This document shows, in pieces, positions 1 through 64,000 of a stretch of DNA of 64,000 bases. The position numbers and the translations under genes are program-made. The stretch is from Calothrix sp. PCC 7103. GTDB lineage: Bacteria; Cyanobacteriota; Cyanobacteriia; Cyanobacteriales; Nostocaceae. Position 1 is the first letter of the stretch, and the number at the start of each line of letters is the position of its first letter. The stretch lies in the NCBI RefSeq assembly GCF_000331305.1, contig NZ_KB217478.1:7404317-7468316 (forward strand). Reading direction: 5' to 3'. A model generated the notes under the pieces. The model did not search any database. It was not told where the DNA came from and saw only the letters and a list, made by a program, of their open reading frames with translations.

Positions 1-60
1 TTCTTCCGTAGAGTAGATAATTTTGGCTTTGCCTTCGTATAACTTAGTATGAACAGGCAT
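1..60 (-). CDS. purC: SAICAR synthetase PurC, N-terminal part only
   Basis: The minus strand from 60 reads MPVHTKLYEGKAKIIYSTEE, the characteristic start of phosphoribosylaminoimidazole-succinocarboxamide synthase (purine biosynthesis, CAIR plus aspartate to SAICAR). The KLYEGKAK segment is the conserved N-terminal motif of the family. The ATG is at 58-60 and the gene runs off the left edge after 20 codons. It is transcribed away from the rest of the window, so the promoter must lie in the 61-481 gap. Confidence 0.85.
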   Translation of the reverse strand, partial: MPVHTKLYEGKAKIIYSTEE

Positions 61-481
61 GATAGAAAATTAGATATCTGGGCGTTTAACGCTTTGATGC
101 TTTGATGCTCAACCATTTTATCTTTAGTTGTCGCAAACGCGCGTTAAAAATTCCTATTCCGGCGCCTGACTTACCTTTATTATCTGGAAATAACCAAATA
201 GTAAATTTTCTGGTTTGTAGCTATTGAATCTAAGTATCTTGCGATTAAAAAGTATTCGTGTAATTTATAAAATCAGTTAATTCGCGGATGCCAAGACAAA
301 AATTCAACAAGTTAAATAGTAACTATTGATACTTGTAAATTCAAGTAATTACGGAATAATGATAATTAATATTAATTTTCTACAAGAAAAATTATAAATA
401 AGCATAAAAATGCATCTAGTGGCATTATAGCTACACTCAACTTCCGCAGATTATATAAATATAAATACAGGGGTTTTTCAA
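61..481. other. Intergenic region between purC and the 87-aa gene
   Basis: These 421 bp carry no convincing ORF. They are AT-rich toward the right, hold one GGCGCC (near 151) and one AACGCGCGTT (near 129), and must contain the divergent promoters of purC and the next gene. I see no terminator, riboswitch or repeat that I can name. Confidence 0.5.
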
Positions 482-745
482 ATGGAGACAGCAAAAGTGA
501 ACAAAGACGATTTTCTCTACCCTCGTAGCCGTTACTATGGTCAAGTAAAACCAGAAAACTTGGTATTTAATGCTAACTTGCAAGAGTTCGCACAGAAAAT
601 TAGCTTTATTTGCAGCTTAGAAACTTCTGGGAAAATATCTCCCGAAGATGCCTATGAACAGATTAAGGGACTGTGGAAGCAGTTAAAACAAGCGAAGAAA
701 GAGTTACATATTGGTGAGAATCCTTTTGGCAACGCAGAAAGTTGA
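482..745 (+). CDS. Small conserved cyanobacterial protein (DUF7219-like)
   Basis: An 87-residue soluble protein beginning METAKVNKDDFLYPRSRYYG. The DFLYPRSRYYG start, an NLVFNANLQEFAQK segment and a lysine-rich helical end (KQLKQAKKELHIG) resemble, from memory, a small family found only in cyanobacteria and annotated as DUF7219. It has no signal peptide, membrane segment or cysteine cluster, and its biochemical role is unknown. The start is the only reasonable ATG; the upstream CAGGGG is a poor ribosome binding site. It stands alone between purC and a convergent adenylate cyclase. Confidence 0.65.
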   Translation: METAKVNKDDFLYPRSRYYGQVKPENLVFNANLQEFAQKISFICSLETSGKISPEDAYEQIKGLWKQLKQAKKELHIGENPFGNAES

Positions 746-822
746 AAGTGAGGAGTGAGGAGTGAAAAGTGAGGAGTGAGGACTTACAACTCCTAACTCC
801 TAACTCCTAACTCCTAACTACT
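746..822. repeat. Heptanucleotide tandem repeats (STRR type)
   Basis: Copies of GTGAGGA/GTGAAAA (746-781) are followed by copies of CTCCTAA (about 788-822). The two blocks are roughly complementary (GAGGAGT versus ACTCCTA), so the stretch can fold into a hairpin between two convergent genes and may act as a terminator. Short tandemly repeated heptamers are well known in heterocystous cyanobacteria. Confidence 0.75.
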
Positions 823-824
823 AA

Positions 825-3500
825 CTATTTACTACTCATTGTCCATACTCCGTCCCATGAAGTGGATGGAGGTTGATTAAGGTAATTGCGGGCGCGTTCG
901 AGATGAACGTCTGTGGTATGGTCGAAAGGTCTGAGTTGTTTGGCTGCTTCAAAGCAAATCACTGCGTCTCGGAAGTTACGTGATAGGTACGCGGAACGCC
1001 CTGCATGATAGTGTGATAAAAATTCTTGGGTTTTATCATCTAGTGGTGTGCTACGGTCGCCAATTAGTTCGTATATATTAACGGCTTGGTGTTTTCCTTT
1101 TACACGGATTTTATCGAGTTGACGTACCCAAATTCGTTCGCTACAAAGTTGATACGTAAATTCGCTTAATACAATGTCGCACCCGTATTCTTTTGTAACT
1201 GTTTCTAATCGAGAGCTTAAATTTACTCCGTCGCCAATAACTGTGTAGTCCATGCGTTTGTGTGAGCCGATATTACCTGAAACAACTTCGCCTGAACTAA
1301 TACCTATACCTATATGTATTATTGGTTGTTCTTGTATAATTCGACGCTGATTAAATTCTTCTAGTCGGCATCGCATTTCTAAGGCTGCTTGTACTGCTTT
1401 CCATGCGTGATTCTCATTTAATGGTAATGGGGCGCCAAAAACAGCCATTAACGCATCACCAATAAATTTATCTAAGGTTCCTTCGTGATTAAATACTGCT
1501 TCAACCATTGTTCCAAAATATTGGTTGAGCAGCGAAACTACTTCAGCGGCGCCAAGATTTTCTGTAAGTGTGGTGTATCCTCTGATATCAGAAAATAAAA
1601 TAGTAACTTCTTTACGCTCACCAACCATTAATGCATCTTCGCCTAACGCCATGACTTGTTCTGCAACATGAGGTGTTAAATATCTATACATAGTAGTTTT
1701 CATCCGCTTCTCGCGACTGATATCCTCTAAAACCACAAGTCCACCACGTACACCTCCTTCAGGATTTGTCAAGGGGTTTACGGTTAAATTCATGCTGCGC
1801 TCGATAGCTTCAATCTGCGAAGCTCGTAGTAATTCTGACTGTGGAGTTAAAGGATGATTCCAAGGAATAAATAGATCTTGATTGTTACGGTCGCGTATCG
1901 CTAGTATTGAGCATTGTATCGAACTCGAATTAGGTAATACATCTGTAGCATCTTCTGTAGTTGCAGCTTTTGCACGGGATGTCGGTATTTTACCCGGCGC
2001 CTTTGAAGAAATTGTTTGGTCTGTAAAGCTATTTTCTGGCTGAATTTGGGTATATGTATAAATTCCTACTGTTAAATTTTGTTCGGGTACATAATGCCTA
2101 GCTCCTAACGTTAAGCTGTCTTGGAGTCGCATTTGTAAATTATCAATTGGTACTACATCCCAAACTAGGCGCCCAATTAGGTTCTGTTCCCATAAGGGTT
2201 TATTATATTTACTATAAGCATCACTTAGAGGACATCCGAGTAACTCTAGGGCTGCATCATTAATTGTAACAATTCGTCCTTCCATGTCGGTTGAAATAAC
2301 GGCATCAGAAAGACTTTGTAAAATATCTTTTTGATACTGTTTTTCAAGCAATACATTTTCAAACAAACGCGCGTTTTCGAGTGCGATACCCGCTTGGATG
2401 TTAAAAGCACGCATAAATTCTTCATCTGAAGCAGTAAAGCTGCCTTGCTGCTTATTGATTAACTGCGTAACTCCAATTAACTCGTTTGCAGAATTAAATA
2501 CAGGTAAACAGAGAATATTCCGTGTCATGTAACCTGTTTTTCTGTCGGTAGTAGGGTCAAAACGGGGGTCTTTATAGGCATCAGGAATATTTAGAGCGTC
2601 ACCTGTTGATGCAACATAACCTACAATTCCACGATTTGAGGGAATTCTGATTTCTATCATTGTTTCCTCATCTGCTGCTGCGACTTTCGTCCACAGTTCG
2701 TTCATTTCTTTGCGGTGTAGAAACAACGTACTGCGGTCAGCTTGCATGAGGATACGCGCTTGTTCCATCACTATTTGCAAAGTTGCCTCTAAATCTAAAC
2801 TTTGCCCTAAAGTTTGAGTTGCGCGTAATAAAGCTGTGGCGCCACGTTGGTTACGTGCGGCAACATAAAAAGACTGACAGCTTTCCAAAATAATGCCTAT
2901 GGACTCAGCAAAGTCACGAAACCGTCGTTCGTCTTCTTGGTCAAACGGCGTATCACCTGCTTTATTTGCCAGTTGTACAACTGCGACAGTCTGATTTTTG
3001 CTGCTAATTACGGGCATACACAAAATATTTTTGATTTTGTAGCCCATTTGTTTTTCTAATTCGGGACTAAATAGAGGGTGACTTGAAATATCAGAAATAT
3101 TTAAGTATTGACCCGTACTAGCTACATGTCCAGGAATACCAACGGTGATAGGAGTCCTAATTTCTAGTGGTTTATGGACGTTTTCCTGTACTATTTTCGT
3201 CCATAATTGATTTTTATCGTAATCAACTAGAAAGATAGTAGTGTGTTCGGCTTGAAGAATTTGACCGATTTTGAGGGTTATGGCTTCTAAAACCCTCTCT
3301 AGCATTGTTTCTAGAGCTTCATTGTTAATTAACTCTATCGCACGCAGGAATTGTTGAAATTCGGCGGTGATAAAGTCAAGCAAACAAACGAATTCAGTTA
3401 CAGACAGGTCTTTAACGCGACGTAAAAGGGCATGAGTGCGGTTTACCTGCGTCAGTTCAGTTAAAGTAGCCAAGACGCTACCGGGACTAGGAAGTGTCAT
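825..3500 (-). CDS. cyaB: GAF-GAF-PAS class III adenylate cyclase (CyaB type)
   Basis: An 891-residue sensor cyclase making cAMP from ATP. Two GAF domains (about 62-205 and 230-380) each end in an NK-x-F-DE motif (NKAGDTPFDQEDE; NKQQGSFTASDE), as in cyclic-nucleotide-binding GAFs. A PAS-like segment follows at about 390-600. The class III catalytic domain is at about 625-810 and shows FSDIRGYT (D638), DKFIGD (K678, D682) and DYTVIGDGVNLSSRLE (D757, N760, R764). The C-terminal ~80 residues look like a short TPR. Order and length match Anabaena CyaB1/CyaB2, whose GAF-B domains bind cAMP and activate the enzyme. The protein looks intact and soluble. Which of the two paralogues it is cannot be decided from the sequence. 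It is monocistronic. Confidence 0.88.
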   Translation of the reverse strand: MTLPSPGSVLATLTELTQVNRTHALLRRVKDLSVTEFVCLLDFITAEFQQFLRAIELINNEALETMLERVLEAITLKIGQILQAEHTTIFLVDYDKNQLWTKIVQENVHKPLEIRTPITVGIPGHVASTGQYLNISDISSHPLFSPELEKQMGYKIKNILCMPVISSKNQTVAVVQLANKAGDTPFDQEDERRFRDFAESIGIILESCQSFYVAARNQRGATALLRATQTLGQSLDLEATLQIVMEQARILMQADRSTLFLHRKEMNELWTKVAAADEETMIEIRIPSNRGIVGYVASTGDALNIPDAYKDPRFDPTTDRKTGYMTRNILCLPVFNSANELIGVTQLINKQQGSFTASDEEFMRAFNIQAGIALENARLFENVLLEKQYQKDILQSLSDAVISTDMEGRIVTINDAALELLGCPLSDAYSKYNKPLWEQNLIGRLVWDVVPIDNLQMRLQDSLTLGARHYVPEQNLTVGIYTYTQIQPENSFTDQTISSKAPGKIPTSRAKAATTEDATDVLPNSSSIQCSILAIRDRNNQDLFIPWNHPLTPQSELLRASQIEAIERSMNLTVNPLTNPEGGVRGGLVVLEDISREKRMKTTMYRYLTPHVAEQVMALGEDALMVGERKEVTILFSDIRGYTTLTENLGAAEVVSLLNQYFGTMVEAVFNHEGTLDKFIGDALMAVFGAPLPLNENHAWKAVQAALEMRCRLEEFNQRRIIQEQPIIHIGIGISSGEVVSGNIGSHKRMDYTVIGDGVNLSSRLETVTKEYGCDIVLSEFTYQLCSERIWVRQLDKIRVKGKHQAVNIYELIGDRSTPLDDKTQEFLSHYHAGRSAYLSRNFRDAVICFEAAKQLRPFDHTTDVHLERARNYLNQPPSTSWDGVWTMSSK

Positions 3501-3679
3501 GGGAGTGTGGGATGAGAGAAGTTTATATTTCTAGCTTTAGATTTTAGGGGTTGGATTTTAAATAGCAAATTTAAGTATTAAATTTTTCTCTATTTCTTGC
3601 AATATATACTGATACGCATAATTTAGTTAATTTAGTTAATTAATTTATAAGTACTAATGATATTTTAGTACGTAAACAA

Positions 3680-3720
3680 ACACAGATGGATTTTTAGAAA
3701 TGTTTCCATCTGTGTTTTTT
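3680..3720. terminator. Rho-independent terminator-like hairpin
   Basis: ACACAGATGGA (3680-3690) pairs with TCCATCTGTGT (3706-3716) and is followed by a run of T. It lies 3' of the minus-strand glycosyltransferase and upstream of the cyclase. The T-run is on the plus strand, but the other side is also T-rich after the stem. Confidence 0.55.
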
Positions 3721-3729
3721 GCATCTTAG

Positions 3730-3761
3730 AAACCGGGTTTCTCAACAAATAAACCCGGTTT
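3730..3761 (-). terminator. Inverted repeat after the sqdX gene
   Basis: AAACCGGGTTT (3730-3740) and AAACCCGGTTT (3751-3761) form a perfect 11-bp stem with a 10-nt loop, ending about 10 bp past the stop of the minus-strand glycosyltransferase. Position suggests 3'-end formation for the sqdB-sqdX transcripts. Confidence 0.5.
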
Positions 3762-3771
3762 CTTACTGAAA

Positions 3772-4908
3772 TTAAGCCGCAACTTTCTGCTTTACCGAAT
3801 AAACGACTTTTCGGTAATATGACTGTAATTGGCTTGTAGCTGCTGCCCATCCCCATTTTTCGGCTTCACTACGAGCGTTTTGACGAATCGTCTCACGTTC
3901 TTGTTTCTCGGATAGTAATCTAATTGTTGCGGCAATGGCGCCTGCATCGGAGGTATTAGGGTCAAATAAATAACCATTAACTCCATCAGTAACAATATCA
4001 GGAATACCACCAGAGCGTGCGGCAACTACAGGACACCCAGCGGCCATTGCTTCGAGTAGTACTAAACCTAGAGTTTCGGTACGTGATGGAAAAACAAACG
4101 CATCAGCGCTAGCAAATGCACTACCTAACTCTACCCCTGTTAAATAGCCTACAAAAAATGCATTCGTACCAGCAAAGTGTTTTTCTAAAGCTTGACGGTG
4201 TGGTCCATCCCCTACTAAAGCCAACCGTGCATCTGGTATAGCTTCTAATATTGGTTTTATCCGCTCAATTTCTTTTTCTGCTGACAGGCGCCCGACATAA
4301 AGCAATAATGGACTTTCAGGAGAATTTTGTGATAAGTGCGCGCGCATGACCTGACTAGCTCGAATTGGGTGAAATGTCTCAGTGTCAACACCCCGTTGCC
4401 ATAAATCGACCCTTTCGATACCATGCCCAGTAAGCTCGTCACACATTGCGGTTGAAGTACACAAATTTAAAGCTGCTTGGTTATGTGCTACCTTTAACAA
4501 TTCCCACAATAACCCTTCGAGCATCCCCAAACCGTAGTGTTGAAGGTATTGCGGTAGATGAGTGTGATAAGAGGCTACGAGTGGAATATCATTGATTTTG
4601 CTATGAAATATCCCAGATAGTCCCAAAACTGCCGGGTTAACAACATGGATTATATCAGGTCGAAAATTATCAACAGCTTCACCAATCGCAGGACGCGGTA
4701 ATGCCATTTTGAGTTCAGGATACAAAGGTAGGGGAAAACCGGAGACACCATAAATTTGCGCTCCTCTATATTCGGTTATTCCACCTTCAGGACAAACAAC
4801 CAATACTTGGTCACCATTACGTTGCAAATGGTCAACGGTATGACTTAATCGCGTCACAATGCCATCGACCTTGGGCAAAAAGGTTTCCGTGAACAGGGCT
4901 ATTTTCAT
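3772..4908 (-). CDS. sqdX: Sulfoquinovosyldiacylglycerol synthase (GT4 glycosyltransferase)
   Basis: A 378-residue family 4 glycosyltransferase that transfers sulfoquinovose from UDP-sulfoquinovose to diacylglycerol, the last step of SQDG sulfolipid synthesis at the membrane. The N-terminal acceptor domain begins MKIALFTETFLPKVDG. The donor domain contains LLLYVGRLSAEKEIE and the nucleotide-sugar motif FVFPSRTETLGLVLLEAMAAG with the E-x7-E glutamates. The assignment as SqdX rather than another GT4 rests on the full-length match in size and on sqdB lying immediately upstream on the same strand with a 227-bp gap. The ATG at 4906-4908 is the obvious start. Confidence 0.87.
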   Translation of the reverse strand: MKIALFTETFLPKVDGIVTRLSHTVDHLQRNGDQVLVVCPEGGITEYRGAQIYGVSGFPLPLYPELKMALPRPAIGEAVDNFRPDIIHVVNPAVLGLSGIFHSKINDIPLVASYHTHLPQYLQHYGLGMLEGLLWELLKVAHNQAALNLCTSTAMCDELTGHGIERVDLWQRGVDTETFHPIRASQVMRAHLSQNSPESPLLLYVGRLSAEKEIERIKPILEAIPDARLALVGDGPHRQALEKHFAGTNAFFVGYLTGVELGSAFASADAFVFPSRTETLGLVLLEAMAAGCPVVAARSGGIPDIVTDGVNGYLFDPNTSDAGAIAATIRLLSEKQERETIRQNARSEAEKWGWAAATSQLQSYYRKVVYSVKQKVAA

Positions 4909-4993
4909 AAATTAGTCGTTTGTCAATTAGTTAGATAATTTTAATTTTTCTACAATTGCTGCATCTAGAACTAAATAAACATTTATTTAAAAT

Positions 4994-5058
4994 TTTCTGT
5001 GTAGAGACGTGTAATCCGCTCGTATTTCCCGTAGGGATTAATCACGTCTCTACAGAAA
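4994..5058. repeat. Dispersed palindromic repeat (GTAGAGACG family)
   Basis: TTTCTGTGTAGAGACGTG (from 4994) is inverted as CACGTCTCTACAGAAA ending at 5058, giving a long hairpin between sqdB and sqdX. The same GTAGAGACG...CGTCTCTAC core recurs at 24403, 40708, 60173 and 62466, so this is a dispersed genomic repeat and not a gene-specific site. Confidence 0.7.
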
Positions 5059-5135
5059 GGTTTATTCTCAAGCGCGTCTGAGATAAAAAGAGGGTGAGAG
5101 TAGAGCAGGAATAAGCTTTTACTCTTTGCCCAGTG

Positions 5136-6299
<1,164 letters not shown>

Positions 6300-6493
6300 T
6301 TACTCGCTGATAGCTTAATCTATCACCCTTTGTGGCCCCTGTATTCCATTTTTGTGACAGATTGCTATGTTCGTTGCCTCAAATTGTAAAGAAATATTAC
6401 GAAATTGCCGTCAAAACGTTTTAGCATATTGACAACTAGGAAACAAAGCGATAACTTGAAATACATACCCGGGTAAGACCGTTAACAAGTCAT

Positions 6494-6835
6494 ATGCAAG
6501 CTAAGCAAAAGGTTACGCTATATTTATCGCCAGAACTGCATAGGAGATTAAAAATCCGTGCGGCAGTTGATTCTGAGCCGATGTCCGAACTTGCGGAGAG
6601 AGCGTTAGTTTTCTACCTAAAAAATTCGGAGTTAATTGACGAAATCGAATCATCATACGGAAGAACACATCGAGTTTACTCATGTCCAAGTTGCGACAGT
6701 TCGCTCGTAATACGTGACGGAGAACTGGTGTCACTGGGAAATCAGCCAGGACTTATCGAGCATCTCACTTTAGAGGAAATCGATGAGGAAGAGGAATCTT
6801 CAAAGGGAGAGGAATTAGTTCCTTGTTTGAAGTAA
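6494..6835 (+). CDS. Ribbon-helix-helix protein upstream of ycf46
   Basis: A 113-residue protein. Residues 5-50 (KVTLYLSPELHRRLKIRAAVDSEPMSELAERAL) fit a ribbon-helix-helix (Arc/CopG-like) fold. The middle has a CPSC pair that could be half of a small metal site, with one more cysteine near the end. The C-terminus is very acidic (EEIDEEEESSKGEE). Such proteins normally dimerise and bind DNA or regulate an adjacent partner. It lies 88 bp upstream of ycf46 on the same strand, so the two may be co-transcribed. The role is not known to me; a regulator of the downstream ATPase gene is an inference. Confidence 0.72.
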   Translation: MQAKQKVTLYLSPELHRRLKIRAAVDSEPMSELAERALVFYLKNSELIDEIESSYGRTHRVYSCPSCDSSLVIRDGELVSLGNQPGLIEHLTLEEIDEEEESSKGEELVPCLK

Positions 6836-6923
6836 GTGACCTTTTGTTAGTTCGTTCCGGCGCCAAAAGTAAGCTGAACGCGGTGTTCTAAAGTCTCAGT
6901 CCAGGTCTCAAGAAGGTCGATGT

Positions 6924-8435
6924 ATGAAAGAAGAGCTAAACATTCTAATTCAGGCTCAGTACCCCCTAATATATCTTGTGACCTCAGAGGAAGAGCGGGC
7001 AGAGCTATCAATTTCTGCAATTGCCCAGTCCTCGAAGCCGCAACGGCGGGTATATGTGTGGACAGTAACTCACGGAATTGTTGAGTACGGTCAGCCAAGA
7101 AACGTAACCCAGCACAATACCGTTTCACCCGAAGCGGCGATTGAGTGGATAATTCGCCAGAAAGAACCTGCTATATTTATACTTAAAGATTTACATCCAT
7201 TTATTGATGCACCTGCGACAACCAGGTCTTTGCGCGATGCCATAGCATCCTTCAAAGGTACTAATAAAAATATTATATTAATGTCGCCGATGCAGCAAGT
7301 GCCCATCGAGTTGGAGAAAGAAGTAGTAGTTCTTGACTTCCAACTCCCAGATATGGGTGAATTAAATAAAGTTTTAACATATCATATAGATCAAAATCGT
7401 GGTCGTCGTTTAACAACTGAAGCAAGAGAGAAGCTTTTACGAGCAGCTTTAGGTTTAACAAAAGACGAAGCTGAAAAAGTATACCGTAAGGCACAGGTAA
7501 CTACAGGGCGCCTGACGGAAGATGAAGTAGATATAGTTTTATCTGAGAAAAAACAGTTAATCCGACGCAATGGTATTCTAGAATACATCGAAGAAGATGA
7601 AACTATTGACGCGGTAGGTGGGTTAGAAGAACTGAAGAAGTGGTTAACACAGCGCTCGAACGCATTTACCGAAAGAGCCAGAGAGTATGGACTACCCCAA
7701 CCAAAAGGGATGTTAATACTAGGTGTTCCTGGGTGTGGTAAATCGTTAATAGCCAAAACAACTTCTCGGTTGTGGGGTCTGCCACTGTTACGCTTAGATA
7801 TGGGAAGAGTGTACGATGGTTCAATGGTTGGTCGTTCAGAGGCTAACTTACGGAACGCATTAAAAACAGCCGAATCAATTTCTCCAGCAATATTGTTTAT
7901 TGATGAGTTGGATAAATCGTTTGCAGGCAGTTCGGGTTCCGGTGACTCTGATGGTGGAACATCGAGTCGAATCTTCGGTTCATTTTTAACCTGGATGCAA
8001 GAGAAAAAATCTCCAGTATTCGTGATGGCAACAGCCAACCGAGTTGAAAGATTGCCAGGAGAATTCTTGCGAAAAGGACGCTTTGACGAAATATTCTTCG
8101 TAGACTTACCTACACCCGAAGAACGTCAAGATATATACAGAATTCACTTAACGAAACGCCGGACAGACATATCTCGCTTCGACCTACAACAACTGGCGAA
8201 GATGTCCGATGGATTTTCGGGAGCAGAAATTGAACAAGCGTTAGTTGCAGCGATGTACGAAGCATTCGCCCAAGACCGCGAGTTCACACAACTAGATATT
8301 ATTGCTGCACTAAAAGCCACATTGCCATTGTCTCGAACGATGCAAGAGCAGGTTACAGCCCTGCGAGACTGGGCAAGACAGCGTGCGCGACCCGCAGCGT
8401 CCTCCGTAGCTGAATATCAGCGAATGGAGTTCTAA
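6924..8435 (+). CDS. ycf46: AAA+ ATPase Ycf46
   Basis: A 503-residue AAA+ protein of the Ycf46 family, encoded in red-algal plastids and nearly all cyanobacteria. The N-terminal ~200 residues form the family-specific domain (MKEELNILIQAQYPLIYLVTSEEER). The AAA module shows Walker A GVPGCGKS (267-274), Walker B ILFIDELDK (D326, E327), a sensor-1 region (VMATANRVERLP) and GRFDE. Ycf46 homologues have been linked to inorganic-carbon use and photosynthesis regulation; the substrate is not established. The start is supported by AGAAGG 10 nt upstream of the ATG at 6924. The ORF is intact. Confidence 0.9.
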   Translation: MKEELNILIQAQYPLIYLVTSEEERAELSISAIAQSSKPQRRVYVWTVTHGIVEYGQPRNVTQHNTVSPEAAIEWIIRQKEPAIFILKDLHPFIDAPATTRSLRDAIASFKGTNKNIILMSPMQQVPIELEKEVVVLDFQLPDMGELNKVLTYHIDQNRGRRLTTEAREKLLRAALGLTKDEAEKVYRKAQVTTGRLTEDEVDIVLSEKKQLIRRNGILEYIEEDETIDAVGGLEELKKWLTQRSNAFTERAREYGLPQPKGMLILGVPGCGKSLIAKTTSRLWGLPLLRLDMGRVYDGSMVGRSEANLRNALKTAESISPAILFIDELDKSFAGSSGSGDSDGGTSSRIFGSFLTWMQEKKSPVFVMATANRVERLPGEFLRKGRFDEIFFVDLPTPEERQDIYRIHLTKRRTDISRFDLQQLAKMSDGFSGAEIEQALVAAMYEAFAQDREFTQLDIIAALKATLPLSRTMQEQVTALRDWARQRARPAASSVAEYQRMEF

Positions 8436-8578
8436 AAAGCTTTCCTCTGCTACCACAGGGGGAAAGGCTAGTGTCAAAAGCTAGCGCCGAATGAAAAAAG
8501 CCGCAACTTAATACATTTAAGCTGCGACTTAGATAGAAACGTCTTAAATTCTCTATCTTCTCTTTGGAGGAAACCCAA
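8436..8578 (+). promoter_or_regulatory. Spacer with two hairpins between ycf46 and ycf35
   Basis: CTTTCC and GGAAAG flank a 15-nt loop just after ycf46 (8441-8467 region). A second imperfect stem, GCCGCAACTTAA with TTAAGCTGCGAC (about 8502-8527), sits in the ycf35 leader. The ycf35 ribosome binding site GGAGG is at 8566-8570. The first could end the ycf46 transcript; the second is a possible leader structure. Confidence 0.4.
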
Positions 8579-8929
8579 ATGTCTCATTTTAGCACACTCC
8601 GCACCAAAATCACCGACGCAGAAATCCTCAAAGCATCACTGCGTGACCTAGGTATTTCCGTTAAAACCGAAGCAGATGTTCGTGGTTACAACGGTCAGCG
8701 CGTTCGCTCTGATATCGTTGCTGTTCTCGAAGGCGAATATGACTTAGGTTGGTCACGCAACAGCGATGGTTCCTTCGACTTGATTGCAGACCTTTGGGGC
8801 GTTGCTAAAAAGCACAACCAAACTGAATTAATCAACTCGATTAACCAAAAGTACGCTGTAAACAAAACATTATCAGAAGTTAAGCAACGCGGTTTGCAAA
8901 ACGCTAACGTTAAGTTGGTATTGCAATAA
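8579..8929 (+). CDS. ycf35: Ycf35 (DUF1257) protein
   Basis: A 116-residue protein starting MSHFSTLRTKITDAEILK, the typical Ycf35/DUF1257 opening. It includes ALRDLG-like (SLRDLGISV), YNGQRVRSDIVAVLEG and YAVNKTLSEVKQRG segments. Ycf35 is conserved in cyanobacteria and red-algal plastids; its function is undefined. An in-frame ATG 15 nt upstream (8564) would place the start before the strong GGAGG at 8566-8570, so the ATG at 8579 with 8-nt spacing is chosen. The gene ends before a clear intrinsic terminator and appears monocistronic. Confidence 0.88.
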   Translation: MSHFSTLRTKITDAEILKASLRDLGISVKTEADVRGYNGQRVRSDIVAVLEGEYDLGWSRNSDGSFDLIADLWGVAKKHNQTELINSINQKYAVNKTLSEVKQRGLQNANVKLVLQ

Positions 8930-8964
8930 TGCAATAAGCATTTCTGCGCGTTCCCAAAGCTGCA

Positions 8965-9003
8965 CGGGTTAACCTACATTGGTAGCGGTTGACCCGCTTT
9001 TTT
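8965..9003 (+). terminator. Intrinsic terminator of ycf35
   Basis: CGGGTTAACC (8965-8974) pairs with GGTTGACCCG (8987-8996) through a 10-bp stem with one G-U or mismatch, and is followed directly by CTTTTTTT. It lies 36 bp after the ycf35 stop. Confidence 0.85.
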
Positions 9004-9132
9004 AAAAGGACTAGGAGGCATTAACTCCTGGTCCATATTTTTTTGCGTTCATAAACTTAATTTAGCATTTCTTAACAGTTAATCAAGTCGCCTACGCTTC
9101 ACTTACAAAAAATATAATTGTTCATCTTGCAA

Positions 9133-9180
9133 GGCGGGCAGGGATGCCCGCTCCACAAGATGCTATCCACAAGATGCGAC
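9133..9180. repeat. GGGCAGGGATGCCC dispersed repeat
   Basis: GCGGGCAGGGATGCCCGC is a palindrome followed by TCCACAAGATG. Related copies occur at about 22822 (CAGTTCGGGATGCCTGCTCCACAAGA) and 53490 (GGGCAGGGATGCCCATTCCACAAGAT). It is a dispersed family in this genome, located here at the 3' end of the acyltransferase gene. Confidence 0.65.
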
Positions 9181-10305
9181 TTAAATATTTACCATTTTTC
9201 TAAGAAGAGGTAACTTTTTAAGCAAAAGCACAATCAATAGCGAACTAAGTACCAACAACAAACCATAAATAGCATTTAACACCAAACTGTTGGATAAAAT
9301 TAAGCCACGAAAATATGGAATAGTAACGGCGCCTACAAATCTATGAACAAGATATATACCGAGCGTACTAGCACCAATTACTGCCAAACAGTTCTTAACC
9401 TGGTCATTTGCATAAGTGAGCTTAGAAAAAAACAGAAAAGTCGAAACAGACATAATTAGCGTCATTATAGAGTAATAGCCATTCCACACAGTGTCATAAA
9501 AAGTATTGGATGAAATAGTCATTAAAACGCCGTACAGGAATAATACAAATAAAGCAGTGAAAAAAGATGTGACTAGCACTCTGGTTGACACATTGATTTT
9601 GTTGCTTTTAATTTTTTCACTAAGAACGGCGCCAACAATAAAATAAAACAAAGTATAGCTGTATTTTCCAAATGGATTTACCATAGGAAATAAGTCAAAA
9701 GAATTTTCATTAAGATAATTAGAACCAAAAAGAAATTTGGCTGAGTTTAATAAGCTAATCAAAAATAAGTTACCGAAAGAAAAAACAAAAACGATAAAGC
9801 AAAATAATTTTAGAAGTTTACGTCCTGGAACATCATAAAATTCCTTGATAAATGGAAATAGCAAATATACTGATATTAATGCTTTCAAAAACCATAAATG
9901 GTCACTTGTTCCTTCTTTCAGAAAAAACCATGCTATCAACAACTCTTTTATAGAATATGAAACTCCTTCAATGGGAATAAATATTACTGAGTAAAGAAAA
10001 CTCCACACAAAAACCAGGATATATAGATAAAGTACTTTTTTAAGATGACTTCTAAGATTATATGACTTATTCAATAACAAAGCCCCATTTACCATAAAAA
10101 ATAATGGAACTGCCATGCTTGAGATGCCATAAAAATAGTAATTTATATAGACTCCAAAATTGGGATTATTGAGAATATTGCTATTCAGGTTGTTGTAATG
10201 ATATATACAAACTAAGTAAATAGCCAAAGCTTTAATCGCGTCGTAGTAATAAATCCTATTGTTTGTTTTTTCTGTGTTTATATATATTGGAGAAAGCTGT
10301 ACCAT
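9181..10305 (-). CDS. Acyltransferase 3 family membrane protein
   Basis: A 374-residue very hydrophobic protein with about ten predicted membrane helices. The N-terminal part YYYDAIKALAIYLVCIYHYNN matches the opening helix of acyltransferase family 3 (OafA/YrhL/NolL type), where an R/K-x10-H motif precedes the active site. Other typical pieces are VPLFFMVNGALLL, HLWFLKALISVYLLFP and TLGIYLVHRFVG. Such proteins O-acylate sugars or lipids at the inner membrane; the acceptor here cannot be told. The gene is more AT-rich than its neighbours and stands alone, with no polysaccharide genes nearby, which may hint at transfer. Confidence 0.8.
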   Translation of the reverse strand: MVQLSPIYINTEKTNNRIYYYDAIKALAIYLVCIYHYNNLNSNILNNPNFGVYINYYFYGISSMAVPLFFMVNGALLLNKSYNLRSHLKKVLYLYILVFVWSFLYSVIFIPIEGVSYSIKELLIAWFFLKEGTSDHLWFLKALISVYLLFPFIKEFYDVPGRKLLKLFCFIVFVFSFGNLFLISLLNSAKFLFGSNYLNENSFDLFPMVNPFGKYSYTLFYFIVGAVLSEKIKSNKINVSTRVLVTSFFTALFVLFLYGVLMTISSNTFYDTVWNGYYSIMTLIMSVSTFLFFSKLTYANDQVKNCLAVIGASTLGIYLVHRFVGAVTIPYFRGLILSNSLVLNAIYGLLLVLSSLLIVLLLKKLPLLRKMVNI

Positions 10306-10426
10306 ACGAAAATCACCCAGTATTTTATAAAATCATATTATCACTTCAGCAATATGAAACTATAAAATGAGTGCTTAAGCTGGTTCCAAAAATTTTATAT
10401 TAAAAATATTGAATTTATAGATAAAA

Positions 10427-10485
10427 AACGCGCATTTAAACAGCAATAACCTAAAAAGTAGTCATAGCTAAATCGCGCGTTTCGT
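10427..10485 (-). terminator. Inverted repeat 3' of the MerR-type gene
   Basis: AAACGCGCATTTA (near 10427) and TAAATCGCGCGTTT (ending near 10485) are inverse copies with a single bulged base, separated by about 32 nt. It lies 30 to 90 bp past the stop of the minus-strand regulator and could end its transcript. GCGCGC-type palindromes are common elsewhere in this genome, so the role is uncertain. Confidence 0.4.
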
Positions 10486-10515
10486 GCTAGAAGTTTTACG
10501 CTTACGACAATAATG

Positions 10516-11355
10516 TTAATATTGCTTGGCGCCAATCACAACTTCAGACTTTTCAACAGGAAACTGAACCTCGGTAACATAAGAATCATTATCTTGCTCG
10601 CCACCACCTACTATGTAAACTTCACGGCTGGCGCCAATAACGCTATACCCATTTGCCTCAATCCAAGCAAGTACAGCAGCATAAGCTTGACTTGAAGAAT
10701 TATAGCTACCATGATGAATAACACAAGCCATCTTATTAACAGCAGGTAACTCAGCCACTTGAACGCGCCCATTTGTAGCAAGCACACCTTCAAAAGACGC
10801 TACAACTTCCCAATCAATATCAGATTGTTTATAAGCTAAATCATGCCAAACACCAGCACAGTAATTACCAGGTTTAACATGTTGGTGTTGAAGATAAGTA
10901 AACAACTCATCATAAAGTTGAGGCAAAACCTCAAAGCTTGGTATGACTTCGCGTATCGATGCCACTTTTTGTGACTCAACCTTTTTAATAACGATTTCGT
11001 AGTTCGACATAACATCCTCCTGTTCAATTTGTTTAAGTCGTGTTTCAATTCTTAATAACCGTGCATGTTCTTCCTCAAGCACACGCTGAAGTTCATTACG
11101 CTTGAGACGCAACATTCCACGAATTTCTGCTGGCGCCAAATTTTCATCAAGCAATTTGCTTATTTGTTCCAGTGAGAACCCCAAATCTTTAAAAGCTAAA
11201 ATCCGGTTAAGTCGGGGTAATTGTTCAGCTGAGTAGTAACGATACCCTGTAAAATCATCAACATGTACAGGTTTAAGCAATCCCATTTGGTCATAAAGAC
11301 GCAATGCTTTTACCGTCACTTGGCTAAGTTTAGAAAAGTCTCCAATTTTGAGCAT
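10516..11355 (-). CDS. MerR family regulator with GyrI-like effector domain
   Basis: A 279-residue regulator with the BmrR architecture. The N-terminal winged helix MLKIGDFSKLSQVTVKALRLYDQMGLLKP is followed by FTGYRYYSAEQLPRLNRI and a dimerisation coiled coil (about 80-117). The C-terminal GyrI/AraC-type effector domain contains FEVLPQLYDELFTYLQ and an ACVIHHGSYN segment, typical of hydrophobic-drug-sensing pockets. The ATG at 11353-11355 is chosen; a TTG four codons upstream (11365-11367) is the alternative. A MerR-type promoter lies about 125 bp upstream, so autoregulation is likely. Targets beyond itself are unknown; the adjacent permease is divergent. Confidence 0.85.
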   Translation of the reverse strand: MLKIGDFSKLSQVTVKALRLYDQMGLLKPVHVDDFTGYRYYSAEQLPRLNRILAFKDLGFSLEQISKLLDENLAPAEIRGMLRLKRNELQRVLEEEHARLLRIETRLKQIEQEDVMSNYEIVIKKVESQKVASIREVIPSFEVLPQLYDELFTYLQHQHVKPGNYCAGVWHDLAYKQSDIDWEVVASFEGVLATNGRVQVAELPAVNKMACVIHHGSYNSSSQAYAAVLAWIEANGYSVIGASREVYIVGGGEQDNDSYVTEVQFPVEKSEVVIGAKQY

Positions 11356-11657
11356 TTTACTTACCAATTCGGAATATATGTAAGTTCGAGCTTTATACCA
11401 TCAGGGTTGTTACAGTTAGAGCAATATGATTGAAGGTTCCCAGTTTCATATTTATCAACCTCAAGAGCGTGTATGTTCTTAGTACACACCCTCCCGTTAG
11501 GGTAGAGTCAAGAGGTATTTTGGATGTGGTTTTAGGCGCATACTAGCGGGATACTTGGCATATTGCTTTTTTATGGCATACAACAGTATGAGAAGAAATC
11601 GGTACTAAAAAATACTGACTATAAAAATATATTGCGTGTTAATACGTAAAAAGTAAA
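11356..11657. other. Intergenic region between the MerR-type gene and the permease
   Basis: These 302 bp hold the MerR-type promoter described separately. To its right are AT-rich sequences with no clear SD before the permease ATG; TAAAAAGTAAA precedes it. I see no repeat or second gene. Confidence 0.5.
11481..11511 (-). promoter_or_regulatory. MerR-type promoter/operator with 19-bp spacer
   Basis: On the minus strand TTGACT (complement of 11506-11511) is followed by a 19-bp spacer and TGTACT (complement of 11481-11486). The spacer holds the inverted repeat CTACCCTAACGGGAGGGTG (ACCCT/AGGGT). A 19-bp spacer containing a dyad is the hallmark of MerR-activated promoters. It points toward the MerR-type gene starting at 11355. 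Confidence 0.72.
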
Positions 11658-12977
11658 ATGTCTTTACATCAACAGGAACAGTCTAAGGGTATTAACTTAT
11701 TTACAGCCATATGTATAGTTGTAGCTAACATGATTGGCATCGGTGTATTTACTAGCTTAGGCTTTCAATTAGAGGGTATTAAATCAGGGTTCGCTCTTCT
11801 ATTTTTATGGGTAGTAGGTGGAGTTTTTGCGATTTGCGGCGCCTTAGCTTATGGAGAACTCGGTGCAGCAATGCCACGGTCGGGAGGTGAGTATTATTAC
11901 TTATCTCGAATTTATCATCCAATGGTTGGCTTTTTGTCGGGATGGATATCGGTGACGGTGGGTTTTGCCGCACCGATAGCTGCTGCGGGTATGGCATTAG
12001 GAGCATATTTCACTAGTGTATTTCCACAGGCGCCTGCAAAACTAATTGCATTGATGGTTGTGATTGGTGTATCGCTGATTCATACCAGCACAATCAAATT
12101 TGGCAGTTATTTTCAGCAGGTATTCACAATTCTTAAGGTTCTGTTGATTGTGGTAGTGATTGGCTGTGGTTTATTTTTCACCCAACCTCAAGAACTCACA
12201 TTTTTACCATCTGGTACAGACTTCAACGTCATATTCAGTTCTCCGTTTGCGATATCTCTTGTTTATGTAACTTACTCATATTCAGGTTGGAATGCTGCGG
12301 TGTATCTAGCCAGCGAAGTTGAAAAACCAGAAAAGAACTTGCCTCGCTCTTTAATTATTGGAACCCTGATTGTTATGGGGTTATACTTGCTGCTCAATTT
12401 GACCTTCTTACGTACCACACCAATTAGTCAACTAGCAGGGCAATTAGAAGTCGGTTACATTGCAGCAACTCAAATCTTTGGCTCATCTGGAGCTAAACTC
12501 ATGGGGTTGTTCATTTCCTTCGGTCTCATTTCTTCGATTAGTTCGATGGTTTTGGCAGGACCCAGAGTAACCCAAATCATTGGAGAAGATATTCCTGTAT
12601 TTAAAATACTTGCTAAGAAGAGTTCTCGCGGAACACCTTTTTATGCGATTCTTCTACAACTCTCTATTGTGATTGTTTTACTTATTACTTCTAGCTTTGA
12701 GGCTGTAATTACCTATCTTGGTTTTACTTTAAATTTGTCGTCATTTATCACAGTTTTAGGAGTTTTTGTCTACAGGTTGAGATATCCAGACGCACCTCGT
12801 CCTTATCTAACCTGGGGTTATCCCATCACACCAATCATCTTTTTGGCTATCAGTTTGTGGATATTAATATTCATTCTCATGAATAAACCTGTTGAGTCAC
12901 TAGCTGGTATTGGCACATTGTTTATTGGCGCCATTGTTTATTTACTAGTTGCGAGAAAGCAACTCAAAGCATCTTAA
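11658..12977 (+). CDS. APC-family amino acid permease
   Basis: A 439-residue transporter with 12 predicted membrane helices. The N-terminal GINLFTAICIVVANMIGIGVFTSLG contains the APC unwound-helix GIGVF signature. The second conserved segment reads CGALAYGELGAAMPRSGGEYYYL, typical of the amino acid-polyamine-organocation superfamily (L-type/YfnA-like). It should import or exchange amino acids across the plasma membrane; the substrate cannot be named. The next gene starts 13 bp after its stop, so the two probably form an operon. No frameshift or missing helix is seen. Confidence 0.85.
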   Translation: MSLHQQEQSKGINLFTAICIVVANMIGIGVFTSLGFQLEGIKSGFALLFLWVVGGVFAICGALAYGELGAAMPRSGGEYYYLSRIYHPMVGFLSGWISVTVGFAAPIAAAGMALGAYFTSVFPQAPAKLIALMVVIGVSLIHTSTIKFGSYFQQVFTILKVLLIVVVIGCGLFFTQPQELTFLPSGTDFNVIFSSPFAISLVYVTYSYSGWNAAVYLASEVEKPEKNLPRSLIIGTLIVMGLYLLLNLTFLRTTPISQLAGQLEVGYIAATQIFGSSGAKLMGLFISFGLISSISSMVLAGPRVTQIIGEDIPVFKILAKKSSRGTPFYAILLQLSIVIVLLITSSFEAVITYLGFTLNLSSFITVLGVFVYRLRYPDAPRPYLTWGYPITPIIFLAISLWILIFILMNKPVESLAGIGTLFIGAIVYLLVARKQLKAS

Positions 12978-12990
12978 CTAACTTACAACT

Positions 12991-14196
12991 ATGAACAATA
13001 AAAAATACTATTCATTATTTTCTGCTTGTATCGCTTTAACGGCTTTACTTTTTTGCTCTACTTCCTGTCAAAGTGCAAATAATAATCAAGCACGCAAATC
13101 TGAGGAGCAAGTCGCTAGTAAAGAAACTAAACCTAAACCTAAACAAAGTCTTAAGGTTGATGAAGCTAAATCAGAGCTTTTAACAGATACAGCAAGAACT
13201 CTAGCTGGAATCAATGTTGATGCAAAGAGTAAACTAGCAACATTACAAAAAGGTAATAGCTGGCAAAATCATCAAAAATTCTACCAAGCATCTTGGTCAA
13301 AATTAGATGCACAGCAACTAACAAAAGTTAGAGATTGGACGGCCAAAGAATTACAAGATGTTAATGCAAGTTCTCCGACAATTTTATATCCTTTTAGTGG
13401 TCCCGATTTCTTATATTCCTATTCTCTGTTTCCCAAAGCCAAACAATTTGTTCTAGCTGGCTTAGAACCAGTGGGTAATGTTCCTGATTTTACCACTTTG
13501 AGTGAGAGTCAGCAGAACATGAAGCTACAGGAAGCAAGAAGCTCACTGTATGCACTTCTGCAATTTAGCTTCTTCCGCACTAACGATATGAAGGTGGACT
13601 TGCAAAAACAAGGAGTACTACCAATTTTGTACGTTTTTCTGGCGCGTACCAAAAATCGTATTTTGAATGTTCAATATATAGGTTTAGATAAAGAGGGTAA
13701 AGTACAACAATTTGAAAAAGGAATGGTATCTGGAGTAAAAATTGCCTTTGTACCTGAAGGTGAATCAGAAGCTCGTAACTTATACTACTTTTCGACCGAT
13801 TTATCGAACGATGGATTGAAAAAACGACCGGAGTTTGTCAAGTTTGCCAACCAATTAGATAATAAAGTTACTTATCTCAAAGCTGCATCATACTTGATGC
13901 ACAATGAAAGTTTCTCAGAAATAAGAAACTTGATATTATCAAGCAGCAATTACTTACTGCAAGATGACTCTGGAATGCCACTCAAATCATTTGCTTCATC
14001 GCAATGGGACTTAAAATTTTATGGTTCTTACACTCGTCCCATTGGTTTATTCAGTAATAGCTACCAAGCTGACTTGAGAAAAGTCTATCAATCTAATAAA
14101 AGCATCGAACCTTTGAATTTTGGCATTGGCTATAAATTTGGCGTCAATGAATCAAATTTAATGTTAGCCGCAGCCAAAAAGATTGCTAGTAGATAA
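12991..14196 (+). CDS. Putative lipoprotein co-transcribed with the permease
   Basis: A 401-residue exported protein of unknown function. The N-terminus (MNNKKYYSLFSACIALTALLFCSTSCQS) is a signal peptide ending in a lipobox-like TSC, with a weak -3 residue. A short Lys/Pro-rich linker (KETKPKPKQSLK) follows. The mature part is soluble with aromatic-rich segments such as YPFSGPDFLYSYSLFPKAKQFVLAGLEPVG. That segment recalls, from memory, uncharacterised cyanobacterial and proteobacterial lipoproteins. It follows the permease by 13 bp. A role with the permease, or just a shared transcript, cannot be decided. Confidence 0.7.
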   Translation: MNNKKYYSLFSACIALTALLFCSTSCQSANNNQARKSEEQVASKETKPKPKQSLKVDEAKSELLTDTARTLAGINVDAKSKLATLQKGNSWQNHQKFYQASWSKLDAQQLTKVRDWTAKELQDVNASSPTILYPFSGPDFLYSYSLFPKAKQFVLAGLEPVGNVPDFTTLSESQQNMKLQEARSSLYALLQFSFFRTNDMKVDLQKQGVLPILYVFLARTKNRILNVQYIGLDKEGKVQQFEKGMVSGVKIAFVPEGESEARNLYYFSTDLSNDGLKKRPEFVKFANQLDNKVTYLKAASYLMHNESFSEIRNLILSSSNYLLQDDSGMPLKSFASSQWDLKFYGSYTRPIGLFSNSYQADLRKVYQSNKSIEPLNFGIGYKFGVNESNLMLAAAKKIASR

Positions 14197-14202
14197 ATTG
14201 TC

Positions 14203-14271
14203 ATTCTGAGCGCAGCGAAGAATCTTAGTTAACTTGAAGCTATTTAGATACTTCACTACGTTCAGCATGAC
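14203..14271. repeat. Dispersed hairpin repeat (TCATTCTGAGCG family)
   Basis: TGTCATTCTGAGCGCAGCGAAGAATCT pairs imperfectly with the inverted AGATACTTCACTACGTTCAGCATGACA. Related versions appear at 17037-17075, 22189-22276 and 60099-60156. Located between two convergent genes, it may work as a bidirectional 3'-end hairpin. Confidence 0.65.
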
Positions 14272-14304
14272 ATTATTCTCCTAAATTGGAATGCTCCTGA
14301 TAGT

Positions 14305-15405
14305 TTAATACTCAATCATCCAAAAATCAAAAGCAGGATGTTGTCCGCCAATCGCTTGCTGGACAACATTTTTACTAATCTTTAAACCGTTCTGACTATT
14401 AGTTAACATTACAATTCCGGTGCCTAAATCTTTAGATGCAAAAATAACACTTTTGAACGTCACAAGGTCACCCCAATGCCAAAAACAATTGCCATTAGAA
14501 GCTTTTTCTAATCCCCAACCCAAACCCCAATCAAGTTTCTGATTAATCTTAATTTGGGGACTTAGCATAGTTTTTAAGCTAGCTTCACTAAGTTTAGGAC
14601 TATCAACTTTTCCCGGCGCCATCATGGCAATAATAAACTTAGTGTAATCAGTAGCAGTAGTGCGTAAACTACCTGCTGCACTTGCTTTTTGAGGTTTACC
14701 CATAGGTTTAGGCTTTGCTTGACGGTCATGTCCATCCGAAGCAACTTTATCATAAGCAGGTTGCCAAATAAAGCTACTACTCTTCATTCCTAAAGGGTCT
14801 AAGAAATTTTGCTGTAAATATTGGGCTAAAGGTATTTGGGTAATTTCTTCAATTACGTGTTGTAAATATAGAAACCCCTCTCCAGAATAAACGAACTTTG
14901 TACCAGGCGCCCTTAAAATTCGTAAAGGAGCATCACCACTCCAATTAGGAAAACCAGTAGTATGGGATAAAACTCTTCGTAGAGTGATTAATTTTAAACG
15001 AGGGTCAGAAATATAAGGTTTAGCAGTATAGTCAGATAAAGGTTTATCTAATTCAAGCTGACCTCGCTCAATCATTTTTAGCGCAGCATAACCAACAAAC
15101 GGTTTACTCAACGAAGCAGCAGCAAATATAGTGTCATTATTAACAGGTTTTTTATTAACTTGATTAGTAACACCAAAACCTCGACTCCAAAAAACTTCTC
15201 CGTTTCTAATCACCGCAACAGAAAGACCAGGTATTAAAGCTTTTCGCATCAACACAGGAACTTGCGCTTCTAAATTTGTAATAACCTTATCTGCTGCTGA
15301 AAGTGAACTATTACGGAGCAAACTAGCTAAAGTAAAGCTAGAGAGACCAGCTAAAGCAGTTTTTGTGGAATTGAGGAATTGTCTACGAGATAAAAGTTCG
15401 GACAT
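14305..15405 (-). CDS. Tat-exported beta-lactamase-family serine hydrolase
   Basis: A 366-residue serine hydrolase of the class C beta-lactamase/esterase/DD-peptidase family. The N-terminus MSELLSRRQFLNST has the twin-arginine motif, then a hydrophobic stretch, so Tat export to the periplasm is likely. The SxxK catalytic pair is S98-L-S-K101. A YSGEG segment (around residue 170) fits the Tyr motif, and FWHWGD near the C-terminus replaces the KTG box. Substrate may be a beta-lactam, a peptide or an ester; the family does not predict which. No linked regulator is seen. The following gene is convergent. Confidence 0.82.
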   Translation of the reverse strand: MSELLSRRQFLNSTKTALAGLSSFTLASLLRNSSLSAADKVITNLEAQVPVLMRKALIPGLSVAVIRNGEVFWSRGFGVTNQVNKKPVNNDTIFAAASLSKPFVGYAALKMIERGQLELDKPLSDYTAKPYISDPRLKLITLRRVLSHTTGFPNWSGDAPLRILRAPGTKFVYSGEGFLYLQHVIEEITQIPLAQYLQQNFLDPLGMKSSSFIWQPAYDKVASDGHDRQAKPKPMGKPQKASAAGSLRTTATDYTKFIIAMMAPGKVDSPKLSEASLKTMLSPQIKINQKLDWGLGWGLEKASNGNCFWHWGDLVTFKSVIFASKDLGTGIVMLTNSQNGLKISKNVVQQAIGGQHPAFDFWMIEY

Positions 15406-15839
15406 TTGATTTTAGTAATTTATGACTTATGACGTAAATACTTAAGTTCCAGTTTCCTAAAAGTTACCAGAATCAATACTAAGTAGGTTTTGGATAATCC
15501 TACTACTATATATGGCGCCTTTTTTAAAAAAGCACGTTGTAGAGACCGTATGAATTCGGTCTCCATTCTGTCATTTTTTTTACAATTAGTGCAAGCTCAT
15601 TTAATTTAAATATATCTTCAATAGCTTACTAGAAGTCTTTTTTATGTCTTTAAGAAGATGAATTAAGCATGTCAACTCAATTTTAAATTGTCAGATAAAT
15701 TACTTATAACTTCCGTATGATGAATGTTGATTGCTCTCAATACAATATAGCTTTAGTAATATTACTCTTTTGGAGATAAATAGATTTACCTGATAAAACG
15801 CAAATAACAACGAGATTCACAGAATGCAAGGAGAACAGA
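15406..15839. other. Intergenic region between two divergent enzyme genes
   Basis: These 434 bp are AT-rich and hold one hairpin, GAGACCG TATGAATT CGGTCTC (about 15545-15566), a weak relative of the GTAGAGACG repeats. There is no credible ORF. The aldo/keto reductase has a good ribosome binding site, AAGGAGA (15829-15835). Promoters for both genes must lie here but no sequence is clear enough to call. Confidence 0.5.
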
Positions 15840-16799
15840 ATGTTAGGAAGTACGTCTTCAGAAATGCTATACCGAGAATTGGGCAGTACAGGAGAAAGGG
15901 TTTCTGCCATTGGATTGGGTGGTTGGCATATCGGCTTGAAGTATGTTGACGAGGAACTGGGTATCCGGATTGTTCGCACGGCAATTGATCGCGGCATTAC
16001 TTTTATGGATAACTGTTGGGATTACAACGATGGAGTTAGTGAGACTCGTATGGGGAAAGCTCTGCGCGATGGCTACCGCGACAAAATATTCTTAATGACG
16101 AAAATAGACGGTCGTTCCAAGCAAGCAGCTGCAAAACAAATAGACGAATCGCTGCAACGTCTGCAAGTCGATTATATTGATCTCGTCCAGCATCACGAAA
16201 TCATCCGCTTTGAAGACCCACATCGAGTATTTGACGAAGAGGGGGCAAATGCAGCCTTTATTGAAGCGCGCGAAGCTGGCAAACTGAGATACATTGGCTT
16301 CACTGGGCATAAAGACCCCTATATTCACCTGCATATGCTCCAAGTTGCAGCAGAACATGGATTTAAATTTGATGCAGTTCAGCTACCAATTAATGTAATG
16401 GATGCCCATTATAGGAGTTTCACCAAGCTGGTCGTACCAGAACTAGTCAAACAAAACATCGGCATTCTGGGAATGAAAAGCTTGGCAAACGGTATTATTT
16501 TAAACTCAAATACAGTAACAGCAATTGAGTGCTTGCATTATGCCCTAAACCAGCCAACATCAGTAGTGATTACAGGAATTGATAGCATGGAAATTCTCGA
16601 CCAAGCATTTGAAGCAGTGCGGACATTCCAACCAATGAACGATAAACAGGAGCGAGCGCTGTTAGCAAAAACCGCTTCATCAGCAGCGCGCGGAGAGTTT
16701 GAGCCATTCAAAACCTCATCAATTTTCGATGGCACTGCCCAAAATCCTGATTGGTTAGGAGAGGAGCCGCAACGCCTCCAACAGTTGATGCCAACGTGA
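15840..16799 (+). CDS. Aldo/keto reductase
   Basis: A 319-residue NAD(P)H-dependent oxidoreductase with a TIM-barrel fold. The catalytic tetrad can be read as D57 and Y62 (FMDNCWDYN), K88 (MTKID) and H118 (LVQHHE). The N-terminal YRELGSTGERVSAIGLGGWH and the later KLRYIGFTGH are standard AKR segments. The first ATG (15840) is preferred because AAGGAGA sits 5 nt upstream; an internal ATG at codon 9 is possible. Substrate unknown. It is monocistronic and followed by a long inverted repeat. Confidence 0.85.
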   Translation: MLGSTSSEMLYRELGSTGERVSAIGLGGWHIGLKYVDEELGIRIVRTAIDRGITFMDNCWDYNDGVSETRMGKALRDGYRDKIFLMTKIDGRSKQAAAKQIDESLQRLQVDYIDLVQHHEIIRFEDPHRVFDEEGANAAFIEAREAGKLRYIGFTGHKDPYIHLHMLQVAAEHGFKFDAVQLPINVMDAHYRSFTKLVVPELVKQNIGILGMKSLANGIILNSNTVTAIECLHYALNQPTSVVITGIDSMEILDQAFEAVRTFQPMNDKQERALLAKTASSAARGEFEPFKTSSIFDGTAQNPDWLGEEPQRLQQLMPT

Positions 16800-16834
16800 T
16801 ACAAATTCAACACAAATCTACATATAATAAAACA

Positions 16835-16901
16835 CGTAGGGTGCGTGACGCCATGAACAAACTTCAATTGTAATTATAAGACTCGTAGCGTCACGCACCA
16901 G
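16835..16901. repeat. GGGTGCGTGACGC inverted repeat
   Basis: GTAGGGTGCGTGACGC (from about 16836) is inverted as GCGTCACGCACC (ending near 16901) with a ~38-nt AT-rich loop. It can fold as a long stem after the aldo/keto reductase gene and looks like a dispersed repeat unit. The rest of the 16800-17126 gap holds a GATGCTTCGTTCCTCAGCATGAC repeat (about 17042-17064) and no HicA-like gene. Confidence 0.6.
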
Positions 16902-17126
16902 CTTTTAATTATGATTGGCATTTATGGAAGCAGAAAGTAACTGATTTTTGGGCAAACAATGATGTCTCGTGTATGGCAGTGTCTTAAACTGATACTAAAA
17001 ATGAGTTACAACTTTACTTTAAAACAAAGTGAAAATCTTGAAGATGCTTCGTTCCTCAGCATGACGAATAGTGCTGCTAATACTCGGCTTGATTTTGTAG
17101 ATGACCACTGACTCATGCTGCTATAC

Positions 17127-17360
17127 TCATGCTGCGATAAAGGAAACACTCATTAAATCTGGGGTTACTTCGCCATGTTCTAATCTATCTGCTACTACGT
17201 GTAAAGCTAGAGCTTGGACTTTTGCTATTGCTTCATCGCACGTTTGTCCATATACCAGCACACCAGGTAGTTCCATTACCTCAGCTATCCAGCGTCCATC
17301 GTCTTCAAGTTCAATCTCTATTGTGAAATTCATGGTTGCCTCAACAGTGTTTGTAAACAT
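17127..17360 (-). CDS. HicB-like antitoxin, no HicA partner seen
   Basis: A 77-residue protein whose core, FTIEIELEDDGRWIAEVMELPGVLVYGQTCDEAIAKVQALAL, is the partial RNase H fold of HicB-type proteins. HicB normally neutralises the mRNA-cleaving toxin HicA. Here no HicA-like ORF lies on either side: the 260 bp downstream contain only repeats, and the upstream neighbour is an ImmA-type peptidase 24 bp away. It may be an orphan or may belong functionally with the ImmA/XRE pair. An internal ATG at codon 10 (MNFTIEIEL) is an alternative start. Confidence 0.75.
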   Translation of the reverse strand: MFTNTVEATMNFTIEIELEDDGRWIAEVMELPGVLVYGQTCDEAIAKVQALALHVVADRLEHGEVTPDLMSVSFIAA

Positions 17361-17384
17361 TTTGGCGTTCTTTAGATACCGATG

Positions 17385-18020
17385 TTAACTTAAAGCTTTT
17401 CCCGGATAAATTTGTTTAGTACCTCTGGGAATGTTAATTAGTCCTAGGTCTTGTAAACGTCTTGTCAAATTAGAAATGGTTACTCCCATCTCATCTCTAA
17501 TAGCGTAAAGATGGCGCCAGTTTGTTAAGTCGCGTCCTCGTTGTACTTCTTCTATTTTAAATTTAGGCATTAACAGACATGCTGCGAAATGTTGAGCTTG
17601 CCATTCTATACCTTGTTGAGCATTGATATTACGACATAAAAATGGCTCAGTAATTATTTCTCTACCATCTTGCTTCATTTCTTCGACTTGCTGCACTACA
17701 TTTTGGTCAATGTGAAGCTCCCAATGTCCAATTTCATGAGCAGTACAAGATTCTTCAAACCCACGAGGAAATTCTAAACTATTTTCATTTAGTACAATCA
17801 TGCGGTCTACAGGTAAAATCATAGCGGCAATTGCACCCTGCTCGTCAGGTGAAATTTTTCCGCAGTCCATATCTAGACCGAGCGCTTCTGCTAAATGACC
17901 CGCATCAAGTGGGAATTTAAGAGGTCGTTTGCGTTTTGCTTGTACACGCATGAGAACATCTGTTGCTCGACGCTCTATTTCTTCTTTAGGTAGAAATTTA
18001 TATGGTTTGATAACCTTCAA
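17385..18020 (-). CDS. ImmA/IrrE family metallopeptidase
   Basis: A 211-residue protein with the zinc-peptidase motif CTAHEIGHWELH (H95, E96, H99), typical of the ImmA/IrrE (DUF955) family. Known members cleave a paired XRE repressor (ImmA on ImmR in ICEBs1, IrrE on DdrO). The N-terminal ~50 residues are helical and the C-terminus (ISNLTRRLQDLGLI) looks like a small winged-helix. It overlaps the upstream XRE gene by 4 bp, so the two are translationally coupled. The inferred role is to inactivate that repressor on a stress or invasion signal, which would release both this operon and the divergent Argonaute operon. Confidence 0.83.
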   Translation of the reverse strand: MKVIKPYKFLPKEEIERRATDVLMRVQAKRKRPLKFPLDAGHLAEALGLDMDCGKISPDEQGAIAAMILPVDRMIVLNENSLEFPRGFEESCTAHEIGHWELHIDQNVVQQVEEMKQDGREIITEPFLCRNINAQQGIEWQAQHFAACLLMPKFKIEEVQRGRDLTNWRHLYAIRDEMGVTISNLTRRLQDLGLINIPRGTKQIYPGKALS

Positions 18021-18385
18021 GTCAACTTCTCCTCACAGTCTTGATTCGTTTGTTGTAGCAATTTTTGAGCAAATTCTGGCTCATCACGCATTCTTCGTAG
18101 TAATGCAGGCATTTGTTTATACTTTTTAACCAACTCTTCAAACACTTTGGTTTCATCCGGCGAAATTCTGCCTGCAAGTCGTCGTAATTCGTCCTTGCGG
18201 TCAGTCAAGTCAAGGTGATGAGCTAATAAATCAATAACGTCTTCACTAGGAGGATAGCCTGCATGGTCATTTTCTAGCTTCGACAAATAGGTATAATCAA
18301 CTTTAATCAGTTTCGCAAGTTCGCGCTGACTGTACTCCTTCTGCTTGCGTGCAGTACGAATCAATTTACCAAAAGTCTCGCTCAC
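18017..18385 (-). CDS. XRE-family helix-turn-helix repressor
   Basis: A 122-residue protein. Residues 5-60 form a Cro/C1-type HTH (FGKLIRTARKQKEYSQRELAKLIKVDYTYLSKLENDHAG). The C-terminal half is charged and helical (LVKKYKQMPALLRRMRDEPEFAQKLL), as in repressors paired with ImmA/IrrE peptidases. It overlaps the metallopeptidase by 4 bp and is divergent from the Cas4-like/Argonaute operon. The perfect palindrome at 18453-18475, about 70 bp upstream of its ATG, is the best candidate operator. Repression of both directions is an inference. Confidence 0.85.
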   Translation of the reverse strand: MSETFGKLIRTARKQKEYSQRELAKLIKVDYTYLSKLENDHAGYPPSEDVIDLLAHHLDLTDRKDELRRLAGRISPDETKVFEELVKKYKQMPALLRRMRDEPEFAQKLLQQTNQDCEEKLT

Positions 18386-18452
18386 GGCTTTCTCCGTTAA
18401 ATTTTAAGATTCATTACCTACCTTGACTTTATCTTGACATTCGGCGAAACTA

Positions 18453-18475
18453 AAGTTGACTAAATTGGTCAACTT
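18453..18475. promoter_or_regulatory. Perfect 8-7-8 palindrome, likely XRE operator
   Basis: AAGTTGAC (18453-18460), a 7-bp spacer TAAATTG, and GTCAACTT (18468-18475) form a perfect dyad in the 148-bp gap between the divergent XRE and Cas4-like genes. Further TTGAC-type half sites lie at 18423 and 18434. It is placed to control both operons. Confidence 0.65.
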
Positions 18476-18533
18476 GAACAATATGAACACTATAATACAT
18501 TTAAGCATTTATTGCCAATGATGGAACTAGGGA

Positions 18534-19361
18534 GTGAAAGAAGTGGGGAAAATTTGGAATTCTGCTAGCTATAACTTGCTGCTACTGCATTCTCCACCAG
18601 TTGGATTAGAACATTTGCACTGCGATATGAAGAGAGGTTTTAGTAAAGCGCGAAAGAAAGAACCTCAAGTAGCAAAGCTTTTAGAGTTAGATAATACGTA
18701 CCAAAGAATAGGACTGCTAGCACAAAGAGGGGTTTATGAGTTTCATAACGATATGTCGCTATTAGGCGCCAGTAATGGTGTGAGTCAGGTTGCAGAAACT
18801 CTGGAACTTGGTAAAGAGTCAGATGTAGTTCAACAACGTGTTTTGACTGTCCTTAAGAATTATTACGAGAGTCCAATTCTAGTAGACAAAGATATTGTTA
18901 AGCTGAGTCACGGGAATGAGGACTTTCCAGAACCAATTTTGATTAAACTAGGCAGTTACTCGTTTAATTTATACGCAGCAATTGATTGTATTTTTAAAGA
19001 GCTTGATGGAACGCTACATATTTTAGATTTCAAAACGGGTAAGTCAGACTTTGATAGACGACAAGCTTACATATATTTGTTAGTTGCTAGTTATTTATAC
19101 CCAGACAATAAACCAATAGCTTCGTTTTACAACTTGGAAACTAACACATGGTCAAAAAAGATTTCAGCTTCAGCAGAGATACTGGAAGTTTATAAGTATA
19201 ATTTGATGCAAGTTTCTAAAAAGCATCAAGAAAGTTTGTTTCTTTATCGAAATAACCCTGATAAGTTTAGTCAAATATATCCTGCTAACCCTGGTACTTC
19301 TTGCCGTTATTGTCCTTTTACTTCAATTTGTAATTTTGCATTTATCTCAGAGGCCAAATGA
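18534..19361 (+). CDS. Cas4-like PD-(D/E)XK nuclease with Fe-S cysteines
   Basis: A 275-residue nuclease. The active site reads D151 (LYAAIDCIF), then D165 and K167 (LHILDFKTGKSDF), the D-x14-D-x-K pattern of RecB/Cas4 nucleases. Four cysteines, C30 near the N-terminus and C257, C260, C266 near the C-terminus (CRYCPFTSIC), match the [4Fe-4S] cluster of Cas4 and AddB. Its stop overlaps the Argonaute start (ATGA). No cas1, cas2 or CRISPR array is near, so it belongs to the Argonaute system. The first start is GTG 18534; GTG 18543 has better spacing (8 nt) from GGAG at 18531-18534. It may process or trim DNA for Argonaute guide loading. Confidence 0.85.
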   Translation: MKEVGKIWNSASYNLLLLHSPPVGLEHLHCDMKRGFSKARKKEPQVAKLLELDNTYQRIGLLAQRGVYEFHNDMSLLGASNGVSQVAETLELGKESDVVQQRVLTVLKNYYESPILVDKDIVKLSHGNEDFPEPILIKLGSYSFNLYAAIDCIFKELDGTLHILDFKTGKSDFDRRQAYIYLLVASYLYPDNKPIASFYNLETNTWSKKISASAEILEVYKYNLMQVSKKHQESLFLYRNNPDKFSQIYPANPGTSCRYCPFTSICNFAFISEAK

Positions 19362-21598
19362 ATACTACCGAAGTTCAAAAACAAAAAGACTCTACAGCTT
19401 CATCACCAATGTTTGTATCTGAAATTTTTCCATTAATAACTTTGCAATATAATATTTGGTGCTTTCGCTTATCTCCTGAAGTAGATAGAGAAGTTGGCAA
19501 TCGTATAAGTTGGCGTTTCAGTCAGCAATTCCCTGATATAGTAGTTATTTGGCACAATGGATTTTTCTGGGTATTAGGTAAACTCAATCAATCTATGCCG
19601 AATGTAGAAGAATGGAAAAAAGCATTAAAATCTATTGAACTAAAATTAAAGCAGGATATTGGAGAGCGTGAGCATATTATTCAACCGTTACGTCAGCCAA
19701 ACGTAACACAAGAAGTATTAGCAGAGTTAGCGGTAAGGGCATTAAAAATAACTCGCCCATTTATATCCCCAGTTTTAAATCCAAATGAACAAGTACAGGT
19801 AAAACGAGAAGTTGATTTTTGGGCAGAGACAGTAGAAATTAAAGGTAATATTCGTCCTGCATTAAGTTTTACAACTCACAGTAGCTTTAATTACAAAGGA
19901 GACTTAGCTGATTTTTTCTCAAATCATCCTTTTCGTCAAAACCCGGAAAAATTATTAGTTGGTTTAAAAGTTCGAGATATTGAGCGCAATAGCTTTGCAA
20001 CAATAGTGGAAATATCTGGAACTATTGGTGAACTCGCAGAAAGACTAATAGAAGAAGCATCTGGCGCCATTAGTAAACAAGCTTTAATAGAAGCGCTTGA
20101 AGACAACCCAGACCAACCTGTTGTTTCAGTACGTTTTGGAAAAGATAAAAGATTATTCCAGTACGCAATGAAAGCTTTACGTCCATGTGTAACACCAGAA
20201 ACAGCTAGCCGTTTCGATGTTAACTATGGTGAGTTACTTAAAGCGAGTAAAATATCATACATCGAAAGGAAAAAGCTATTACTTGGATATAAGGAGGAGG
20301 CAAATAAAGTTCTTGCCTCTTATGGGTTTCAAATAGAAAGTAGTATCAATAGCAAGCAGTACCCACAATTATTTATTTCGCCAAAAGTTAATTTAAAAGA
20401 TGTAAAACTTCTGTTTGGTGGCAATGTTATAAATGAGCAAGGAAAAATATTACTAGGTTTATCAAAAGGAGGTGTTTATCGGCGCCATAAAAAGTATGAA
20501 GATAAATCAGTGCCAATTCATATCGCAGCTTTAAAACTATTTGATACTAAGGTTGGCCTGATAGGAGATGTTAGAAAACGCTTGAAAGATTATGGTTTTT
20601 CTACTCTTGTTCCCGAAGAAAGTAAAAAAGCTGTGTCTATTGCTGGTTTATCAGGAACTGAAGTACGCGCGAAAGTCGAAGATGCAGTTGATGAGTTAAT
20701 GGAAAATGAACCAGATATTGTTTTAGTCTTTTTGCCTACAAGTGACCGTAAAGCCGAAGAACAAGATAGTTTATATACTTGGATTTACTCGCGTTTGCTA
20801 CGACGTGGGATAGCTAGCCAGGTAATTTATGAAGATACATTACAAAATGTACAAGCGAGCTATCTGCTAAATCAGGTAATTCCTGGAATTTTAGCTAAAT
20901 TAGGAAATCTTCCATTCGTTTTAGCTGAACCCCTAGCCATAGCAGATTTTTTTATCGGTTTGGATATTTCTAGGAATTCCAAAAAACGAGTAGTTGGAAG
21001 TGTTAATGCCTGTGCTAGCGTTCGTCTATATGGAAATAGAGGAGATTTCGAGGGCTACCGTATCGAAAGCGATACAATTGAAGGTGAAGAAATTCCTCAA
21101 CGTATCCTCGAAAACTTCTTCCCCAAATCTCAGTTAAAGGGAAAAACCGTTTTGATTTACCGTGATGGGCGTTTCTGTGGAGACGAAGTTAAACACTTAC
21201 TAGCTAGAGCAGATGCTATAGGCGCCAAATTTATTTTAGTTGAGTGTGCAAAATCAGGTATTCCAAGACTTTACAACTCAGTTAACAAAAATATCACCGC
21301 ACCAACACAAGGATTAGCCCTACGTCTATCGCAAAGAGAAGCGATTATCATTACAACTAATGTGTTAGAAAAAATGGGTTCACCGTTACCGCTACGCCTA
21401 AAAATCCATCCTGGTGGACATCAAGTCTCAATTGAGGACTTAGTAGATGCTACTTTAAAGCTGACTCTACTACATCATGGTTCTCTAAAATCGCCACGTT
21501 TACCTATACCCTTATTTGGTTCTGACAGGATAGCTTACCGCCGCTTGCAAGGTATTTATCCTGGCGCCTCAGAAGGAGATAGACAATTTTGGCTTTAA
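19358..21598 (+). CDS. Long prokaryotic Argonaute (PIWI domain, apparently active)
   Basis: A 746-residue protein with N-terminal and PAZ-like regions (to about 330), a MID domain (about 380-530) and a C-terminal PIWI domain (530-746). PIWI motifs are FIGLDIS (D536), YRDGRFCGDE (D603) and LPIPLFGSDRIAYR (D723), with a candidate glutamate finger in the 570-580 EGEEIP stretch, so the DEDD tetrad appears intact. MID pocket candidates are Q488 (GIASQVI) and K514 (ILAKLGN). Length and motifs resemble the cyanobacterial SeAgo branch, DNA-guided DNA endonucleases known from Synechococcus. It is translationally coupled to the Cas4-like gene. Expected action is DNA interference against plasmids, phages or replication termini. 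Guide type is inferred, not visible. Confidence 0.9.
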   Translation: MNTTEVQKQKDSTASSPMFVSEIFPLITLQYNIWCFRLSPEVDREVGNRISWRFSQQFPDIVVIWHNGFFWVLGKLNQSMPNVEEWKKALKSIELKLKQDIGEREHIIQPLRQPNVTQEVLAELAVRALKITRPFISPVLNPNEQVQVKREVDFWAETVEIKGNIRPALSFTTHSSFNYKGDLADFFSNHPFRQNPEKLLVGLKVRDIERNSFATIVEISGTIGELAERLIEEASGAISKQALIEALEDNPDQPVVSVRFGKDKRLFQYAMKALRPCVTPETASRFDVNYGELLKASKISYIERKKLLLGYKEEANKVLASYGFQIESSINSKQYPQLFISPKVNLKDVKLLFGGNVINEQGKILLGLSKGGVYRRHKKYEDKSVPIHIAALKLFDTKVGLIGDVRKRLKDYGFSTLVPEESKKAVSIAGLSGTEVRAKVEDAVDELMENEPDIVLVFLPTSDRKAEEQDSLYTWIYSRLLRRGIASQVIYEDTLQNVQASYLLNQVIPGILAKLGNLPFVLAEPLAIADFFIGLDISRNSKKRVVGSVNACASVRLYGNRGDFEGYRIESDTIEGEEIPQRILENFFPKSQLKGKTVLIYRDGRFCGDEVKHLLARADAIGAKFILVECAKSGIPRLYNSVNKNITAPTQGLALRLSQREAIIITTNVLEKMGSPLPLRLKIHPGGHQVSIEDLVDATLKLTLLHHGSLKSPRLPIPLFGSDRIAYRRLQGIYPGASEGDRQFWL

Positions 21599-21667
21599 AT
21601 ATAAAAGTAAAAAACATATCAGTTACCAACAATTTGTACCCCTTATGAACTGATGGGAGAATAAACA

Positions 21668-21838
21668 ATGCTAACAAATGAAATTCTGGAAGAAATTTAT
21701 CAGTATCGTGAAGCTCAGGCTGAATCATTTAACTATGATGTATCAGCAATCTTCAAAGACTCGCGCGCTCGTCAAGCTCAAAGTGGTAGACCCTCGGTTA
21801 GCTTACCTCCGAAACAGCCTATTGCACGCTCAAAGTAG
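21668..21838 (+). CDS. 56-aa small protein downstream of the Argonaute
   Basis: ATG at 21668 to TAG at 21836-21838 encodes MLTNEILEEIYQYREAQAES and onward, with FNYDVSAIFKD and a C-terminal RPSVSLPPKQPIARSK. The acidic helix, FNYD and SLPPK pattern resembles, from memory, small antitoxin-like hypothetical proteins common in cyanobacteria. No toxin gene follows. It begins 69 bp after the Argonaute stop, with GGGAGAAT (21654-21661) as a ribosome binding site, so it may be the last gene of that operon. It was too short for a standard ORF cutoff. Function unknown. Confidence 0.62.
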   Translation: MLTNEILEEIYQYREAQAESFNYDVSAIFKDSRARQAQSGRPSVSLPPKQPIARSK

Positions 21839-21947
21839 TTTTGAAATTCAAAAATTTATCAATAAAGGTTAGTCTAGCTTGCTTTTTTTACATTTCGCTT
21901 TAGAGAAATGAAGACTCAGAAGTTGCTTTGCTAACTTTTGGTTCTTT

Positions 21948-22124
21948 CGTATATAGCGTGCTAAATTTTAATTATAATCGATAATTATCCTTTATTTTCA
22001 AGGCTTACAGGCTCTTATAGTTTAAATTTCAGTAATTTTATTTTATAAAGGGAATAATGGCTGTAAGATAAGCATAGTAAGGATTATAAGCTAATTTCAC
22101 AACATATTTAGCACGCTAACTACG
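21948..22124. mobile_element. Candidate 177-bp miniature inverted-repeat element
   Basis: The ends are near-perfect inverted copies: CGTATATAGCGTGCTAAAT (21948-21966) and ATTTAGCACGCTAACTACG (22106-22124), 17 of 19 matching with a perfect 13-bp core. The inside is AT-rich, non-coding and has a further weak dyad (CTTACAG/CTGTAAG). No clear target duplication was found. A transcript hairpin is the alternative. The larger 21839-22382 gap otherwise holds a dispersed repeat at 22189-22276 and no gene. Confidence 0.45.
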
Positions 22125-22188
22125 GAAGAGCCGAGGTTATCACTATTTATCATCTCTATACTGCTAATGGGTAGAATATAAACTTTGT

Positions 22189-22276
22189 CATGCTGAACGA
22201 AACGTAGTGCAGTGAAGCATCTTAGAGATTCTAGCCTGCGGCAAATGCTCCGCCGGAGCGCTACGCTCAGAATGAC
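22189..22276. repeat. Dispersed hairpin repeat
   Basis: GTCATGCTGAACGAAACGTAG then GAAGCATCTTAGAGATTC and a closing GCTCAGAATGACA make an imperfect hairpin. It is the inverse of the GATGCTTCGTTCCTCAGCATGAC copies at 17042, 60099 and 60131. Such sequences are scattered between genes here. Confidence 0.6.
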
Positions 22277-22382
22277 ATTTCTTACCCGTGTTAAGTATAG
22301 AAAGCCCAGAGTCGCTTCATAACTTAATATACAAATCTATTGCGACAAAAGAGCTTGTTCAAATTCAAACCAACATAAATAC

Positions 22383-22691
22383 TCACATCAATAAACTGCG
22401 CGAAAGTAGTAACACAATCACATCTGAAATAGACTCTCTAAAACTTGAAATTAGAGATGCTACTGGTTGAGCAGGATAAATTTGTCGTAAACTTGTAAAC
22501 AAACGTAAATAATAATTATCTGCACGTTCTCTAGAATTTTGCAGTTGCTCAAAGTAATCAAGCGTTTCCTGCGTTTCGCCAAATCTTTCCAAGAGTTGGT
22601 ATTCAATTTCTGTCGCTTCATTAATACGTTCTAGAAGTTGTCGCTGTATAGTAAACACCCTTGTTAAAATTTCTTCTGCTAACTTTGCCAT
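22383..22691 (-). CDS. Hypothetical coiled-coil protein
   Basis: A 102-residue protein, MAKLAEEILTRVFTIQRQLLERINEATEIEYQLLERFGETQETLDYFEQLQNSRERADNYYLRL in broken form, strongly helical with heptad-like leucines and many Glu/Gln. There is no signal peptide or known domain. The last ~25 residues become hydrophobic and of different character (SDVIVLLLSRSLLM), so a frameshift or degraded end is possible. It is convergent with nothing and divergent from thrB. No good SD precedes the ATG. It is probably a real gene, function unknown. Confidence 0.5.
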   Translation of the reverse strand: MAKLAEEILTRVFTIQRQLLERINEATEIEYQLLERFGETQETLDYFEQLQNSRERADNYYLRLFTSLRQIYPAQPVASLISSFRESISDVIVLLLSRSLLM

Positions 22692-22897
22692 ATAAAGTCT
22701 GTACTTGCAGAGAATGAGACGCCTAATTACAGGACATTACCATATTTGTACATTCAATTTATTTGGCTACTACACAAAACATTAGTGGGGTAGACTTTCT
22801 CTTGCTTTGTCCTTTATTTACAGGCAGTTCGGGATGCCTGCTCCACAAGAGGTCAATTACATGGGATGCTAGATGATTGATTACATTATTTTTGTAA

Positions 22898-23818
22898 ATG
22901 TCTGTTAATTCTTCGGTTACTGTCACTGTTCCTGCTACTACTGCGAATCTGGGTGCAGGGTTTGATTGCATCGGCGCCGCTTTAACGTTACACAACCATT
23001 TTAAGTTCCAGATGGTTGATGGTGAGACGCAAATTATTGTTACTGGCGCCGAAGCTGCGCGTGTGGACACTATATATAAGGATAATCTGCTTTATCAAGC
23101 GTATGTAAAACTGTATGAACACCTTGGTAAAACACCCCCTCCTGTAAAGATAGAGATTGGTTTGGGTGTACCTCTCGCACGTGGGTTGGGAAGTTCTGCA
23201 ACTGCTATTGTTGGCGGATTGGTAGGTGCAAATGTTCTAGCGGGGGAACCTTTGAGTCAGTCGCAGGTGATGGACTTAGCGATATCGATGGAGGGACACC
23301 CAGATAATGTGGTTCCTGCGTTAATTGGTGGTTGTCGTCTTGCTGCAACTAGTGTTGATGGTTGGGAAATTTGTGATGTTCCTTGGCATGAAAGTATTGT
23401 CCCTGTTGTTGCTATTCCTGATTTTGAGCTTTCGACTCATGTTGCGCGGCAAGTGTTACCTACCGAAATTAGCCGTGCGGATGCGATTTTTAATATCTCA
23501 CATCTCGGTTTGTTGTTACGCGCGCTCGAAACAGGAAAAACAAACTGGTTAAAAGCGTCTCTACAAGATAAATTACATCAACCTTACAGGAAGTCACTTA
23601 TTCAAGGGTATGATGCAGTTAGTGCTGCAGCTATAAATGCAGGCGCCTGTGGGATGGTAATTAGCGGCGCCGGACCAACTCTACTTGCACTAACTGATAC
23701 CAGCCATACTATTGATGTTGTGGCAGCTATGGCTACTGCTTGGAAAGATATTGGAGTTGCTGCACAAGTACGCGCGTTAAATATTGATAATGATGGCGCC
23801 AGAGTAATTAAAGATTAA
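22898..23818 (+). CDS. thrB: Homoserine kinase ThrB
   Basis: A 306-residue GHMP kinase that phosphorylates homoserine in threonine biosynthesis (cytoplasm). The N-terminal TVTVPATTANLGAGFDCIG, the GHMP ATP-binding loop PLARGLGSSATAIVGG (about 92-107) and the C-terminal ISGAGPTLLAL are all characteristic of ThrB. The ATG at 22898 follows a T-rich leader without a clear SD. The coiled-coil gene at 23876 follows on the same strand after a hairpin repeat. Complete and intact. Confidence 0.95.
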   Translation: MSVNSSVTVTVPATTANLGAGFDCIGAALTLHNHFKFQMVDGETQIIVTGAEAARVDTIYKDNLLYQAYVKLYEHLGKTPPPVKIEIGLGVPLARGLGSSATAIVGGLVGANVLAGEPLSQSQVMDLAISMEGHPDNVVPALIGGCRLAATSVDGWEICDVPWHESIVPVVAIPDFELSTHVARQVLPTEISRADAIFNISHLGLLLRALETGKTNWLKASLQDKLHQPYRKSLIQGYDAVSAAAINAGACGMVISGAGPTLLALTDTSHTIDVVAAMATAWKDIGVAAQVRALNIDNDGARVIKD

Positions 23819-23850
23819 TCCCCCAACCCCTTGATAAGGGGGCTAGGGGG
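23819..23850. repeat. CCCCTTGATAAGGGG hairpin repeat
   Basis: CCCCCAACCCCTTGATAAGGGGGCTAGGGGG-type sequence just after thrB folds into a stem. A close relative is at 37803-37830 after the T4SS operon. Dispersed family, possibly acting in 3'-end formation. Confidence 0.6.
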
Positions 23851-23875
23851 ATCAACTCATAACTAATATATATAT

Positions 23876-24382
23876 ATGGAAAAACTTCAAGCTGAAATTG
23901 TAGCGCTTCAGGTGCAAATAGATGCTTTGCGTGAAGAACGCGCAGCACTAACTCCCGTTACATTAAGTGAGAGTGATGACTCACTCCAAAATGTTGTAGA
24001 GCTATTACGGCAAAAGGCAAGAGAAAATCCTCAACTTGCTGCCGAAATAAAGGGTATTGATGACGCTATTACTGTACTCGAAGCCAAACTTAAACAAAGA
24101 AAAGGGCAATTACAGCGACTTCCACCTAAAGTCCAGCGCGCGTTACAAGAGGAACAACTCGAAATCGCACGTAACAAAGCTAAGATACATGCCCAGCGTA
24201 TTAATGATATAGCCGCTGAACTTGCAGCAGAACTTCATGACCTCAAAGCTTGCGCTGATGAACTTAGTCCTCTTTACTGGCAAGTTTATTACAAACCTTT
24301 TATTACGGGCTTTAAGACAATTTCTGTTCCATACGTTCGTTCGGATGGCGAGGTCTGGACTATTGTAAATCGAATCGTTTAA
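23876..24382 (+). CDS. Hypothetical coiled-coil protein
   Basis: A 168-residue soluble protein. Residues 1-120 form two predicted coiled coils (MEKLQAEIVALQVQIDALREE; LEAKLKQRKGQLQ; LEIARNKAKIHAQRI). The C-terminal 40 residues are globular (LYWQVYYKPFITGFKTISVPYVRSDGE). No membrane segment or catalytic motif is seen. It lies 57 bp downstream of thrB, separated by a hairpin repeat, so co-transcription is uncertain. It could be a structural or chaperone-like protein; I do not recognise the family. Confidence 0.65.
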   Translation: MEKLQAEIVALQVQIDALREERAALTPVTLSESDDSLQNVVELLRQKARENPQLAAEIKGIDDAITVLEAKLKQRKGQLQRLPPKVQRALQEEQLEIARNKAKIHAQRINDIAAELAAELHDLKACADELSPLYWQVYYKPFITGFKTISVPYVRSDGEVWTIVNRIV

Positions 24383-24402
24383 ATTCAGGCGCCGCCCCAT
24401 GA

Positions 24403-24432
24403 TGTAGAGACGTTACATACAACATCCCTACA
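24403..24432. repeat. GTAGAGACG palindromic repeat split by the IS4-like element
   Basis: TGTAGAGACGTTAC...ATCCCTACA is a diverged copy of the 30-bp palindrome at 40708, 60173 and 62466. The IS4-like element inserted just to its right, and the 12-bp target duplication includes the right half of this palindrome. Confidence 0.65.
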
Positions 24433-24435
24433 GCG

Positions 24436-24709
24436 GAATGGCACTTACTTAAGGGTAAACGTATTGGTATGATAGGCTTTCACGCTTTGGTGATGGCGAT
24501 TAACACGGTCGGCGCCTACATCAATACCAATACGTATCAACTACACATTCACGTGAATTAAATTAATTTATAGGTGGTGAACAACAATTTATCACTTTCC
24601 TAAATTTAACTATCAATTACAAGATTTCGATTAATACTTAAATACTACTTAATATTTACTAATAAAACCGGAGGGCGCGTTACTAAATCGCGCCGACGGC
24701 GGGCGCCTG
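24436..24709. repeat. Left long terminal inverted repeat
   Basis: 274 bp, inverted relative to 26675-26950 with about 90% identity by eye. It has two internal dyads: ACGTATTGGTAT with ATACCAATACGT (about 24459-24532), and GGCGCG with CGCGCC (about 24673-24694). Confidence 0.85.
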
Positions 24710-25056
24710 TAACGCTATATTTAAGAAAAAGTAGGTGGGTGAAAATAAACCATACTTGTTTTGTTCCGGTTAAGAACGCTAAAGTCCAGCTCTGAAAGGA
24801 TTACAGCAGTTTTACATTTCGTTAAATAGTTGTAAATTTTTCCGTCCTCCTACTTAGAAGTTTGTAAAAAAGTAGGTAAACTCAAACACTCAGGATGTAA
24901 ATCAGGATGTAAAATTGTTGCTGTAAAATCTTTAAAAATTAGCTTTTCAGCAATTTATATTTCTGAATCCTGTTATACTTTATTAAGTCTGCCTAAGAGA
25001 TAAAAATGTCATACAATCACTACCAAAAGAATAAAAGGTGTTTGTATGAATATACT

Positions 25057-26539
25057 TTATGCAGCAATTTGAGGTTTGGTGGGATTTCTTGGTTTGGTCA
25101 TAAGAGGATATGATTTTTTTCTACGTTTTATAACTCTTGGCTCAGTACGGTCACTACGTTCTGGAAGTAGCTTTTTGTACAATTTTATCAAGCATCGTCT
25201 TATATAAAATTTGAGATTTTCTTTTTCCGGCATTTAGAAGTGCAGTAATAAACTCTTCAAATATTGACGAGATGTTTGTAAAGAAACAAGGCTTTTGAAA
25301 CATTATTAGTATTGGCAGCCTCCCACATTATCGCACGTAATAAATTGTAAGCCATTAAGTATACAAAAATTTCTTTACGAACCATATCTGGAGTCTTACC
25401 TCGAAGCATTTCCATTTTTAAAGTAGTTTTGACATGTCGAATATCAATTTCGACTTGCCATCTCCAACGATATAACTGTGCAATTTTTTGTTTTGTATAA
25501 ATTTTGTCATCTAACAAAGTAGTTACCACTATAATTTCTTTAGTCCGAAAACCTGATTCAGCTACTTGAAAGCGGACTTGTCGAACTATTAGACTATTTG
25601 GTAAACAATTAAATTCAACAGCACTCATATGTCGAGGACGAGTTTTTGGCTTATACCAAGTAACTAAATAATCATTTTCGCTTAAACGTTTTCCGCGTTG
25701 AAAGTCAATTTTACGGCTATGGTGACAACGAAATACAGCATCTGCAAGTCTTGCTTTAACAAGTACTAAATCTACATAAGTACCAAAAGCTCTGTCCGCA
25801 AGAGCAACATCTTGTGGTGACAATAAATAATACATTTGTCGAGCCATAACTATTTCACTTGTATTGAAAGCTTCTATTAAAACTCCCATAGCTGCTCCCG
25901 TTACCAAGCTAAACATAACCACTAGTTTTGCAATTGGAAAGCCACATCCAGGCGATTGATTTGAGTGCTGTGGATAACATGATTGATTCGCTGGTGTATC
26001 TGGCATTAAAACACTTGAACCGTCCATCATTTTGACATGACGACCACACCATAAATCTTGTAATTGTGACTTTTCTTCAAGATTATCTCCTGTTTTTTGA
26101 AATAACTTTTTTAAAAAGTTTTCTGATAATCTTTGTTTTGCTTTAGTGTAACCCCCTGTATTTGATGAAGGTATTTTCATATTACTTGCTGCTAACCATG
26201 CAACAATTTTACTGACTGCATTGCTACAACTTTTATCTTCGTCAAGAACTTGGTATAAAAAAGCCCAAAATGTAACAATCGGATTGAAAAACGGTTACGA
26301 CGTTTTTTGGTCTGTGATGATAATTCTGCATCTGAGATAGTTGATGACAACAGAACTTCTTCAATTGTTGATGCTGATAAAATTCCTTGCCAGGGTATTC
26401 CCAAAGAACTACTAAATTTTTGCTTGAGAATTTCTACACAATTAGGCATAGTAGATATAATCGTTTTTTGATTTTGTCTCCAAGTCCTGAATGAAGTGAA
26501 ATAAAGCAGGTTTCTATTTAACCTTGCTCTCCAGTTCAC
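25057..26539 (-). pseudogene. IS4-family transposase with multiple frameshifts
   Basis: The N-terminal piece (26539 to ~26290) reads IPWQGILSASTIEEVLLSSTISDAELS. A one-base loss in an A-run at 26287-26291 shifts the frame; the other frame continues FFNPIVTFWAFLYQVLDEDK into the main ORF (26180-25257). That ORF carries the DDE residues: MMDGSSVLMPDT, LADRAFGTY, and YRWRWQVEIDIRHVKTTLKM (Y-x2-R-x3-E-x6-K signature). After its stop, two more frames give FEEFITALLNAGKRKSQILY and then LLPERSDRTEPRVIKRRKK, ending at a TAA at 25057-25059. At least three shifts are needed, so no full transposase is made and the copy should not move by itself. Confidence 0.87.
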
Positions 26540-26674
26540 TTTTTACCTTGCTTGGAGATTTTTTACATGCCTATTCTCTCATATTGCACATACTATTTCC
26601 GGAGCTAAAATTCTTATATAAAAAGGAGTAAGCTCCGCTCTCTGTATAACTGTTATATTTTTAACACAGTGTTC

Positions 26675-26950
26675 CAGGCGCCCGCCGTCGGCGCGATTTA
26701 GTAACGCGCCCTCCGGTTTTATTAGTAAATATTAAGTAGTATTTAAGTATTGATGCGCGATTTTTTAATTGATAGTTAGATTTAGGAAAGTGATAAATTG
26801 TTGTTCACCACTGATAAATTAATCGCGCTTTACGTTGATGTATAGTTGATACGTATTGGTGTTGATGTAGGCGCCGACCGTGTTAATCGCCATCACCAAA
26901 GCGTGAAAGCCTATCATACCAATACGTTTACCCTTAAGTAAGTGCCATTC
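26675..26950. repeat. Right long terminal inverted repeat
   Basis: 276 bp, the inverted partner of 24436-24709. The arms differ mainly in the middle, where this copy has GCGCGATT segments (about 26755-26765 and 26822-26830) that the left arm lacks. This indicates independent drift since they arose. Confidence 0.85.
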
Positions 26951-26962
26951 ATCCCTACAGCG

Positions 26963-27241
26963 CGTTTTTACAACGTTTTAGATAATTTATAAGAAAAATC
27001 AGGAATTATTGACCTGAAGATTGTAAATATATATGAAGAAGTTATAAGTCAGTCTTAACCATTGACGTTAAATTTCTTTGTGCATAGAATAGACTTGCAC
27101 CAAAAGCAATAGGTATTTACTACTAATTTTTCGAGTGTCAAATGCCTAAGATTAGATTTTATAAGGATTTATGCCGTTTACAAAAGTAAACATTCCTTAA
27201 TACAATGTAAACAAGTCGAAAACACAAAACGATTGTCAGTT
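26963..27241. other. Intergenic region upstream of ndhD
   Basis: 279 bp of AT-rich DNA without an ORF. It separates the transposon-like element from ndhD and must hold the ndhD promoter unless the element supplies one. No clear SD precedes the ndhD ATG at 27242. Confidence 0.45.
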
Positions 27242-28834
27242 ATGAACACCTTTGATTTTCCTTGGCTGAGTGCCATGATTGCCTTACCGCTAGTAGCGGC
27301 TGCGGCAATCCCCTTTATTCCTGATAAAGATGGCAAAACCGTTCGCTGGTACACTTTGGGAGTTGCGTTTGCTGATTTTGCTTTAATGATTGCTGCCTTC
27401 TGGCACAATTACGATTTTCAAAGTTCTGGATATCAGCTTGTTGAAAAGTACTCCTGGATTCCCCAACTTGGCTTAAATTGGTCACTCGCTGTTGATGGAA
27501 TTTCGATGCCGCTAGTTTTGTTAACTGGCTTAATAAATACACTCGCTGTTTTCGCGTCTTGGAAGATTACTAACAAGCCGCGATTGTTTTATGCAATGAT
27601 GCTGTTGATGTACAGCGCTCAAATCGGAGTGTTTACAGCCCAAGATATGTTGCTGTTCTTCCTGATGTGGGAAATTGAACTCGTTCCTGTATATTTATTG
27701 ATTTCTATATGGGGTGGTGCAAAACGCCGCTACGCTGCTACTAAATTTATTATTTACACTGCTGCTGCTTCTATCTTCATTTTGATAGCTGGTTTAGCAA
27801 TGGCATTTTATGGTGATACCTTCACCTTCGACATGGTTCAACTTGGTTTGAAGGAATATCCCATCACTTTAGAGTTAGCTCTTTACACTGGTTTCTTAAT
27901 TGCTTTCGGCGTAAAACTTTCTATCTTCCCTTTCCACACTTGGCTTCCTGATGCACATGGTGAGGCGCCTGCACCTGGTTCAATGGTTTTAGCTGGTGTG
28001 TTGTTAAAAATGGGTGGTTATGCATTAATCCGCTTCAACATGGAAATGCTCCCCAATGCTCACGTTTACTTTGCTCCTATACTCGCAATTCTTGGTGTAG
28101 TCAACATTATCTACGGAGCATGTTGCGCCTTTGCTCAAACAAACCTCAAACGTCGCTTGGCTTATTCCTCTGTTGCTCACATGGGCTTCGTGTTAATAGG
28201 TATCGCTTCTTATACTGAAGTTGGTATTAGTGGCGCCGTTCTGCAAATGGTATCCCACGGTTTAATTGCAGCAGCATTATTCTTCTTATCTGGTGTAACT
28301 TACGAACGTACTCACACCTTGATGATGGACAAAATGGGTGGTATGGGCAAAGTAATGCCTCGTACATTCGCACTGTTCACTGCTGGTTCAATGGCATCGC
28401 TTGCATTGCCTGGTATGAGCGGTTTTGTCGGTGAGTTGATGGTATTCCTCGGTATCTCCACCAGCGATGTATATAGCTCAAGCTTCAAAATTGTAGTAGT
28501 CTTCTTAAGTGCAGTTGGCGTTATCTTGACTCCTATCTACTTACTCTCAATGTTACGTGAAGTGTTCTACGGTAAGAAAAACGAAGAATTACACCTCGAC
28601 GAATTTGTAGAAGATATTAAACCTCGCGAATTGTTTATCACCGCTTGCTTAATACTCCCCATCATCGGTATCGGTTTATATCCTAAGATTGTTACTCAAG
28701 CTTACGATGTTAAGACAGTAGAAGTTGCTCAACACGCACGTGAAGCACTCCCTGTATTTGCCGGACAACAACCCGCTAGCATGTACAGCCAAATATTTAC
28801 GGCGCCTGTAATTGCTCAAAATGTTGCAGAATAG
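27242..28834 (+). CDS. ndhD: NAD(P)H-quinone oxidoreductase subunit 4 (NdhD)
   Basis: A 530-residue membrane subunit of the NDH-1 complex, one of the proton-pumping antiporter-like proteins of cyclic electron flow and respiration in thylakoids. About 14 helices are predicted. Conserved segments are [18 protein letters not shown], the Lys-bearing [22 protein letters not shown], and [15 protein letters not shown]. The family (NdhD1-type, as judged from size and similarity) works with NdhF1. ndhF is not adjacent here. The first in-frame codon is TTG 27233; the ATG at 27242 ([12 protein letters not shown]) is chosen. It is convergent with the T4SS operon. Confidence 0.93.
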
Positions 28835-28892
28835 TTCAGAAGAAAACGAAAGTGCAACTAAATAGTTTAACCACAGTGGTATGGCTCGCGCG

Positions 28893-28914
28893 GGGGTGAT
28901 TTCCTAATCACCCC
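28893..28914. terminator. Bidirectional terminator between ndhD and the T4SS operon
   Basis: GGGGTGATT (28893-28901), loop TCCT, AATCACCCC (28906-28914): a perfect 9-bp stem followed by AAAATTTTAATTT. It lies between two convergent transcription units. Confidence 0.65.
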
Positions 28915-28925
28915 AAAATTTTAAT

Positions 28926-30536
28926 TTACAATTGGATTGGTTGATTGATGTAGACTTCAAGCTCGGTACCTGCTTGTAAGAACCAAATATTCCCACGTGA
29001 TGTCATTTCTGAGATTGCTTGCTGGTTACGAAGGGTAATTTGCGGAACTACAGAATTCATTCCACCCTCTAATACTCCTGTTAATATGTTAGGTTTTGAA
29101 GTTTGAGTGACGATATTACCACCAACTGTGGTAAGTACCTGAGAATCTGTACGGTTAGATAACTCAGCAGCTTTTGCAATACCTCCTAGTACAAATAATC
29201 CTGCGTCCATTCCCGCTATTGACCTACCTCTGTCAGGGTATTTATTTGCTATTAATGGTTTTCCTTTCGGCGCCCGAATTTTAATGCTAGATTCTGGTAA
29301 GGTAGTTTCTGTCAACTTGTTATTTTCTTGCCGAATCACTGAAGTTACATTTAGCTGTAACATTCCACTATCTGATATATTACGAATTTGCGCTAGTAAT
29401 TCAGTACGTTCTGGCAACACGATGGCGCCATCTATATTTTTTAATGGTTGTTTTAAACGAACTACGAATGTACTATCGTTTTTGTTGTCATTCGCTGATT
29501 TATTTGTTTCTCCGAATATTGCTGTTGCTAAAACGGCTTTAACGCTGGTTCCAACTGCAACGCTTTTTCCACTGCGCTCTGTTGTTTGAGTAGGTTGATT
29601 TACCAGAGTAGGGGTACTAACAGGGGTCGGAAGAAGATTTGCCGCAGTTTCTTGTGTGTTTTCTTGTGTGTTTTCTTGTTTGTTTAATACTGAAGGGTCT
29701 ACTCCTTCTTTCGCGCTAGCAATTTCTTCAATTACTTGAGGAGAAACTGGTTGTAATTTTGGTAGAACTGGTTTTAGAAGGTTTGGTTTTATAGATGCGA
29801 CTTGTGAAGGGGTTAATGGTCGAGGTGAAACTGGTCTACTAGTTACTATTGGTTGAGGTGGATTTGGTGCTGGTCTATTTTGTATTACTTGTTGAGGTTG
29901 GACGACTCGCTCGACGGTGACAATTTTTGGCACATATACGGTAGGTGCCGGTGTTGGTACTTTTTGAACTACTACGCGCGTTATGGTTTTTGGAGGTGTG
30001 GTGGGAGTGGTAGTGGTAGGTGGTGGAGAAAAGGTTTTTAATTGGTTTTGTGCTGCTTTAACTGCATTAGCTTGTTCTGCTAAGGCAAGTTTTGTTTTTA
30101 ATTCTTCAATTTGTGCTTCTGGTCGCGCTTCTTCTAATTGGTTAAGATTATTAGCTGCTTGAATTGGTTGCTGTTGAAGTTTTTTGGGTTTACTGCTTCC
30201 ATTCATAGTTTGTGATAGGAATGTACCAGCTATTAAGACTCCTATTAATGTAGAGGCGCCGACAAAAGCTACTTTTGCAAAAGGGTTTGACGCTAAAGAC
30301 TGCTGAGTTTTGATATCTTGCGGTGCTGGGGGTAATAACTCTTTGTTGTTATCCGCAATAACTAAAGTGTTATTAGTTGTTTCTTCATTTTGTAAATCAG
30401 TGTTTTCAAAACCAACTAGGTCAGCCATTTGCTTTTCCCAGTCAGTTGTTTGTGTGGCTGGTGGCAAAGGATGCTGTTGTACCTGTTCTAAATCCTCTAA
30501 TTGTAAATTATGATGATTATTGTCTGGCTTTTTCAT
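28926..30536 (-). CDS. VirB10/TrbI-like T4SS protein
   Basis: A 536-residue protein (580 if started at 30668). It has a cytoplasmic acidic region, one membrane helix (VAFVGASTLIGVLIAGTFLS), a Pro/Thr/Val-rich periplasmic linker (about residues 150-300) and a C-terminal TrbI/VirB10 domain. That domain contains GTSVKAVLATAIF, VVRLKQPLKNIDGAIVLPERTELLAQI and ends TELEVYINQPIQL. In T4SS this protein spans from inner to outer membrane and gates the channel. The ATG at 30536 has GGTGA upstream; an ATG at 30668 would add a second hydrophobic N-terminus and overlap the preceding gene by 13 bp. It is the last gene of the operon. Confidence 0.78.
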   Translation of the reverse strand: MKKPDNNHHNLQLEDLEQVQQHPLPPATQTTDWEKQMADLVGFENTDLQNEETTNNTLVIADNNKELLPPAPQDIKTQQSLASNPFAKVAFVGASTLIGVLIAGTFLSQTMNGSSKPKKLQQQPIQAANNLNQLEEARPEAQIEELKTKLALAEQANAVKAAQNQLKTFSPPPTTTTPTTPPKTITRVVVQKVPTPAPTVYVPKIVTVERVVQPQQVIQNRPAPNPPQPIVTSRPVSPRPLTPSQVASIKPNLLKPVLPKLQPVSPQVIEEIASAKEGVDPSVLNKQENTQENTQETAANLLPTPVSTPTLVNQPTQTTERSGKSVAVGTSVKAVLATAIFGETNKSANDNKNDSTFVVRLKQPLKNIDGAIVLPERTELLAQIRNISDSGMLQLNVTSVIRQENNKLTETTLPESSIKIRAPKGKPLIANKYPDRGRSIAGMDAGLFVLGGIAKAAELSNRTDSQVLTTVGGNIVTQTSKPNILTGVLEGGMNSVVPQITLRNQQAISEMTSRGNIWFLQAGTELEVYINQPIQL

Positions 30537-30655
30537 ATCGTTTTCACCGCTTGTTTGTAATATATAATGTTGATACAATAAATCGTAAAAAAAATAAAAA
30601 AAGCAAACGAATAGAATAAAGATAATGCTATTGGCAATAAAGCTCAGTAAACTAT

Positions 30656-31324
30656 TTAAAATGTACATTTTTGGTCTTTTATATCACAAATTTTATATAT
30701 TCTTAGTCGCGCTTCACTTAAACGATAAATAGCTGATTGTAAAGGAGTTGGTGATTTTGGTAGAGAGATTGATGATATATCTTCAGCTTTTACTAAGATT
30801 CTTTTAATAAACGGGACTGTATCTTGTTGAATATTATTTATAGATAAAATACGATGGGCTGATATTTGAATTTGCCATTTACCTTCACTAATTTTTTCAG
30901 GTTGGGTAAGTTGTTTAATTATAAAAATACTTTCTGTATTATTACTCAAATTAATTGCATTACCAACAAATTGCATTTCTGATTCAAATGCTTGTCTTAT
31001 TTCTTCTGTTAGCAGCGATGATGTATCTTGCCAAGTAGCTAACGCTGGCTGTTTATTTGACCAAGTAAACATTAAAGTCATTGCTTCAGCAACAAAGCGA
31101 CGTATTATTTCTGGGTGACGTTCTAAATTTTCTTGGCTGTTTACTGTAATTGCTCGTCCATCAATTAGTTGTACTAAGCTCGTTGGTAAGTTGGTGCTGA
31201 CTGTTTTTAAGATGGAACTATGGAATATTAATAATAGTAAAGTTAATGCACTTACACTAAATGTTGCAATGGCAAATAGAGGAAAGATATTTTGTTTGTT
31301 ACTTGGTTGAGGAATTAAGCGCAT
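30656..31324 (-). CDS. VirB8-like T4SS protein, second copy
   Basis: A 222-residue protein with a short cytoplasmic N-terminus, one membrane helix (LFAIATFSVSALTLLLLIFHSS) and a periplasmic domain ending SAIYRLSEARLRIYKICD. It shares layout with the gene immediately upstream: N-terminal helix, an RFVAEAMTLMFTWSNKQPAL segment matching RQFVSQTMAGMFNWTGALPA there, and the same C-terminal pattern. The two are therefore diverged tandem duplicates. VirB8-type proteins assemble the inner-membrane channel platform. It lacks any catalytic motif. Spacing to the upstream gene is 10 bp. Confidence 0.68.
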   Translation of the reverse strand: MRLIPQPSNKQNIFPLFAIATFSVSALTLLLLIFHSSILKTVSTNLPTSLVQLIDGRAITVNSQENLERHPEIIRRFVAEAMTLMFTWSNKQPALATWQDTSSLLTEEIRQAFESEMQFVGNAINLSNNTESIFIIKQLTQPEKISEGKWQIQISAHRILSINNIQQDTVPFIKRILVKAEDISSISLPKSPTPLQSAIYRLSEARLRIYKICDIKDQKCTF

Positions 31325-31334
31325 AATCTATTTA

Positions 31335-32150
31335 TTACCTGATAAAACTACTGGAATTAACTCCACAACGATTAGATTGACTATTTTGATTATCGTAAGC
31401 GTCGGTTAAGCAAAGATTATTTATTTCGTATATTTCTAGTTTTTGCGCGCGCAGGTTATATATCGCTTTTTGCAAATCACTAATATTATTTGTGTTTGCT
31501 AAGGGATGCTCAAATGAATCTATGGTACGTACTAAAAAATCTTTGTTAAAGGGAATTAGTACTCTCTTGTTGTCTGCACGTCTGATTTGAACTATATTTG
31601 CTACCAAACCCACTTTCCAGCGGTTAGGTGCTATTTTTTGGGGAGGATAGGCACGCTGAATTAATAATTTAGTTGTGATTTCTTGATTCAGATTTTTAGT
31701 GAACAACTCTGCTGGCGCCATTTCGGCTATTTGTCCTAAAAAACCCTGTCGAAAATCTTCGGAAATAGCAAAACTAGACACCCAACTAGTTGTAGGCACT
31801 TTTTTCGTGGCGCCTTCTGGTGTAATTATAGATATACCTTTATCAGGTTTCGGATTCGTCGCATCTTCTATAGTAATCGCTGGCAAGGCACCCGTCCAGT
31901 TGAACATCCCTGCCATCGTTTGACTAACAAATTGCCGGATAGCTTCCGGTTGTTGGTCAAAATTATTTGTTTTTGAAGTTGCATCATCCAGTTGGACAAA
32001 ATTTGGCGGCTTTCTACTATTTAAATTACGAATAGTTAAACCCTGCACTAATAATACCAATAATACCAAAATTTGTAACCCAAAAGTTACAAAAGCAAAC
32101 ACAGTTAATAAATTAACCGTCGTTTTTTTCTCTGGTAAAAATCTTGTCAT
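31335..32150 (-). CDS. VirB8-like T4SS protein, first copy
   Basis: A 271-residue bitopic protein. It has an N-terminal helix at about 14-36 (LTVFAFVTFGLQILVLLVLLV) and a periplasmic domain that looks like the VirB8/TraE NTF2-like fold by size and position, with AIYNLRAQKLEIYEI near the end. It is paralogous to the next gene downstream. A longer loop (TIEDATNPKPDKGISIITPE) distinguishes it from that copy. It is placed between the VirB6-like and second VirB8-like genes. The assignment rests on topology and operon position more than on strong motifs. Confidence 0.68.
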   Translation of the reverse strand: MTRFLPEKKTTVNLLTVFAFVTFGLQILVLLVLLVQGLTIRNLNSRKPPNFVQLDDATSKTNNFDQQPEAIRQFVSQTMAGMFNWTGALPAITIEDATNPKPDKGISIITPEGATKKVPTTSWVSSFAISEDFRQGFLGQIAEMAPAELFTKNLNQEITTKLLIQRAYPPQKIAPNRWKVGLVANIVQIRRADNKRVLIPFNKDFLVRTIDSFEHPLANTNNISDLQKAIYNLRAQKLEIYEINNLCLTDAYDNQNSQSNRCGVNSSSFIR

Positions 32151-32183
32151 CTCTTTCTTTGCGTCCTTTGCGTCTTTGCGGTT

Positions 32184-33230
32184 CTATATTCTTCCACGCA
32201 CCCAAACATTAGTATTATTCATCGCATTAAATATACTAAAACCTCCAAATGCTGCAAGAGTCAAAGATAAAATTGGCGCCAAAACTCCCAAACATATCAA
32301 AAACCACGTTAAATCAAGTTCTGCATCAATATTTTGAGACGAAACATCGACAATAACACTAGCTGTGATAATGGCAATAATATTAAATGATATTTTGGCG
32401 ATACCAATTGCCGAAAAACCTGTCAACCATGTAAAAATTGGTTTAGTGACTACAGGAAGCAAAGAACATCCAACAGCCAATGGGCCAAGTGCTGCTACTA
32501 ACAGCATGGTTGCCTCAATTAAGTTGTGAAAAGCAAGTTGTGACGAGATTAATATATTTTTGAAGGTAGTTTGAACTGTTGAACCCAGCAAAGAGTTAAA
32601 CGAAAGCTCAGATACTGCGTTGCTACTGTATACGATTAAATTTACTTTCCTTTCAAGTCTACTTACCCAAGGTTGGGCGCCGTATAAGTCGCGGTAATTT
32701 TGCCATAAAGTATCTATTTTTTCTTTGGCTTTAGTTAAACATTGTGTTTGTTGCTCTCCCATTAGTGACTGACAAGGACGTAATAAGGCGCCAGTAACTT
32801 CTTCAGCAACACTCATATTTAATGCTTGCTGATATACTTTATTACTATCTGCGACTTGAATAACTTGTTGGTTAATGCTATTAAGAAAATTTCTAAAACC
32901 TAAAGTTAAATGAGATAATGTAGTCCCGTTACCAGGGTTAGCTAAGAGTAACACTACTACAAACGGCATTATTAAATTAGATAATGGACGTGAGTATTCG
33001 CTTTCTAATAAATCTTTAAGCCATTGAGCAACAAAGAACAGTAATGTACCAACAGCAAAAAATATTCCCAGTTTAGTAATAGCTCCATATAAGTTATTAT
33101 TGGTGTTAGTTTGGAGGATATCTATCCATTGTTTGTCCCAACTAGTTGTAATATTTTGTGCTGTAATGGCGCCGTTTCTAAGTATGTCGGTGCTGCCAAA
33201 TTGAGCAAAGCTTATATAAATCAGATTCAT
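32184..33230 (-). CDS. VirB6-like polytopic T4SS protein
   Basis: A 348-residue integral membrane protein with about six hydrophobic helices (LGIFFAVGTLLFFVAQWL, LIMPFVVVLLLANPG, ATMLLVAALGPLAVGCSLLPVV, ISFNIIAIITASVIV, WFLICLGVLAPILSLTLAAFGG). A large central soluble loop has cysteines (RPCQSLMGEQQTQC). VirB6/TrbL-type proteins form the inner-membrane DNA path of T4SS. It starts 2 bp before the stop region of the VirB5-like gene (gap 33230/33233). The assignment depends on topology, size and neighbours. Confidence 0.65.
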   Translation of the reverse strand: MNLIYISFAQFGSTDILRNGAITAQNITTSWDKQWIDILQTNTNNNLYGAITKLGIFFAVGTLLFFVAQWLKDLLESEYSRPLSNLIMPFVVVLLLANPGNGTTLSHLTLGFRNFLNSINQQVIQVADSNKVYQQALNMSVAEEVTGALLRPCQSLMGEQQTQCLTKAKEKIDTLWQNYRDLYGAQPWVSRLERKVNLIVYSSNAVSELSFNSLLGSTVQTTFKNILISSQLAFHNLIEATMLLVAALGPLAVGCSLLPVVTKPIFTWLTGFSAIGIAKISFNIIAIITASVIVDVSSQNIDAELDLTWFLICLGVLAPILSLTLAAFGGFSIFNAMNNTNVWVRGRI

Positions 33231-33232
33231 AA

Positions 33233-34075
33233 TTAATTTTTTCTGCCTATTAAGTCGGTTTGTGATGTGACTTGTAATAGTCGTGCGACTTCTGCGGATG
33301 TGTTTGCTCTTTGACTTCGATTTGTTTCATCTAGTTGTTGTGATATGTTTACTAAGTTTAAGTTTGTATACTGTAAGTCATGATGAATTTGAGTAGTGGT
33401 TGCAAGTGTTTCGGCGCCTATTTTTGATTGTTCTTTTTGAATATTGATATTTTGTAGTTCTAAATCTGCTAATCCTTCCCAAGTTAGCTGAGTAAGTTTA
33501 GCTTGGTTGTTTAATACGGAACCAAATAAGGATAGGGGATTACCACTGGCTGCAATAGATGATATGTTATTTAAAGCATTTGCACTACTTACTACTGCTT
33601 CAATTTCAATTTGCTTGCGCTTTTTATTAGTATCAGCAGCATTTGCCATAGAGGCAATATTATTTACCACTTGTTCGGTATTTTGTAATTTGTTTTTAAT
33701 ACGTGTTTGCCCGTTCCTTCCTAAAGTACCTTCGACTGTTGATAAAGTCATTTGGCGCCCAATTTGATTATTAACCATAGCACCATTTACTGCTGGGTTA
33801 TTATCAAATTTATCTGACTGTGAATATTGAGTTATTTGTTCTCTGACACTTTTACCTATAGTTAGTGGACTAGAAGAATTATTTATAGCGCTTTGCGTCT
33901 GAACTTCATAAGGTTTTAGCTCAGATAGATTATTTGTAATATAGTTTTTCAAATCATTGCTATAAGATTGAAAGTCACTCCAAACATTTCCTAATCCTGC
34001 TGTGGCTGGTAATATAACTAAGCAGACTAGTGTACTGGAAGCTATAATAATTTTTAGAGGCTTATTTATAAGCAT
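33233..34075 (-). CDS. VirB5/TrbJ-like periplasmic T4SS protein
   Basis: A 280-residue exported protein. The signal peptide is MLINKPLKIIIASSTLVCLVILPATAG; the mature part is helical and Asn/Gln-rich with coiled-coil segments (LADLELQNINIQKEQSK, HHDLQYTNLNLVNISQQLDETNRSQR). VirB5/TrbJ proteins are minor pilus subunits or tip adhesins with this signal-peptide-plus-helical design. It lies between the VirB4- and VirB6-like genes, exactly the virB order. There is a 104-bp gap to virB4. Confidence 0.62.
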   Translation of the reverse strand: MLINKPLKIIIASSTLVCLVILPATAGLGNVWSDFQSYSNDLKNYITNNLSELKPYEVQTQSAINNSSSPLTIGKSVREQITQYSQSDKFDNNPAVNGAMVNNQIGRQMTLSTVEGTLGRNGQTRIKNKLQNTEQVVNNIASMANAADTNKKRKQIEIEAVVSSANALNNISSIAASGNPLSLFGSVLNNQAKLTQLTWEGLADLELQNINIQKEQSKIGAETLATTTQIHHDLQYTNLNLVNISQQLDETNRSQRANTSAEVARLLQVTSQTDLIGRKN

Positions 34076-34179
34076 GTCGCAGTCCTATCTCTCTTCTTCC
34101 TTTGTGTCCTTTGTGTCCTTTGTGGTTCGTTATACCAACGTTATTTTTGAAAAATCAATTAGAAACGCTACATACCTCC

Positions 34180-36927
34180 TTAACTGCTACGAATAGAACC
34201 GACAAGTTGACGTGCGAATTGTGAAAGCGCTTCGTATTTGTTAGTATGCTTTTGCATAAATTTATTTCGTGCAGCTTGTTCGTTGGGGTTATTGGCAACA
34301 ACTGCTAATTGCTCAAATCCTGGATAGTATCGGCAAAAAGTATAAACACCGTTATCATCAAGCAACCACTGACTATAAATTTCTTCTTTACGTGGAAAGA
34401 AACTTTCTGATGCGTTGCGCGCGATGATTTCCTGTGGATACTTTAAAATATCTACAAAACTATTTACCGCGACTGGCTGAATTCGTCCAATTAACCTTGT
34501 TGTTAAATTCTGTAAAATCTTGGTAGCAGCTTTTGACTTAGCTATTGTGTCTGGGTCTTGGGCTGATAAAATGACTCTTACCCCTGCTTTGGCGCCGTTT
34601 GCACATAACCTTCCTACCAAGTCAGAAATTTGGTCGAACTCGAACAAAATAGGCGCCTCATCGATAAAGAATATAGAAGCAGGACTACTCAAAGCGCGTC
34701 GTAGTGCAGCAGAGTAAGCACTGAGAGAAAGTAGTGCAGCATCTTCACTATCAGAAAGATTTCGCAGTGCAAAAACTAAGAGTTGCGCGTCAGTTGGAAA
34801 ACTGGAAGGAGCAGATATTGCTTGTCCAACCCGACTTTGCAACCAAAAGCGTAAACGTAAGTCAATGACTTCGAGTGCTTCGTCAATTCTTTTACCTACA
34901 GAGTTTAAGTTGAGATGTTCGCGCGTGCAAAACAGTAAAAAATCTTTTAATGTTGGTGTTTTTTGCCATTCGATAGTTCCAAAACCTGCTACGAGTGCAG
35001 CTTGATACCGTTGTTTTATTCCTTCGTCAGCAAAGAATGTACCTAGCGCTAAGTTGATGATTGAGCGTACTGTTTGCGATAGTAACTGATTTTCGCTGCT
35101 GTTACCCAATATCATTGTCATCAACGCTGATTCTAAAAACGCGACATAATCTTGAAGACGCGATGCTTGTTCTTCTTTACTTAAATAACGTAGGTCTGGT
35201 TGTTCAAATAAGTTATTCGACTGTTTGGAAATATCAAAATAGGCGCCATATCCTTTGAGAAATTCTGTATAGTCGCTAAAAGTAGATGTACCATCGGGTT
35301 TTGGAAAATCTAATGCGACTACTGGCATATTATGAGCTAATGCTTGAGTTAATATACCAGATACCAAAACCGATTTACCCGCGCGCGTTGTTGCGAACAG
35401 TGCTAAATTTTTATGCTGGTTGAATAAATCAAGATTGACAGGTGTACCACCTTCATCGGAGATTAACTCAAATCCTTTGGCACTACCAGAAGTAGTTGTG
35501 ACTAGCGGTGTTAAACCCCAAACTTCATTGGTCAGATAAAGCTGGCGCCTATTAAAGGGTTTGGCGAGTAAAACATCCCAGACAATGGGTAAAGTTTGTA
35601 ACCAAATCTTCCACGCATACTCAATTTCCCGAACTACGCGCGCGGGACGTTGGAAGCAGTTTTCAATATATCTACATGCTTCATCTAATTTTTCTAAACT
35701 TGGACGATGCACTAAGATTGTCACACCAGTATATATAGGGACGGCGCCTTCATATAACTTTTCTTGTGCTGCAACTGATTTCTGAAGCTTTAACTGTGCT
35801 GCAACGTCAATAGTATTACTTTTTTGCTGTGCTAATTTAGCCGTCATATTTGACTGCTTTAATACTCGTTGAAGAGTTGCCTTGACTAAAGCAGGATTTG
35901 CTGGCGTCAGTTGACAGAAAATTTCAGTATCTACAACCGTGTCTCTAGCTATTAATTCCCATAAATACCGAAGTTGTGATGATTTATTTTGCCATCCTCC
36001 CGGTTTTTCTAAAAATGTCATTGCACCGACATATTTATTTTTTAAATGTATCCATTGCCTATCTGCAACAGGTACACTAGATTCTGTTAAAAGTGTTGTG
36101 CTATGGATATTTTCGAGTAGTAACTTGCTACTAGGTAACTCCGAGTAAATTTCTTCTCGAAGTCCGTTATCATCTAGTACTAATAACTGAGGGATATTTG
36201 GGGCAACAGTATCATTAAAGCGTTTCCAGCACTCGTGCCAAAGCTCTTGTGCAGTTAACGCTCGAACGTCCAAACCCATTTTATTTGATAATACTTGCTC
36301 CCAACGACGAAACCCTTCTTGGTAAGCATTAGAAATTATTGTCTCAATACGTTCTTGTTCTCTTTGAACTGCATCACCCTTAAAAGTTAACCACCAAGAT
36401 TCGGCTTTAGCGATTAGTTTTTCAATCCAATCATTAGCCTCTGCACTATCAGATTCTACAGTATAGGTTACATATATACGTAACTGCTTGGGTTTACGTA
36501 CACCGTCGTGTGTAAGCGCTTGTATTCTAGCTCTTTCTGAAGTCAATAAATACTGTATTTCAGGCGAAGTCGTATTTTTTATTAATGCTGCTAATTCTTT
36601 TTGTCTAGCTTTATCTGAAGCAAACGAACTGAGATGAAAAGTAATTCGTTCTTCACCAGGTAAATCTTTTAAACCAGCTTCAATATTATTACAAATTGTA
36701 TCAATTTGCTCTTTTACTAATGTAGTATGTATGCCTTTACATTCAAAGCCGAAAACAAAGCAAAATTTATCTTTTTGATTACCTTTGCTTAAAAGATAGG
36801 CGCCAATATCTCTATCACCAAGCGCGAATTTAAGCATGGTGGCAAGATGTAAAGCATCTTCAAAAGGAGTTAATCTACTTTCGTGACCTGCGATGTCTAC
36901 GCTTTGTTTTCCGATTTTGTTTTTCAT
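34180..36927 (-). CDS. VirB4/TraC-like T4SS ATPase
   Basis: A 915-residue ATPase. The N-terminal ~480 residues form the VirB4 assembly region. The C-terminal motor shows Walker A ATTRAGKS (512-519) followed by VVALDFPKPDG, and Walker B SIFFIDEAP (D756, E757). VILSAQDPDTIAKSKAATKILQN matches the conserved Q-motif region of VirB4/FtsK-like ATPases. It energises pilus assembly and substrate transfer at the inner membrane. It overlaps the VirB3-like gene by 53 bp; an internal ATG at codon 31 would shorten the protein but is less likely. This is the most secure member of the cluster. Confidence 0.85.
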   Translation of the reverse strand: MKNKIGKQSVDIAGHESRLTPFEDALHLATMLKFALGDRDIGAYLLSKGNQKDKFCFVFGFECKGIHTTLVKEQIDTICNNIEAGLKDLPGEERITFHLSSFASDKARQKELAALIKNTTSPEIQYLLTSERARIQALTHDGVRKPKQLRIYVTYTVESDSAEANDWIEKLIAKAESWWLTFKGDAVQREQERIETIISNAYQEGFRRWEQVLSNKMGLDVRALTAQELWHECWKRFNDTVAPNIPQLLVLDDNGLREEIYSELPSSKLLLENIHSTTLLTESSVPVADRQWIHLKNKYVGAMTFLEKPGGWQNKSSQLRYLWELIARDTVVDTEIFCQLTPANPALVKATLQRVLKQSNMTAKLAQQKSNTIDVAAQLKLQKSVAAQEKLYEGAVPIYTGVTILVHRPSLEKLDEACRYIENCFQRPARVVREIEYAWKIWLQTLPIVWDVLLAKPFNRRQLYLTNEVWGLTPLVTTTSGSAKGFELISDEGGTPVNLDLFNQHKNLALFATTRAGKSVLVSGILTQALAHNMPVVALDFPKPDGTSTFSDYTEFLKGYGAYFDISKQSNNLFEQPDLRYLSKEEQASRLQDYVAFLESALMTMILGNSSENQLLSQTVRSIINLALGTFFADEGIKQRYQAALVAGFGTIEWQKTPTLKDFLLFCTREHLNLNSVGKRIDEALEVIDLRLRFWLQSRVGQAISAPSSFPTDAQLLVFALRNLSDSEDAALLSLSAYSAALRRALSSPASIFFIDEAPILFEFDQISDLVGRLCANGAKAGVRVILSAQDPDTIAKSKAATKILQNLTTRLIGRIQPVAVNSFVDILKYPQEIIARNASESFFPRKEEIYSQWLLDDNGVYTFCRYYPGFEQLAVVANNPNEQAARNKFMQKHTNKYEALSQFARQLVGSIRSS

Positions 36928-37243
36928 AATAAAATTCTAGAAAACTCCGATAACGAGCGACACCCCTAGTCCAGTTAGGAACACCGATGAACTTACTTAA
37001 AAACCGCCAGCTTTTACCCCCTGTCAGTATCCACCAAGTAGCCATTCCCCATCCTGCTATTAGCAGCGTCCATAACCATTTTTGCCATGCATCAGTAAAT
37101 AAACCTCCCAAAAAACCATTAACAATAAAGTAAGAAAGTAAAATTATTATTATCCAGGGGAAGATTTGGTCTGCAGGAATGGGACCAAGGGATGGTTGAG
37201 TTCCTAATATTTGATTTACAGGTCGAAATTCTTTATCTTCCAT
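36875..37243 (-). CDS. VirB3-like small membrane protein
   Basis: A 122-residue protein with two adjacent hydrophobic stretches (IFPWIIIILLSYFIVNGFLGGLF and WLWTLLIAGWGMATWWILTGG) and a basic C-terminus (KQNRKTKRRHRRSRK). The size and position between the VirB2-like and VirB4-like genes are those of VirB3, which anchors VirB4 at the membrane. It overlaps the VirB4 start by 53 bp and touches the upstream gene (37243). The sequence alone would not prove the family. Confidence 0.6.
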   Translation of the reverse strand: MEDKEFRPVNQILGTQPSLGPIPADQIFPWIIIILLSYFIVNGFLGGLFTDAWQKWLWTLLIAGWGMATWWILTGGKSWRFLSKFIGVPNWTRGVARYRSFLEFYYEKQNRKTKRRHRRSRK

Positions 37244-37773
37244 TATCCGGTAATAAAAGACGTTAAAACATCAGCGACAGTAACGGCAATTACCACTAGT
37301 AAGGGTGTTCTAGCAACTACTTGCCAGTCTTCGTCCTTACGAACAGCATTAACTACACCAACGAGCGATATAGCTATATATAGTAAATAAAGCGCTCTGA
37401 TGACATTAAATACTAAACTTACAGCACTAGTGGCGCCAGTTTGAGATGCATCAGTTAAATTATTTTTAAAAAAGTTTTCTGCTTTTCCAAAAAACTGTGC
37501 AGCAGCAGGGTTTGCAAACCAATCTAACCAAAATATGCTCAAAATTAGACCAACAGCTAGAGTTTGCAGTAAGATTAGCCAATGTGAAGATAATTTCGCG
37601 CGCTGTCCAAAGTGTTGGATACATGTAGTTGTTAGACTTAAAAGTAGTAGACAAAACAATAATACTGGACTGTGTAAAGTAATAATTGTTAGAAAACAGC
37701 CACAAGTAAGTAAAAATAGTGATGATGTAGACAAGCAGGTAATATATTTTTTGATTGCTTTAATAAGTATCAT
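37243..37773 (-). CDS. VirB2-like/leading membrane protein of the T4SS operon
   Basis: A 176-residue protein with four or five hydrophobic segments. Residues from AAAQFFGKAENFFKNNL onward, with two helices at AVSLVFNVIRALYLLYIAISLVGVVNAV and PLLVVIAVTVADVLTSF, look like a pilin of the VirB2 type. The N-terminal ~90 residues are extra, with helices of their own, so it could be a larger pre-protein or a fusion. It is the first gene of the operon, about 70 bp after a GGGG hairpin repeat. The assignment is tentative. Confidence 0.5.
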   Translation of the reverse strand: MILIKAIKKYITCLSTSSLFLLTCGCFLTIITLHSPVLLFCLLLLSLTTTCIQHFGQRAKLSSHWLILLQTLAVGLILSIFWLDWFANPAAAQFFGKAENFFKNNLTDASQTGATSAVSLVFNVIRALYLLYIAISLVGVVNAVRKDEDWQVVARTPLLVVIAVTVADVLTSFITG

Positions 37774-38341
37774 ATCTAAATTATTTCATGACTTTGATAT
37801 TAATCCCCCCAACCCCCTTAATAAAGGGGGCTTTAAACATCTATTCTCCTTTAAACACGGAAGCTTTAAACATCCAACCTCTTTAATTAAAAGGGGCTTT
37901 GATACCTCACTCTTGTCCCTCCCACGATTTCGGGGGGTTAGTGGGAATCAAAGCAATAAACATAAAAATTATACGGACAAGTAATTAATTATGTTGTCTT
38001 CCAAAATACGTTTCATTCTTTTATTTAACTTATTTTTTGTCAAGAATAAACTAATTATTAATTTTTTAATATATGTTCAATAAAAAATATAATAAATCGA
38101 TTGTTTAAATGATTGATTACTTATCCTTAACTTCCAAGCTATAGATTCACAACAGTGTTGCCTGAGAGTTTATCCTATTTTTGATAGGATAACAACAATT
38201 CCTAAAGTCTAAATATTAGCCACATTATTTTTTAAAGTGTTCTCTAATATACAAAACGGAGAATACTGAAGAATTACATTTTCGAGTTTTTGGAAATCAT
38301 TTCAATAACACTAAAGAATTGCCCCTTGAGAGGAGATATTC
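37774..38341. other. 568-bp region between the T4SS operon and phoX
   Basis: The left part holds the hairpin repeat AACCCCCTTAATAAAGGGGG (about 37810-37830), then two diverged copies of a TTTAAACATC/CTTTAAAC motif (37830-37880) and a GGGGGGTTAGTGGG stretch. The right part is AT-rich and contains two dyads (38150-38160 and 38170-38192) ahead of phoX. There is no credible gene. A ribosome binding site GAGAGGAG lies at 38328-38335. Confidence 0.5.
38170..38192. promoter_or_regulatory. Perfect 9-bp dyad upstream of phoX
   Basis: TTATCCTAT (38170-38178), loop TTTTG, ATAGGATAA (38184-38192). A smaller palindrome CAACAGTGTTG lies at 38150-38160. CTTATCCTTAAC near 38129 resembles a poor Pho-box half. 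The dyad is about 150 bp before the ATG and could be an operator or a leader hairpin. Confidence 0.4.
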
Positions 38342-40696
38342 ATGTCAAAGCTGAGTCGTAGACAGGTGCTAATGTTTTTTGCTGGAAGTGCTGGTGCAGT
38401 AGTTGCAGACCAAGTTTTAGGTGGTGTTTTTAGTGCGGTTGATGCACAAACCGTACCTTTGACTTTTACACCTGTGCGTTTACCACACCCACTTCCTGTT
38501 TATACCGAAAGTAAAAGTTTCTTACCTACAGGAATTGGACAGGGACTACAACTAAACGCTTCCGCTAACGTCCAACTACCTACCTACAACGTAATAGATG
38601 ACGTAGTTGTACCACCAGAATACGAACGGTACGTAATTGTCGGTTGGGGTGATAGAGTATTTCCAAACCCTGATGATTACTTCGGCTACAACTGCGACTA
38701 TACAGGTTTTATTCCCATTGGCAGAACTAACGACGAAGGTTATTTGTGGGTGAACCATGAATATGTTGGCTTTCCACTTTCTGGTCTGGCGCCAGAAACA
38801 CCTACTGATGTCCAGGCACTTCCCAATGCTTATACACCTGTAATTGGATACCCTCTACCTACAGCTAGAGGTGTTGAGTTAGATGGTGAATTCCTCTACA
38901 ACTTAGGTGGTTCAATCGTTCGGATTTCTAAGCGTAATTCCCAACAGCGTTACAGACCAGTAAAAGACTCGATAAATCGCCGTATTCACGGTCTTTCTGG
39001 TTTAGGGATCAACAGTCAGCGTACTGATGCTTATCAAAGTATTACCTCTTGGGGAAGTCGTAGCTACCAGCAAGGCGACCAAAACTATTTGATTGGTACT
39101 GGGCCTGCTGCAACGGATGTTTTCTCAAAAAGTGCAGATGGGCTAGGTAATAGAATTATTGGTACTGGTTTCAACTGTTCTGGTGGCACAACTCCTTGGG
39201 GAACAATTTTAACAGCAGAAGAAAACTTCCAAGGCGCCGCAGCATTCTTCGTTGGTGTTACCGAATCAGTAAAACCAGATGGTACTCAAACAGGTTATAC
39301 AGCTTCTACTGTTGGCAACACCTTCGGTTTAGTTGGTGAAAAATATGGCTGGATGGTGGAAATTGACCCAGCTAACCCCAGCTTCCGTGCAAAGAAACAT
39401 AGCTGGTTAGGTCGTTTCCGTCATGAAAACATTGCAATACGTGCGGAAAGCGGCAATAAATTAGTCGCTTATATGGGTGATGACAGACGTGGTGGACATA
39501 CCTGGAAGTTTGTTAGTGCAGGTACAATCGCTTCTCCAACTAGTAAGAGCAACAGTCAGTTGTTTGAAAGTGGTATATTGTACGTCGCTCGTTTCAACGC
39601 GAATGGTACAGGGCAGTGGATACCTTTACTCTTAAACACTCCTACCAATCCCATCGCACCAACTGAATTATCTTCTGTAGAATTTGCAGCTTTAGGTTCA
39701 GCACAGCGTGACGGTCTGCTACCGCTACCAAGACGTAACGGTATTGCAGGTCAAACCGTTGATGGTGGTGCATTCGGTTGTACTCGCGCAAATGAAGCAA
39801 CAGCATTACCTGGTTATCGTGGCAAGTCTCTATCTAACTTCTATACATCTCAAGGCGCCATTCTTTGTGATGTTTTCTTGGCAGCAAACTTAGCTGGTGG
39901 TACTCCTACCGCGCGTCCAGAAGACCTCGAAGTTCACCCCCGCACCAAAGAAGTATTCATTGCTTATACCGATGGGGCGCCAGGTGGAGATGGATATCCA
40001 GACTCTCGTATTTTCCAAGTTGCTAAGTTGACTGATGCAGTTAACGATACTCAGCAGTCAGGTGGAATTTACAAAATTATTGAAGATAGTGCAGATGGAA
40101 CAGGTTTAACCTTCAAGTGGCAGAAATTTGCACAAGGTGGAGAAGCTGGTTCTAAAACTGGCGCCGGTTTTGCTAACGTAGATAACTTGGCATTTGACTC
40201 TCAAGCAAATGTTTGGGGTGTTACAGATATGTCTACCAGCACCCACAACGGTTTTAATATTGGCGCTGCTGGAACACCTAATACTATCAACCACACTGCA
40301 AAAGGTAACGTTGCCAACTTTACTGGAGTATTTGGTAATAATTGGTTATTCTTTATTCCAACAAGTGGTTCCGACGCTGGAAAAGTACTACCCTTTGCTT
40401 ATGGGCCAGTGCGTTGTGAAATAACTGGTCCAACTTTTGTTGGTGACACTTTAATTGCTTCTGTACAGCATCCTGGTGAAGATTGCCCAATCCACGATGG
40501 TACAGTTTTGAGTCGCACCATCGAAATGCTTGATTTGAATGGTACAACGTTTAACCAAACTCGTACAGTACAGCGTGGTAGTAGTTGGCCCAGCAATATT
40601 CCAGTTGCTGATGGTGGTAAAGGACAAGCTACAGGCGCACCTCGTCCATCTGTAATTGGTATTCGTCGCAAGAATTCAAGCGGCAGATTTATCTAA
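38342..40696 (+). CDS. phoX: PhoX-family (DUF839) alkaline phosphatase, Tat-exported
   Basis: A 784-residue secreted phosphatase of the PhoX/DUF839 family, Ca/Fe-dependent enzymes that release phosphate from phosphoesters outside the cell. The N-terminus MSKLSRRQVLMFFAGSAGA is a Tat signal with RR and a hydrophobic core. Family segments seen are TNDEGYLWVNHEYVGFP, TGFNCSGGTTPWGTILTAEEN and LRHENIAIR-like GRFRHENIAIR. RPEDLEVHPRTKEVFIAYTDG is also the PhoX Ca-binding signature region. Expression under phosphate limitation is expected, but no good tandem Pho box was found. The ORF is intact. Confidence 0.87.
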   Translation: MSKLSRRQVLMFFAGSAGAVVADQVLGGVFSAVDAQTVPLTFTPVRLPHPLPVYTESKSFLPTGIGQGLQLNASANVQLPTYNVIDDVVVPPEYERYVIVGWGDRVFPNPDDYFGYNCDYTGFIPIGRTNDEGYLWVNHEYVGFPLSGLAPETPTDVQALPNAYTPVIGYPLPTARGVELDGEFLYNLGGSIVRISKRNSQQRYRPVKDSINRRIHGLSGLGINSQRTDAYQSITSWGSRSYQQGDQNYLIGTGPAATDVFSKSADGLGNRIIGTGFNCSGGTTPWGTILTAEENFQGAAAFFVGVTESVKPDGTQTGYTASTVGNTFGLVGEKYGWMVEIDPANPSFRAKKHSWLGRFRHENIAIRAESGNKLVAYMGDDRRGGHTWKFVSAGTIASPTSKSNSQLFESGILYVARFNANGTGQWIPLLLNTPTNPIAPTELSSVEFAALGSAQRDGLLPLPRRNGIAGQTVDGGAFGCTRANEATALPGYRGKSLSNFYTSQGAILCDVFLAANLAGGTPTARPEDLEVHPRTKEVFIAYTDGAPGGDGYPDSRIFQVAKLTDAVNDTQQSGGIYKIIEDSADGTGLTFKWQKFAQGGEAGSKTGAGFANVDNLAFDSQANVWGVTDMSTSTHNGFNIGAAGTPNTINHTAKGNVANFTGVFGNNWLFFIPTSGSDAGKVLPFAYGPVRCEITGPTFVGDTLIASVQHPGEDCPIHDGTVLSRTIEMLDLNGTTFNQTRTVQRGSSWPSNIPVADGGKGQATGAPRPSVIGIRRKNSSGRFI

Positions 40697-40707
40697 ACAT
40701 TGTTGTT

Positions 40708-40737
40708 TGTAGAGACGTTACATGTAACGTCTCTACA
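40708..40737. repeat. Perfect 30-bp palindrome (GTAGAGACG family)
   Basis: TGTAGAGACGTTACA followed by its exact inverse TGTAACGTCTCTACA, just after the phoX stop. A degenerate partial copy (GTCGCGTCTCT) follows at 40741. It may serve as a phoX terminator-like hairpin. Confidence 0.75.
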
Positions 40738-40876
40738 TTTGTCGCGTCTCTCTTGCGATGTGTATTTACACGCACTATCACAGGTGTGTGTTGTAAAGGC
40801 GCCATTTATCGCAGGTGTGGAGACGTTACATAATGGCGCCGTATTTACTACTGGTGAGGAATATTCATTTACAATT

Positions 40877-43800
40877 ATGAAACAATTTACCCAAATAGCA
40901 TACCTAAGTTTGTTATGGATTGTGGCTCTTGGAACATCAGCTTCAGCTCAAGAGGCGCCCACAGTTTCACCTAATTTTGAGGTTCGCTACAATAGCGAAG
41001 GTGCAGGTGTTGAATCGAATGGTAGCGTTGAAGGATTTATTCCTTTATTTCAAACCCCAGGTCAAAATGCTACTTTCCTTCAGGGAAGATTATTTTTAGA
41101 TGATGACTCCCAAATGGGAGGAAATGTACTACTTGGATATCGTGTTTACGATAAAAAGGATGACAGAGTTACTGGCGCCTATGTTTCTTTTGATGCGCGC
41201 GATACAAGTAGAAGCTACTTTAAACAACTTGGTATCGGTTTTGAAACCCTAGGTAAATGGGATTTACGTATTAACGGTTATTTACCTTTAGGTGAAACCC
41301 GTAACCAAATTGGACAATTTTACTTTGGTAATCCTTTTTTCAAAGAAAATAATATCGTTATTCAGCAAGCTAATTTATTTGAAGCTGCTTTACATGGAAT
41401 TGATGCAGAAGTTGGTACGCGCTTAACCAAAATTGGCAGCGGTGATTTGCGTGGTTATGCAGGTATTTATTATTTAGGAAATGATAATAAAGAAGCTTTT
41501 GGCTGGAAAGCAAGAGTTGAAGCACGTCCTACTAAGTTCTTATCTTTAGGCGCCTCATTACAAAATGATTCTTTATTTGACACCAGAGCAGCTTTCACCG
41601 TTGGTTTGAGTTTCCCAGGAAGTGGCGCCATAAGAGGTAACGACGAAAAACCAAGTTATTTTGCTCGCATGGGTGAATTTGTCGAACGTCAGACAGCTAT
41701 ACCCGTAGTTGGAGTGAATACAGTTGCTTCTGTCGCACTTACAAACCCCAACACCAACAAACCTTGGAGCTTTATCCACGTTGCTCCTGGTAATAGCAAC
41801 GGTACTGCTGAGTCACCCTACAGTTACGACAAAATTCAGCAAGCTCTTAATGATGCTGCTGCAAAAACTGATTCTATTGTTTATATCCGTGGAGATGAAA
41901 AAGCCATCATTCCTGGCTTTACACTTCTAAGTGGAGTACAACTTCTTACTAACACTCCTGAACGATTTATCAACACAGTAGAAATCGGTAACATCAAGCT
42001 ACCTTTCTCTGGTTCTCGTATTGTGCCAAAGATTGGAGGTATAGTAACTCTTTCGAGTAATACTGTTTTCAGCGGATTTGATATTAATGCGGCAAACGGC
42101 GCCGGGGTTCGCGGTACAAATATTAGTAACATTAAAATTGCTGATAACCGTATTCAAGGTACTCAGGGAGAAGCAATCCTTCTATCACAAGTAACAGGCA
42201 ACGTTGATATTAGCAACAATACCATCGACAAAAGTACTGGAAGCGCACTTTTACTTACTAATACCTCTGGAAATGCCAACATCAAAGTTACAGGTAACAA
42301 TATTACCGATAACTTAAACTCCATCGGTATCAACTTAGGAGGGACTGCTACAGGTACAGCAGAAATAGCTAAGAATACCATTTCCAACTTTGGTATTGGT
42401 GTAGATGTTAGCTTAAGTGACAGCGCCAACTTAAGCAAGTTAAATATCACCGACAATAGCATTACTGCTCCTAACAATAATAATTCGTTAACAGGAATTC
42501 AAATCGAAGCTTTTGATAAAGCAACTGCAACAGCTAACATTACCGGGAACACCATCAGCAACACAACGAACGATGGTATTAGTATTCAACTTAACCAAAA
42601 CACCAAAACCCAAGTTAATATTTCCAACAACAAAATTGAAAACGTTAAGGGTAGCGATTTATATGCTTTAGGTGGCGCCGCATTTGCAGATGGTATTGAT
42701 GTACAACTGTTTGATAGTGCGAACGCTGGAGTTAGCATTACTGGTAACACAGTTAATAACACAACTGGACGCGGTATCAGCGCCTCAAACATAGGTAATG
42801 TCGCTAATCTAAAACTAGATATCACAGGTAATACCGTTAGCAATACTGAATACGAAGGTATTGGAATTGATAGTTTTAACGGTAATATAACTATTAACAA
42901 AAATACCGTTTCCAATGGAAAAGGTGATGGTCTTTATTTAGGAAACATCATAGGCAACGCCGAAATTAGCGGACTTGAGATTAATGATGCAGGCGCCGGA
43001 GTACGCGGAATAAATGTCAATAACATTAAGATTACCGACAGCCGTATCCAAAATATCAAGGGTACAGGTGTTGACTTACAAGATGTCACTGGTAAAGCCG
43101 AAATTAACAAGCTTAATGTTAATGGTGCAGTCGGCGCCGGAATTCACGGTACAAATCTCAATAATGTTACGATTACTAATAGCAATATCCAAGGTACCAC
43201 TGGTACTGGAACGATATCTCCTACTCAAGGAGAAGCAATTCTCTTATCAGAAGTAACAGGTAACGTTGATATCAGCAACAACACCATCGGCAAAAACGCA
43301 GGAAGCGCGGTTTCGTTAAACAATACCTTTGGAAATGCCAACATTAAAGTTACAGGTAACAACATTAGCGATAACTTAAACTCCATTGGTATCAAGTTAG
43401 GAGGAACCACCACAGGTACAGCAGAAATTGCCAAAAATACTATTTCCAACTTTGGTAGTGGTGTAGATGTTTCCTTAAGTGAAAACGCTAACTTGAGTAA
43501 GTTGGATATCGCCAACAATAGTATTACTGCTCCTAACAGCAATAATCCACTCGAAGGAATTAAATTTAAAGCTTTTGACGAAGCGGTCGCAACAGTTAAC
43601 GTTACCGGAAACACCATCAGCAACACAACCAACGATGGTATTGGTGTTCAAGTTAACCAAAACACCAAAACCCAAGTTAATATTTCCAGCAACAAAATCG
43701 ACAACGTTAAGGGTAGCGATTTATACGGCTTGGGTGGCACCGAATTTGCTGACGGTATTGATATACAGGTGTTTGATAGCGCTAGTTCTAAAGTTAGCAT

Positions 43801-46800
43801 TACTGGTAACACAGTTAATAACACAACTGGAAATGGTATCAGCATCTCCGACAACAGTGACACAGCTAACCAAAAGCTAGATATCGCTAATAATACCGTC
43901 AGCAATACTGAATATGAAGGTATTGGAATTGACGGTGTTGACGGGAATATAACTATTAGCCAAAATACTGTTAGCAATACTAAATACGAAGGTATCTATT
44001 TAGAAAACACTACTGGCAAAGCCGAAATTAGCGGTTCTAATAATATTAGTGGTGCAACAGGCGCCGGTATTCGCGGTACAAATGTTAGTAACGTTACAAT
44101 AACTGGTAACAGTATCCAAGGTACTACTCGCGCGGGCACAAATTCTAATACTGACGGGGAAGGAGTTATTTTATCGGAAGCAACAGGTAACGTTGATATC
44201 AGCAACAACACCATCACCAAAAACGAAGGAAGCGCGGTTTCACTAAATAATACTTCTGGAAATGCCGACATCAAAGTTACAGGTAATAACATTACCGATA
44301 ACTTAAATTCCATTGGTATCAAGTTGGGGGGAACCACCACAGGGACAGCGGAAATTGCCAAAAATACTATTTCCAACTTTGGTATTGGTGTAGATGTTTC
44401 TTTAAGTGAAAGTGCTAACTTGAGTAAGTTGGATATCGCTAACAATAGCATTACTGCTCCTAACAGCAATAACCCATTAGAAGGAATTAAGCTTAGAGCT
44501 TTTGACGAAGCAGTCGCAACAGTTAACGTTACTGGAAACATCATCAGTAATACAACCAACGATAGTATTAATGTTGGACTCAACCAAAATACAGAAACCC
44601 AAATCAATATTTCCAACAACAAAATCGAAAATGTTAAAGGTAGCGATGCATATGGCTTGGGTGGTGCCGCCAATGCTGATGGTATAGATGTACAATTGTT
44701 TGATAGTGCTAGTTCTAGAGTCAGCATTACTACTAACACAATTAATAACACAACTGGACGCGGTATCAGCACCTCGAACACCAGTGACGCAGATAAAGCA
44801 AGACTGGATATCGTAGCTAATACAATTAGCAATACTGAATATGAAGGTATCGGGATTGATGAATTCAACGGTAATGTTACTGTTAACAACAACAATATTT
44901 ACAATGCCTCTACCGAAGCTATTAGTTTAGGAAACATCACAGGTAAAGTTGACATCAACGCACTTAATATTAATGGTGGAAACAGCGGTATTCGCGTTAC
45001 AAATGTCAATGAAATTACAATCGCTGACAGTAATATCCAAAATACCAAGACTCCAGCTATTGACTTAGAAAACGTCACAGGTGAAGTTGAAATCAGCGGA
45101 CTAAATATTAGTAGTTCTACAGGTGCCGGAATTAGCGGTACAAATGTAAATAATGTTACAATTACTGGTAGCAGTATCCAAGGAACTCAGGGAGAAGGTA
45201 TTCTCTTGTCGGGAGTCACAGGTGACGTTGATATCAGCAACAACACTCTCACTAAGAATACAGAAAGCGCGGTTTCACTAAGCAATACTTCTGGAAATGC
45301 CGACATCAAAGTTACAGGTAACAACATTACCGATAACTTTAACTCCATCGGTATCAACTTGGGAGGAACTGCAACAGGTACAGCAGAAATTGCGAAAAAT
45401 ACAATTTCCAACCCTGGTATTGGTGTAGATGTTACCTTAAGTGAAACCGCGAACTTGAGTAAGTTGGATATCACCGACAATAGCATCACTGCTTCTAACA
45501 GCGATAATCCGCTAGAAGGAATTAAACTTAGAGCTTTTGACGAAACAATCGCAACAGTCAACGTTACCGGAAACAACATTCGCAATACAACCAGCGATGC
45601 GATTGGTGTTGGACTGAACCAAAACACCAAAACTCAAGTCAATATTGCCAATAACAAAATCGAAAATGTTCAGGGTAGCGACTCATATGGCTTGGGTGGT
45701 GCCGAATTTGCTGATGGTATAGATTTACAGTTATTCGATAGCGCGAGTTCTGGAATTAGCATTACTGGTAACACAGTTAATAACACAACTGGAAGCGGTA
45801 TCATCATCTCAGACTACAGTGACGCAGCTAACCAGAAACTAGATATTGCGAATAATAGCGTTAGCAATACTGAATATGAAGGTATTGGAATTGATGGTGT
45901 TGACGGTAATATTACTGTTAGCAAAAATACCATTAGCAATACCAAATACGAAGGTATTTCTCTAGAAAACACCACTGGTAAAGCCGAAATTAGTGAACAG
46001 AATATAAGTGGTGCAACAGGCGCCGGTATTCGCGGTACAAATGTAAATAACGTTACAATTACTGGTAGCAGTATCCAAGGAACTCAAGGAGAAGGGATTC
46101 TCTTATCAGAAGTAACAGGTAACGTTGATATCAGCAACAACACTCTCACTAAGAATACAGAAAGCGCGGTTTCACTAAGCAATACTTCTGGAAATGCCGA
46201 CATCAAAGTTACAGGTAATAACATTACCGATAACTTCAACTCCATCGGTATCAACTTGGGAGGAACTGCAACAGGTACAGCAGAAATTACTAAAAACACT
46301 ATTTCCAACCCTGGCATTGGTGTAGATGTTACCTTAAGTGAAACCGCGAACTTGAGTAAGTTGGATATCACCGACAATAGCATCACTGCTCCTAACAGTG
46401 ATAATCCGCTAGAAGGAATTAAACTTAGAGCTTTTGACGAAGCGACCGCAACCGTTAACGTCACCGGGAACACCATCAGTAATACAACTAACGATGGTAT
46501 TAATGTTGGACTTAACCAAAACACAAACACCAACATCAATATTGCCAACAACAAAATTGAAAACGTTAAGGGTAGTGATGCGTATAGTTTAGGTGGCGCC
46601 GAATTTGCTGATGGTATAGATGTACAGTTGTTCGATAGCGCTAATTCTAAAATTAGCGTTACTGATAACACAGTTAATAAGACAACTGGAAACGGTATCA
46701 GCATTTCCAACCTCAGCGACGCAGCTAACGTAGATTTAAATGTCACAGGTAATACCGTTAGCAATACAGAATACCAAGGTATCAGAGTTGATAATTTTGA

Positions 46801-47761
46801 CAGTAATACAACAGTCAATAACAATACCGTTACTAATGCGGTAAGCGAAGGTATTTATCTAGAAAACACCACAGGTAAAGTTGAAATCAACGACAACAAA
46901 GTCGTAGATACTCGCGACCCATCAACAGATACTGATTTAGAAAGCGGTATATTTGTGTGGAACTATGGAGGTGACTCAGATTATACGATTGCCAACAATA
47001 CAATCGAGACAACCTTCGATGCTTCTGGTTATCGAACCGATGGTATTGAATTTAACTTATGTCGCGATGTTGACCCAATTTACCTGGGCAACCCTTGTAA
47101 TTCAACGGCAACTGCAAAGGTTAATATAACCAACAACACAATTAAGCATAATGGAAATGTTGCTGGTGGCGCCGATGGAATTGACCTGAACATAGGAAAA
47201 TTTGCAGACGCGACCTTTAACGTTACAGGTAACACAGTTAGCAATATCCCAGATGAAGCAGTTTCTATTGGTGCTGTTGCCGATTCAAAAGGAATTTTCA
47301 ACATCAACAATAATACGATTACTAATGTTGTTGATAGTGGCATAGAAGTTGACTTATTCTTGCCCGACCCAGCGGTTTCTCCTGCATTGAATTTGTTTAA
47401 TAGTAGTAATACTGAATTCAACATCACAGGTAACACAATTGATACTGCCAAGGATGATGGTATAAACTTTGAGGTTCAAGACCAAGCCAATACAAAAGTT
47501 ACTATCACTGGCAACACTATCCAAAATATTGGCAGTGGGGAAAATGGTGATAGAGCGATTCAATTAGAAACATTCAACTCTTCTAACATGTGCGCTGCTG
47601 TTGACAGTAACACAATTAGTGCATCTCCTAGACCTGCACTTTTAAGACCTAGCAACGCTTCCACACTTGAAGTTGTAGATGCAGCAAATCTTTCAACTCG
47701 CAATGGTGGCGCCAGCTTCTCAACTCCGGGAACAACAAACCGTCTAACTCCTTGCCCGTAA
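40877..47761 (+). CDS. Giant secreted beta-helix protein with N-terminal barrel-like domain
   Basis: A 2294-residue protein. The start is MKQFTQIAYLSLLWIVALG (ATG 40877), a signal peptide ending at SASAQ; the open frame upstream to 40700 has no signal and is excluded. Residues about 35-250 alternate in beta-barrel fashion (NFEVRYNSEGAGVESNGSVEG; RLFLDDDSQMGGNVLLGYRV) and resemble inverse autotransporter barrels of the intimin type. From about residue 310 to the end, Asn/Thr/Ile-rich repeats (GNTISNTTNDGI, NISNNKIENV, GIDVQLFDSA) form a right-handed parallel beta-helix. Five ~1-kb units repeat inside. It is likely a surface adhesin or matrix protein exported across the outer membrane. The last 300 residues are less repetitive. 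Confidence 0.8.
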   Translation: MKQFTQIAYLSLLWIVALGTSASAQEAPTVSPNFEVRYNSEGAGVESNGSVEGFIPLFQTPGQNATFLQGRLFLDDDSQMGGNVLLGYRVYDKKDDRVTGAYVSFDARDTSRSYFKQLGIGFETLGKWDLRINGYLPLGETRNQIGQFYFGNPFFKENNIVIQQANLFEAALHGIDAEVGTRLTKIGSGDLRGYAGIYYLGNDNKEAFGWKARVEARPTKFLSLGASLQNDSLFDTRAAFTVGLSFPGSGAIRGNDEKPSYFARMGEFVERQTAIPVVGVNTVASVALTNPNTNKPWSFIHVAPGNSNGTAESPYSYDKIQQALNDAAAKTDSIVYIRGDEKAIIPGFTLLSGVQLLTNTPERFINTVEIGNIKLPFSGSRIVPKIGGIVTLSSNTVFSGFDINAANGAGVRGTNISNIKIADNRIQGTQGEAILLSQVTGNVDISNNTIDKSTGSALLLTNTSGNANIKVTGNNITDNLNSIGINLGGTATGTAEIAKNTISNFGIGVDVSLSDSANLSKLNITDNSITAPNNNNSLTGIQIEAFDKATATANITGNTISNTTNDGISIQLNQNTKTQVNISNNKIENVKGSDLYALGGAAFADGIDVQLFDSANAGVSITGNTVNNTTGRGISASNIGNVANLKLDITGNTVSNTEYEGIGIDSFNGNITINKNTVSNGKGDGLYLGNIIGNAEISGLEINDAGAGVRGINVNNIKITDSRIQNIKGTGVDLQDVTGKAEINKLNVNGAVGAGIHGTNLNNVTITNSNIQGTTGTGTISPTQGEAILLSEVTGNVDISNNTIGKNAGSAVSLNNTFGNANIKVTGNNISDNLNSIGIKLGGTTTGTAEIAKNTISNFGSGVDVSLSENANLSKLDIANNSITAPNSNNPLEGIKFKAFDEAVATVNVTGNTISNTTNDGIGVQVNQNTKTQVNISSNKIDNVKGSDLYGLGGTEFADGIDIQVFDSASSKVSITGNTVNNTTGNGISISDNSDTANQKLDIANNTVSNTEYEGIGIDGVDGNITISQNTVSNTKYEGIYLENTTGKAEISGSNNISGATGAGIRGTNVSNVTITGNSIQGTTRAGTNSNTDGEGVILSEATGNVDISNNTITKNEGSAVSLNNTSGNADIKVTGNNITDNLNSIGIKLGGTTTGTAEIAKNTISNFGIGVDVSLSESANLSKLDIANNSITAPNSNNPLEGIKLRAFDEAVATVNVTGNIISNTTNDSINVGLNQNTETQINISNNKIENVKGSDAYGLGGAANADGIDVQLFDSASSRVSITTNTINNTTGRGISTSNTSDADKARLDIVANTISNTEYEGIGIDEFNGNVTVNNNNIYNASTEAISLGNITGKVDINALNINGGNSGIRVTNVNEITIADSNIQNTKTPAIDLENVTGEVEISGLNISSSTGAGISGTNVNNVTITGSSIQGTQGEGILLSGVTGDVDISNNTLTKNTESAVSLSNTSGNADIKVTGNNITDNFNSIGINLGGTATGTAEIAKNTISNPGIGVDVTLSETANLSKLDITDNSITASNSDNPLEGIKLRAFDETIATVNVTGNNIRNTTSDAIGVGLNQNTKTQVNIANNKIENVQGSDSYGLGGAEFADGIDLQLFDSASSGISITGNTVNNTTGSGIIISDYSDAANQKLDIANNSVSNTEYEGIGIDGVDGNITVSKNTISNTKYEGISLENTTGKAEISEQNISGATGAGIRGTNVNNVTITGSSIQGTQGEGILLSEVTGNVDISNNTLTKNTESAVSLSNTSGNADIKVTGNNITDNFNSIGINLGGTATGTAEITKNTISNPGIGVDVTLSETANLSKLDITDNSITAPNSDNPLEGIKLRAFDEATATVNVTGNTISNTTNDGINVGLNQNTNTNINIANNKIENVKGSDAYSLGGAEFADGIDVQLFDSANSKISVTDNTVNKTTGNGISISNLSDAANVDLNVTGNTVSNTEYQGIRVDNFDSNTTVNNNTVTNAVSEGIYLENTTGKVEINDNKVVDTRDPSTDTDLESGIFVWNYGGDSDYTIANNTIETTFDASGYRTDGIEFNLCRDVDPIYLGNPCNSTATAKVNITNNTIKHNGNVAGGADGIDLNIGKFADATFNVTGNTVSNIPDEAVSIGAVADSKGIFNINNNTITNVVDSGIEVDLFLPDPAVSPALNLFNSSNTEFNITGNTIDTAKDDGINFEVQDQANTKVTITGNTIQNIGSGENGDRAIQLETFNSSNMCAAVDSNTISASPRPALLRPSNASTLEVVDAANLSTRNGGASFSTPGTTNRLTPCP
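42164..46860 (+). repeat. Five tandem ~0.9-1.06-kb units in the giant gene
   Basis: Each unit begins near a GEAILLS/GEGILLS codon run: about 42164, 43225, 44153, 45187 and 46085. Units 4 and 5 are almost identical at DNA level over hundreds of bases, while units 1-3 have drifted more. Lengths differ by small in-frame indels, so the reading frame is kept. Recent duplication or gene conversion is the simplest reading. Confidence 0.85.
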
Positions 47762-47785
47762 ACTTCGGTGGGGCAATGCCCCACC

Positions 47786-49288
47786 CTACTTTAACCCTGG
47801 CAATTTCCATTCTTGTAAAACTCGTGCAACAGTCTCGCGCGTAGCTTCGGCGCCGAAACCCCACGCGAGTAACGAGAAATAATCTACAACTCCTCTAGTA
47901 CCAAAAGTACCATTTGCCAAGTATAATTGTGTAAAACCTGCATTACCAAGTAAAAAAATAGCTATTGCATAACTTAAGGAGTTGAAAATAAGCAAACGAT
48001 AACGAGATAATTTTTCTAGCTTCGACGTATTTATCTCGTTATCGAAGTTGATATTCGGAACAGGTTCAACTAAACCAGCATGGCTTGGATTCTTAATTGC
48101 TTTAGATACATTCCCTAAAAAGGTTCTACTCGGTGGTGCATTGCTCTTTAAATTCTGGATATTTTCAACTATCTCATCTGTCCGAGTTCTAATATCATCT
48201 TGCCATTTATGATAAGAATCTATATCTGTGGGAGAAAGGTTATACAAAAGCCTTTGCAGCGTTAATGCTTCTTGTTTCCAATACTTTTCTTCATCTCTTG
48301 CCTCATATGGTACTTGGTTAGTTAACTCACAAAATTCATCTAATTGAGTTTTTGCTAAGAGGAAATTATTAAGCTGTACTTGCACTTCTTGTAGCGCTTT
48401 ACTTACTTGACCAGGACTGTCTTGTGATGGTCTACCTTTATTTATACTGTCAAGCTGCCAAGTTACTTGCTCTAAATAAGGAATTTGATTTTGAGGGTTT
48501 TCTTCTTCTACCCTTTTACGTAATTTCGACTCATAATCTAATAAATTTAACCAACCTTGCTTACCTTGATGCCATTTATCCCAAAGGTCTTGCGCTTGAT
48601 TCGCTGCTTCTATTGCCGCACTAGAGCGCTTATTTTCTAAGGCAGTTTCCACCGCTGTTAAATAAGACTCAAATTTTTTATAAAAAGAACTATCCTGTTT
48701 AAATTCTTCATCTACACGTACTTTACTACGAAGACGGGCAACTTGAACCACAACTTCATCGCGTGCCATCCATTCACTACGATACATTGAAATAATAATC
48801 CCTAAACCCACACCAAGTAAAAGAACACACAATGGCATCAGCCAATAGTCTTTGACTTTGATACTTATCGGGATAACTAACTCGCTATCAGGAGTAATCA
48901 CCAATAGATTACCATTATACTCACCGCTTCTCACACCTTTCAAATCAAACTCAATTGGAGTTAGTAAAGGTTGATTATTAGGTAAACTATTAATACTAGA
49001 ATTATTTAGGTTGACTTTAATCGCGTTTGCAGGAAATACCTCATTACCATCCAAGCGATTTAAATCCAGGCTTAATATTTTAACATCCTTAACAACTTGA
49101 TTTGAGCGTAAAAACAAATTCCGTCTAACCTTTGGGCAAAAAAATTGACCTAACCAGCACTTTTGCTCTGCTATAGATATAGTAGAAGGCTCAGAAGTAA
49201 TTTTCGGTTCTGCCTTTACAACAGATGGCGCCAAGAAGCTAGACGCAGAAACTAACATTCCAATAGTAAATATTCTAGAAAAATTCAT
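47786..49288 (-). CDS. Membrane protein with periplasmic and coiled-coil parts, unknown
   Basis: About 500 residues. The start chosen is MNFSRIFTIGMLVSASSFLAPSVVKAEP (ATG 49286-49288), a clear signal peptide; a longer ORF to 49342 adds 18 residues with no signal. A periplasmic domain (about 30-145) has beta-rich Ig-like features (GNLLVITPDSELVIPISIKVKDY). One helix follows (WLMPLCVLLLGVGLGIIISMY), then a ~250-residue cytoplasmic coiled-coil region, then two C-terminal helices (LLIFNSLSYAIAIFLLGNAGF). The ending KLPGLK is near the stop. Domain family not recognised. It is convergent with the giant beta-helix gene, 24 bp apart. Confidence 0.7.
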   Translation of the reverse strand: MNFSRIFTIGMLVSASSFLAPSVVKAEPKITSEPSTISIAEQKCWLGQFFCPKVRRNLFLRSNQVVKDVKILSLDLNRLDGNEVFPANAIKVNLNNSSINSLPNNQPLLTPIEFDLKGVRSGEYNGNLLVITPDSELVIPISIKVKDYWLMPLCVLLLGVGLGIIISMYRSEWMARDEVVVQVARLRSKVRVDEEFKQDSSFYKKFESYLTAVETALENKRSSAAIEAANQAQDLWDKWHQGKQGWLNLLDYESKLRKRVEEENPQNQIPYLEQVTWQLDSINKGRPSQDSPGQVSKALQEVQVQLNNFLLAKTQLDEFCELTNQVPYEARDEEKYWKQEALTLQRLLYNLSPTDIDSYHKWQDDIRTRTDEIVENIQNLKSNAPPSRTFLGNVSKAIKNPSHAGLVEPVPNINFDNEINTSKLEKLSRYRLLIFNSLSYAIAIFLLGNAGFTQLYLANGTFGTRGVVDYFSLLAWGFGAEATRETVARVLQEWKLPGLK

Positions 49289-49716
49289 TTGTATTACTTT
49301 TATAGATAATAAACGTATTATTGTGCTGTTACGCACCATCAACGCGAATGTACAACGTAATAATACTCAATTTTTATCAAATTGCTACAGGCACCGAGCA
49401 AATCTCGTAGCATAGTCCAAGGCGCCTGTGCTGTGCAAACTTCATCTACATAAATTTTATTTGAAGAAATAAAAAAGTATATTTGTACGGTATATAGTTA
49501 GTACATTAATCCTTAATACCTATTTACTAGGGGTTAATAACTGTTGGTTAAATACCTAGATATTCCGATAATTTGTAAGTAAATTAGGAGATTTTTGAGG
49601 GAATCATTCGCTCTCTTAATCAAGAAATATTAAAAAATCTTGCCAAGGCGATTAATAACAAGAATAATCTAGATTGATAGTTATGTAGTTATAGGATTGT
49701 TGTCAGGGTCGGTTAA
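49289..49716. other. Intergenic region before the TnpB-like gene
   Basis: 428 bp, AT-rich, without a credible ORF. One GGCGCC (49421). I find no left-end hairpin of an IS200/IS605 element that I would trust. The TnpB-like gene has a ribosome binding site-like AGGGTCGG at 49705-49712. Confidence 0.45.
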
Positions 49717-51222
49717 ATGTCTACCATCACTTACGTCAAGGGATTGCCAACACCTTCAATCGAGATGAATAGTCTTGGTTTTACTTCATTTGAAATGTTT
49801 CTCACGGATTTCTCACTCCATTTTAAACAAGCAACTATCAAGGCTATTGATATTATTTTATCATCAAAAAACTTTGAAAAAGTAAAAAGCAAAGTAAATA
49901 CACAGTTACAAAAAGAGTTTAATCTAAGTAAAAGACAGGTTAATGGAGTAATAACACTAGCGTTAAGTAAAGTTGATTCAGCTGACGAATGCCGTAAGAA
50001 CCATATAAAACAGTTAGAAGGAAAATTAAAATCAGCATTGATATGGATTAAAAATTCGGAAAAAAAGCTTAAAGACAGTCAGAAATTTTATGCCAATAAA
50101 AACTGGCTCCAATCCAAAACTGGATGCAAGTTTCCTTTCTGCTGCGATTTAAAAAGTGGTCGTTCTAATTGGCACAGTCTCAAATTTCAAATTCATCACA
50201 AAAAACGTTATGTCTATCAACTTGATCAGAAAATAGCTCACCTAAAAACGGCACGTCTTCAAGTAAAGGTTTCAAGCAATGAAGTTTTTATAGTTGGTTC
50301 AAGTGATGAAAGCTTTGGTAATCAAGTTTGTCAATATGATGGTTCAAAACTTTTATTCCGTGTTCCATACTGTTTAGAAGCTAAGTATGGTAAATATGTT
50401 GAAACTGAAATAGGGAGCTTTGATAGAAATATTAATAGGTTGCCTACTCAAGGAGCGAAAACTTGGCACTTTTATAGAAAGAATAATCGTTGGGTTGTAG
50501 CAGTACAATTTACGCCAAAACCGATAGAGACGGTTAGTAGACCAATTCAATACGGTGCTATTGGTATAGACATAAATCCTGATTCTATTGGTTGGGCTTA
50601 TGTAGATTATAGTGGCAATTTAAAAGAATTTGGAACTATACCATTACAATCAGGTCTAGGTAAAAATTTCAATTCACAACAGTTAGTTAATGCTTCGATT
50701 GAACTAGCAACACTGGCAACTAAATACGCTTGCCCGGTTATTTGTGAGAAATTAGATTTTTGCAAGAAAAAAGAATCATTACGGGAGAATGGTAAAAAAT
50801 ATGCACGAATGTTATCAAATTTTGCATACAGTAAATTGTATCAATTTCTTGAATCAATACTTTCAAACAGAGGAATTACTTTATATAAAAAGAATCCTGC
50901 GTACACCTCAATTATTGGATTAGTCAAATATTCTAAAATGTATGGTCTAGGTAGCGATGTCGCAGCAGCTTTAGTCATAGCTAGAAGAGGAATGGATCTG
51001 TCTGAGAGATTACCCGCATCCGTGTCCGCTTATCTTGAAGTGAATTCAAGAAAACACGTATGGAGCGGTTGGTCGAAATTGAATAAAATCACAAAGAACG
51101 CTGCCATAATTAAGTCACGGCACGATTATTTCAGCGTACCTAACTGGGGAATGGTGGTTAAGGATATTGTCGAGCAAGTAAGTGTAAAAACTGAACGTCG
51201 GGCAGCATCCAAGTCTACTTAG
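49717..51222 (+). CDS. TnpB-like RuvC nuclease lacking the zinc finger, no TnpA nearby
   Basis: A 501-residue protein of the TnpB-related (IS200/IS605 accessory) group. RuvC motif I is GIDINPDSIGWAYVD (D285), motif II is VICEKLDF (E344), and motif III is LGSDVAAALVIARRG (D414), so all three acidic residues are present. Between motifs II and III the usual CxxC...CxxC zinc finger is replaced by KKNPAYTSIIGLVKYSKMYG. An N-terminal helical region with CxxxxxC (GCKFPFCCDLKSG, about 136-148) may bind metal. TnpB proteins are RNA-guided DNA endonucleases using a 3'-end omega RNA. No tnpA and no IS ends were found. It may be a domesticated or solitary copy. Confidence 0.8.
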   Translation: MSTITYVKGLPTPSIEMNSLGFTSFEMFLTDFSLHFKQATIKAIDIILSSKNFEKVKSKVNTQLQKEFNLSKRQVNGVITLALSKVDSADECRKNHIKQLEGKLKSALIWIKNSEKKLKDSQKFYANKNWLQSKTGCKFPFCCDLKSGRSNWHSLKFQIHHKKRYVYQLDQKIAHLKTARLQVKVSSNEVFIVGSSDESFGNQVCQYDGSKLLFRVPYCLEAKYGKYVETEIGSFDRNINRLPTQGAKTWHFYRKNNRWVVAVQFTPKPIETVSRPIQYGAIGIDINPDSIGWAYVDYSGNLKEFGTIPLQSGLGKNFNSQQLVNASIELATLATKYACPVICEKLDFCKKKESLRENGKKYARMLSNFAYSKLYQFLESILSNRGITLYKKNPAYTSIIGLVKYSKMYGLGSDVAAALVIARRGMDLSERLPASVSAYLEVNSRKHVWSGWSKLNKITKNAAIIKSRHDYFSVPNWGMVVKDIVEQVSVKTERRAASKST

Positions 51223-51269
51223 TAGCGTTTCCATTCTTATTCTTTGTAAGTTATACCGTGGACTTGGAT
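51207..51269 (+). other. Inverted repeat spanning the 3' end of the TnpB-like gene
   Basis: ATCCAAGTC (51207-51215) inside the last codons pairs with GACTTGGAT (51261-51269) after the stop, leaving a 45-nt loop. In TnpB systems the guide RNA derives from this region, so it is a candidate for the 3' end of an omega RNA. An ordinary terminator is also possible. Confidence 0.35.
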
Positions 51270-51336
51270 AGAGGAAACTAGATTTTCCTAGATTTTTATA
51301 AGCGGTTATTATAGAACTCACCACACAGGGTAACGC

Positions 51337-51600
51337 ATGACTAAAAAGCCCTTCGACCAATTTGCAAAGCAGTTTTTTAAGACATTTTTAAGTTCATATG
51401 GCAGAGTCGATTTGAATTTTGAAGTTCCTGGGGAATCTCAATTCATTGACATACTGTTTGCTCCATCCACTCAACCAAACGATACACCAGAATATCTACG
51501 TTTACTGCATCGAATGACATCAGTCCCATGTCTCATCGAACCTTACCGGAAACCACCAGGTAAAAGTGACATTCGCACCTGTGTACAGAAGAGGTTATAA
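51337..51600 (+). pseudogene. Truncated Rpn/PDDEXK-type nuclease N-terminus
   Basis: 87 codons reading MTKKPFDQFAKQFFKTFLSSYGRVDLNFEVPGESQFIDILFAPS and ending KSDIRTCVQKRL. The pattern recalls, from memory, the first third of cyanobacterial Rpn-like (DUF4351/PD-(D/E)XK) proteins of about 250-330 residues, where the equivalent RSEVRTCL segment continues. Here the frame stops, and the stop lies inside the end of the convergent AbiEii-like gene (51595). Most of the nuclease is missing, so this is probably a remnant left by a rearrangement. Confidence 0.6.
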
Positions 51601-52434
51601 TAATTTTCTGACAACGCTTTCCCAACGTCCTGTTACAATATTCACTACAGTTTCAAAATCTTCTTCAAAGATTTGGGCTGACATTTTGCGGATGTACCAT
51701 TTCCATTTACTGCGGCTTTTACTATTATGCCACCAAGAAGGCGCCGCTAATATTGAATACACTTCTTCTAATGGTGTGTTGCGACTTGTAAAAGCTGTTT
51801 GAATTGCTTGTGCTAATTCTGGTTGTGAGGTGTTTGTAATATATTTGCCGTACAGCACCAAGTCGTATAAGGTTTTAGGATGCCAGCGTCTTGCTCCAAA
51901 TTCTACTAACCCGTGCAGTTTCCAAGCTATCATCGTTTCCGCGCGCGCTGCTTGTATTAGTATTGCTTCATCCATTAAAGTTGGATATTTTATATATGAA
52001 GCTGGTGGCGCCAGTGGGTCACCAAAACCAATATCAATTTGAATGCTATGCTGATATTGTCCTAGACTTGCATCTATTTTAATACGGGCGCCAGGTGATT
52101 CTGTTTCCAGCCAAATACCTTCGCTTTGTAAAGTATTTAAATGGAATTTCACACCATCAGCACAGTCAGCGGCAAGTATGTCTTGGAATTGTGCTGTTGT
52201 CTCGGCAATATCAAAAGGGTACAAACCCAGAAAGTCAACATCTACCGCTATTCTGCGTCCTAATGGTACCCATAGTCGCGTTAACATTCCACCTCGCATT
52301 ACTAACTCATCTATATATATAGAGTTAGATACTCGTCGCAACACACTTTCGAGTATGTGGTATGTTAGTACTTCGTCTAAAGGGCGATTTGTTGTTTGAG
52401 CAATATCGATTAATTGCTGTTCTATATTATCCAT
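51595..52434 (-). CDS. AbiEii/AbiGii-type nucleotidyltransferase toxin-like protein
   Basis: A 279-residue protein with a nucleotidyltransferase core: MRGGMLTRLWVPLGRRIAVDVDFLG contains the GG (48-49) and D-x-D (D65, D67) residues that bind metal and NTP. C-terminal segments (ETMIAWKLHGLVEFGARRWHPKTLYDLVLYGKY) are typical of AbiEii family domains, some of which transfer nucleotides to tRNA and halt growth in type IV toxin-antitoxin or abortive infection systems. It overlaps the upstream gene by 8 bp. The usual AbiEi antitoxin is not seen, so its partner may be the upstream protein. Confidence 0.82.
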   Translation of the reverse strand: MDNIEQQLIDIAQTTNRPLDEVLTYHILESVLRRVSNSIYIDELVMRGGMLTRLWVPLGRRIAVDVDFLGLYPFDIAETTAQFQDILAADCADGVKFHLNTLQSEGIWLETESPGARIKIDASLGQYQHSIQIDIGFGDPLAPPASYIKYPTLMDEAILIQAARAETMIAWKLHGLVEFGARRWHPKTLYDLVLYGKYITNTSQPELAQAIQTAFTSRNTPLEEVYSILAAPSWWHNSKSRSKWKWYIRKMSAQIFEEDFETVVNIVTGRWESVVRKLL

Positions 52435-52966
52435 TGTTCGTTAGCCACCCATTATCAAGATTGATATTACTGTCGAAGACGCTGTACTCCTGTTGGGGTT
52501 GAGAAAACTTGATGTTTTTTGCTCTTAATACACCAAGCAAAGCATTAAAGCGCGACTGAGCAGTATATAAACCAACACCATACATTCGCATGGTGATAAA
52601 TCTTTGCTGTTGCCCATGTGACTGATATTTAAAAGCGTTTGCTGATAAATGGGCATCGTGTTGTTGGCATAATTGAGCTAGCATCTCAATATCTGATGGC
52701 GCCAATGTGACTTTAATATGAAACTCAAAGTAATTCGTTGTGGGTAATACTTGCGCTTGTCTATCTGTAACTGGAACATCTTGGTTATTTACCATCGCTT
52801 CTATCTTGACACGCGCGACCGCAAAACCCGCTTTTTCAAATTCACGCGCGAGCTTATATGCTTCTTGCTTGACACTAGTTAATGTGCCGCGATGATATGA
52901 TGCCGTCATCAATTGAAGAGCGACAACACCAGATGGTAACTCGATAAGTACGCTTTTTACTCCCAA
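52427..52966 (-). CDS. Unknown protein paired with the AbiEii-like gene, start damaged
   Basis: A 179-residue protein of unknown family, with an alpha/beta composition and a FEFHIKVTLAPSDIEMLAQLCQQHDAHLSANAF segment that suggests a ferredoxin-like fold. The annotated start is a TTG (52964-52966). Coding-like sequence continues upstream in frame for 33 codons (to 53065, including TGTFEVHVTVDATSEAAQDKF) until a TAG at 53066-53068, with no ATG, GTG or TTG in it. The real start may be lost or non-standard. It overlaps the NTase gene by 8 bp, so a coupled or antitoxin-like role is possible. Confidence 0.6.
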   Translation of the reverse strand: MGVKSVLIELPSGVVALQLMTASYHRGTLTSVKQEAYKLAREFEKAGFAVARVKIEAMVNNQDVPVTDRQAQVLPTTNYFEFHIKVTLAPSDIEMLAQLCQQHDAHLSANAFKYQSHGQQQRFITMRMYGVGLYTAQSRFNALLGVLRAKNIKFSQPQQEYSVFDSNINLDNGWLTNNG

Positions 52967-53143
52967 GGTTTTACATAAACAGCAAAACTTATCCTGTGCT
53001 GCTTCTGATGTCGCATCAACGGTTACATGTACTTCAAACGTTCCTGTATATCTAGGTTGCTTTACCTAATAAAATGGCTGCTTTAATGCAAGATGGCGCC
53101 GTATCCATGTTTTAACTATCATATGTTTTAGGGTTTGACTATG

Positions 53144-53163
53144 TATACTACAATTGTAGTATA
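53144..53163. promoter_or_regulatory. Perfect 20-bp palindrome resembling BlaI/CopY operators
   Basis: TATACTACAATTGTAGTATA is its own inverse and contains TACAnnTGTA, the core of BlaI/MecI/CopY operators. It sits between TTGACT (53135-53140) and TATAAT (53162-53167). It is about 80 bp from the AbiEii-pair coding region on the left. No BlaI-type regulator gene is nearby. Confidence 0.55.
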
Positions 53164-53575
53164 TAATATTTGCTCGCTGCAAGTGCTTAATATGAACTTC
53201 ATTTTTAGTACTAGTGCTTCTACAGATAGAGACAGAACGCTATAAGCTTGATGTAGAAATGGAAGAATATTATGGGCAACTAGATGCAAAGGGTGAGTTA
53301 AAGTGACTTCTACCTGGACATGACATATAAAGATTCTCTTTACTTATTTCTTTAGAATGATGTTTGTAAGTAATGAGTATGATAATGATAATTTTAACAA
53401 CTAGGGGATTATTAATAAAAATAAATATCTAAAATTTTATTGTCTTGTGTCTTGTAGGGTTGGCATTATTGCCCGCTCTCTATAATGGAACGGGCAGGGA
53501 TGCCCATTCCACAAGATATTTATTTTACAAGATATTTATTTTACAAGATATTTAATTCTGGAGTGTGTATGGGGA
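53164..53575. other. Region between the AbiEii pair and the kinase gene
   Basis: 412 bp. A short open stretch on the plus strand ends at TGA 53304-53306 and reads ...TERYKLDVEMEEYYGQ...; it looks like the tail of a small lost gene. A GGGCAGGGATGCCC repeat is at 53487-53505, followed by three copies of a 16-bp TTTTACAAGATATTTA tandem repeat (about 53511-53554). Confidence 0.5.
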
Positions 53576-56248
53576 ATGAAATGTATATTGTTGAACAATC
53601 GATATCAAATTATACGCGCGTTAGGAAAGGGTGGGTTTGGGGAAACGTTTCTAGCGGAGGATACTTATTTGCCTTCACGTCGTATTTGTGTTGTTAAGCG
53701 ACTTCAACCAGTTACGAATAATCCTAAAGCTTATGATGTTATACAACAGCGATTTAATCGAGAAGCCGCTATTTTAGAACAGTTAGGTGAAGGTAATGAG
53801 CAAATACCCAAGTTATATGCTTATTTTGCTGAGGAAGAATATTTTTACCTAGTTCAGCAGTGGGTAGAGGGTTTAACTTTAAGCCAAAAGTTACAGCATC
53901 AGCACCTAGGTGTGTTGAGTGAAAATTTTGTTACTCAGTTGTTGGTGAGTTTATTACCAGTATTAAATTATATTCACAAGCACGGTATTATTCACCGAGA
54001 TATTAAACCTAGTAATATTATCTGGCGCCAAAAAGATAGTAAACCTGTTTTAATTGATTTTGGTATTGCCAAGGAAGTAATGAATACTGCCTTGAATGAT
54101 GAAGGTGAACCTCGTAGTATTGTTGTGGGGACTCAGGGTTTTATGCCACCTGAGCAAGCAGCAGGTCAACCTGTATATTCTAGTGATATTTATAGCTTAG
54201 GGATGACGGCAATTTTTCTACTTACTGGTAGACATCCTTATGATATACAGGAATGGCGCCAAGATATTGATATTAGTAATCATTTGGCAGCAGTTTTAAC
54301 TAAAGCTACTAATTCGCATCCTGGTGAACGTTATAATAATGCGAAAGCAATGTTGACAGACTTGCAACCTCAAGACTTCTTGGCGCCATCACCTAATAAA
54401 ATAATTGACATAGCTGATATTGAAACAACTCCGCTTTCTGGATATAGTTCAAAAAGTCCAGTAGAAGTAATTTCATACAGCAGGGAAGAATATCGTCATC
54501 GACAAATATTACTTAATAAAGTCAAAAACTATTGGATAAAAGGTGTTTTAGAAACTTCTTTACATGGAGTAGTATTAATTGAACTGGGTTTAGAAAACCG
54601 CTTCGATACTTTAGACCGTCCTTGGGGTATGCTATGGGAAACTCCTGAACTTGCGAGGCAACCTTTACCAAGTAATACTAAAGTATTCAATTTATTTCAA
54701 CAAATGGGCGCCGGATGTTCGTTATTAATTTTAGGTGAACCTGGCGCCGGAAAAACAATTACACTTTTAGAATTAGCGCGCGATTTAATAGCGCAAGCTG
54801 AGTACAATATAAATCTGCCAATTCCAGTAGTATTTAACCTTTCGGCTTGGGCAAATGAGAAGATAATAATTGCTGAATGGCTAGTGCAAGAACTTAATAC
54901 TAAATATCAGGTTTCTAAGGAAATTGGTCGAGCTTGGATTAAAAATCAACAGTTATTATTACTTTTAGATGGGTTAGACGAAGTTGGTACCGAACTTCGA
55001 GATGCTTGTGTGACTGCGATTAATAAATTTAGTCAAGAATACGGAGAAACTCAAATTGTTGTTTGTAGTCGTATCAAAGATTATGAAGCGTTACCCCATC
55101 GCTTGCGCTTTCAAGGTGCAGTTTTTATACAACCACTAACTTTAGAACAAATACACCAATATTTACATAATGCTGGTTTACCTCTCCAAGCATTATATAA
55201 AACTCTGCAAGCTGACATAATAATGCAAGAATTAGCCAAGTCTCCCTTGATGCTAAGTATTATGACTTTGGCTTATCAAGATTTGTCGGTTACAGACTTA
55301 CCACACATGAACTTGGAAGAACGGCGCCAGCATTTATTTGATAAGTATATTCAAAGAATGTTTTCTCGCAGAAGCATTAGTCATAAATATTCACAAAAAC
55401 AAGCAACACACTGGCTAGTTTGGCTAGCAAAAAAACTTAAAAAGCAATCACAGACAGTATTTTTCATTGAAAGAATGCAACCCAACTGGTTAGGGAAGTG
55501 GCAACCTCTTTATATAAGTGGTCTTGTACTAGTTTTTCTACTTATCACTACACCTGTGGGAATGCTAATTTTACCTATTCAAAGAGTCATACTTGTACTC
55601 ATATTTACAAAAGTGTTTTTTTGGAAAATTTTTGGCTTTGGCAAAATTCATCCTGTTGAAAATTTCAATTGGTCTTGGAAAAACGTGAGAAAGCATTTAG
55701 CAGTAGGACTCATATTAGGACCCATTTTTGGTGTAATGCTAAAACTAACTGCGGAGCTAATAAGTACACCATCTAACCTACACGGGTTAATTACGCAAAT
55801 CTCTTTTCAAAAATGGTTGCAAGGTGCAGTATTTGGATTAAGTTTAGGAATAATTTTTGTACTAACTCGTGGATTAACAAGTCCCAGTATCCAAACATTG
55901 ACGTATCCTAATCAGGGAATTTGGCAGTCAGCAAAAAATGCAATTATTTTTGGTTTAATTGGATTAGGATTACTGGGTTTTACTAGTGTAGCATTACTGC
56001 AAGTACGAACTGTAATTTGGGGTGCCTTTGGATTATTGTTTGGAGTTGCCGCAGGTGGTGGTGAAGCTTGCATCAAACACTTTATATTACGCTGTATTTT
56101 ATATTTTAACGGTCATATTCCTTGGAATTATGCGCGTTTTCTCGACTATGCTACAGAACGCATTTTTTTACAAAAAGTTGGTGGTGGGTACATTTTTGTG
56201 CATCGCTCACTTCTAGAACATTTTGCAATGGATGATGAACGCATATAA
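53576..56248 (+). CDS. Ser/Thr kinase-NACHT-membrane fusion protein
   Basis: An 890-residue protein. A Hanks-type kinase (about 8-265) shows GKGGFGETF, the ATP lysine K41, the catalytic loop HRDIKPSN (H140-N147), DFG (161-163) and a PPEQ activation segment. A NACHT STAND domain follows with Walker A GEPGAGKT (387-394) and Walker B LLLLDGLDEV (D465, D468, E469). The region from about 650 to 840 has roughly six hydrophobic helices, and the end (GGGYIFVHRSLLEHFA) is the winged-helix tail typical of such NACHT proteins. No WD40 or TPR sensor follows. Kinase-NACHT fusions occur in multicellular cyanobacteria. Signal transduction or defence-type cell death is inferred. Confidence 0.88.
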   Translation: MKCILLNNRYQIIRALGKGGFGETFLAEDTYLPSRRICVVKRLQPVTNNPKAYDVIQQRFNREAAILEQLGEGNEQIPKLYAYFAEEEYFYLVQQWVEGLTLSQKLQHQHLGVLSENFVTQLLVSLLPVLNYIHKHGIIHRDIKPSNIIWRQKDSKPVLIDFGIAKEVMNTALNDEGEPRSIVVGTQGFMPPEQAAGQPVYSSDIYSLGMTAIFLLTGRHPYDIQEWRQDIDISNHLAAVLTKATNSHPGERYNNAKAMLTDLQPQDFLAPSPNKIIDIADIETTPLSGYSSKSPVEVISYSREEYRHRQILLNKVKNYWIKGVLETSLHGVVLIELGLENRFDTLDRPWGMLWETPELARQPLPSNTKVFNLFQQMGAGCSLLILGEPGAGKTITLLELARDLIAQAEYNINLPIPVVFNLSAWANEKIIIAEWLVQELNTKYQVSKEIGRAWIKNQQLLLLLDGLDEVGTELRDACVTAINKFSQEYGETQIVVCSRIKDYEALPHRLRFQGAVFIQPLTLEQIHQYLHNAGLPLQALYKTLQADIIMQELAKSPLMLSIMTLAYQDLSVTDLPHMNLEERRQHLFDKYIQRMFSRRSISHKYSQKQATHWLVWLAKKLKKQSQTVFFIERMQPNWLGKWQPLYISGLVLVFLLITTPVGMLILPIQRVILVLIFTKVFFWKIFGFGKIHPVENFNWSWKNVRKHLAVGLILGPIFGVMLKLTAELISTPSNLHGLITQISFQKWLQGAVFGLSLGIIFVLTRGLTSPSIQTLTYPNQGIWQSAKNAIIFGLIGLGLLGFTSVALLQVRTVIWGAFGLLFGVAAGGGEACIKHFILRCILYFNGHIPWNYARFLDYATERIFLQKVGGGYIFVHRSLLEHFAMDDERI

Positions 56249-56315
56249 CGGATGATCTATCTGTTTAAAACAAAATTTAGTTAATTTAGTTATTTCAAAT
56301 CACCTATCCGTTATA
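56244..56315 (+). terminator. Hairpin at the end of the kinase-NACHT gene
   Basis: TATAACGGAT (56244-56253, overlapping the stop codon) is inverted as ATCCGTTATA (56306-56315) with a 52-nt loop. No T-run follows, so the terminator role is uncertain. Confidence 0.4.
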
Positions 56316-56481
56316 TCCGTTGCTAAATTTGTCTTCTGCCGCAAGTAGGACGACAAAGCTATTTCTTTCCCTTAAACTCAACGCTAGAGGTACTCGTGGC
56401 TAGAAAGTAAATGTTGTGGGCAATTCAAGACAATTCATTTAATAAATGCTCAAACTGGCTAGCTACACAAGAAGGTCAGTT

Positions 56482-58440
56482 ATGAACAAATTACGCTTTC
56501 TAGTGCTAGAAGATAATCCCATCGATGTCAAACTTCTACAATTGGCGTTGAAAAAGCTTAGTATTGAACACGATTTAGTACTAGTCGATACCTATGGTGC
56601 TTTTTTGGCAGCGCTTGAAAGTGATTATTTTGACCTAATTCTTGCTGATTATTACTTAACTGATTTTAATGGGCTTGATGCTTTAAAAGTAACACGCGCA
56701 CGAATGCCAAATATACCGTTTATTCTAGTTTCTGGCTTAATTGGTGAAGAAGCAGCAATCGAAGCAATAAAACTCGGCGCCACTGACTATATATTTAAAC
56801 AGCGTTTAGGAAGATTAGTACCTTCTATTAACAGAGCTTTACACGAAGCGCAAGAAAGACGCGAACTTGAGCATACACAACAGGAACGTGACCGTTTTTT
56901 TATGCTCTCACTTGATTTATTATGTATCGCTGGACTTGATGGATATTTAAAACGTGTTAATCCTGCTTTTGTAAATGCACTAGGTTACACCGAAGTGGAA
57001 TTACTTGCTCAACCTTTTATTGAATTTGTCCACCCAAATGACCGCGCACTAACGATTACCGAATATAATAAGCTTATAGCTGGGGTGCCTACAAAAAGTC
57101 TTGAGAATCGTTATCGCTGTAAAGATGGTTCTTATAAATGGTTATCTTGGGGTGGAAACCAAATAATTGATGAAGGATTAATTTATTCTTCTGCCAGAGA
57201 TATAACCGAACGCAAAATTGCCGAGCAAGAACGTGAGCAAATATTGCAGCGAGAAAAAGCAGCACGTGAAGAAGCTGAAAGAGCAAATCGTGTTAAAGAT
57301 GAATTTTTAGCTGTATTGTCGCACGAACTCAGAACACCTCTAAATCCAATTCTTGGTTGGGTAAAACTTCTCAAGACTGGTAGATGTGATGCTACTCGTA
57401 CTCAACAAGCGCTTGATATAATCGAACGTAATACTCAACTACAAACCCAATTAATCGAAGATTTACTTGATATTTCATGTATTTTACAAGGCAAGCTTAC
57501 CCTTGAGACGGCGCCTGTGAATTTCAACAATGTAATCACAGCAGCTATTGATACAGTGTGTTTAGCAGTCGATGCCAAATCAATAGACCTACAACTTGAT
57601 TTACCTTCTTTTTCCATACAAGTAATGGGTGATGCTACAAGATTACAACAAGTAGTATGGAATTTATTAACAAATGCCGTAAAATTTACACCGCAGAATG
57701 GACAGATAGAAATTGGGTTATCCACACTAAACAGCAATCAAGAAGTTTGTTTTACAGTTAGTGATACAGGAAAAGGAATCAATCTAAAATTTTTACCCTA
57801 CGTGTTTGAATACTTTTATCAAGAAGACAGTTCAACAACACGCAAATTTGGAGGTTTAGGTTTAGGACTAGCAATTGCAAAGCAAATAGTCGAACTACAC
57901 GGTGGAAGCATTAGTGCTAACAGTTTAGGAGAAGGACACGGCGCCAGGTTTACAGTAAAATTACCCTTATTAAAGCAACAAATCAACAAAGAAGATTATT
58001 TTAACTCAGCATCCTACGTTACAGCCTCAATTTTATCAGGTTTAAACATTCTCGTCGTCGATGATGAAATAGACTCACTCGAATACCTAGCCTTTACACT
58101 AGAACAAAACGGCGCCAAGGTCACATCAACATCCCAAGCATCGCAAGCACTACAACTACTATCACAATCAAACTACGATTTATTAATCAGTGACATAGGA
58201 ATGCCAGAAATGGACGGTTACGAACTAATACGTCAACTTCAAACATCTACACTTCAAAAAAACACACCACTAAAAGCAATTGCCCTAACTGCCTACGCAG
58301 GAGAAGAAGACCAAGATCAAGCAATAAAATCAGGTTTTCAAATGCATTTATCCAAACCCATAGAACCAGACACATTAATCAACGCCATAATCAAATTATA
58401 CGATAATCAACCCAACAATCAAATCATACGATTACCATAG
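56482..58440 (+). CDS. Hybrid histidine kinase: REC-PAS-HisKA-HATPase-REC
   Basis: A 652-residue cytoplasmic kinase. An N-terminal receiver (phospho-acceptor D56, ILADYYLTD) and a PAS domain (about 140-245) with PAC ending are followed by a short coiled coil. HisKA has LSHELRTPLN (H281) and HATPase has NLLTNAVKF, DTGKGI and GGLGLGLAIAK. The C-terminal receiver is around LISDIGMPEMDG (D571). The start chosen is the ATG at 56482 (MNKLRFLVLEDN) with GAAGG upstream; 12 extra codons to 56446 are less likely. All phosphorylation residues are present. Targets unknown; no response regulator gene is next to it. Confidence 0.88.
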   Translation: MNKLRFLVLEDNPIDVKLLQLALKKLSIEHDLVLVDTYGAFLAALESDYFDLILADYYLTDFNGLDALKVTRARMPNIPFILVSGLIGEEAAIEAIKLGATDYIFKQRLGRLVPSINRALHEAQERRELEHTQQERDRFFMLSLDLLCIAGLDGYLKRVNPAFVNALGYTEVELLAQPFIEFVHPNDRALTITEYNKLIAGVPTKSLENRYRCKDGSYKWLSWGGNQIIDEGLIYSSARDITERKIAEQEREQILQREKAAREEAERANRVKDEFLAVLSHELRTPLNPILGWVKLLKTGRCDATRTQQALDIIERNTQLQTQLIEDLLDISCILQGKLTLETAPVNFNNVITAAIDTVCLAVDAKSIDLQLDLPSFSIQVMGDATRLQQVVWNLLTNAVKFTPQNGQIEIGLSTLNSNQEVCFTVSDTGKGINLKFLPYVFEYFYQEDSSTTRKFGGLGLGLAIAKQIVELHGGSISANSLGEGHGARFTVKLPLLKQQINKEDYFNSASYVTASILSGLNILVVDDEIDSLEYLAFTLEQNGAKVTSTSQASQALQLLSQSNYDLLISDIGMPEMDGYELIRQLQTSTLQKNTPLKAIALTAYAGEEDQDQAIKSGFQMHLSKPIEPDTLINAIIKLYDNQPNNQIIRLP

Positions 58441-59010
58441 GGGCGGGTTAACCAATAACCCATAACGAAGCGTCAACCTAACAAACCCGCCCCATTACAT
58501 ATATAGTAAAACAATATTTTCAAAATCACGTAAATTACAAATTGTCATTAGCCCCAAAGGTTAGAATCTAAATAATGCGCGTAAGTTCAAATTAATTTAT
58601 AATGGTTATAGATAAATATCTTAAGTTATATTAATCAAGGAAATTTCAATTTAGCAGCAGCGCTCTTTTCAGATTCTAAAATAGTAACTTTCATTCGCAC
58701 TTTCTACATTTAAAAACTTGAATCAAGCTCATGAAAAAAATATTACTTATAGGAACTTATTTTAACTGCTTTCATAATTTTGCCTCACGTAAACTTTCAC
58801 TCATTTTATCTTAGATGTCACCTGCCAGTAATTATTAGATAACGTACCGAGCATTTTACAGTTGATGACGTTGTAACCAATCGCTCATAACTTACCACTT
58901 ACGAGAAAATATTGATGTATATAGAGTATAGAGTTTTGCTGCTTTTCAGTACGTAAAATCAAATGTTGCCTGTGTAGTCATATTATATCCATACTAGCAA
59001 CTAATATTAT
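58440..59010. other. Intergenic region with a GC-rich hairpin
   Basis: GGGGCGGGTTAACC (58440-58453) is inverted near the start as AACAAACCCGCCCC (58480-58493), a strong stem immediately after the kinase stop that may end its transcript. The remaining ~500 bp up to the next ATG are AT-rich and hold no ORF or repeat I can name. Confidence 0.5.
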
Positions 59011-59730
59011 ATGTCTGAATTAATACACAAGGCTGCTGTCGGTGTCTTATTGTTTGCGTTGTCTGGACTTGTAAATTATAAACCAACTCAAGCAGAAACG
59101 GCGCCACCACAAAGTACACGTATATCACAAGCAAATTCAATCAAATATCATATATTCGATTCTACGAACTCTCCAAACAAACGGTATGCTGTAGCATGGG
59201 GAATTCCGGGTAGAAAAAGTACCTCTCCAATACTTGACGAAAATGATGATTATGAAAAAGTAGAAAACTATTTAGTTGACACAAAAACTCATCAAATTGT
59301 TACTAAGCTTAAATACTCTAAAAACTTCCCTAATCAAAATCACGGTGGACTAACTACATCGTGGGCGCCTAATTCTAAATTAGTATTAGTTGTGCATAAC
59401 GGAAAATGGCAACCACGAAATGTGTCTTTAGTTAATGTTAATGGTGTTCAAGTTGGTGTATACAACCAGCTTGTTAAAGATACAAGTGCTTATCTAGCCA
59501 AAAATGACGGTGCCGTTTTTCAAAAAAACAAAGAGCGATTAGTTTTCAGTTTAGATACTTCAAAATCTTTCAAGCTGACAGATAACAGTTTACAAATTCC
59601 TATAGATATCTATATTCCCAAAGCCGAAAATGGGTATGAAAGAAAAGTATTGCTAACTTATCAAGTTAATACTAATGGTAATCCTAGAGTAAAACTAGTC
59701 AAGGTAAAAAAATTAAATTTTACTCCTTAA
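59011..59730 (+). CDS. Secreted hypothetical protein
   Basis: A 239-residue exported protein with a signal peptide (MSELIHKAAVGVLLFALSGLVNYKPTQAE). The mature protein is beta-rich, with segments KRYAVAWGIPGRK, SWAPNSKLVLVVHNGKWQPR and IDIYIPKAENGYERKVLLTYQVNTNG. The WAPNSK region resembles the strand pattern of a beta-propeller or WD-like fold, but no family is recognised. It stands alone. The ATG at 59011 has no clear SD. The 3' end overlaps a pseudogene fragment on the opposite strand by 11 bp. Confidence 0.62.
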   Translation: MSELIHKAAVGVLLFALSGLVNYKPTQAETAPPQSTRISQANSIKYHIFDSTNSPNKRYAVAWGIPGRKSTSPILDENDDYEKVENYLVDTKTHQIVTKLKYSKNFPNQNHGGLTTSWAPNSKLVLVVHNGKWQPRNVSLVNVNGVQVGVYNQLVKDTSAYLAKNDGAVFQKNKERLVFSLDTSKSFKLTDNSLQIPIDIYIPKAENGYERKVLLTYQVNTNGNPRVKLVKVKKLNFTP

Positions 59731-60010
59731 CTCTATTATTAAGCTCTTGAAGTTCTTGATTCAATTTCTGTTGTCGCTGTACTAAATTTTCCAAATCCGA
59801 CTTTGGCGCCAAACCATTTGTTTGATTTGGAATATTTTGTTCTACTTGATTTAAACAAGCAGCTAATGCAGCGGCAAACTCATAACGAGTCATTGCTCTA
59901 TCACCTCGAAATGTGCCATCTGGATAACCAGAGAAACATCATTGTAATATATCAATTCCTGAAGTCTTACTTAAATTATTAATACCATCTGGCTGTACTT
60001 TAACATGCTA
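59720..60010 (-). pseudogene. SLH-domain porin remnant
   Basis: The minus strand reads VKVQPDGINNLSKTSG, a stop, then SGYPDGTFRGDRAMTRYEFAAALAA and a coiled-coil run with QRQQKLNQELQELNNRVK before a TAA at 59720-59722. GYPDGTFRG-x-RAMTRYEFA is the S-layer-homology signature that opens cyanobacterial iron-uptake (SomA/OprB-like) porins. Only the SLH tail and part of the linker are left, an in-frame stop is present, and the barrel is absent. It is a decayed fragment. Confidence 0.7.
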
Positions 60011-60098
60011 AAAATCGCGATTTCAAGAACATCTCTCTCTGTGGACTCTGTGTCTGTGTGGTAAAAAAATAAGTTTCTTAGTAAAATCAATATTTTTG

Positions 60099-60156
60099 AG
60101 ATGCTTCGTTCCTCAGCATGACATGTTATAAGATGCTTCGTTCCTCAGCATGACAT
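60099..60156. repeat. Two tandem copies of GATGCTTCGTTCCTCAGCATGACAT
   Basis: Copies at about 60099-60123 and 60131-60155 are nearly identical. They belong to the family at 17042-17064 and, inverted, 22189. Dispersed repeat, no coding. Confidence 0.65.
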
Positions 60157-60172
60157 TGTACGAGTGTTGCAT

Positions 60173-60202
60173 TGTAGAGACGTTACATATAGCGTCTCTA
60201 CA
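60173..60202. repeat. GTAGAGACG palindromic repeat
   Basis: TGTAGAGACGTTACATATAGCGTCTCTACA with two mismatches in the dyad. Next to it (60203-60240) are short CAACG/CGACAACGAA repeats. It sits between an SLH remnant and ndhJ. Confidence 0.65.
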
Positions 60203-60247
60203 ACACGACAACGAACGCGACAACGAAAACAACAACGAACGCAAAAA

Positions 60248-60772
60248 TTAATAAGCGTCTTGAAGTTCGTAGAAATCGGGTGAGATGTAATCTTTACGTA
60301 AAGGGAAACCAACCCAATCTTCGGGCATTAAAATCCGCTTCAAATTAGGATGTCCTTCGTAAACGATACCGTACATATCGTAAGATTCGCGCTCTTGCCA
60401 ATCGGCAGTTCTCCAAATCCAATATACAGATGCTACTCTAGGATTTTCGCGTGGCAAGAAAACTTTAATACGCACTTCTTCGGGTTTGTCAACATTATCA
60501 GCCATTTTTGCCAAATGGTACATGCTGACTAATTCCTGTCCGGGACCCATATCAATGCCACATTGACATTGAAGATAGTTAAACCCATATGCATATAAAG
60601 CGGTCGCAGTGGGTAAAAGATAATCTGCTTGAATCTTAATTATCTCTACTCCAACACTGTCAGGCGCCAATGACTCGTTATCAAAGCCATTTTCTGTGAG
60701 CCATTGAGCAACCTTACCAGGTTGTACAAGGGCTTTCTCGGATGCTACTACTGGTTGTGATTCATCAGCCAC
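60248..60772 (-). CDS. ndhJ: NAD(P)H-quinone oxidoreductase subunit J
   Basis: A 174-residue subunit of the hydrophilic arm of NDH-1 (NuoC-like). Segments [60 protein letters not shown] and [12 protein letters not shown] are typical. It overlaps ndhK by 8 bp and is the last gene of the conserved ndhC-ndhK-ndhJ operon. Expected in all NDH-1 forms, on the thylakoid or plasma membrane. Intact. Confidence 0.95.
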
Positions 60773-61517
60773 GGTCGGTTGCCTCCTTTTGTGTTTGTGA
60801 TGTTAGCAACGCTGGTGGTACCGCCATACCCATACCTTCGGTTAATACCTTCGGTGGTGTATAACGTGCTTCTGACTGAATGTACTTGCCAGTGAGAATT
60901 TGTGGAACGGACTTCATGTTGTGAGTTGTGCTGTAGTAGCGGTGTGTTTGCTTGATTACAACACCACGTTCTTGCATTGAGTCGTTAGCAATCTTCTTGC
61001 GTAGCTTAATAATCGCGTCGATAATAGCTTCTGGACGAGGAGGACACCCTGGTAAATATACGTCTACAGGAATTAATTTATCTACTCCACGTACTGCACT
61101 GGGTGAGTCAACACTGAACATTCCACCTGTAATTGTACAGGCACCCATTGCAATTACATACTTTGGTTCGGGCATTTGCTCGTACAAACGCACTAACTGA
61201 GGCGCCATCTTCATGGTGATGGTACCAGCAGTAATAATTAAATCAGCTTGACGTGGGCTAGAACGAGGAATAAGACCAAAACGGTCGAAGTCAAATCTCG
61301 AACCAATTAGAGCTGCAAATTCAATAAAGCAGCAAGCTGTTCCAAACAGCAAAGGCCATAAACTCGAAAGTCTTGCCCAGTTATATAAGTCGTCAACGGT
61401 TGTTAAGATAACATTTTCCGACAGGTCAGAAGTTACCGTCGTGCGCTGAATTGGGTTTAAGATACGCTCAGTTTGTTGAGTTGTTATCTCTTTTGCCGCA
61501 TTAGCATCTAAGACCAT
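60765..61517 (-). CDS. ndhK: NAD(P)H-quinone oxidoreductase subunit K
   Basis: A 250-residue subunit of NDH-1 (NuoB-like) that holds the N2 [4Fe-4S] cluster. The four ligating cysteines are visible: C62 and C63 ([10 protein letters not shown]), C127 (MGACTITGG) and C158 (LPGCPPRPE). It overlaps ndhC by 10 bp at the start and ndhJ by 8 bp at the end, as in other cyanobacteria. Intact. Confidence 0.96.
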
Positions 61518-61870
61518 TCCAAAGCTCCTTTACGCCATGCGTATACTAGGGCAACTACAAGAATCGCTATAAAAATAAGCGCTTCTATAAACGCTAACAA
61601 CCCTAGACGGTGAAATGCTACCGCCCAAGGATACAAAAATACTGTCTCCACATCGAAGACCACGAAAACAAGCGCAAACATGTAGTAGCGGATGTTGAAC
61701 TGAATCCAGGCGCCACCAATCGGCTCCATACCAGATTCGTAAGTTGTGCGTCGTTCGGGGTTGCGGCCACTGGGTCGCAAGAGCTTAGACGCACTGAGAG
61801 CTAGGGCTGGAACTAGGCTACAGACAAGCAGGAAGCCTAGAAGGTACTCGTAACCGCTAAGGACAAACAC
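61508..61870 (-). CDS. ndhC: NAD(P)H-quinone oxidoreductase subunit 3
   Basis: A 120-residue membrane subunit of NDH-1 (NuoA-like), with three helices and the conserved loop [39 protein letters not shown]. It is the first gene of ndhCKJ. Upstream is a 204-bp gap to the divergent rubA gene, which must hold both promoters. Intact. Confidence 0.96.
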
Positions 61871-62074
61871 AATATATTTCTACCGTGAGAGAATGAAACG
61901 AACTTTGTTACCTTAATTTACATACATTATATCGTCTTAGCTTTTTTGAATCTTACAAAACATATAGTTAGGTAATTTGATTCGTTTTTGGTTGTGATAG
62001 AAAAACCTAACACTTGTGTCATAATTTGTAACGTATATTTAAGATTCGCCTGTAAATTACCAGGCATCTGGGCT

Positions 62075-62461
62075 ATGAGCGAACACGAAAATGAACCAGC
62101 AGTTGACACAACGCCAGACGTTGATAAAAGTGCTGAAACTCCTGAAACTACGGAGTTAGACCGCTACGAATGTCGTTCCTGCGGCTACGTTTACGAACCT
62201 GAAAAAGGAGACGATAAACGCGATATCCCTCCTGGAAGACCTTTTGATGAACTACCTTTAATTTGGCGTTGTCCTGTTTGCGGCGCCAAGAAAGCAGCTT
62301 TTATCAGTATTGGCCCTGCTTCGAGCGCGTCAGGTTTCAAAGAAAACCTCGGTTATGGCTTAGGTGTTAATACATTAACCCCAACGCAAAAAAACCTTCT
62401 GATTTTTGGTGGTCTAGCAGCAGCCTTTTTACTTTTTATGAGCCTGTATGGCTTGCAATAA
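62075..62461 (+). CDS. rubA: Membrane-anchored rubredoxin RubA
   Basis: A 128-residue protein. The start is ATG 62075 (MSEHENEPAVD); an ORF to 61988 is longer but its extra N-terminus is not rubredoxin-like. Two CxxC pairs are seen: YECRSCGYVYEPEKGD and WRCPVCGAKKAAF, which bind one Fe. A C-terminal helix (LLIFGGLAAAFLLFMSLYG) anchors it. RubA is needed for assembly of photosystem I (and affects photosystem II). Gene order rubA-ycf48-psbE is conserved in cyanobacteria and is kept here. Confidence 0.92.
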   Translation: MSEHENEPAVDTTPDVDKSAETPETTELDRYECRSCGYVYEPEKGDDKRDIPPGRPFDELPLIWRCPVCGAKKAAFISIGPASSASGFKENLGYGLGVNTLTPTQKNLLIFGGLAAAFLLFMSLYGLQ

Positions 62462-62465
62462 CACA

Positions 62466-62495
62466 TGTAGAGACGTTATTAATCACGTCTCTACA
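62466..62495. repeat. GTAGAGACG palindromic repeat
   Basis: TGTAGAGACGTTATTAATCACGTCTCTACA, 30 bp, inserted between rubA and ycf48. It lies 4 bp after the rubA stop. Confidence 0.7.
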
Positions 62496-62538
62496 CGGTT
62501 TTAATTTGAACATTAACGAAATACATTCAACAATACTG

Positions 62539-63567
62539 ATGCTTTTAATTGCTAGATTTTGGCGACGAATATTGACGACCTTGGTAGTAATTCTGATTTG
62601 CGTTGGTTGTAGCAGCGTTCCTGACACAGCATACAATCCTTGGTCTGTAATATCTGTGCCCACGGATGCAAAACTACTCGATGTTGGTTTTACCTCAGAT
62701 AAGCAACATGGTTTTATAGTAGGTAGTAATTCTGCTGTTCTAGAAACTAAAGATGGTGGTAATACCTGGAACCCTGTTCCGCTTCAACTCGATAGCGAAA
62801 ATTATCGTTTGACTTCCGTTAGCTTTTCTGGTAGTGAAGGCTGGATAGTTGGAGAGCCGGCTTTGATGCTACATACAACTGATGAAGGTCGCTCATGGTC
62901 GCAAATTCCCCTTAGCGAAAAATTACCCGGTAGCCCAGTTAGCATTGTGGCACTAGGTGATAATAAAGCAGAAATGGCAACCAGTGTAGGCGGTATTTAT
63001 CAAACTTCAGATGCTGGCAAAAACTGGAAAGCTCAAGTTGCTGAAGCCGTTGGTTTTGTACGTAACATGAAGCGTTCACCAGATGGTAAATACGTAGCAG
63101 TATCCGCGAAAGGTAACTTCTACTCAACTTGGGAACCTGGACTAAACGCATGGGTTCCTCACAACCGTAACAGTTCACGTCGCGTCGAAAACATGGGCTT
63201 TACCTCAGATGGAAAGATGTGGATGATAGCGCGTGGTGGTCAGCTTCAGTTTTCTGACCCAGAAAAACCAGAAGAATGGCTCGAAGCTCAATATCCAGAA
63301 TTTTCTACCAGCTGGGGTTTACTCGACATGGCATATCGTACACCCGATGAAATTTGGGTTACTGGTGGTAGCGGTAACTTGCTACGCAGTGCCGATGGTG
63401 GTAAAACCTGGGAAAAAGACCGTGATGTCGAACAAATCCCCGCTAACTTGTTCAAAGTCGTTTTCTTCTCACAAGACCAAGGGTTTGTACTAGGAGACCG
63501 TGGTGGTTACTTACTTAAGTATCAACCTGATATCGCATCCAACACCAAATTGGCGCCTGCCGCATAA
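62539..63567 (+). CDS. ycf48: Photosystem II assembly factor Ycf48
   Basis: A 342-residue lipoprotein. The N-terminal ILTTLVVILICVGCSS carries a lipobox (ICVGC). The mature part is a seven-bladed propeller with repeats of DGGNTW, DEGRSW, DAGKNW and DGGKTW type (BNR-like). Ycf48 (HCF136 in plants) binds precursor D1 during reaction-centre assembly in the thylakoid lumen. The ATG at 62539 is chosen over a TTG at 62506. Gene order rubA-ycf48-psbE supports the call. Confidence 0.94.
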   Translation: MLLIARFWRRILTTLVVILICVGCSSVPDTAYNPWSVISVPTDAKLLDVGFTSDKQHGFIVGSNSAVLETKDGGNTWNPVPLQLDSENYRLTSVSFSGSEGWIVGEPALMLHTTDEGRSWSQIPLSEKLPGSPVSIVALGDNKAEMATSVGGIYQTSDAGKNWKAQVAEAVGFVRNMKRSPDGKYVAVSAKGNFYSTWEPGLNAWVPHNRNSSRRVENMGFTSDGKMWMIARGGQLQFSDPEKPEEWLEAQYPEFSTSWGLLDMAYRTPDEIWVTGGSGNLLRSADGGKTWEKDRDVEQIPANLFKVVFFSQDQGFVLGDRGGYLLKYQPDIASNTKLAPAA

Positions 63568-63569
63568 TA

Positions 63570-63690
63570 AGTGCTGAGTAGATGCTGAGTGCTGAGTAAA
63601 GAAGCAGAGTTAGGAGTTAATAGTTAGAAGTTAAGAGTTAGGAGTCCCACTCAGCACTCAGCACTCAGTACTTAGCACTCAGAACTATTA
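63570..63690. repeat. Short tandem repeats, hairpin-forming
   Basis: GTGCTGAGT/GATGCTGAGT-type units are followed by AGTTAGGAGTT-type units and then by CACTCAGCACTCAGCACTCAG, complementary to the first block. It is another STRR-like region as at 746-822, here between ycf48 and psbE. Confidence 0.65.
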
Positions 63691-63723
63691 CTGTAAATTT
63701 TTTTATGAGAAAAACGTTGCGAC

Positions 63724-63754
63724 TTGTAACTCTTTCTAAACTTTGTAGGATAAT
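63724..63754 (+). promoter_or_regulatory. Possible psbE promoter
   Basis: TTGTAA (63724-63729) and TAGGAT (63746-63751) are 16 bp apart, in the leader about 150 bp before psbE. The sequence is only a moderate match to sigma-70-type elements. The psbE ribosome binding site AGGAGAG (63893-63899) is strong. Confidence 0.3.
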
Positions 63755-63903
63755 AAACAAGTAGGATATGCGCTACATGATGTCGCGCGCTGCTAGTTTA
63801 ACTTCTACTTCGTCTCAAAATAGACGAGGTAATATCCACTGCTAAATGTGAGAAACTTTTAGCAGAGGGTTTTAAATGTTTCAGATTCATGTAGGAGAGC
63901 CAA

Positions 63904-64000
63904 TGTCAGGTACCACTGGAGAGCGTCCGTTTTCGGATATTATAACCAGCGTTCGTTACTGGGTAATTCACAGCATCACCATTCCAGCACTCTTTATTGC
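63904..64000 (+). CDS. psbE: Cytochrome b559 alpha subunit PsbE, N-terminal part
   Basis: The sequence reads [20 protein letters not shown] and continues [13 protein letters not shown] before the window ends. This is the conserved N-terminus of PsbE; the heme-ligating histidine of the [13 protein letters not shown] motif is visible. PsbE forms cytochrome b559 with PsbF in photosystem II. The operon usually continues psbF-psbL-psbJ outside the window. Confidence 0.95.

Follow-up and report, generated by a model that had tools for sequence, protein, structure and literature searches.

To our knowledge, the expression control and timing of long pAgos are largely open. A locus of Calothrix sp. 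PCC 7103, in which an Argonaute operon faces a repressor gene and a peptidase gene, raises the question of whether such an operon could be switched on by a stress signal. The window, that is, the whole stretch of DNA analyzed here, covers 64,000 nucleotides (contig NZ_KB217478.1, positions 7,404,317 to 7,468,316), and the locus within it comprises the following features.

17127..17360, minus strand: HicB-like orphan antitoxin gene, 77 aa, with Pfam matches below the cut-off
17385..18020, minus strand: ImmA/IrrE-type zinc peptidase (M78), candidate repressor-cleaving protease, 211 aa, TTG start
18017..18385, minus strand: XRE-family HTH repressor, 122 aa, GTG start, 4-base overlap with immA
18455..18473, between xre and ace1: 19-bp palindrome GTTGACTAAATTGGTCAAC with perfect 6-bp arms, putative XRE operator
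18534..19361, plus strand: ACE1, Argonaute-associated Cas4-family PD-(D/E)XK nuclease, 275 aa, four conserved cysteines
19358..21598, plus strand: long-A pAgo, 746 aa, DEDD tetrad D536/E577/D603/D723, ATGA overlap with ace1
21668..21838, plus strand: 56-aa ORF 3' of pago, kept outside the module, no family match in Pfam, PADLOC, or NCBIfam

The effector pair and the HicB-like gene

An earlier note, made from the letters alone, had placed five genes here, and each of them is an open reading frame at these positions. The two 4-base overlaps it described, ATGA between the Cas4-like gene and pago and that between xre and immA, are both present in the sequence. For ace1, translation may start at either of two GTG codons.

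The effectors make up a known cyanobacterial system, ACE1 (Cas4 family) with a long-A pAgo, and their catalytic residues are intact. The statement that a pAgo with a Cas4-like nuclease had already been reported was correct, the pair being known as pAgo-ACE1 (Argonaute-associated Cas4 family protein 1), a complex that acts on invading DNA. ACE1 matched the PADLOC family Aga_Cas4-like_Nuc (E 1.1e-134), and its relatives in the PDB, both by sequence and by fold, are 9iab (CtACE1) and 9iac (MaACE1), with 56–58% identity in the Foldseek alignments. The mean pLDDT of the ACE1 model was 69.8, weak at both ends, and the fold matches agreed with the sequence search. The Cas4-like residues singled out earlier (C30, C257, C260, and C266 together with D151, D165, and K167) were the same in all 10 aligned sequences. 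The pAgo matched PADLOC pAgo_II with 1188 bits and the argonaute of PDB entry 9iad with 1059.5 bits over residues 10–746. D536, D603, and D723, named in the earlier note, each aligned to an aspartate of AaAgo that we take to be catalytic. Furthermore, the candidate Glu finger proved to be E577, which 45 of 46 aligned pAgos share (the remaining one is a fragment gapped there), and position 723 was D in 42 of the 46, H in two, and a gap in two. An ACE1 with PD-(D/E)XK residues and four cysteines and a tetrad-intact long-A pAgo, as expected of pAgo-ACE1, were thus found in the same operon.

The new part of the locus is its control module, the ACE1–pAgo pair being already known. No XRE–ImmA controller for a pAgo was found in the literature searched, the reach of which did not extend to the primary pAgo-ACE1 study, reportedly published in Mol Cell in 2025. 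The earlier note had included the HicB-like gene in this module. Its resemblance to HicB was reproduced with Pfam but is weak, both matches (E 0.00094 and 0.0018) lying below the cut-off. By profile, the gene was present only in the window and in three genomes of the same genus (loci L009/L123, L011/L124, and L125); the profile search found it in none of the remaining loci L002–L012 and L093–L151 and in 0 of 29 held-out loci. HicB was rejected as part of the module on this distribution, and the gene is a bystander. No HicA partner gene was recognized by eye among the listed neighbouring ORFs of the window.

XRE and ImmA beside pAgo-ACE1 loci

ImmA matched Pfam PF06114 (E 4.3e-7) and PADLOC capP (E 2.5e-16, 57.9 bits; a family without a displayed curated cut-off). 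Its zinc site, HEIGH at residues 95–99 (H95, E96, and H99) with the distal E139, was invariant in eight of eight aligned sequences. The best PDB matches of the predicted ImmA fold (pLDDT 86) were CapP (7t5t), IrrE (3dti), and PprI with ssDNA (8sln); in the model, the nearest solved folds are accordingly those of CapP and IrrE/PprI, which are repressor-cleaving proteases. CapP 7t5t was also the best PDB match by sequence, although weak (E 0.0015 for the whole protein and 0.019 for the best stretch), and identity to CapP in the fold alignment was 20%. XRE matched Pfam PF01381 (E 6.4e-11); its best PADLOC match was HTH_VI (1.6e-10), followed by capH (6.9e-9, 34.7 bits, without a displayed curated cut-off), and its sequence match to the XRE of ICEBs1 (7t8i) was weak (E 0.0017). 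Among 19 aligned sequences, the conserved parts of XRE were the HTH and a C-terminal segment with the consensus MPxLLRRM, whose only invariant residues are L95 and R97. PADLOC RmrA matches to XRE and ImmA were partial, that to ImmA being weaker than capP.

The arrangement resembles CapH/CapP, in which an XRE-type repressor and an M78 peptidase adjoin CBASS or another defence operon. Here, an XRE HTH gene adjoins an M78 gene encoding HExxH and a distal Glu zinc site, and a defence operon lies alongside with a putative repressor site deduced from conservation. The sequences are distant from CapH/CapP, however, and here xre and immA are transcribed away from the operon and share a palindrome with it. 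IrrE(PprI)/DdrO of Deinococcus has the same peptidase fold (3dti, 8sln) and an HTH repressor partner, but controls DNA-repair genes rather than an Argonaute. ImmA/ImmR of ICEBs1 likewise combines an M78 peptidase with an XRE repressor, and differs in controlling a mobile element.

The distribution of the pair was evaluated in 38 first-set and 29 held-out pAgo-ACE1 loci. The first set leaves out loci with a broken or missing pAgo or ACE1 (L009, L011, L119, L125, L126, L127, L148, and L149) and retains near-identical pairs (e.g., L098/L113, 98.4%). Six of 35 held-out loci (L165, L167, L175, L176, L178, and L196) were removed because their pAgo was at least 97% identical to one in the first set or in a preceding held-out row; of the 29 kept, 25 are from the same family as the window. 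Duplicates L094, L123, L124, and L147 were removed before the dyad counts, the dyad scan, and the distance comparison. Both XRE and ImmA were present in 25/38 first-set and 17/29 held-out loci (42/67), and homologues of both were divergent to ACE1–pAgo in 25/38 and 16/29 (41/67); at the 17th held-out locus, where the pair is encoded on the opposite strand, ORF starts overlap by 60 bases. The earlier note had called for such a genome search and held that relatives mostly without XRE and ImmA would speak against its proposal; with the pair in 42 of 67 loci, the reverse was found. XRE–ImmA as a control module of the pAgo operon is well supported by this frequency, by the divergent orientation, and by the palindrome that accompanies XRE.

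Neither homologous gene was intact in 21 of the 67 loci, indicating that the module is not essential. Two held-out loci (L166 and L169) kept XRE and the dyad, with ImmA not detected, and no XRE–ImmA match was found in any of five pAgo loci without an ACE1 match (L128–L132). At some loci, a single fusion protein combines an XRE-type repressor and an M78 peptidase, and a second ImmA lies next to it. Moreover, ImmA distances followed pAgo distances (Mantel r 0.66), as did those of XRE (0.47) and ACE1 (0.86; each p 0.0002). A search of viral contigs found relatives of neither ImmA nor ACE1.

A conserved palindrome between the divergent genes

The palindrome GTTGA-N8/9-TCAAC was found 5' of ace1 in 21 of 25 first-set loci with XRE and ImmA versus 0 of 13 others (Fisher 4.4e-7, ignoring shared ancestry). 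In the held-out loci, the corresponding counts were 12/17 and 2/12 (Fisher p 0.008, ignoring shared ancestry). Grouping by XRE alone, a post hoc choice made after the result of the first grouping, gave 14/19 versus 0/10 (Fisher p 2e-4, ignoring shared ancestry). The strict dyad was missing upstream of ace1 in 4/25 first-set loci with XRE and ImmA and in 5/19 held-out loci with XRE, and relaxed forms occurred there without XRE in 2/13 first-set and 2/10 held-out loci. A de novo dyad scan returned GTTGA-N9-TCAAC as the top dyad (18/27 regions; maximum of 4 in 50 shuffled sets). Across the fetched loci, the 18.9 kb around XRE starts contained 41 strict sites and the remaining 1.14 Mb only 8, which makes the sites 310-fold denser near XRE. 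Two relaxed copies 33–45 bp apart were present in 17/27 regions, and the window has one strict dyad. The 11.58-Mb genome contained no second match to the window site with fewer than three mismatches. Given this conservation, the palindrome is probably the site where XRE binds.

A position between divergent genes would also suit overlapping promoter −35 boxes, of which TTGAC is the consensus, or a conserved sequence with no role for XRE. This is highly improbable, as the strict form was upstream of ace1 in 0/13 and 0/10 loci without XRE, where promoters are needed too, and as the palindrome is also found ahead of homologous XRE genes at non-pAgo loci. A promoter scan found nothing toward ace1 and a single minus-strand match of 10 of 12 bases (0.4 expected). 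Of the evidence for regulation, this palindrome, absent from the earlier note, is the strongest.

A repressor gene, a protease gene, and a conserved site beside an Argonaute operon suggested a defence switched on by a stress signal. From conservation, the predicted ImmA fold, and analogy with known systems, we consider it probable that this Argonaute system is inducible, with XRE repressing ace1–pago and stress-triggered ImmA cleaving XRE. XRE dimers would occupy the palindrome or palindromes between the divergent genes, and bound XRE would repress ace1–pago and probably also xre–immA. A stress signal, most likely ssDNA from DNA damage or invading DNA, would activate ImmA as a CapP/IrrE-like zinc protease. 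Activated ImmA would then cut XRE, probably within the conserved C-terminal segment, and ACE1 and pAgo would be made, which would process and cut invading DNA. Such a conserved set of repressor, protease, and putative operator would provide an answer on Argonaute expression for a large cyanobacterial group and would add pAgo to the immune systems under protease-triggered control.

XRE–ImmA pairs away from pAgo and the candidate trigger

In 388 genomes, 35 ImmA matches were found, at least 14 of them with homologous XRE–ImmA pairs away from pAgo; the weak matches G297, G327, G256, and G115 were left out of the examined set. These copies would fit a stand-alone toxin–antitoxin pair of the COG2856-Xre type, for which pAgo would be no more than a neighbour in a region rich in defence genes, and a toxin–antitoxin role has been proposed for XRE–ImmA pairs in the available text of PMC10538038. 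However, the pair is divergent to ace1 with a shared palindrome and co-diverges with pAgo, and 10 of the 14 non-pAgo copies are placed opposite genes of a single other conserved operon, as would suit a controller, which makes the toxin–antitoxin explanation quite unlikely. Pairs facing this operon have a related palindrome; the strict dyad adjoins non-pAgo XRE genes in only 4/14 loci.

The other operon resembles arhABCDE of Limnospira PCC 8005, described in accessible parts of two reports as γ-ray-induced and divergent to the XRE gene arhR (PMC8400943, PMC4398503). Like arhABCDE, it can comprise five genes divergent to XRE, of which the last two encode SMC-like proteins; the full layout was found in 3/14 non-pAgo loci and only the last two genes in six. 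This likeness is one of layout and length only, and the effector differs from ACE1–pAgo. The available portions of the arhR descriptions mention no adjoining ImmA (PMC8400943, PMC4398503). Pfam and NCBIfam searches gave no name for the genes of the operon. Beside the Calothrix genome's own arh-like pair, inspection by eye showed no ORF resembling XRE or ImmA, and the palindrome is absent upstream of it.

XRE–ImmA could also control ace1–pago in response to a trigger other than DNA damage or ssDNA, such as a redox or zinc signal, a protein of a phage, or a signal from a mobile element. IrrE is linked to redox signalling via zinc in the text available from PMC7907104; at 211 aa, moreover, the window ImmA is smaller than the solved CapP (291 residues) and may therefore have a different sensing part. 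PprI carries a GAF-like domain, according to the accessible text of PMC10904395, for which the window ImmA looks too short. We nevertheless regard another trigger as unlikely: CapP and PprI, the closest folds, are activated by ssDNA in the available passages of PMC13373217 and PMC10904395, and the arh-like operon under the same kind of module would be γ-ray-induced if it is arh, as far as the accessible text of PMC8400943 and PMC4398503 goes.

With ssDNA as the favored signal for ImmA, a broader scheme is possible, though doubtful. A LexA-independent, SOS-like cyanobacterial module of XRE, ImmA, and palindrome might drive both the arh-like radiation-response operon and pAgo-ACE1 immunity, and ssDNA and DNA fragments made by ACE1/pAgo might further activate ImmA, a positive feedback committing the cell to DNA interference. 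Argonaute may in this way be linked to the cyanobacterial radiation response. A plasmid search with the second gene of the non-pAgo operon returned 4 distant matches.

Effector pair pAgo–ACE1

All five genes named in the earlier note were recovered where it had placed them. The pAgo matches PADLOC pAgo_II and is a close relative of the solved protein 9iad, and the Cas4-like nuclease matches PADLOC Aga_Cas4-like_Nuc and is a close relative of 9iab and 9iac; the latter two entries, released in April 2025, carry the title Argonaute-associated Cas4 family protein 1 (ACE1) and come from Chroococcidiopsis thermalis and Microcystis aeruginosa. The effector pair is therefore an already known system, in line with the note's statement that such a pairing had been reported. 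In a 2025 Molecular Cell study, cyanobacterial Argonautes and Cas4-family nucleases reportedly cooperate against invading DNA. Cas4 proteins were recorded in pAgo operons by Ryazansky et al. 2018 (PMC6299218), and a word search of that paper's main text returned none of "regulator", "HTH", "protease" and "peptidase".

A pAgo piece with 97% identity occurs in Calothrix sp. PCC 7716. Same-genus loci L009/L123, L011/L124 and L125 hold broken copies (ace1 and pAgo shortened, pAgo pieces alone beside immA, or split immA), three further same-genus genomes gave no match in the relatives search, and many same-family genomes matched ACE1 with pAgo unmatched. The own genome carries a second ACE1-like gene (L150:7350-8195), where the profiles gave no pAgo, XRE or ImmA match and the upstream DNA has neither a strict nor a relaxed palindrome.

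XRE–ImmA neighbours across pAgo–ACE1 loci

The class-wide sample comprised 388 genomes, with pAgo profile matches in 49 and ACE1 profile matches in 49, weak ones counted. This sample, a relatives search and named contigs yielded 38 loci with both pAgo and ACE1. A held-out search, with profiles and pattern frozen, covered 386 genomes of the phylum and 217 of the family; 35 further loci were fetched and 6 removed as redundant (n = 29, 25 from the window's own family). The divergent arrangement sought by the note, homologous XRE and ImmA opposite ace1, recurred in 25/38 loci by profile search and in 16 of the 29 held-out loci by cut-off. The held-out set contained 17 loci with XRE and ImmA, 2 with XRE only, 2 with ImmA and a broken or missing XRE, and 8 with neither; in the 17th XRE–ImmA locus, L171, the pair lies on the opposite strand and the predicted starts overlap by 60 bases. 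On the pAgo tree, the unfused XRE–ImmA label required 7 changes vs. 12.4 in shuffles, indicating that the module was gained or lost several times, yet is clustered. M78 genes are uncommon, with 28 matches across 16 whole genomes.

In L004, L012 and L093, a single ORF hits both the XRE and ImmA profiles beside additional ImmA matches, and Pfam found HTH and M78 domains in those of L004 and L012. A small ORF between xre and ace1, co-directional with ace1, was seen by eye in L004, L005, L007, L008, L012, L093 and L115; the window lacks this ORF, which may be a third gene of the operon, and the L007 copy (67 aa) has no Pfam match.

The homologous pair is missing from the remaining 13/38 loci. Five of these (L099, L100, L101, L103 and L105; judged by eye, except L103, by Pfam) instead have a divergent small gene and a 491-492-aa protein carrying an HTH as well as a HELWH motif; this may be an unrelated repressor-protease fusion or a toxin-antitoxin module. 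In L103, Pfam assigned DUF6932 and HTH to these genes and did not call M78; there, DUF6932 is the small gene, and DUF4186 and radical-SAM genes follow the HTH protein. In L098 and L113, a different XRE and M78 pair heads an operon upstream of ACE1–pAgo (domains checked in L113), which also carries a 5-hmdU DNA kinase-like gene and MazG_C. The pAgos of L099 and L113 are 91.5% identical, and therefore the neighbourhood was exchanged fairly recently. No intact homologous pair was found by profile search in L006, L010, L102, L114, L121 and L122; in L006 a fragment of XRE persists together with a relaxed palindrome. Loci with pAgo and ACE1 but no XRE–ImmA module demonstrate that the effector pair also occurs unregulated or under different regulation. 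In nine module-less loci (L102, L121 and L184-L190), position 723 of pAgo is H, giving DEDH rather than DEDD at the catalytic positions, vs. D in the other pAgos read; the closest first-set pAgo to L184-L190 is that of L121.

Candidate operator and proposed control by XRE and ImmA

In 27 regions preceding XRE genes close to pAgo or ACE1, the perfect dyad GTTGA-N9-TCAAC ranked first (18/27), vs. at most 4 for the commonest dyad across 50 shuffled sets. Two relaxed copies spaced 33-45 bp occurred in 17/27 regions. Within 800 bases upstream of ace1, GTTGA-N8/9-TCAAC was present in 21/25 XRE–ImmA loci vs. 0/13 others (Fisher 4.4e-7, kinship uncorrected), and strict sites numbered 41 in 18.9 kb anchored on XRE starts vs. 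8 in the remaining 1.14 Mb of fetched DNA. Among held-out loci, the strict palindrome was found in 12/17 with both genes vs. 2/12 of the rest (p 0.008, kinship uncorrected), these two being the loci with XRE only; when the set was afterwards divided by XRE presence, it was found in 14/19 vs. 0/10 (p 2e-4, kinship uncorrected), and the relaxed form in 19/19 vs. 2/10. The window region has a single strict site:

18455-18473, strict palindrome between xre and ace1

A scan of the 11.58 Mb genome gave no second site with fewer than 3 mismatches to it; at 3 mismatches there were 10 hits, itself excluded, vs. 8 for a reversed control pattern. Only one promoter-like match turned up in the region, on the minus strand; in our reading, a transcript from it toward xre would begin near 18482 and cross the palindrome.

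The best solved relative of the ImmA profile is the peptidase CapP (7t5t; E 0.0015 whole, 0.019 best stretch). The predicted ImmA structure (pLDDT 86) gave five matches at E <=0.001, with TM-scores of ~0.5: CapP, IrrE (two entries) and PprI (with and without ssDNA). The zinc ligands are invariant in 8/8 aligned proteins. XRE has a typical HTH, and its C-terminal segment, of consensus MPxLLRRM, is plausibly where cleavage would occur, by comparison with the C-terminal loop of DdrO described in PMC10904395. Most likely, XRE would repress ace1-pago via the palindrome; ssDNA or some other signal of damage would activate ImmA, which would then remove XRE. PMC13373217 describes CapH and CapP, alongside CapW, as an ssDNA-responsive controller of BREX, Pycsar, CBASS and DISARM operons, also found beside Bub operons; a word search of its main text did not return "argonaute". 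Among the papers listed by literature searches bearing on pAgo, none, judged by title and abstract opening, dealt with an XRE–ImmA-type controller of it.

ImmA copies away from pAgo

The window ImmA family gave 35 matches in 31 of 388 genomes, 17 of them, by position, adjoining pAgo, ACE1 or the remnant of a pAgo gene. Fourteen further ImmA loci away from pAgo were fetched, and in 10/14 the XRE–ImmA pair faces genes of a single conserved operon: all five in L134, L135 and L136, only the final two (coiled-coil) in L133, L137, L140, L142, L143 and L144, and, where the contig ends, the first two in L138. A relaxed palindrome lies by XRE in 9/10 of these loci and a strict one in 4/10; across the 14 regions the top dyad reached 4 vs. 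2 in shuffles, a weaker signal than beside pAgo. In layout, the complete operon equals the arhABCDE operon of Limnospira PCC 8005, described as five co-directional genes, the last two chromosome-segregation/SMC-like, with a divergent XRE gene and 8 to 30-fold induction by gamma rays (PMC8400943, PMC4398503, PMC4550399). By our arithmetic, the published arh identities fit a protein of ~328 aa, and the fourth gene here encodes 325-352 aa; the arh identity of this operon is a lead. In the own genome, L161:5791-7976 holds two coiled-coil genes resembling the last two of the operon, with no recognised XRE or ImmA and no upstream palindrome. In the ImmA tree, pAgo-linked proteins and those facing the arh-like operon fall in largely separate branches.
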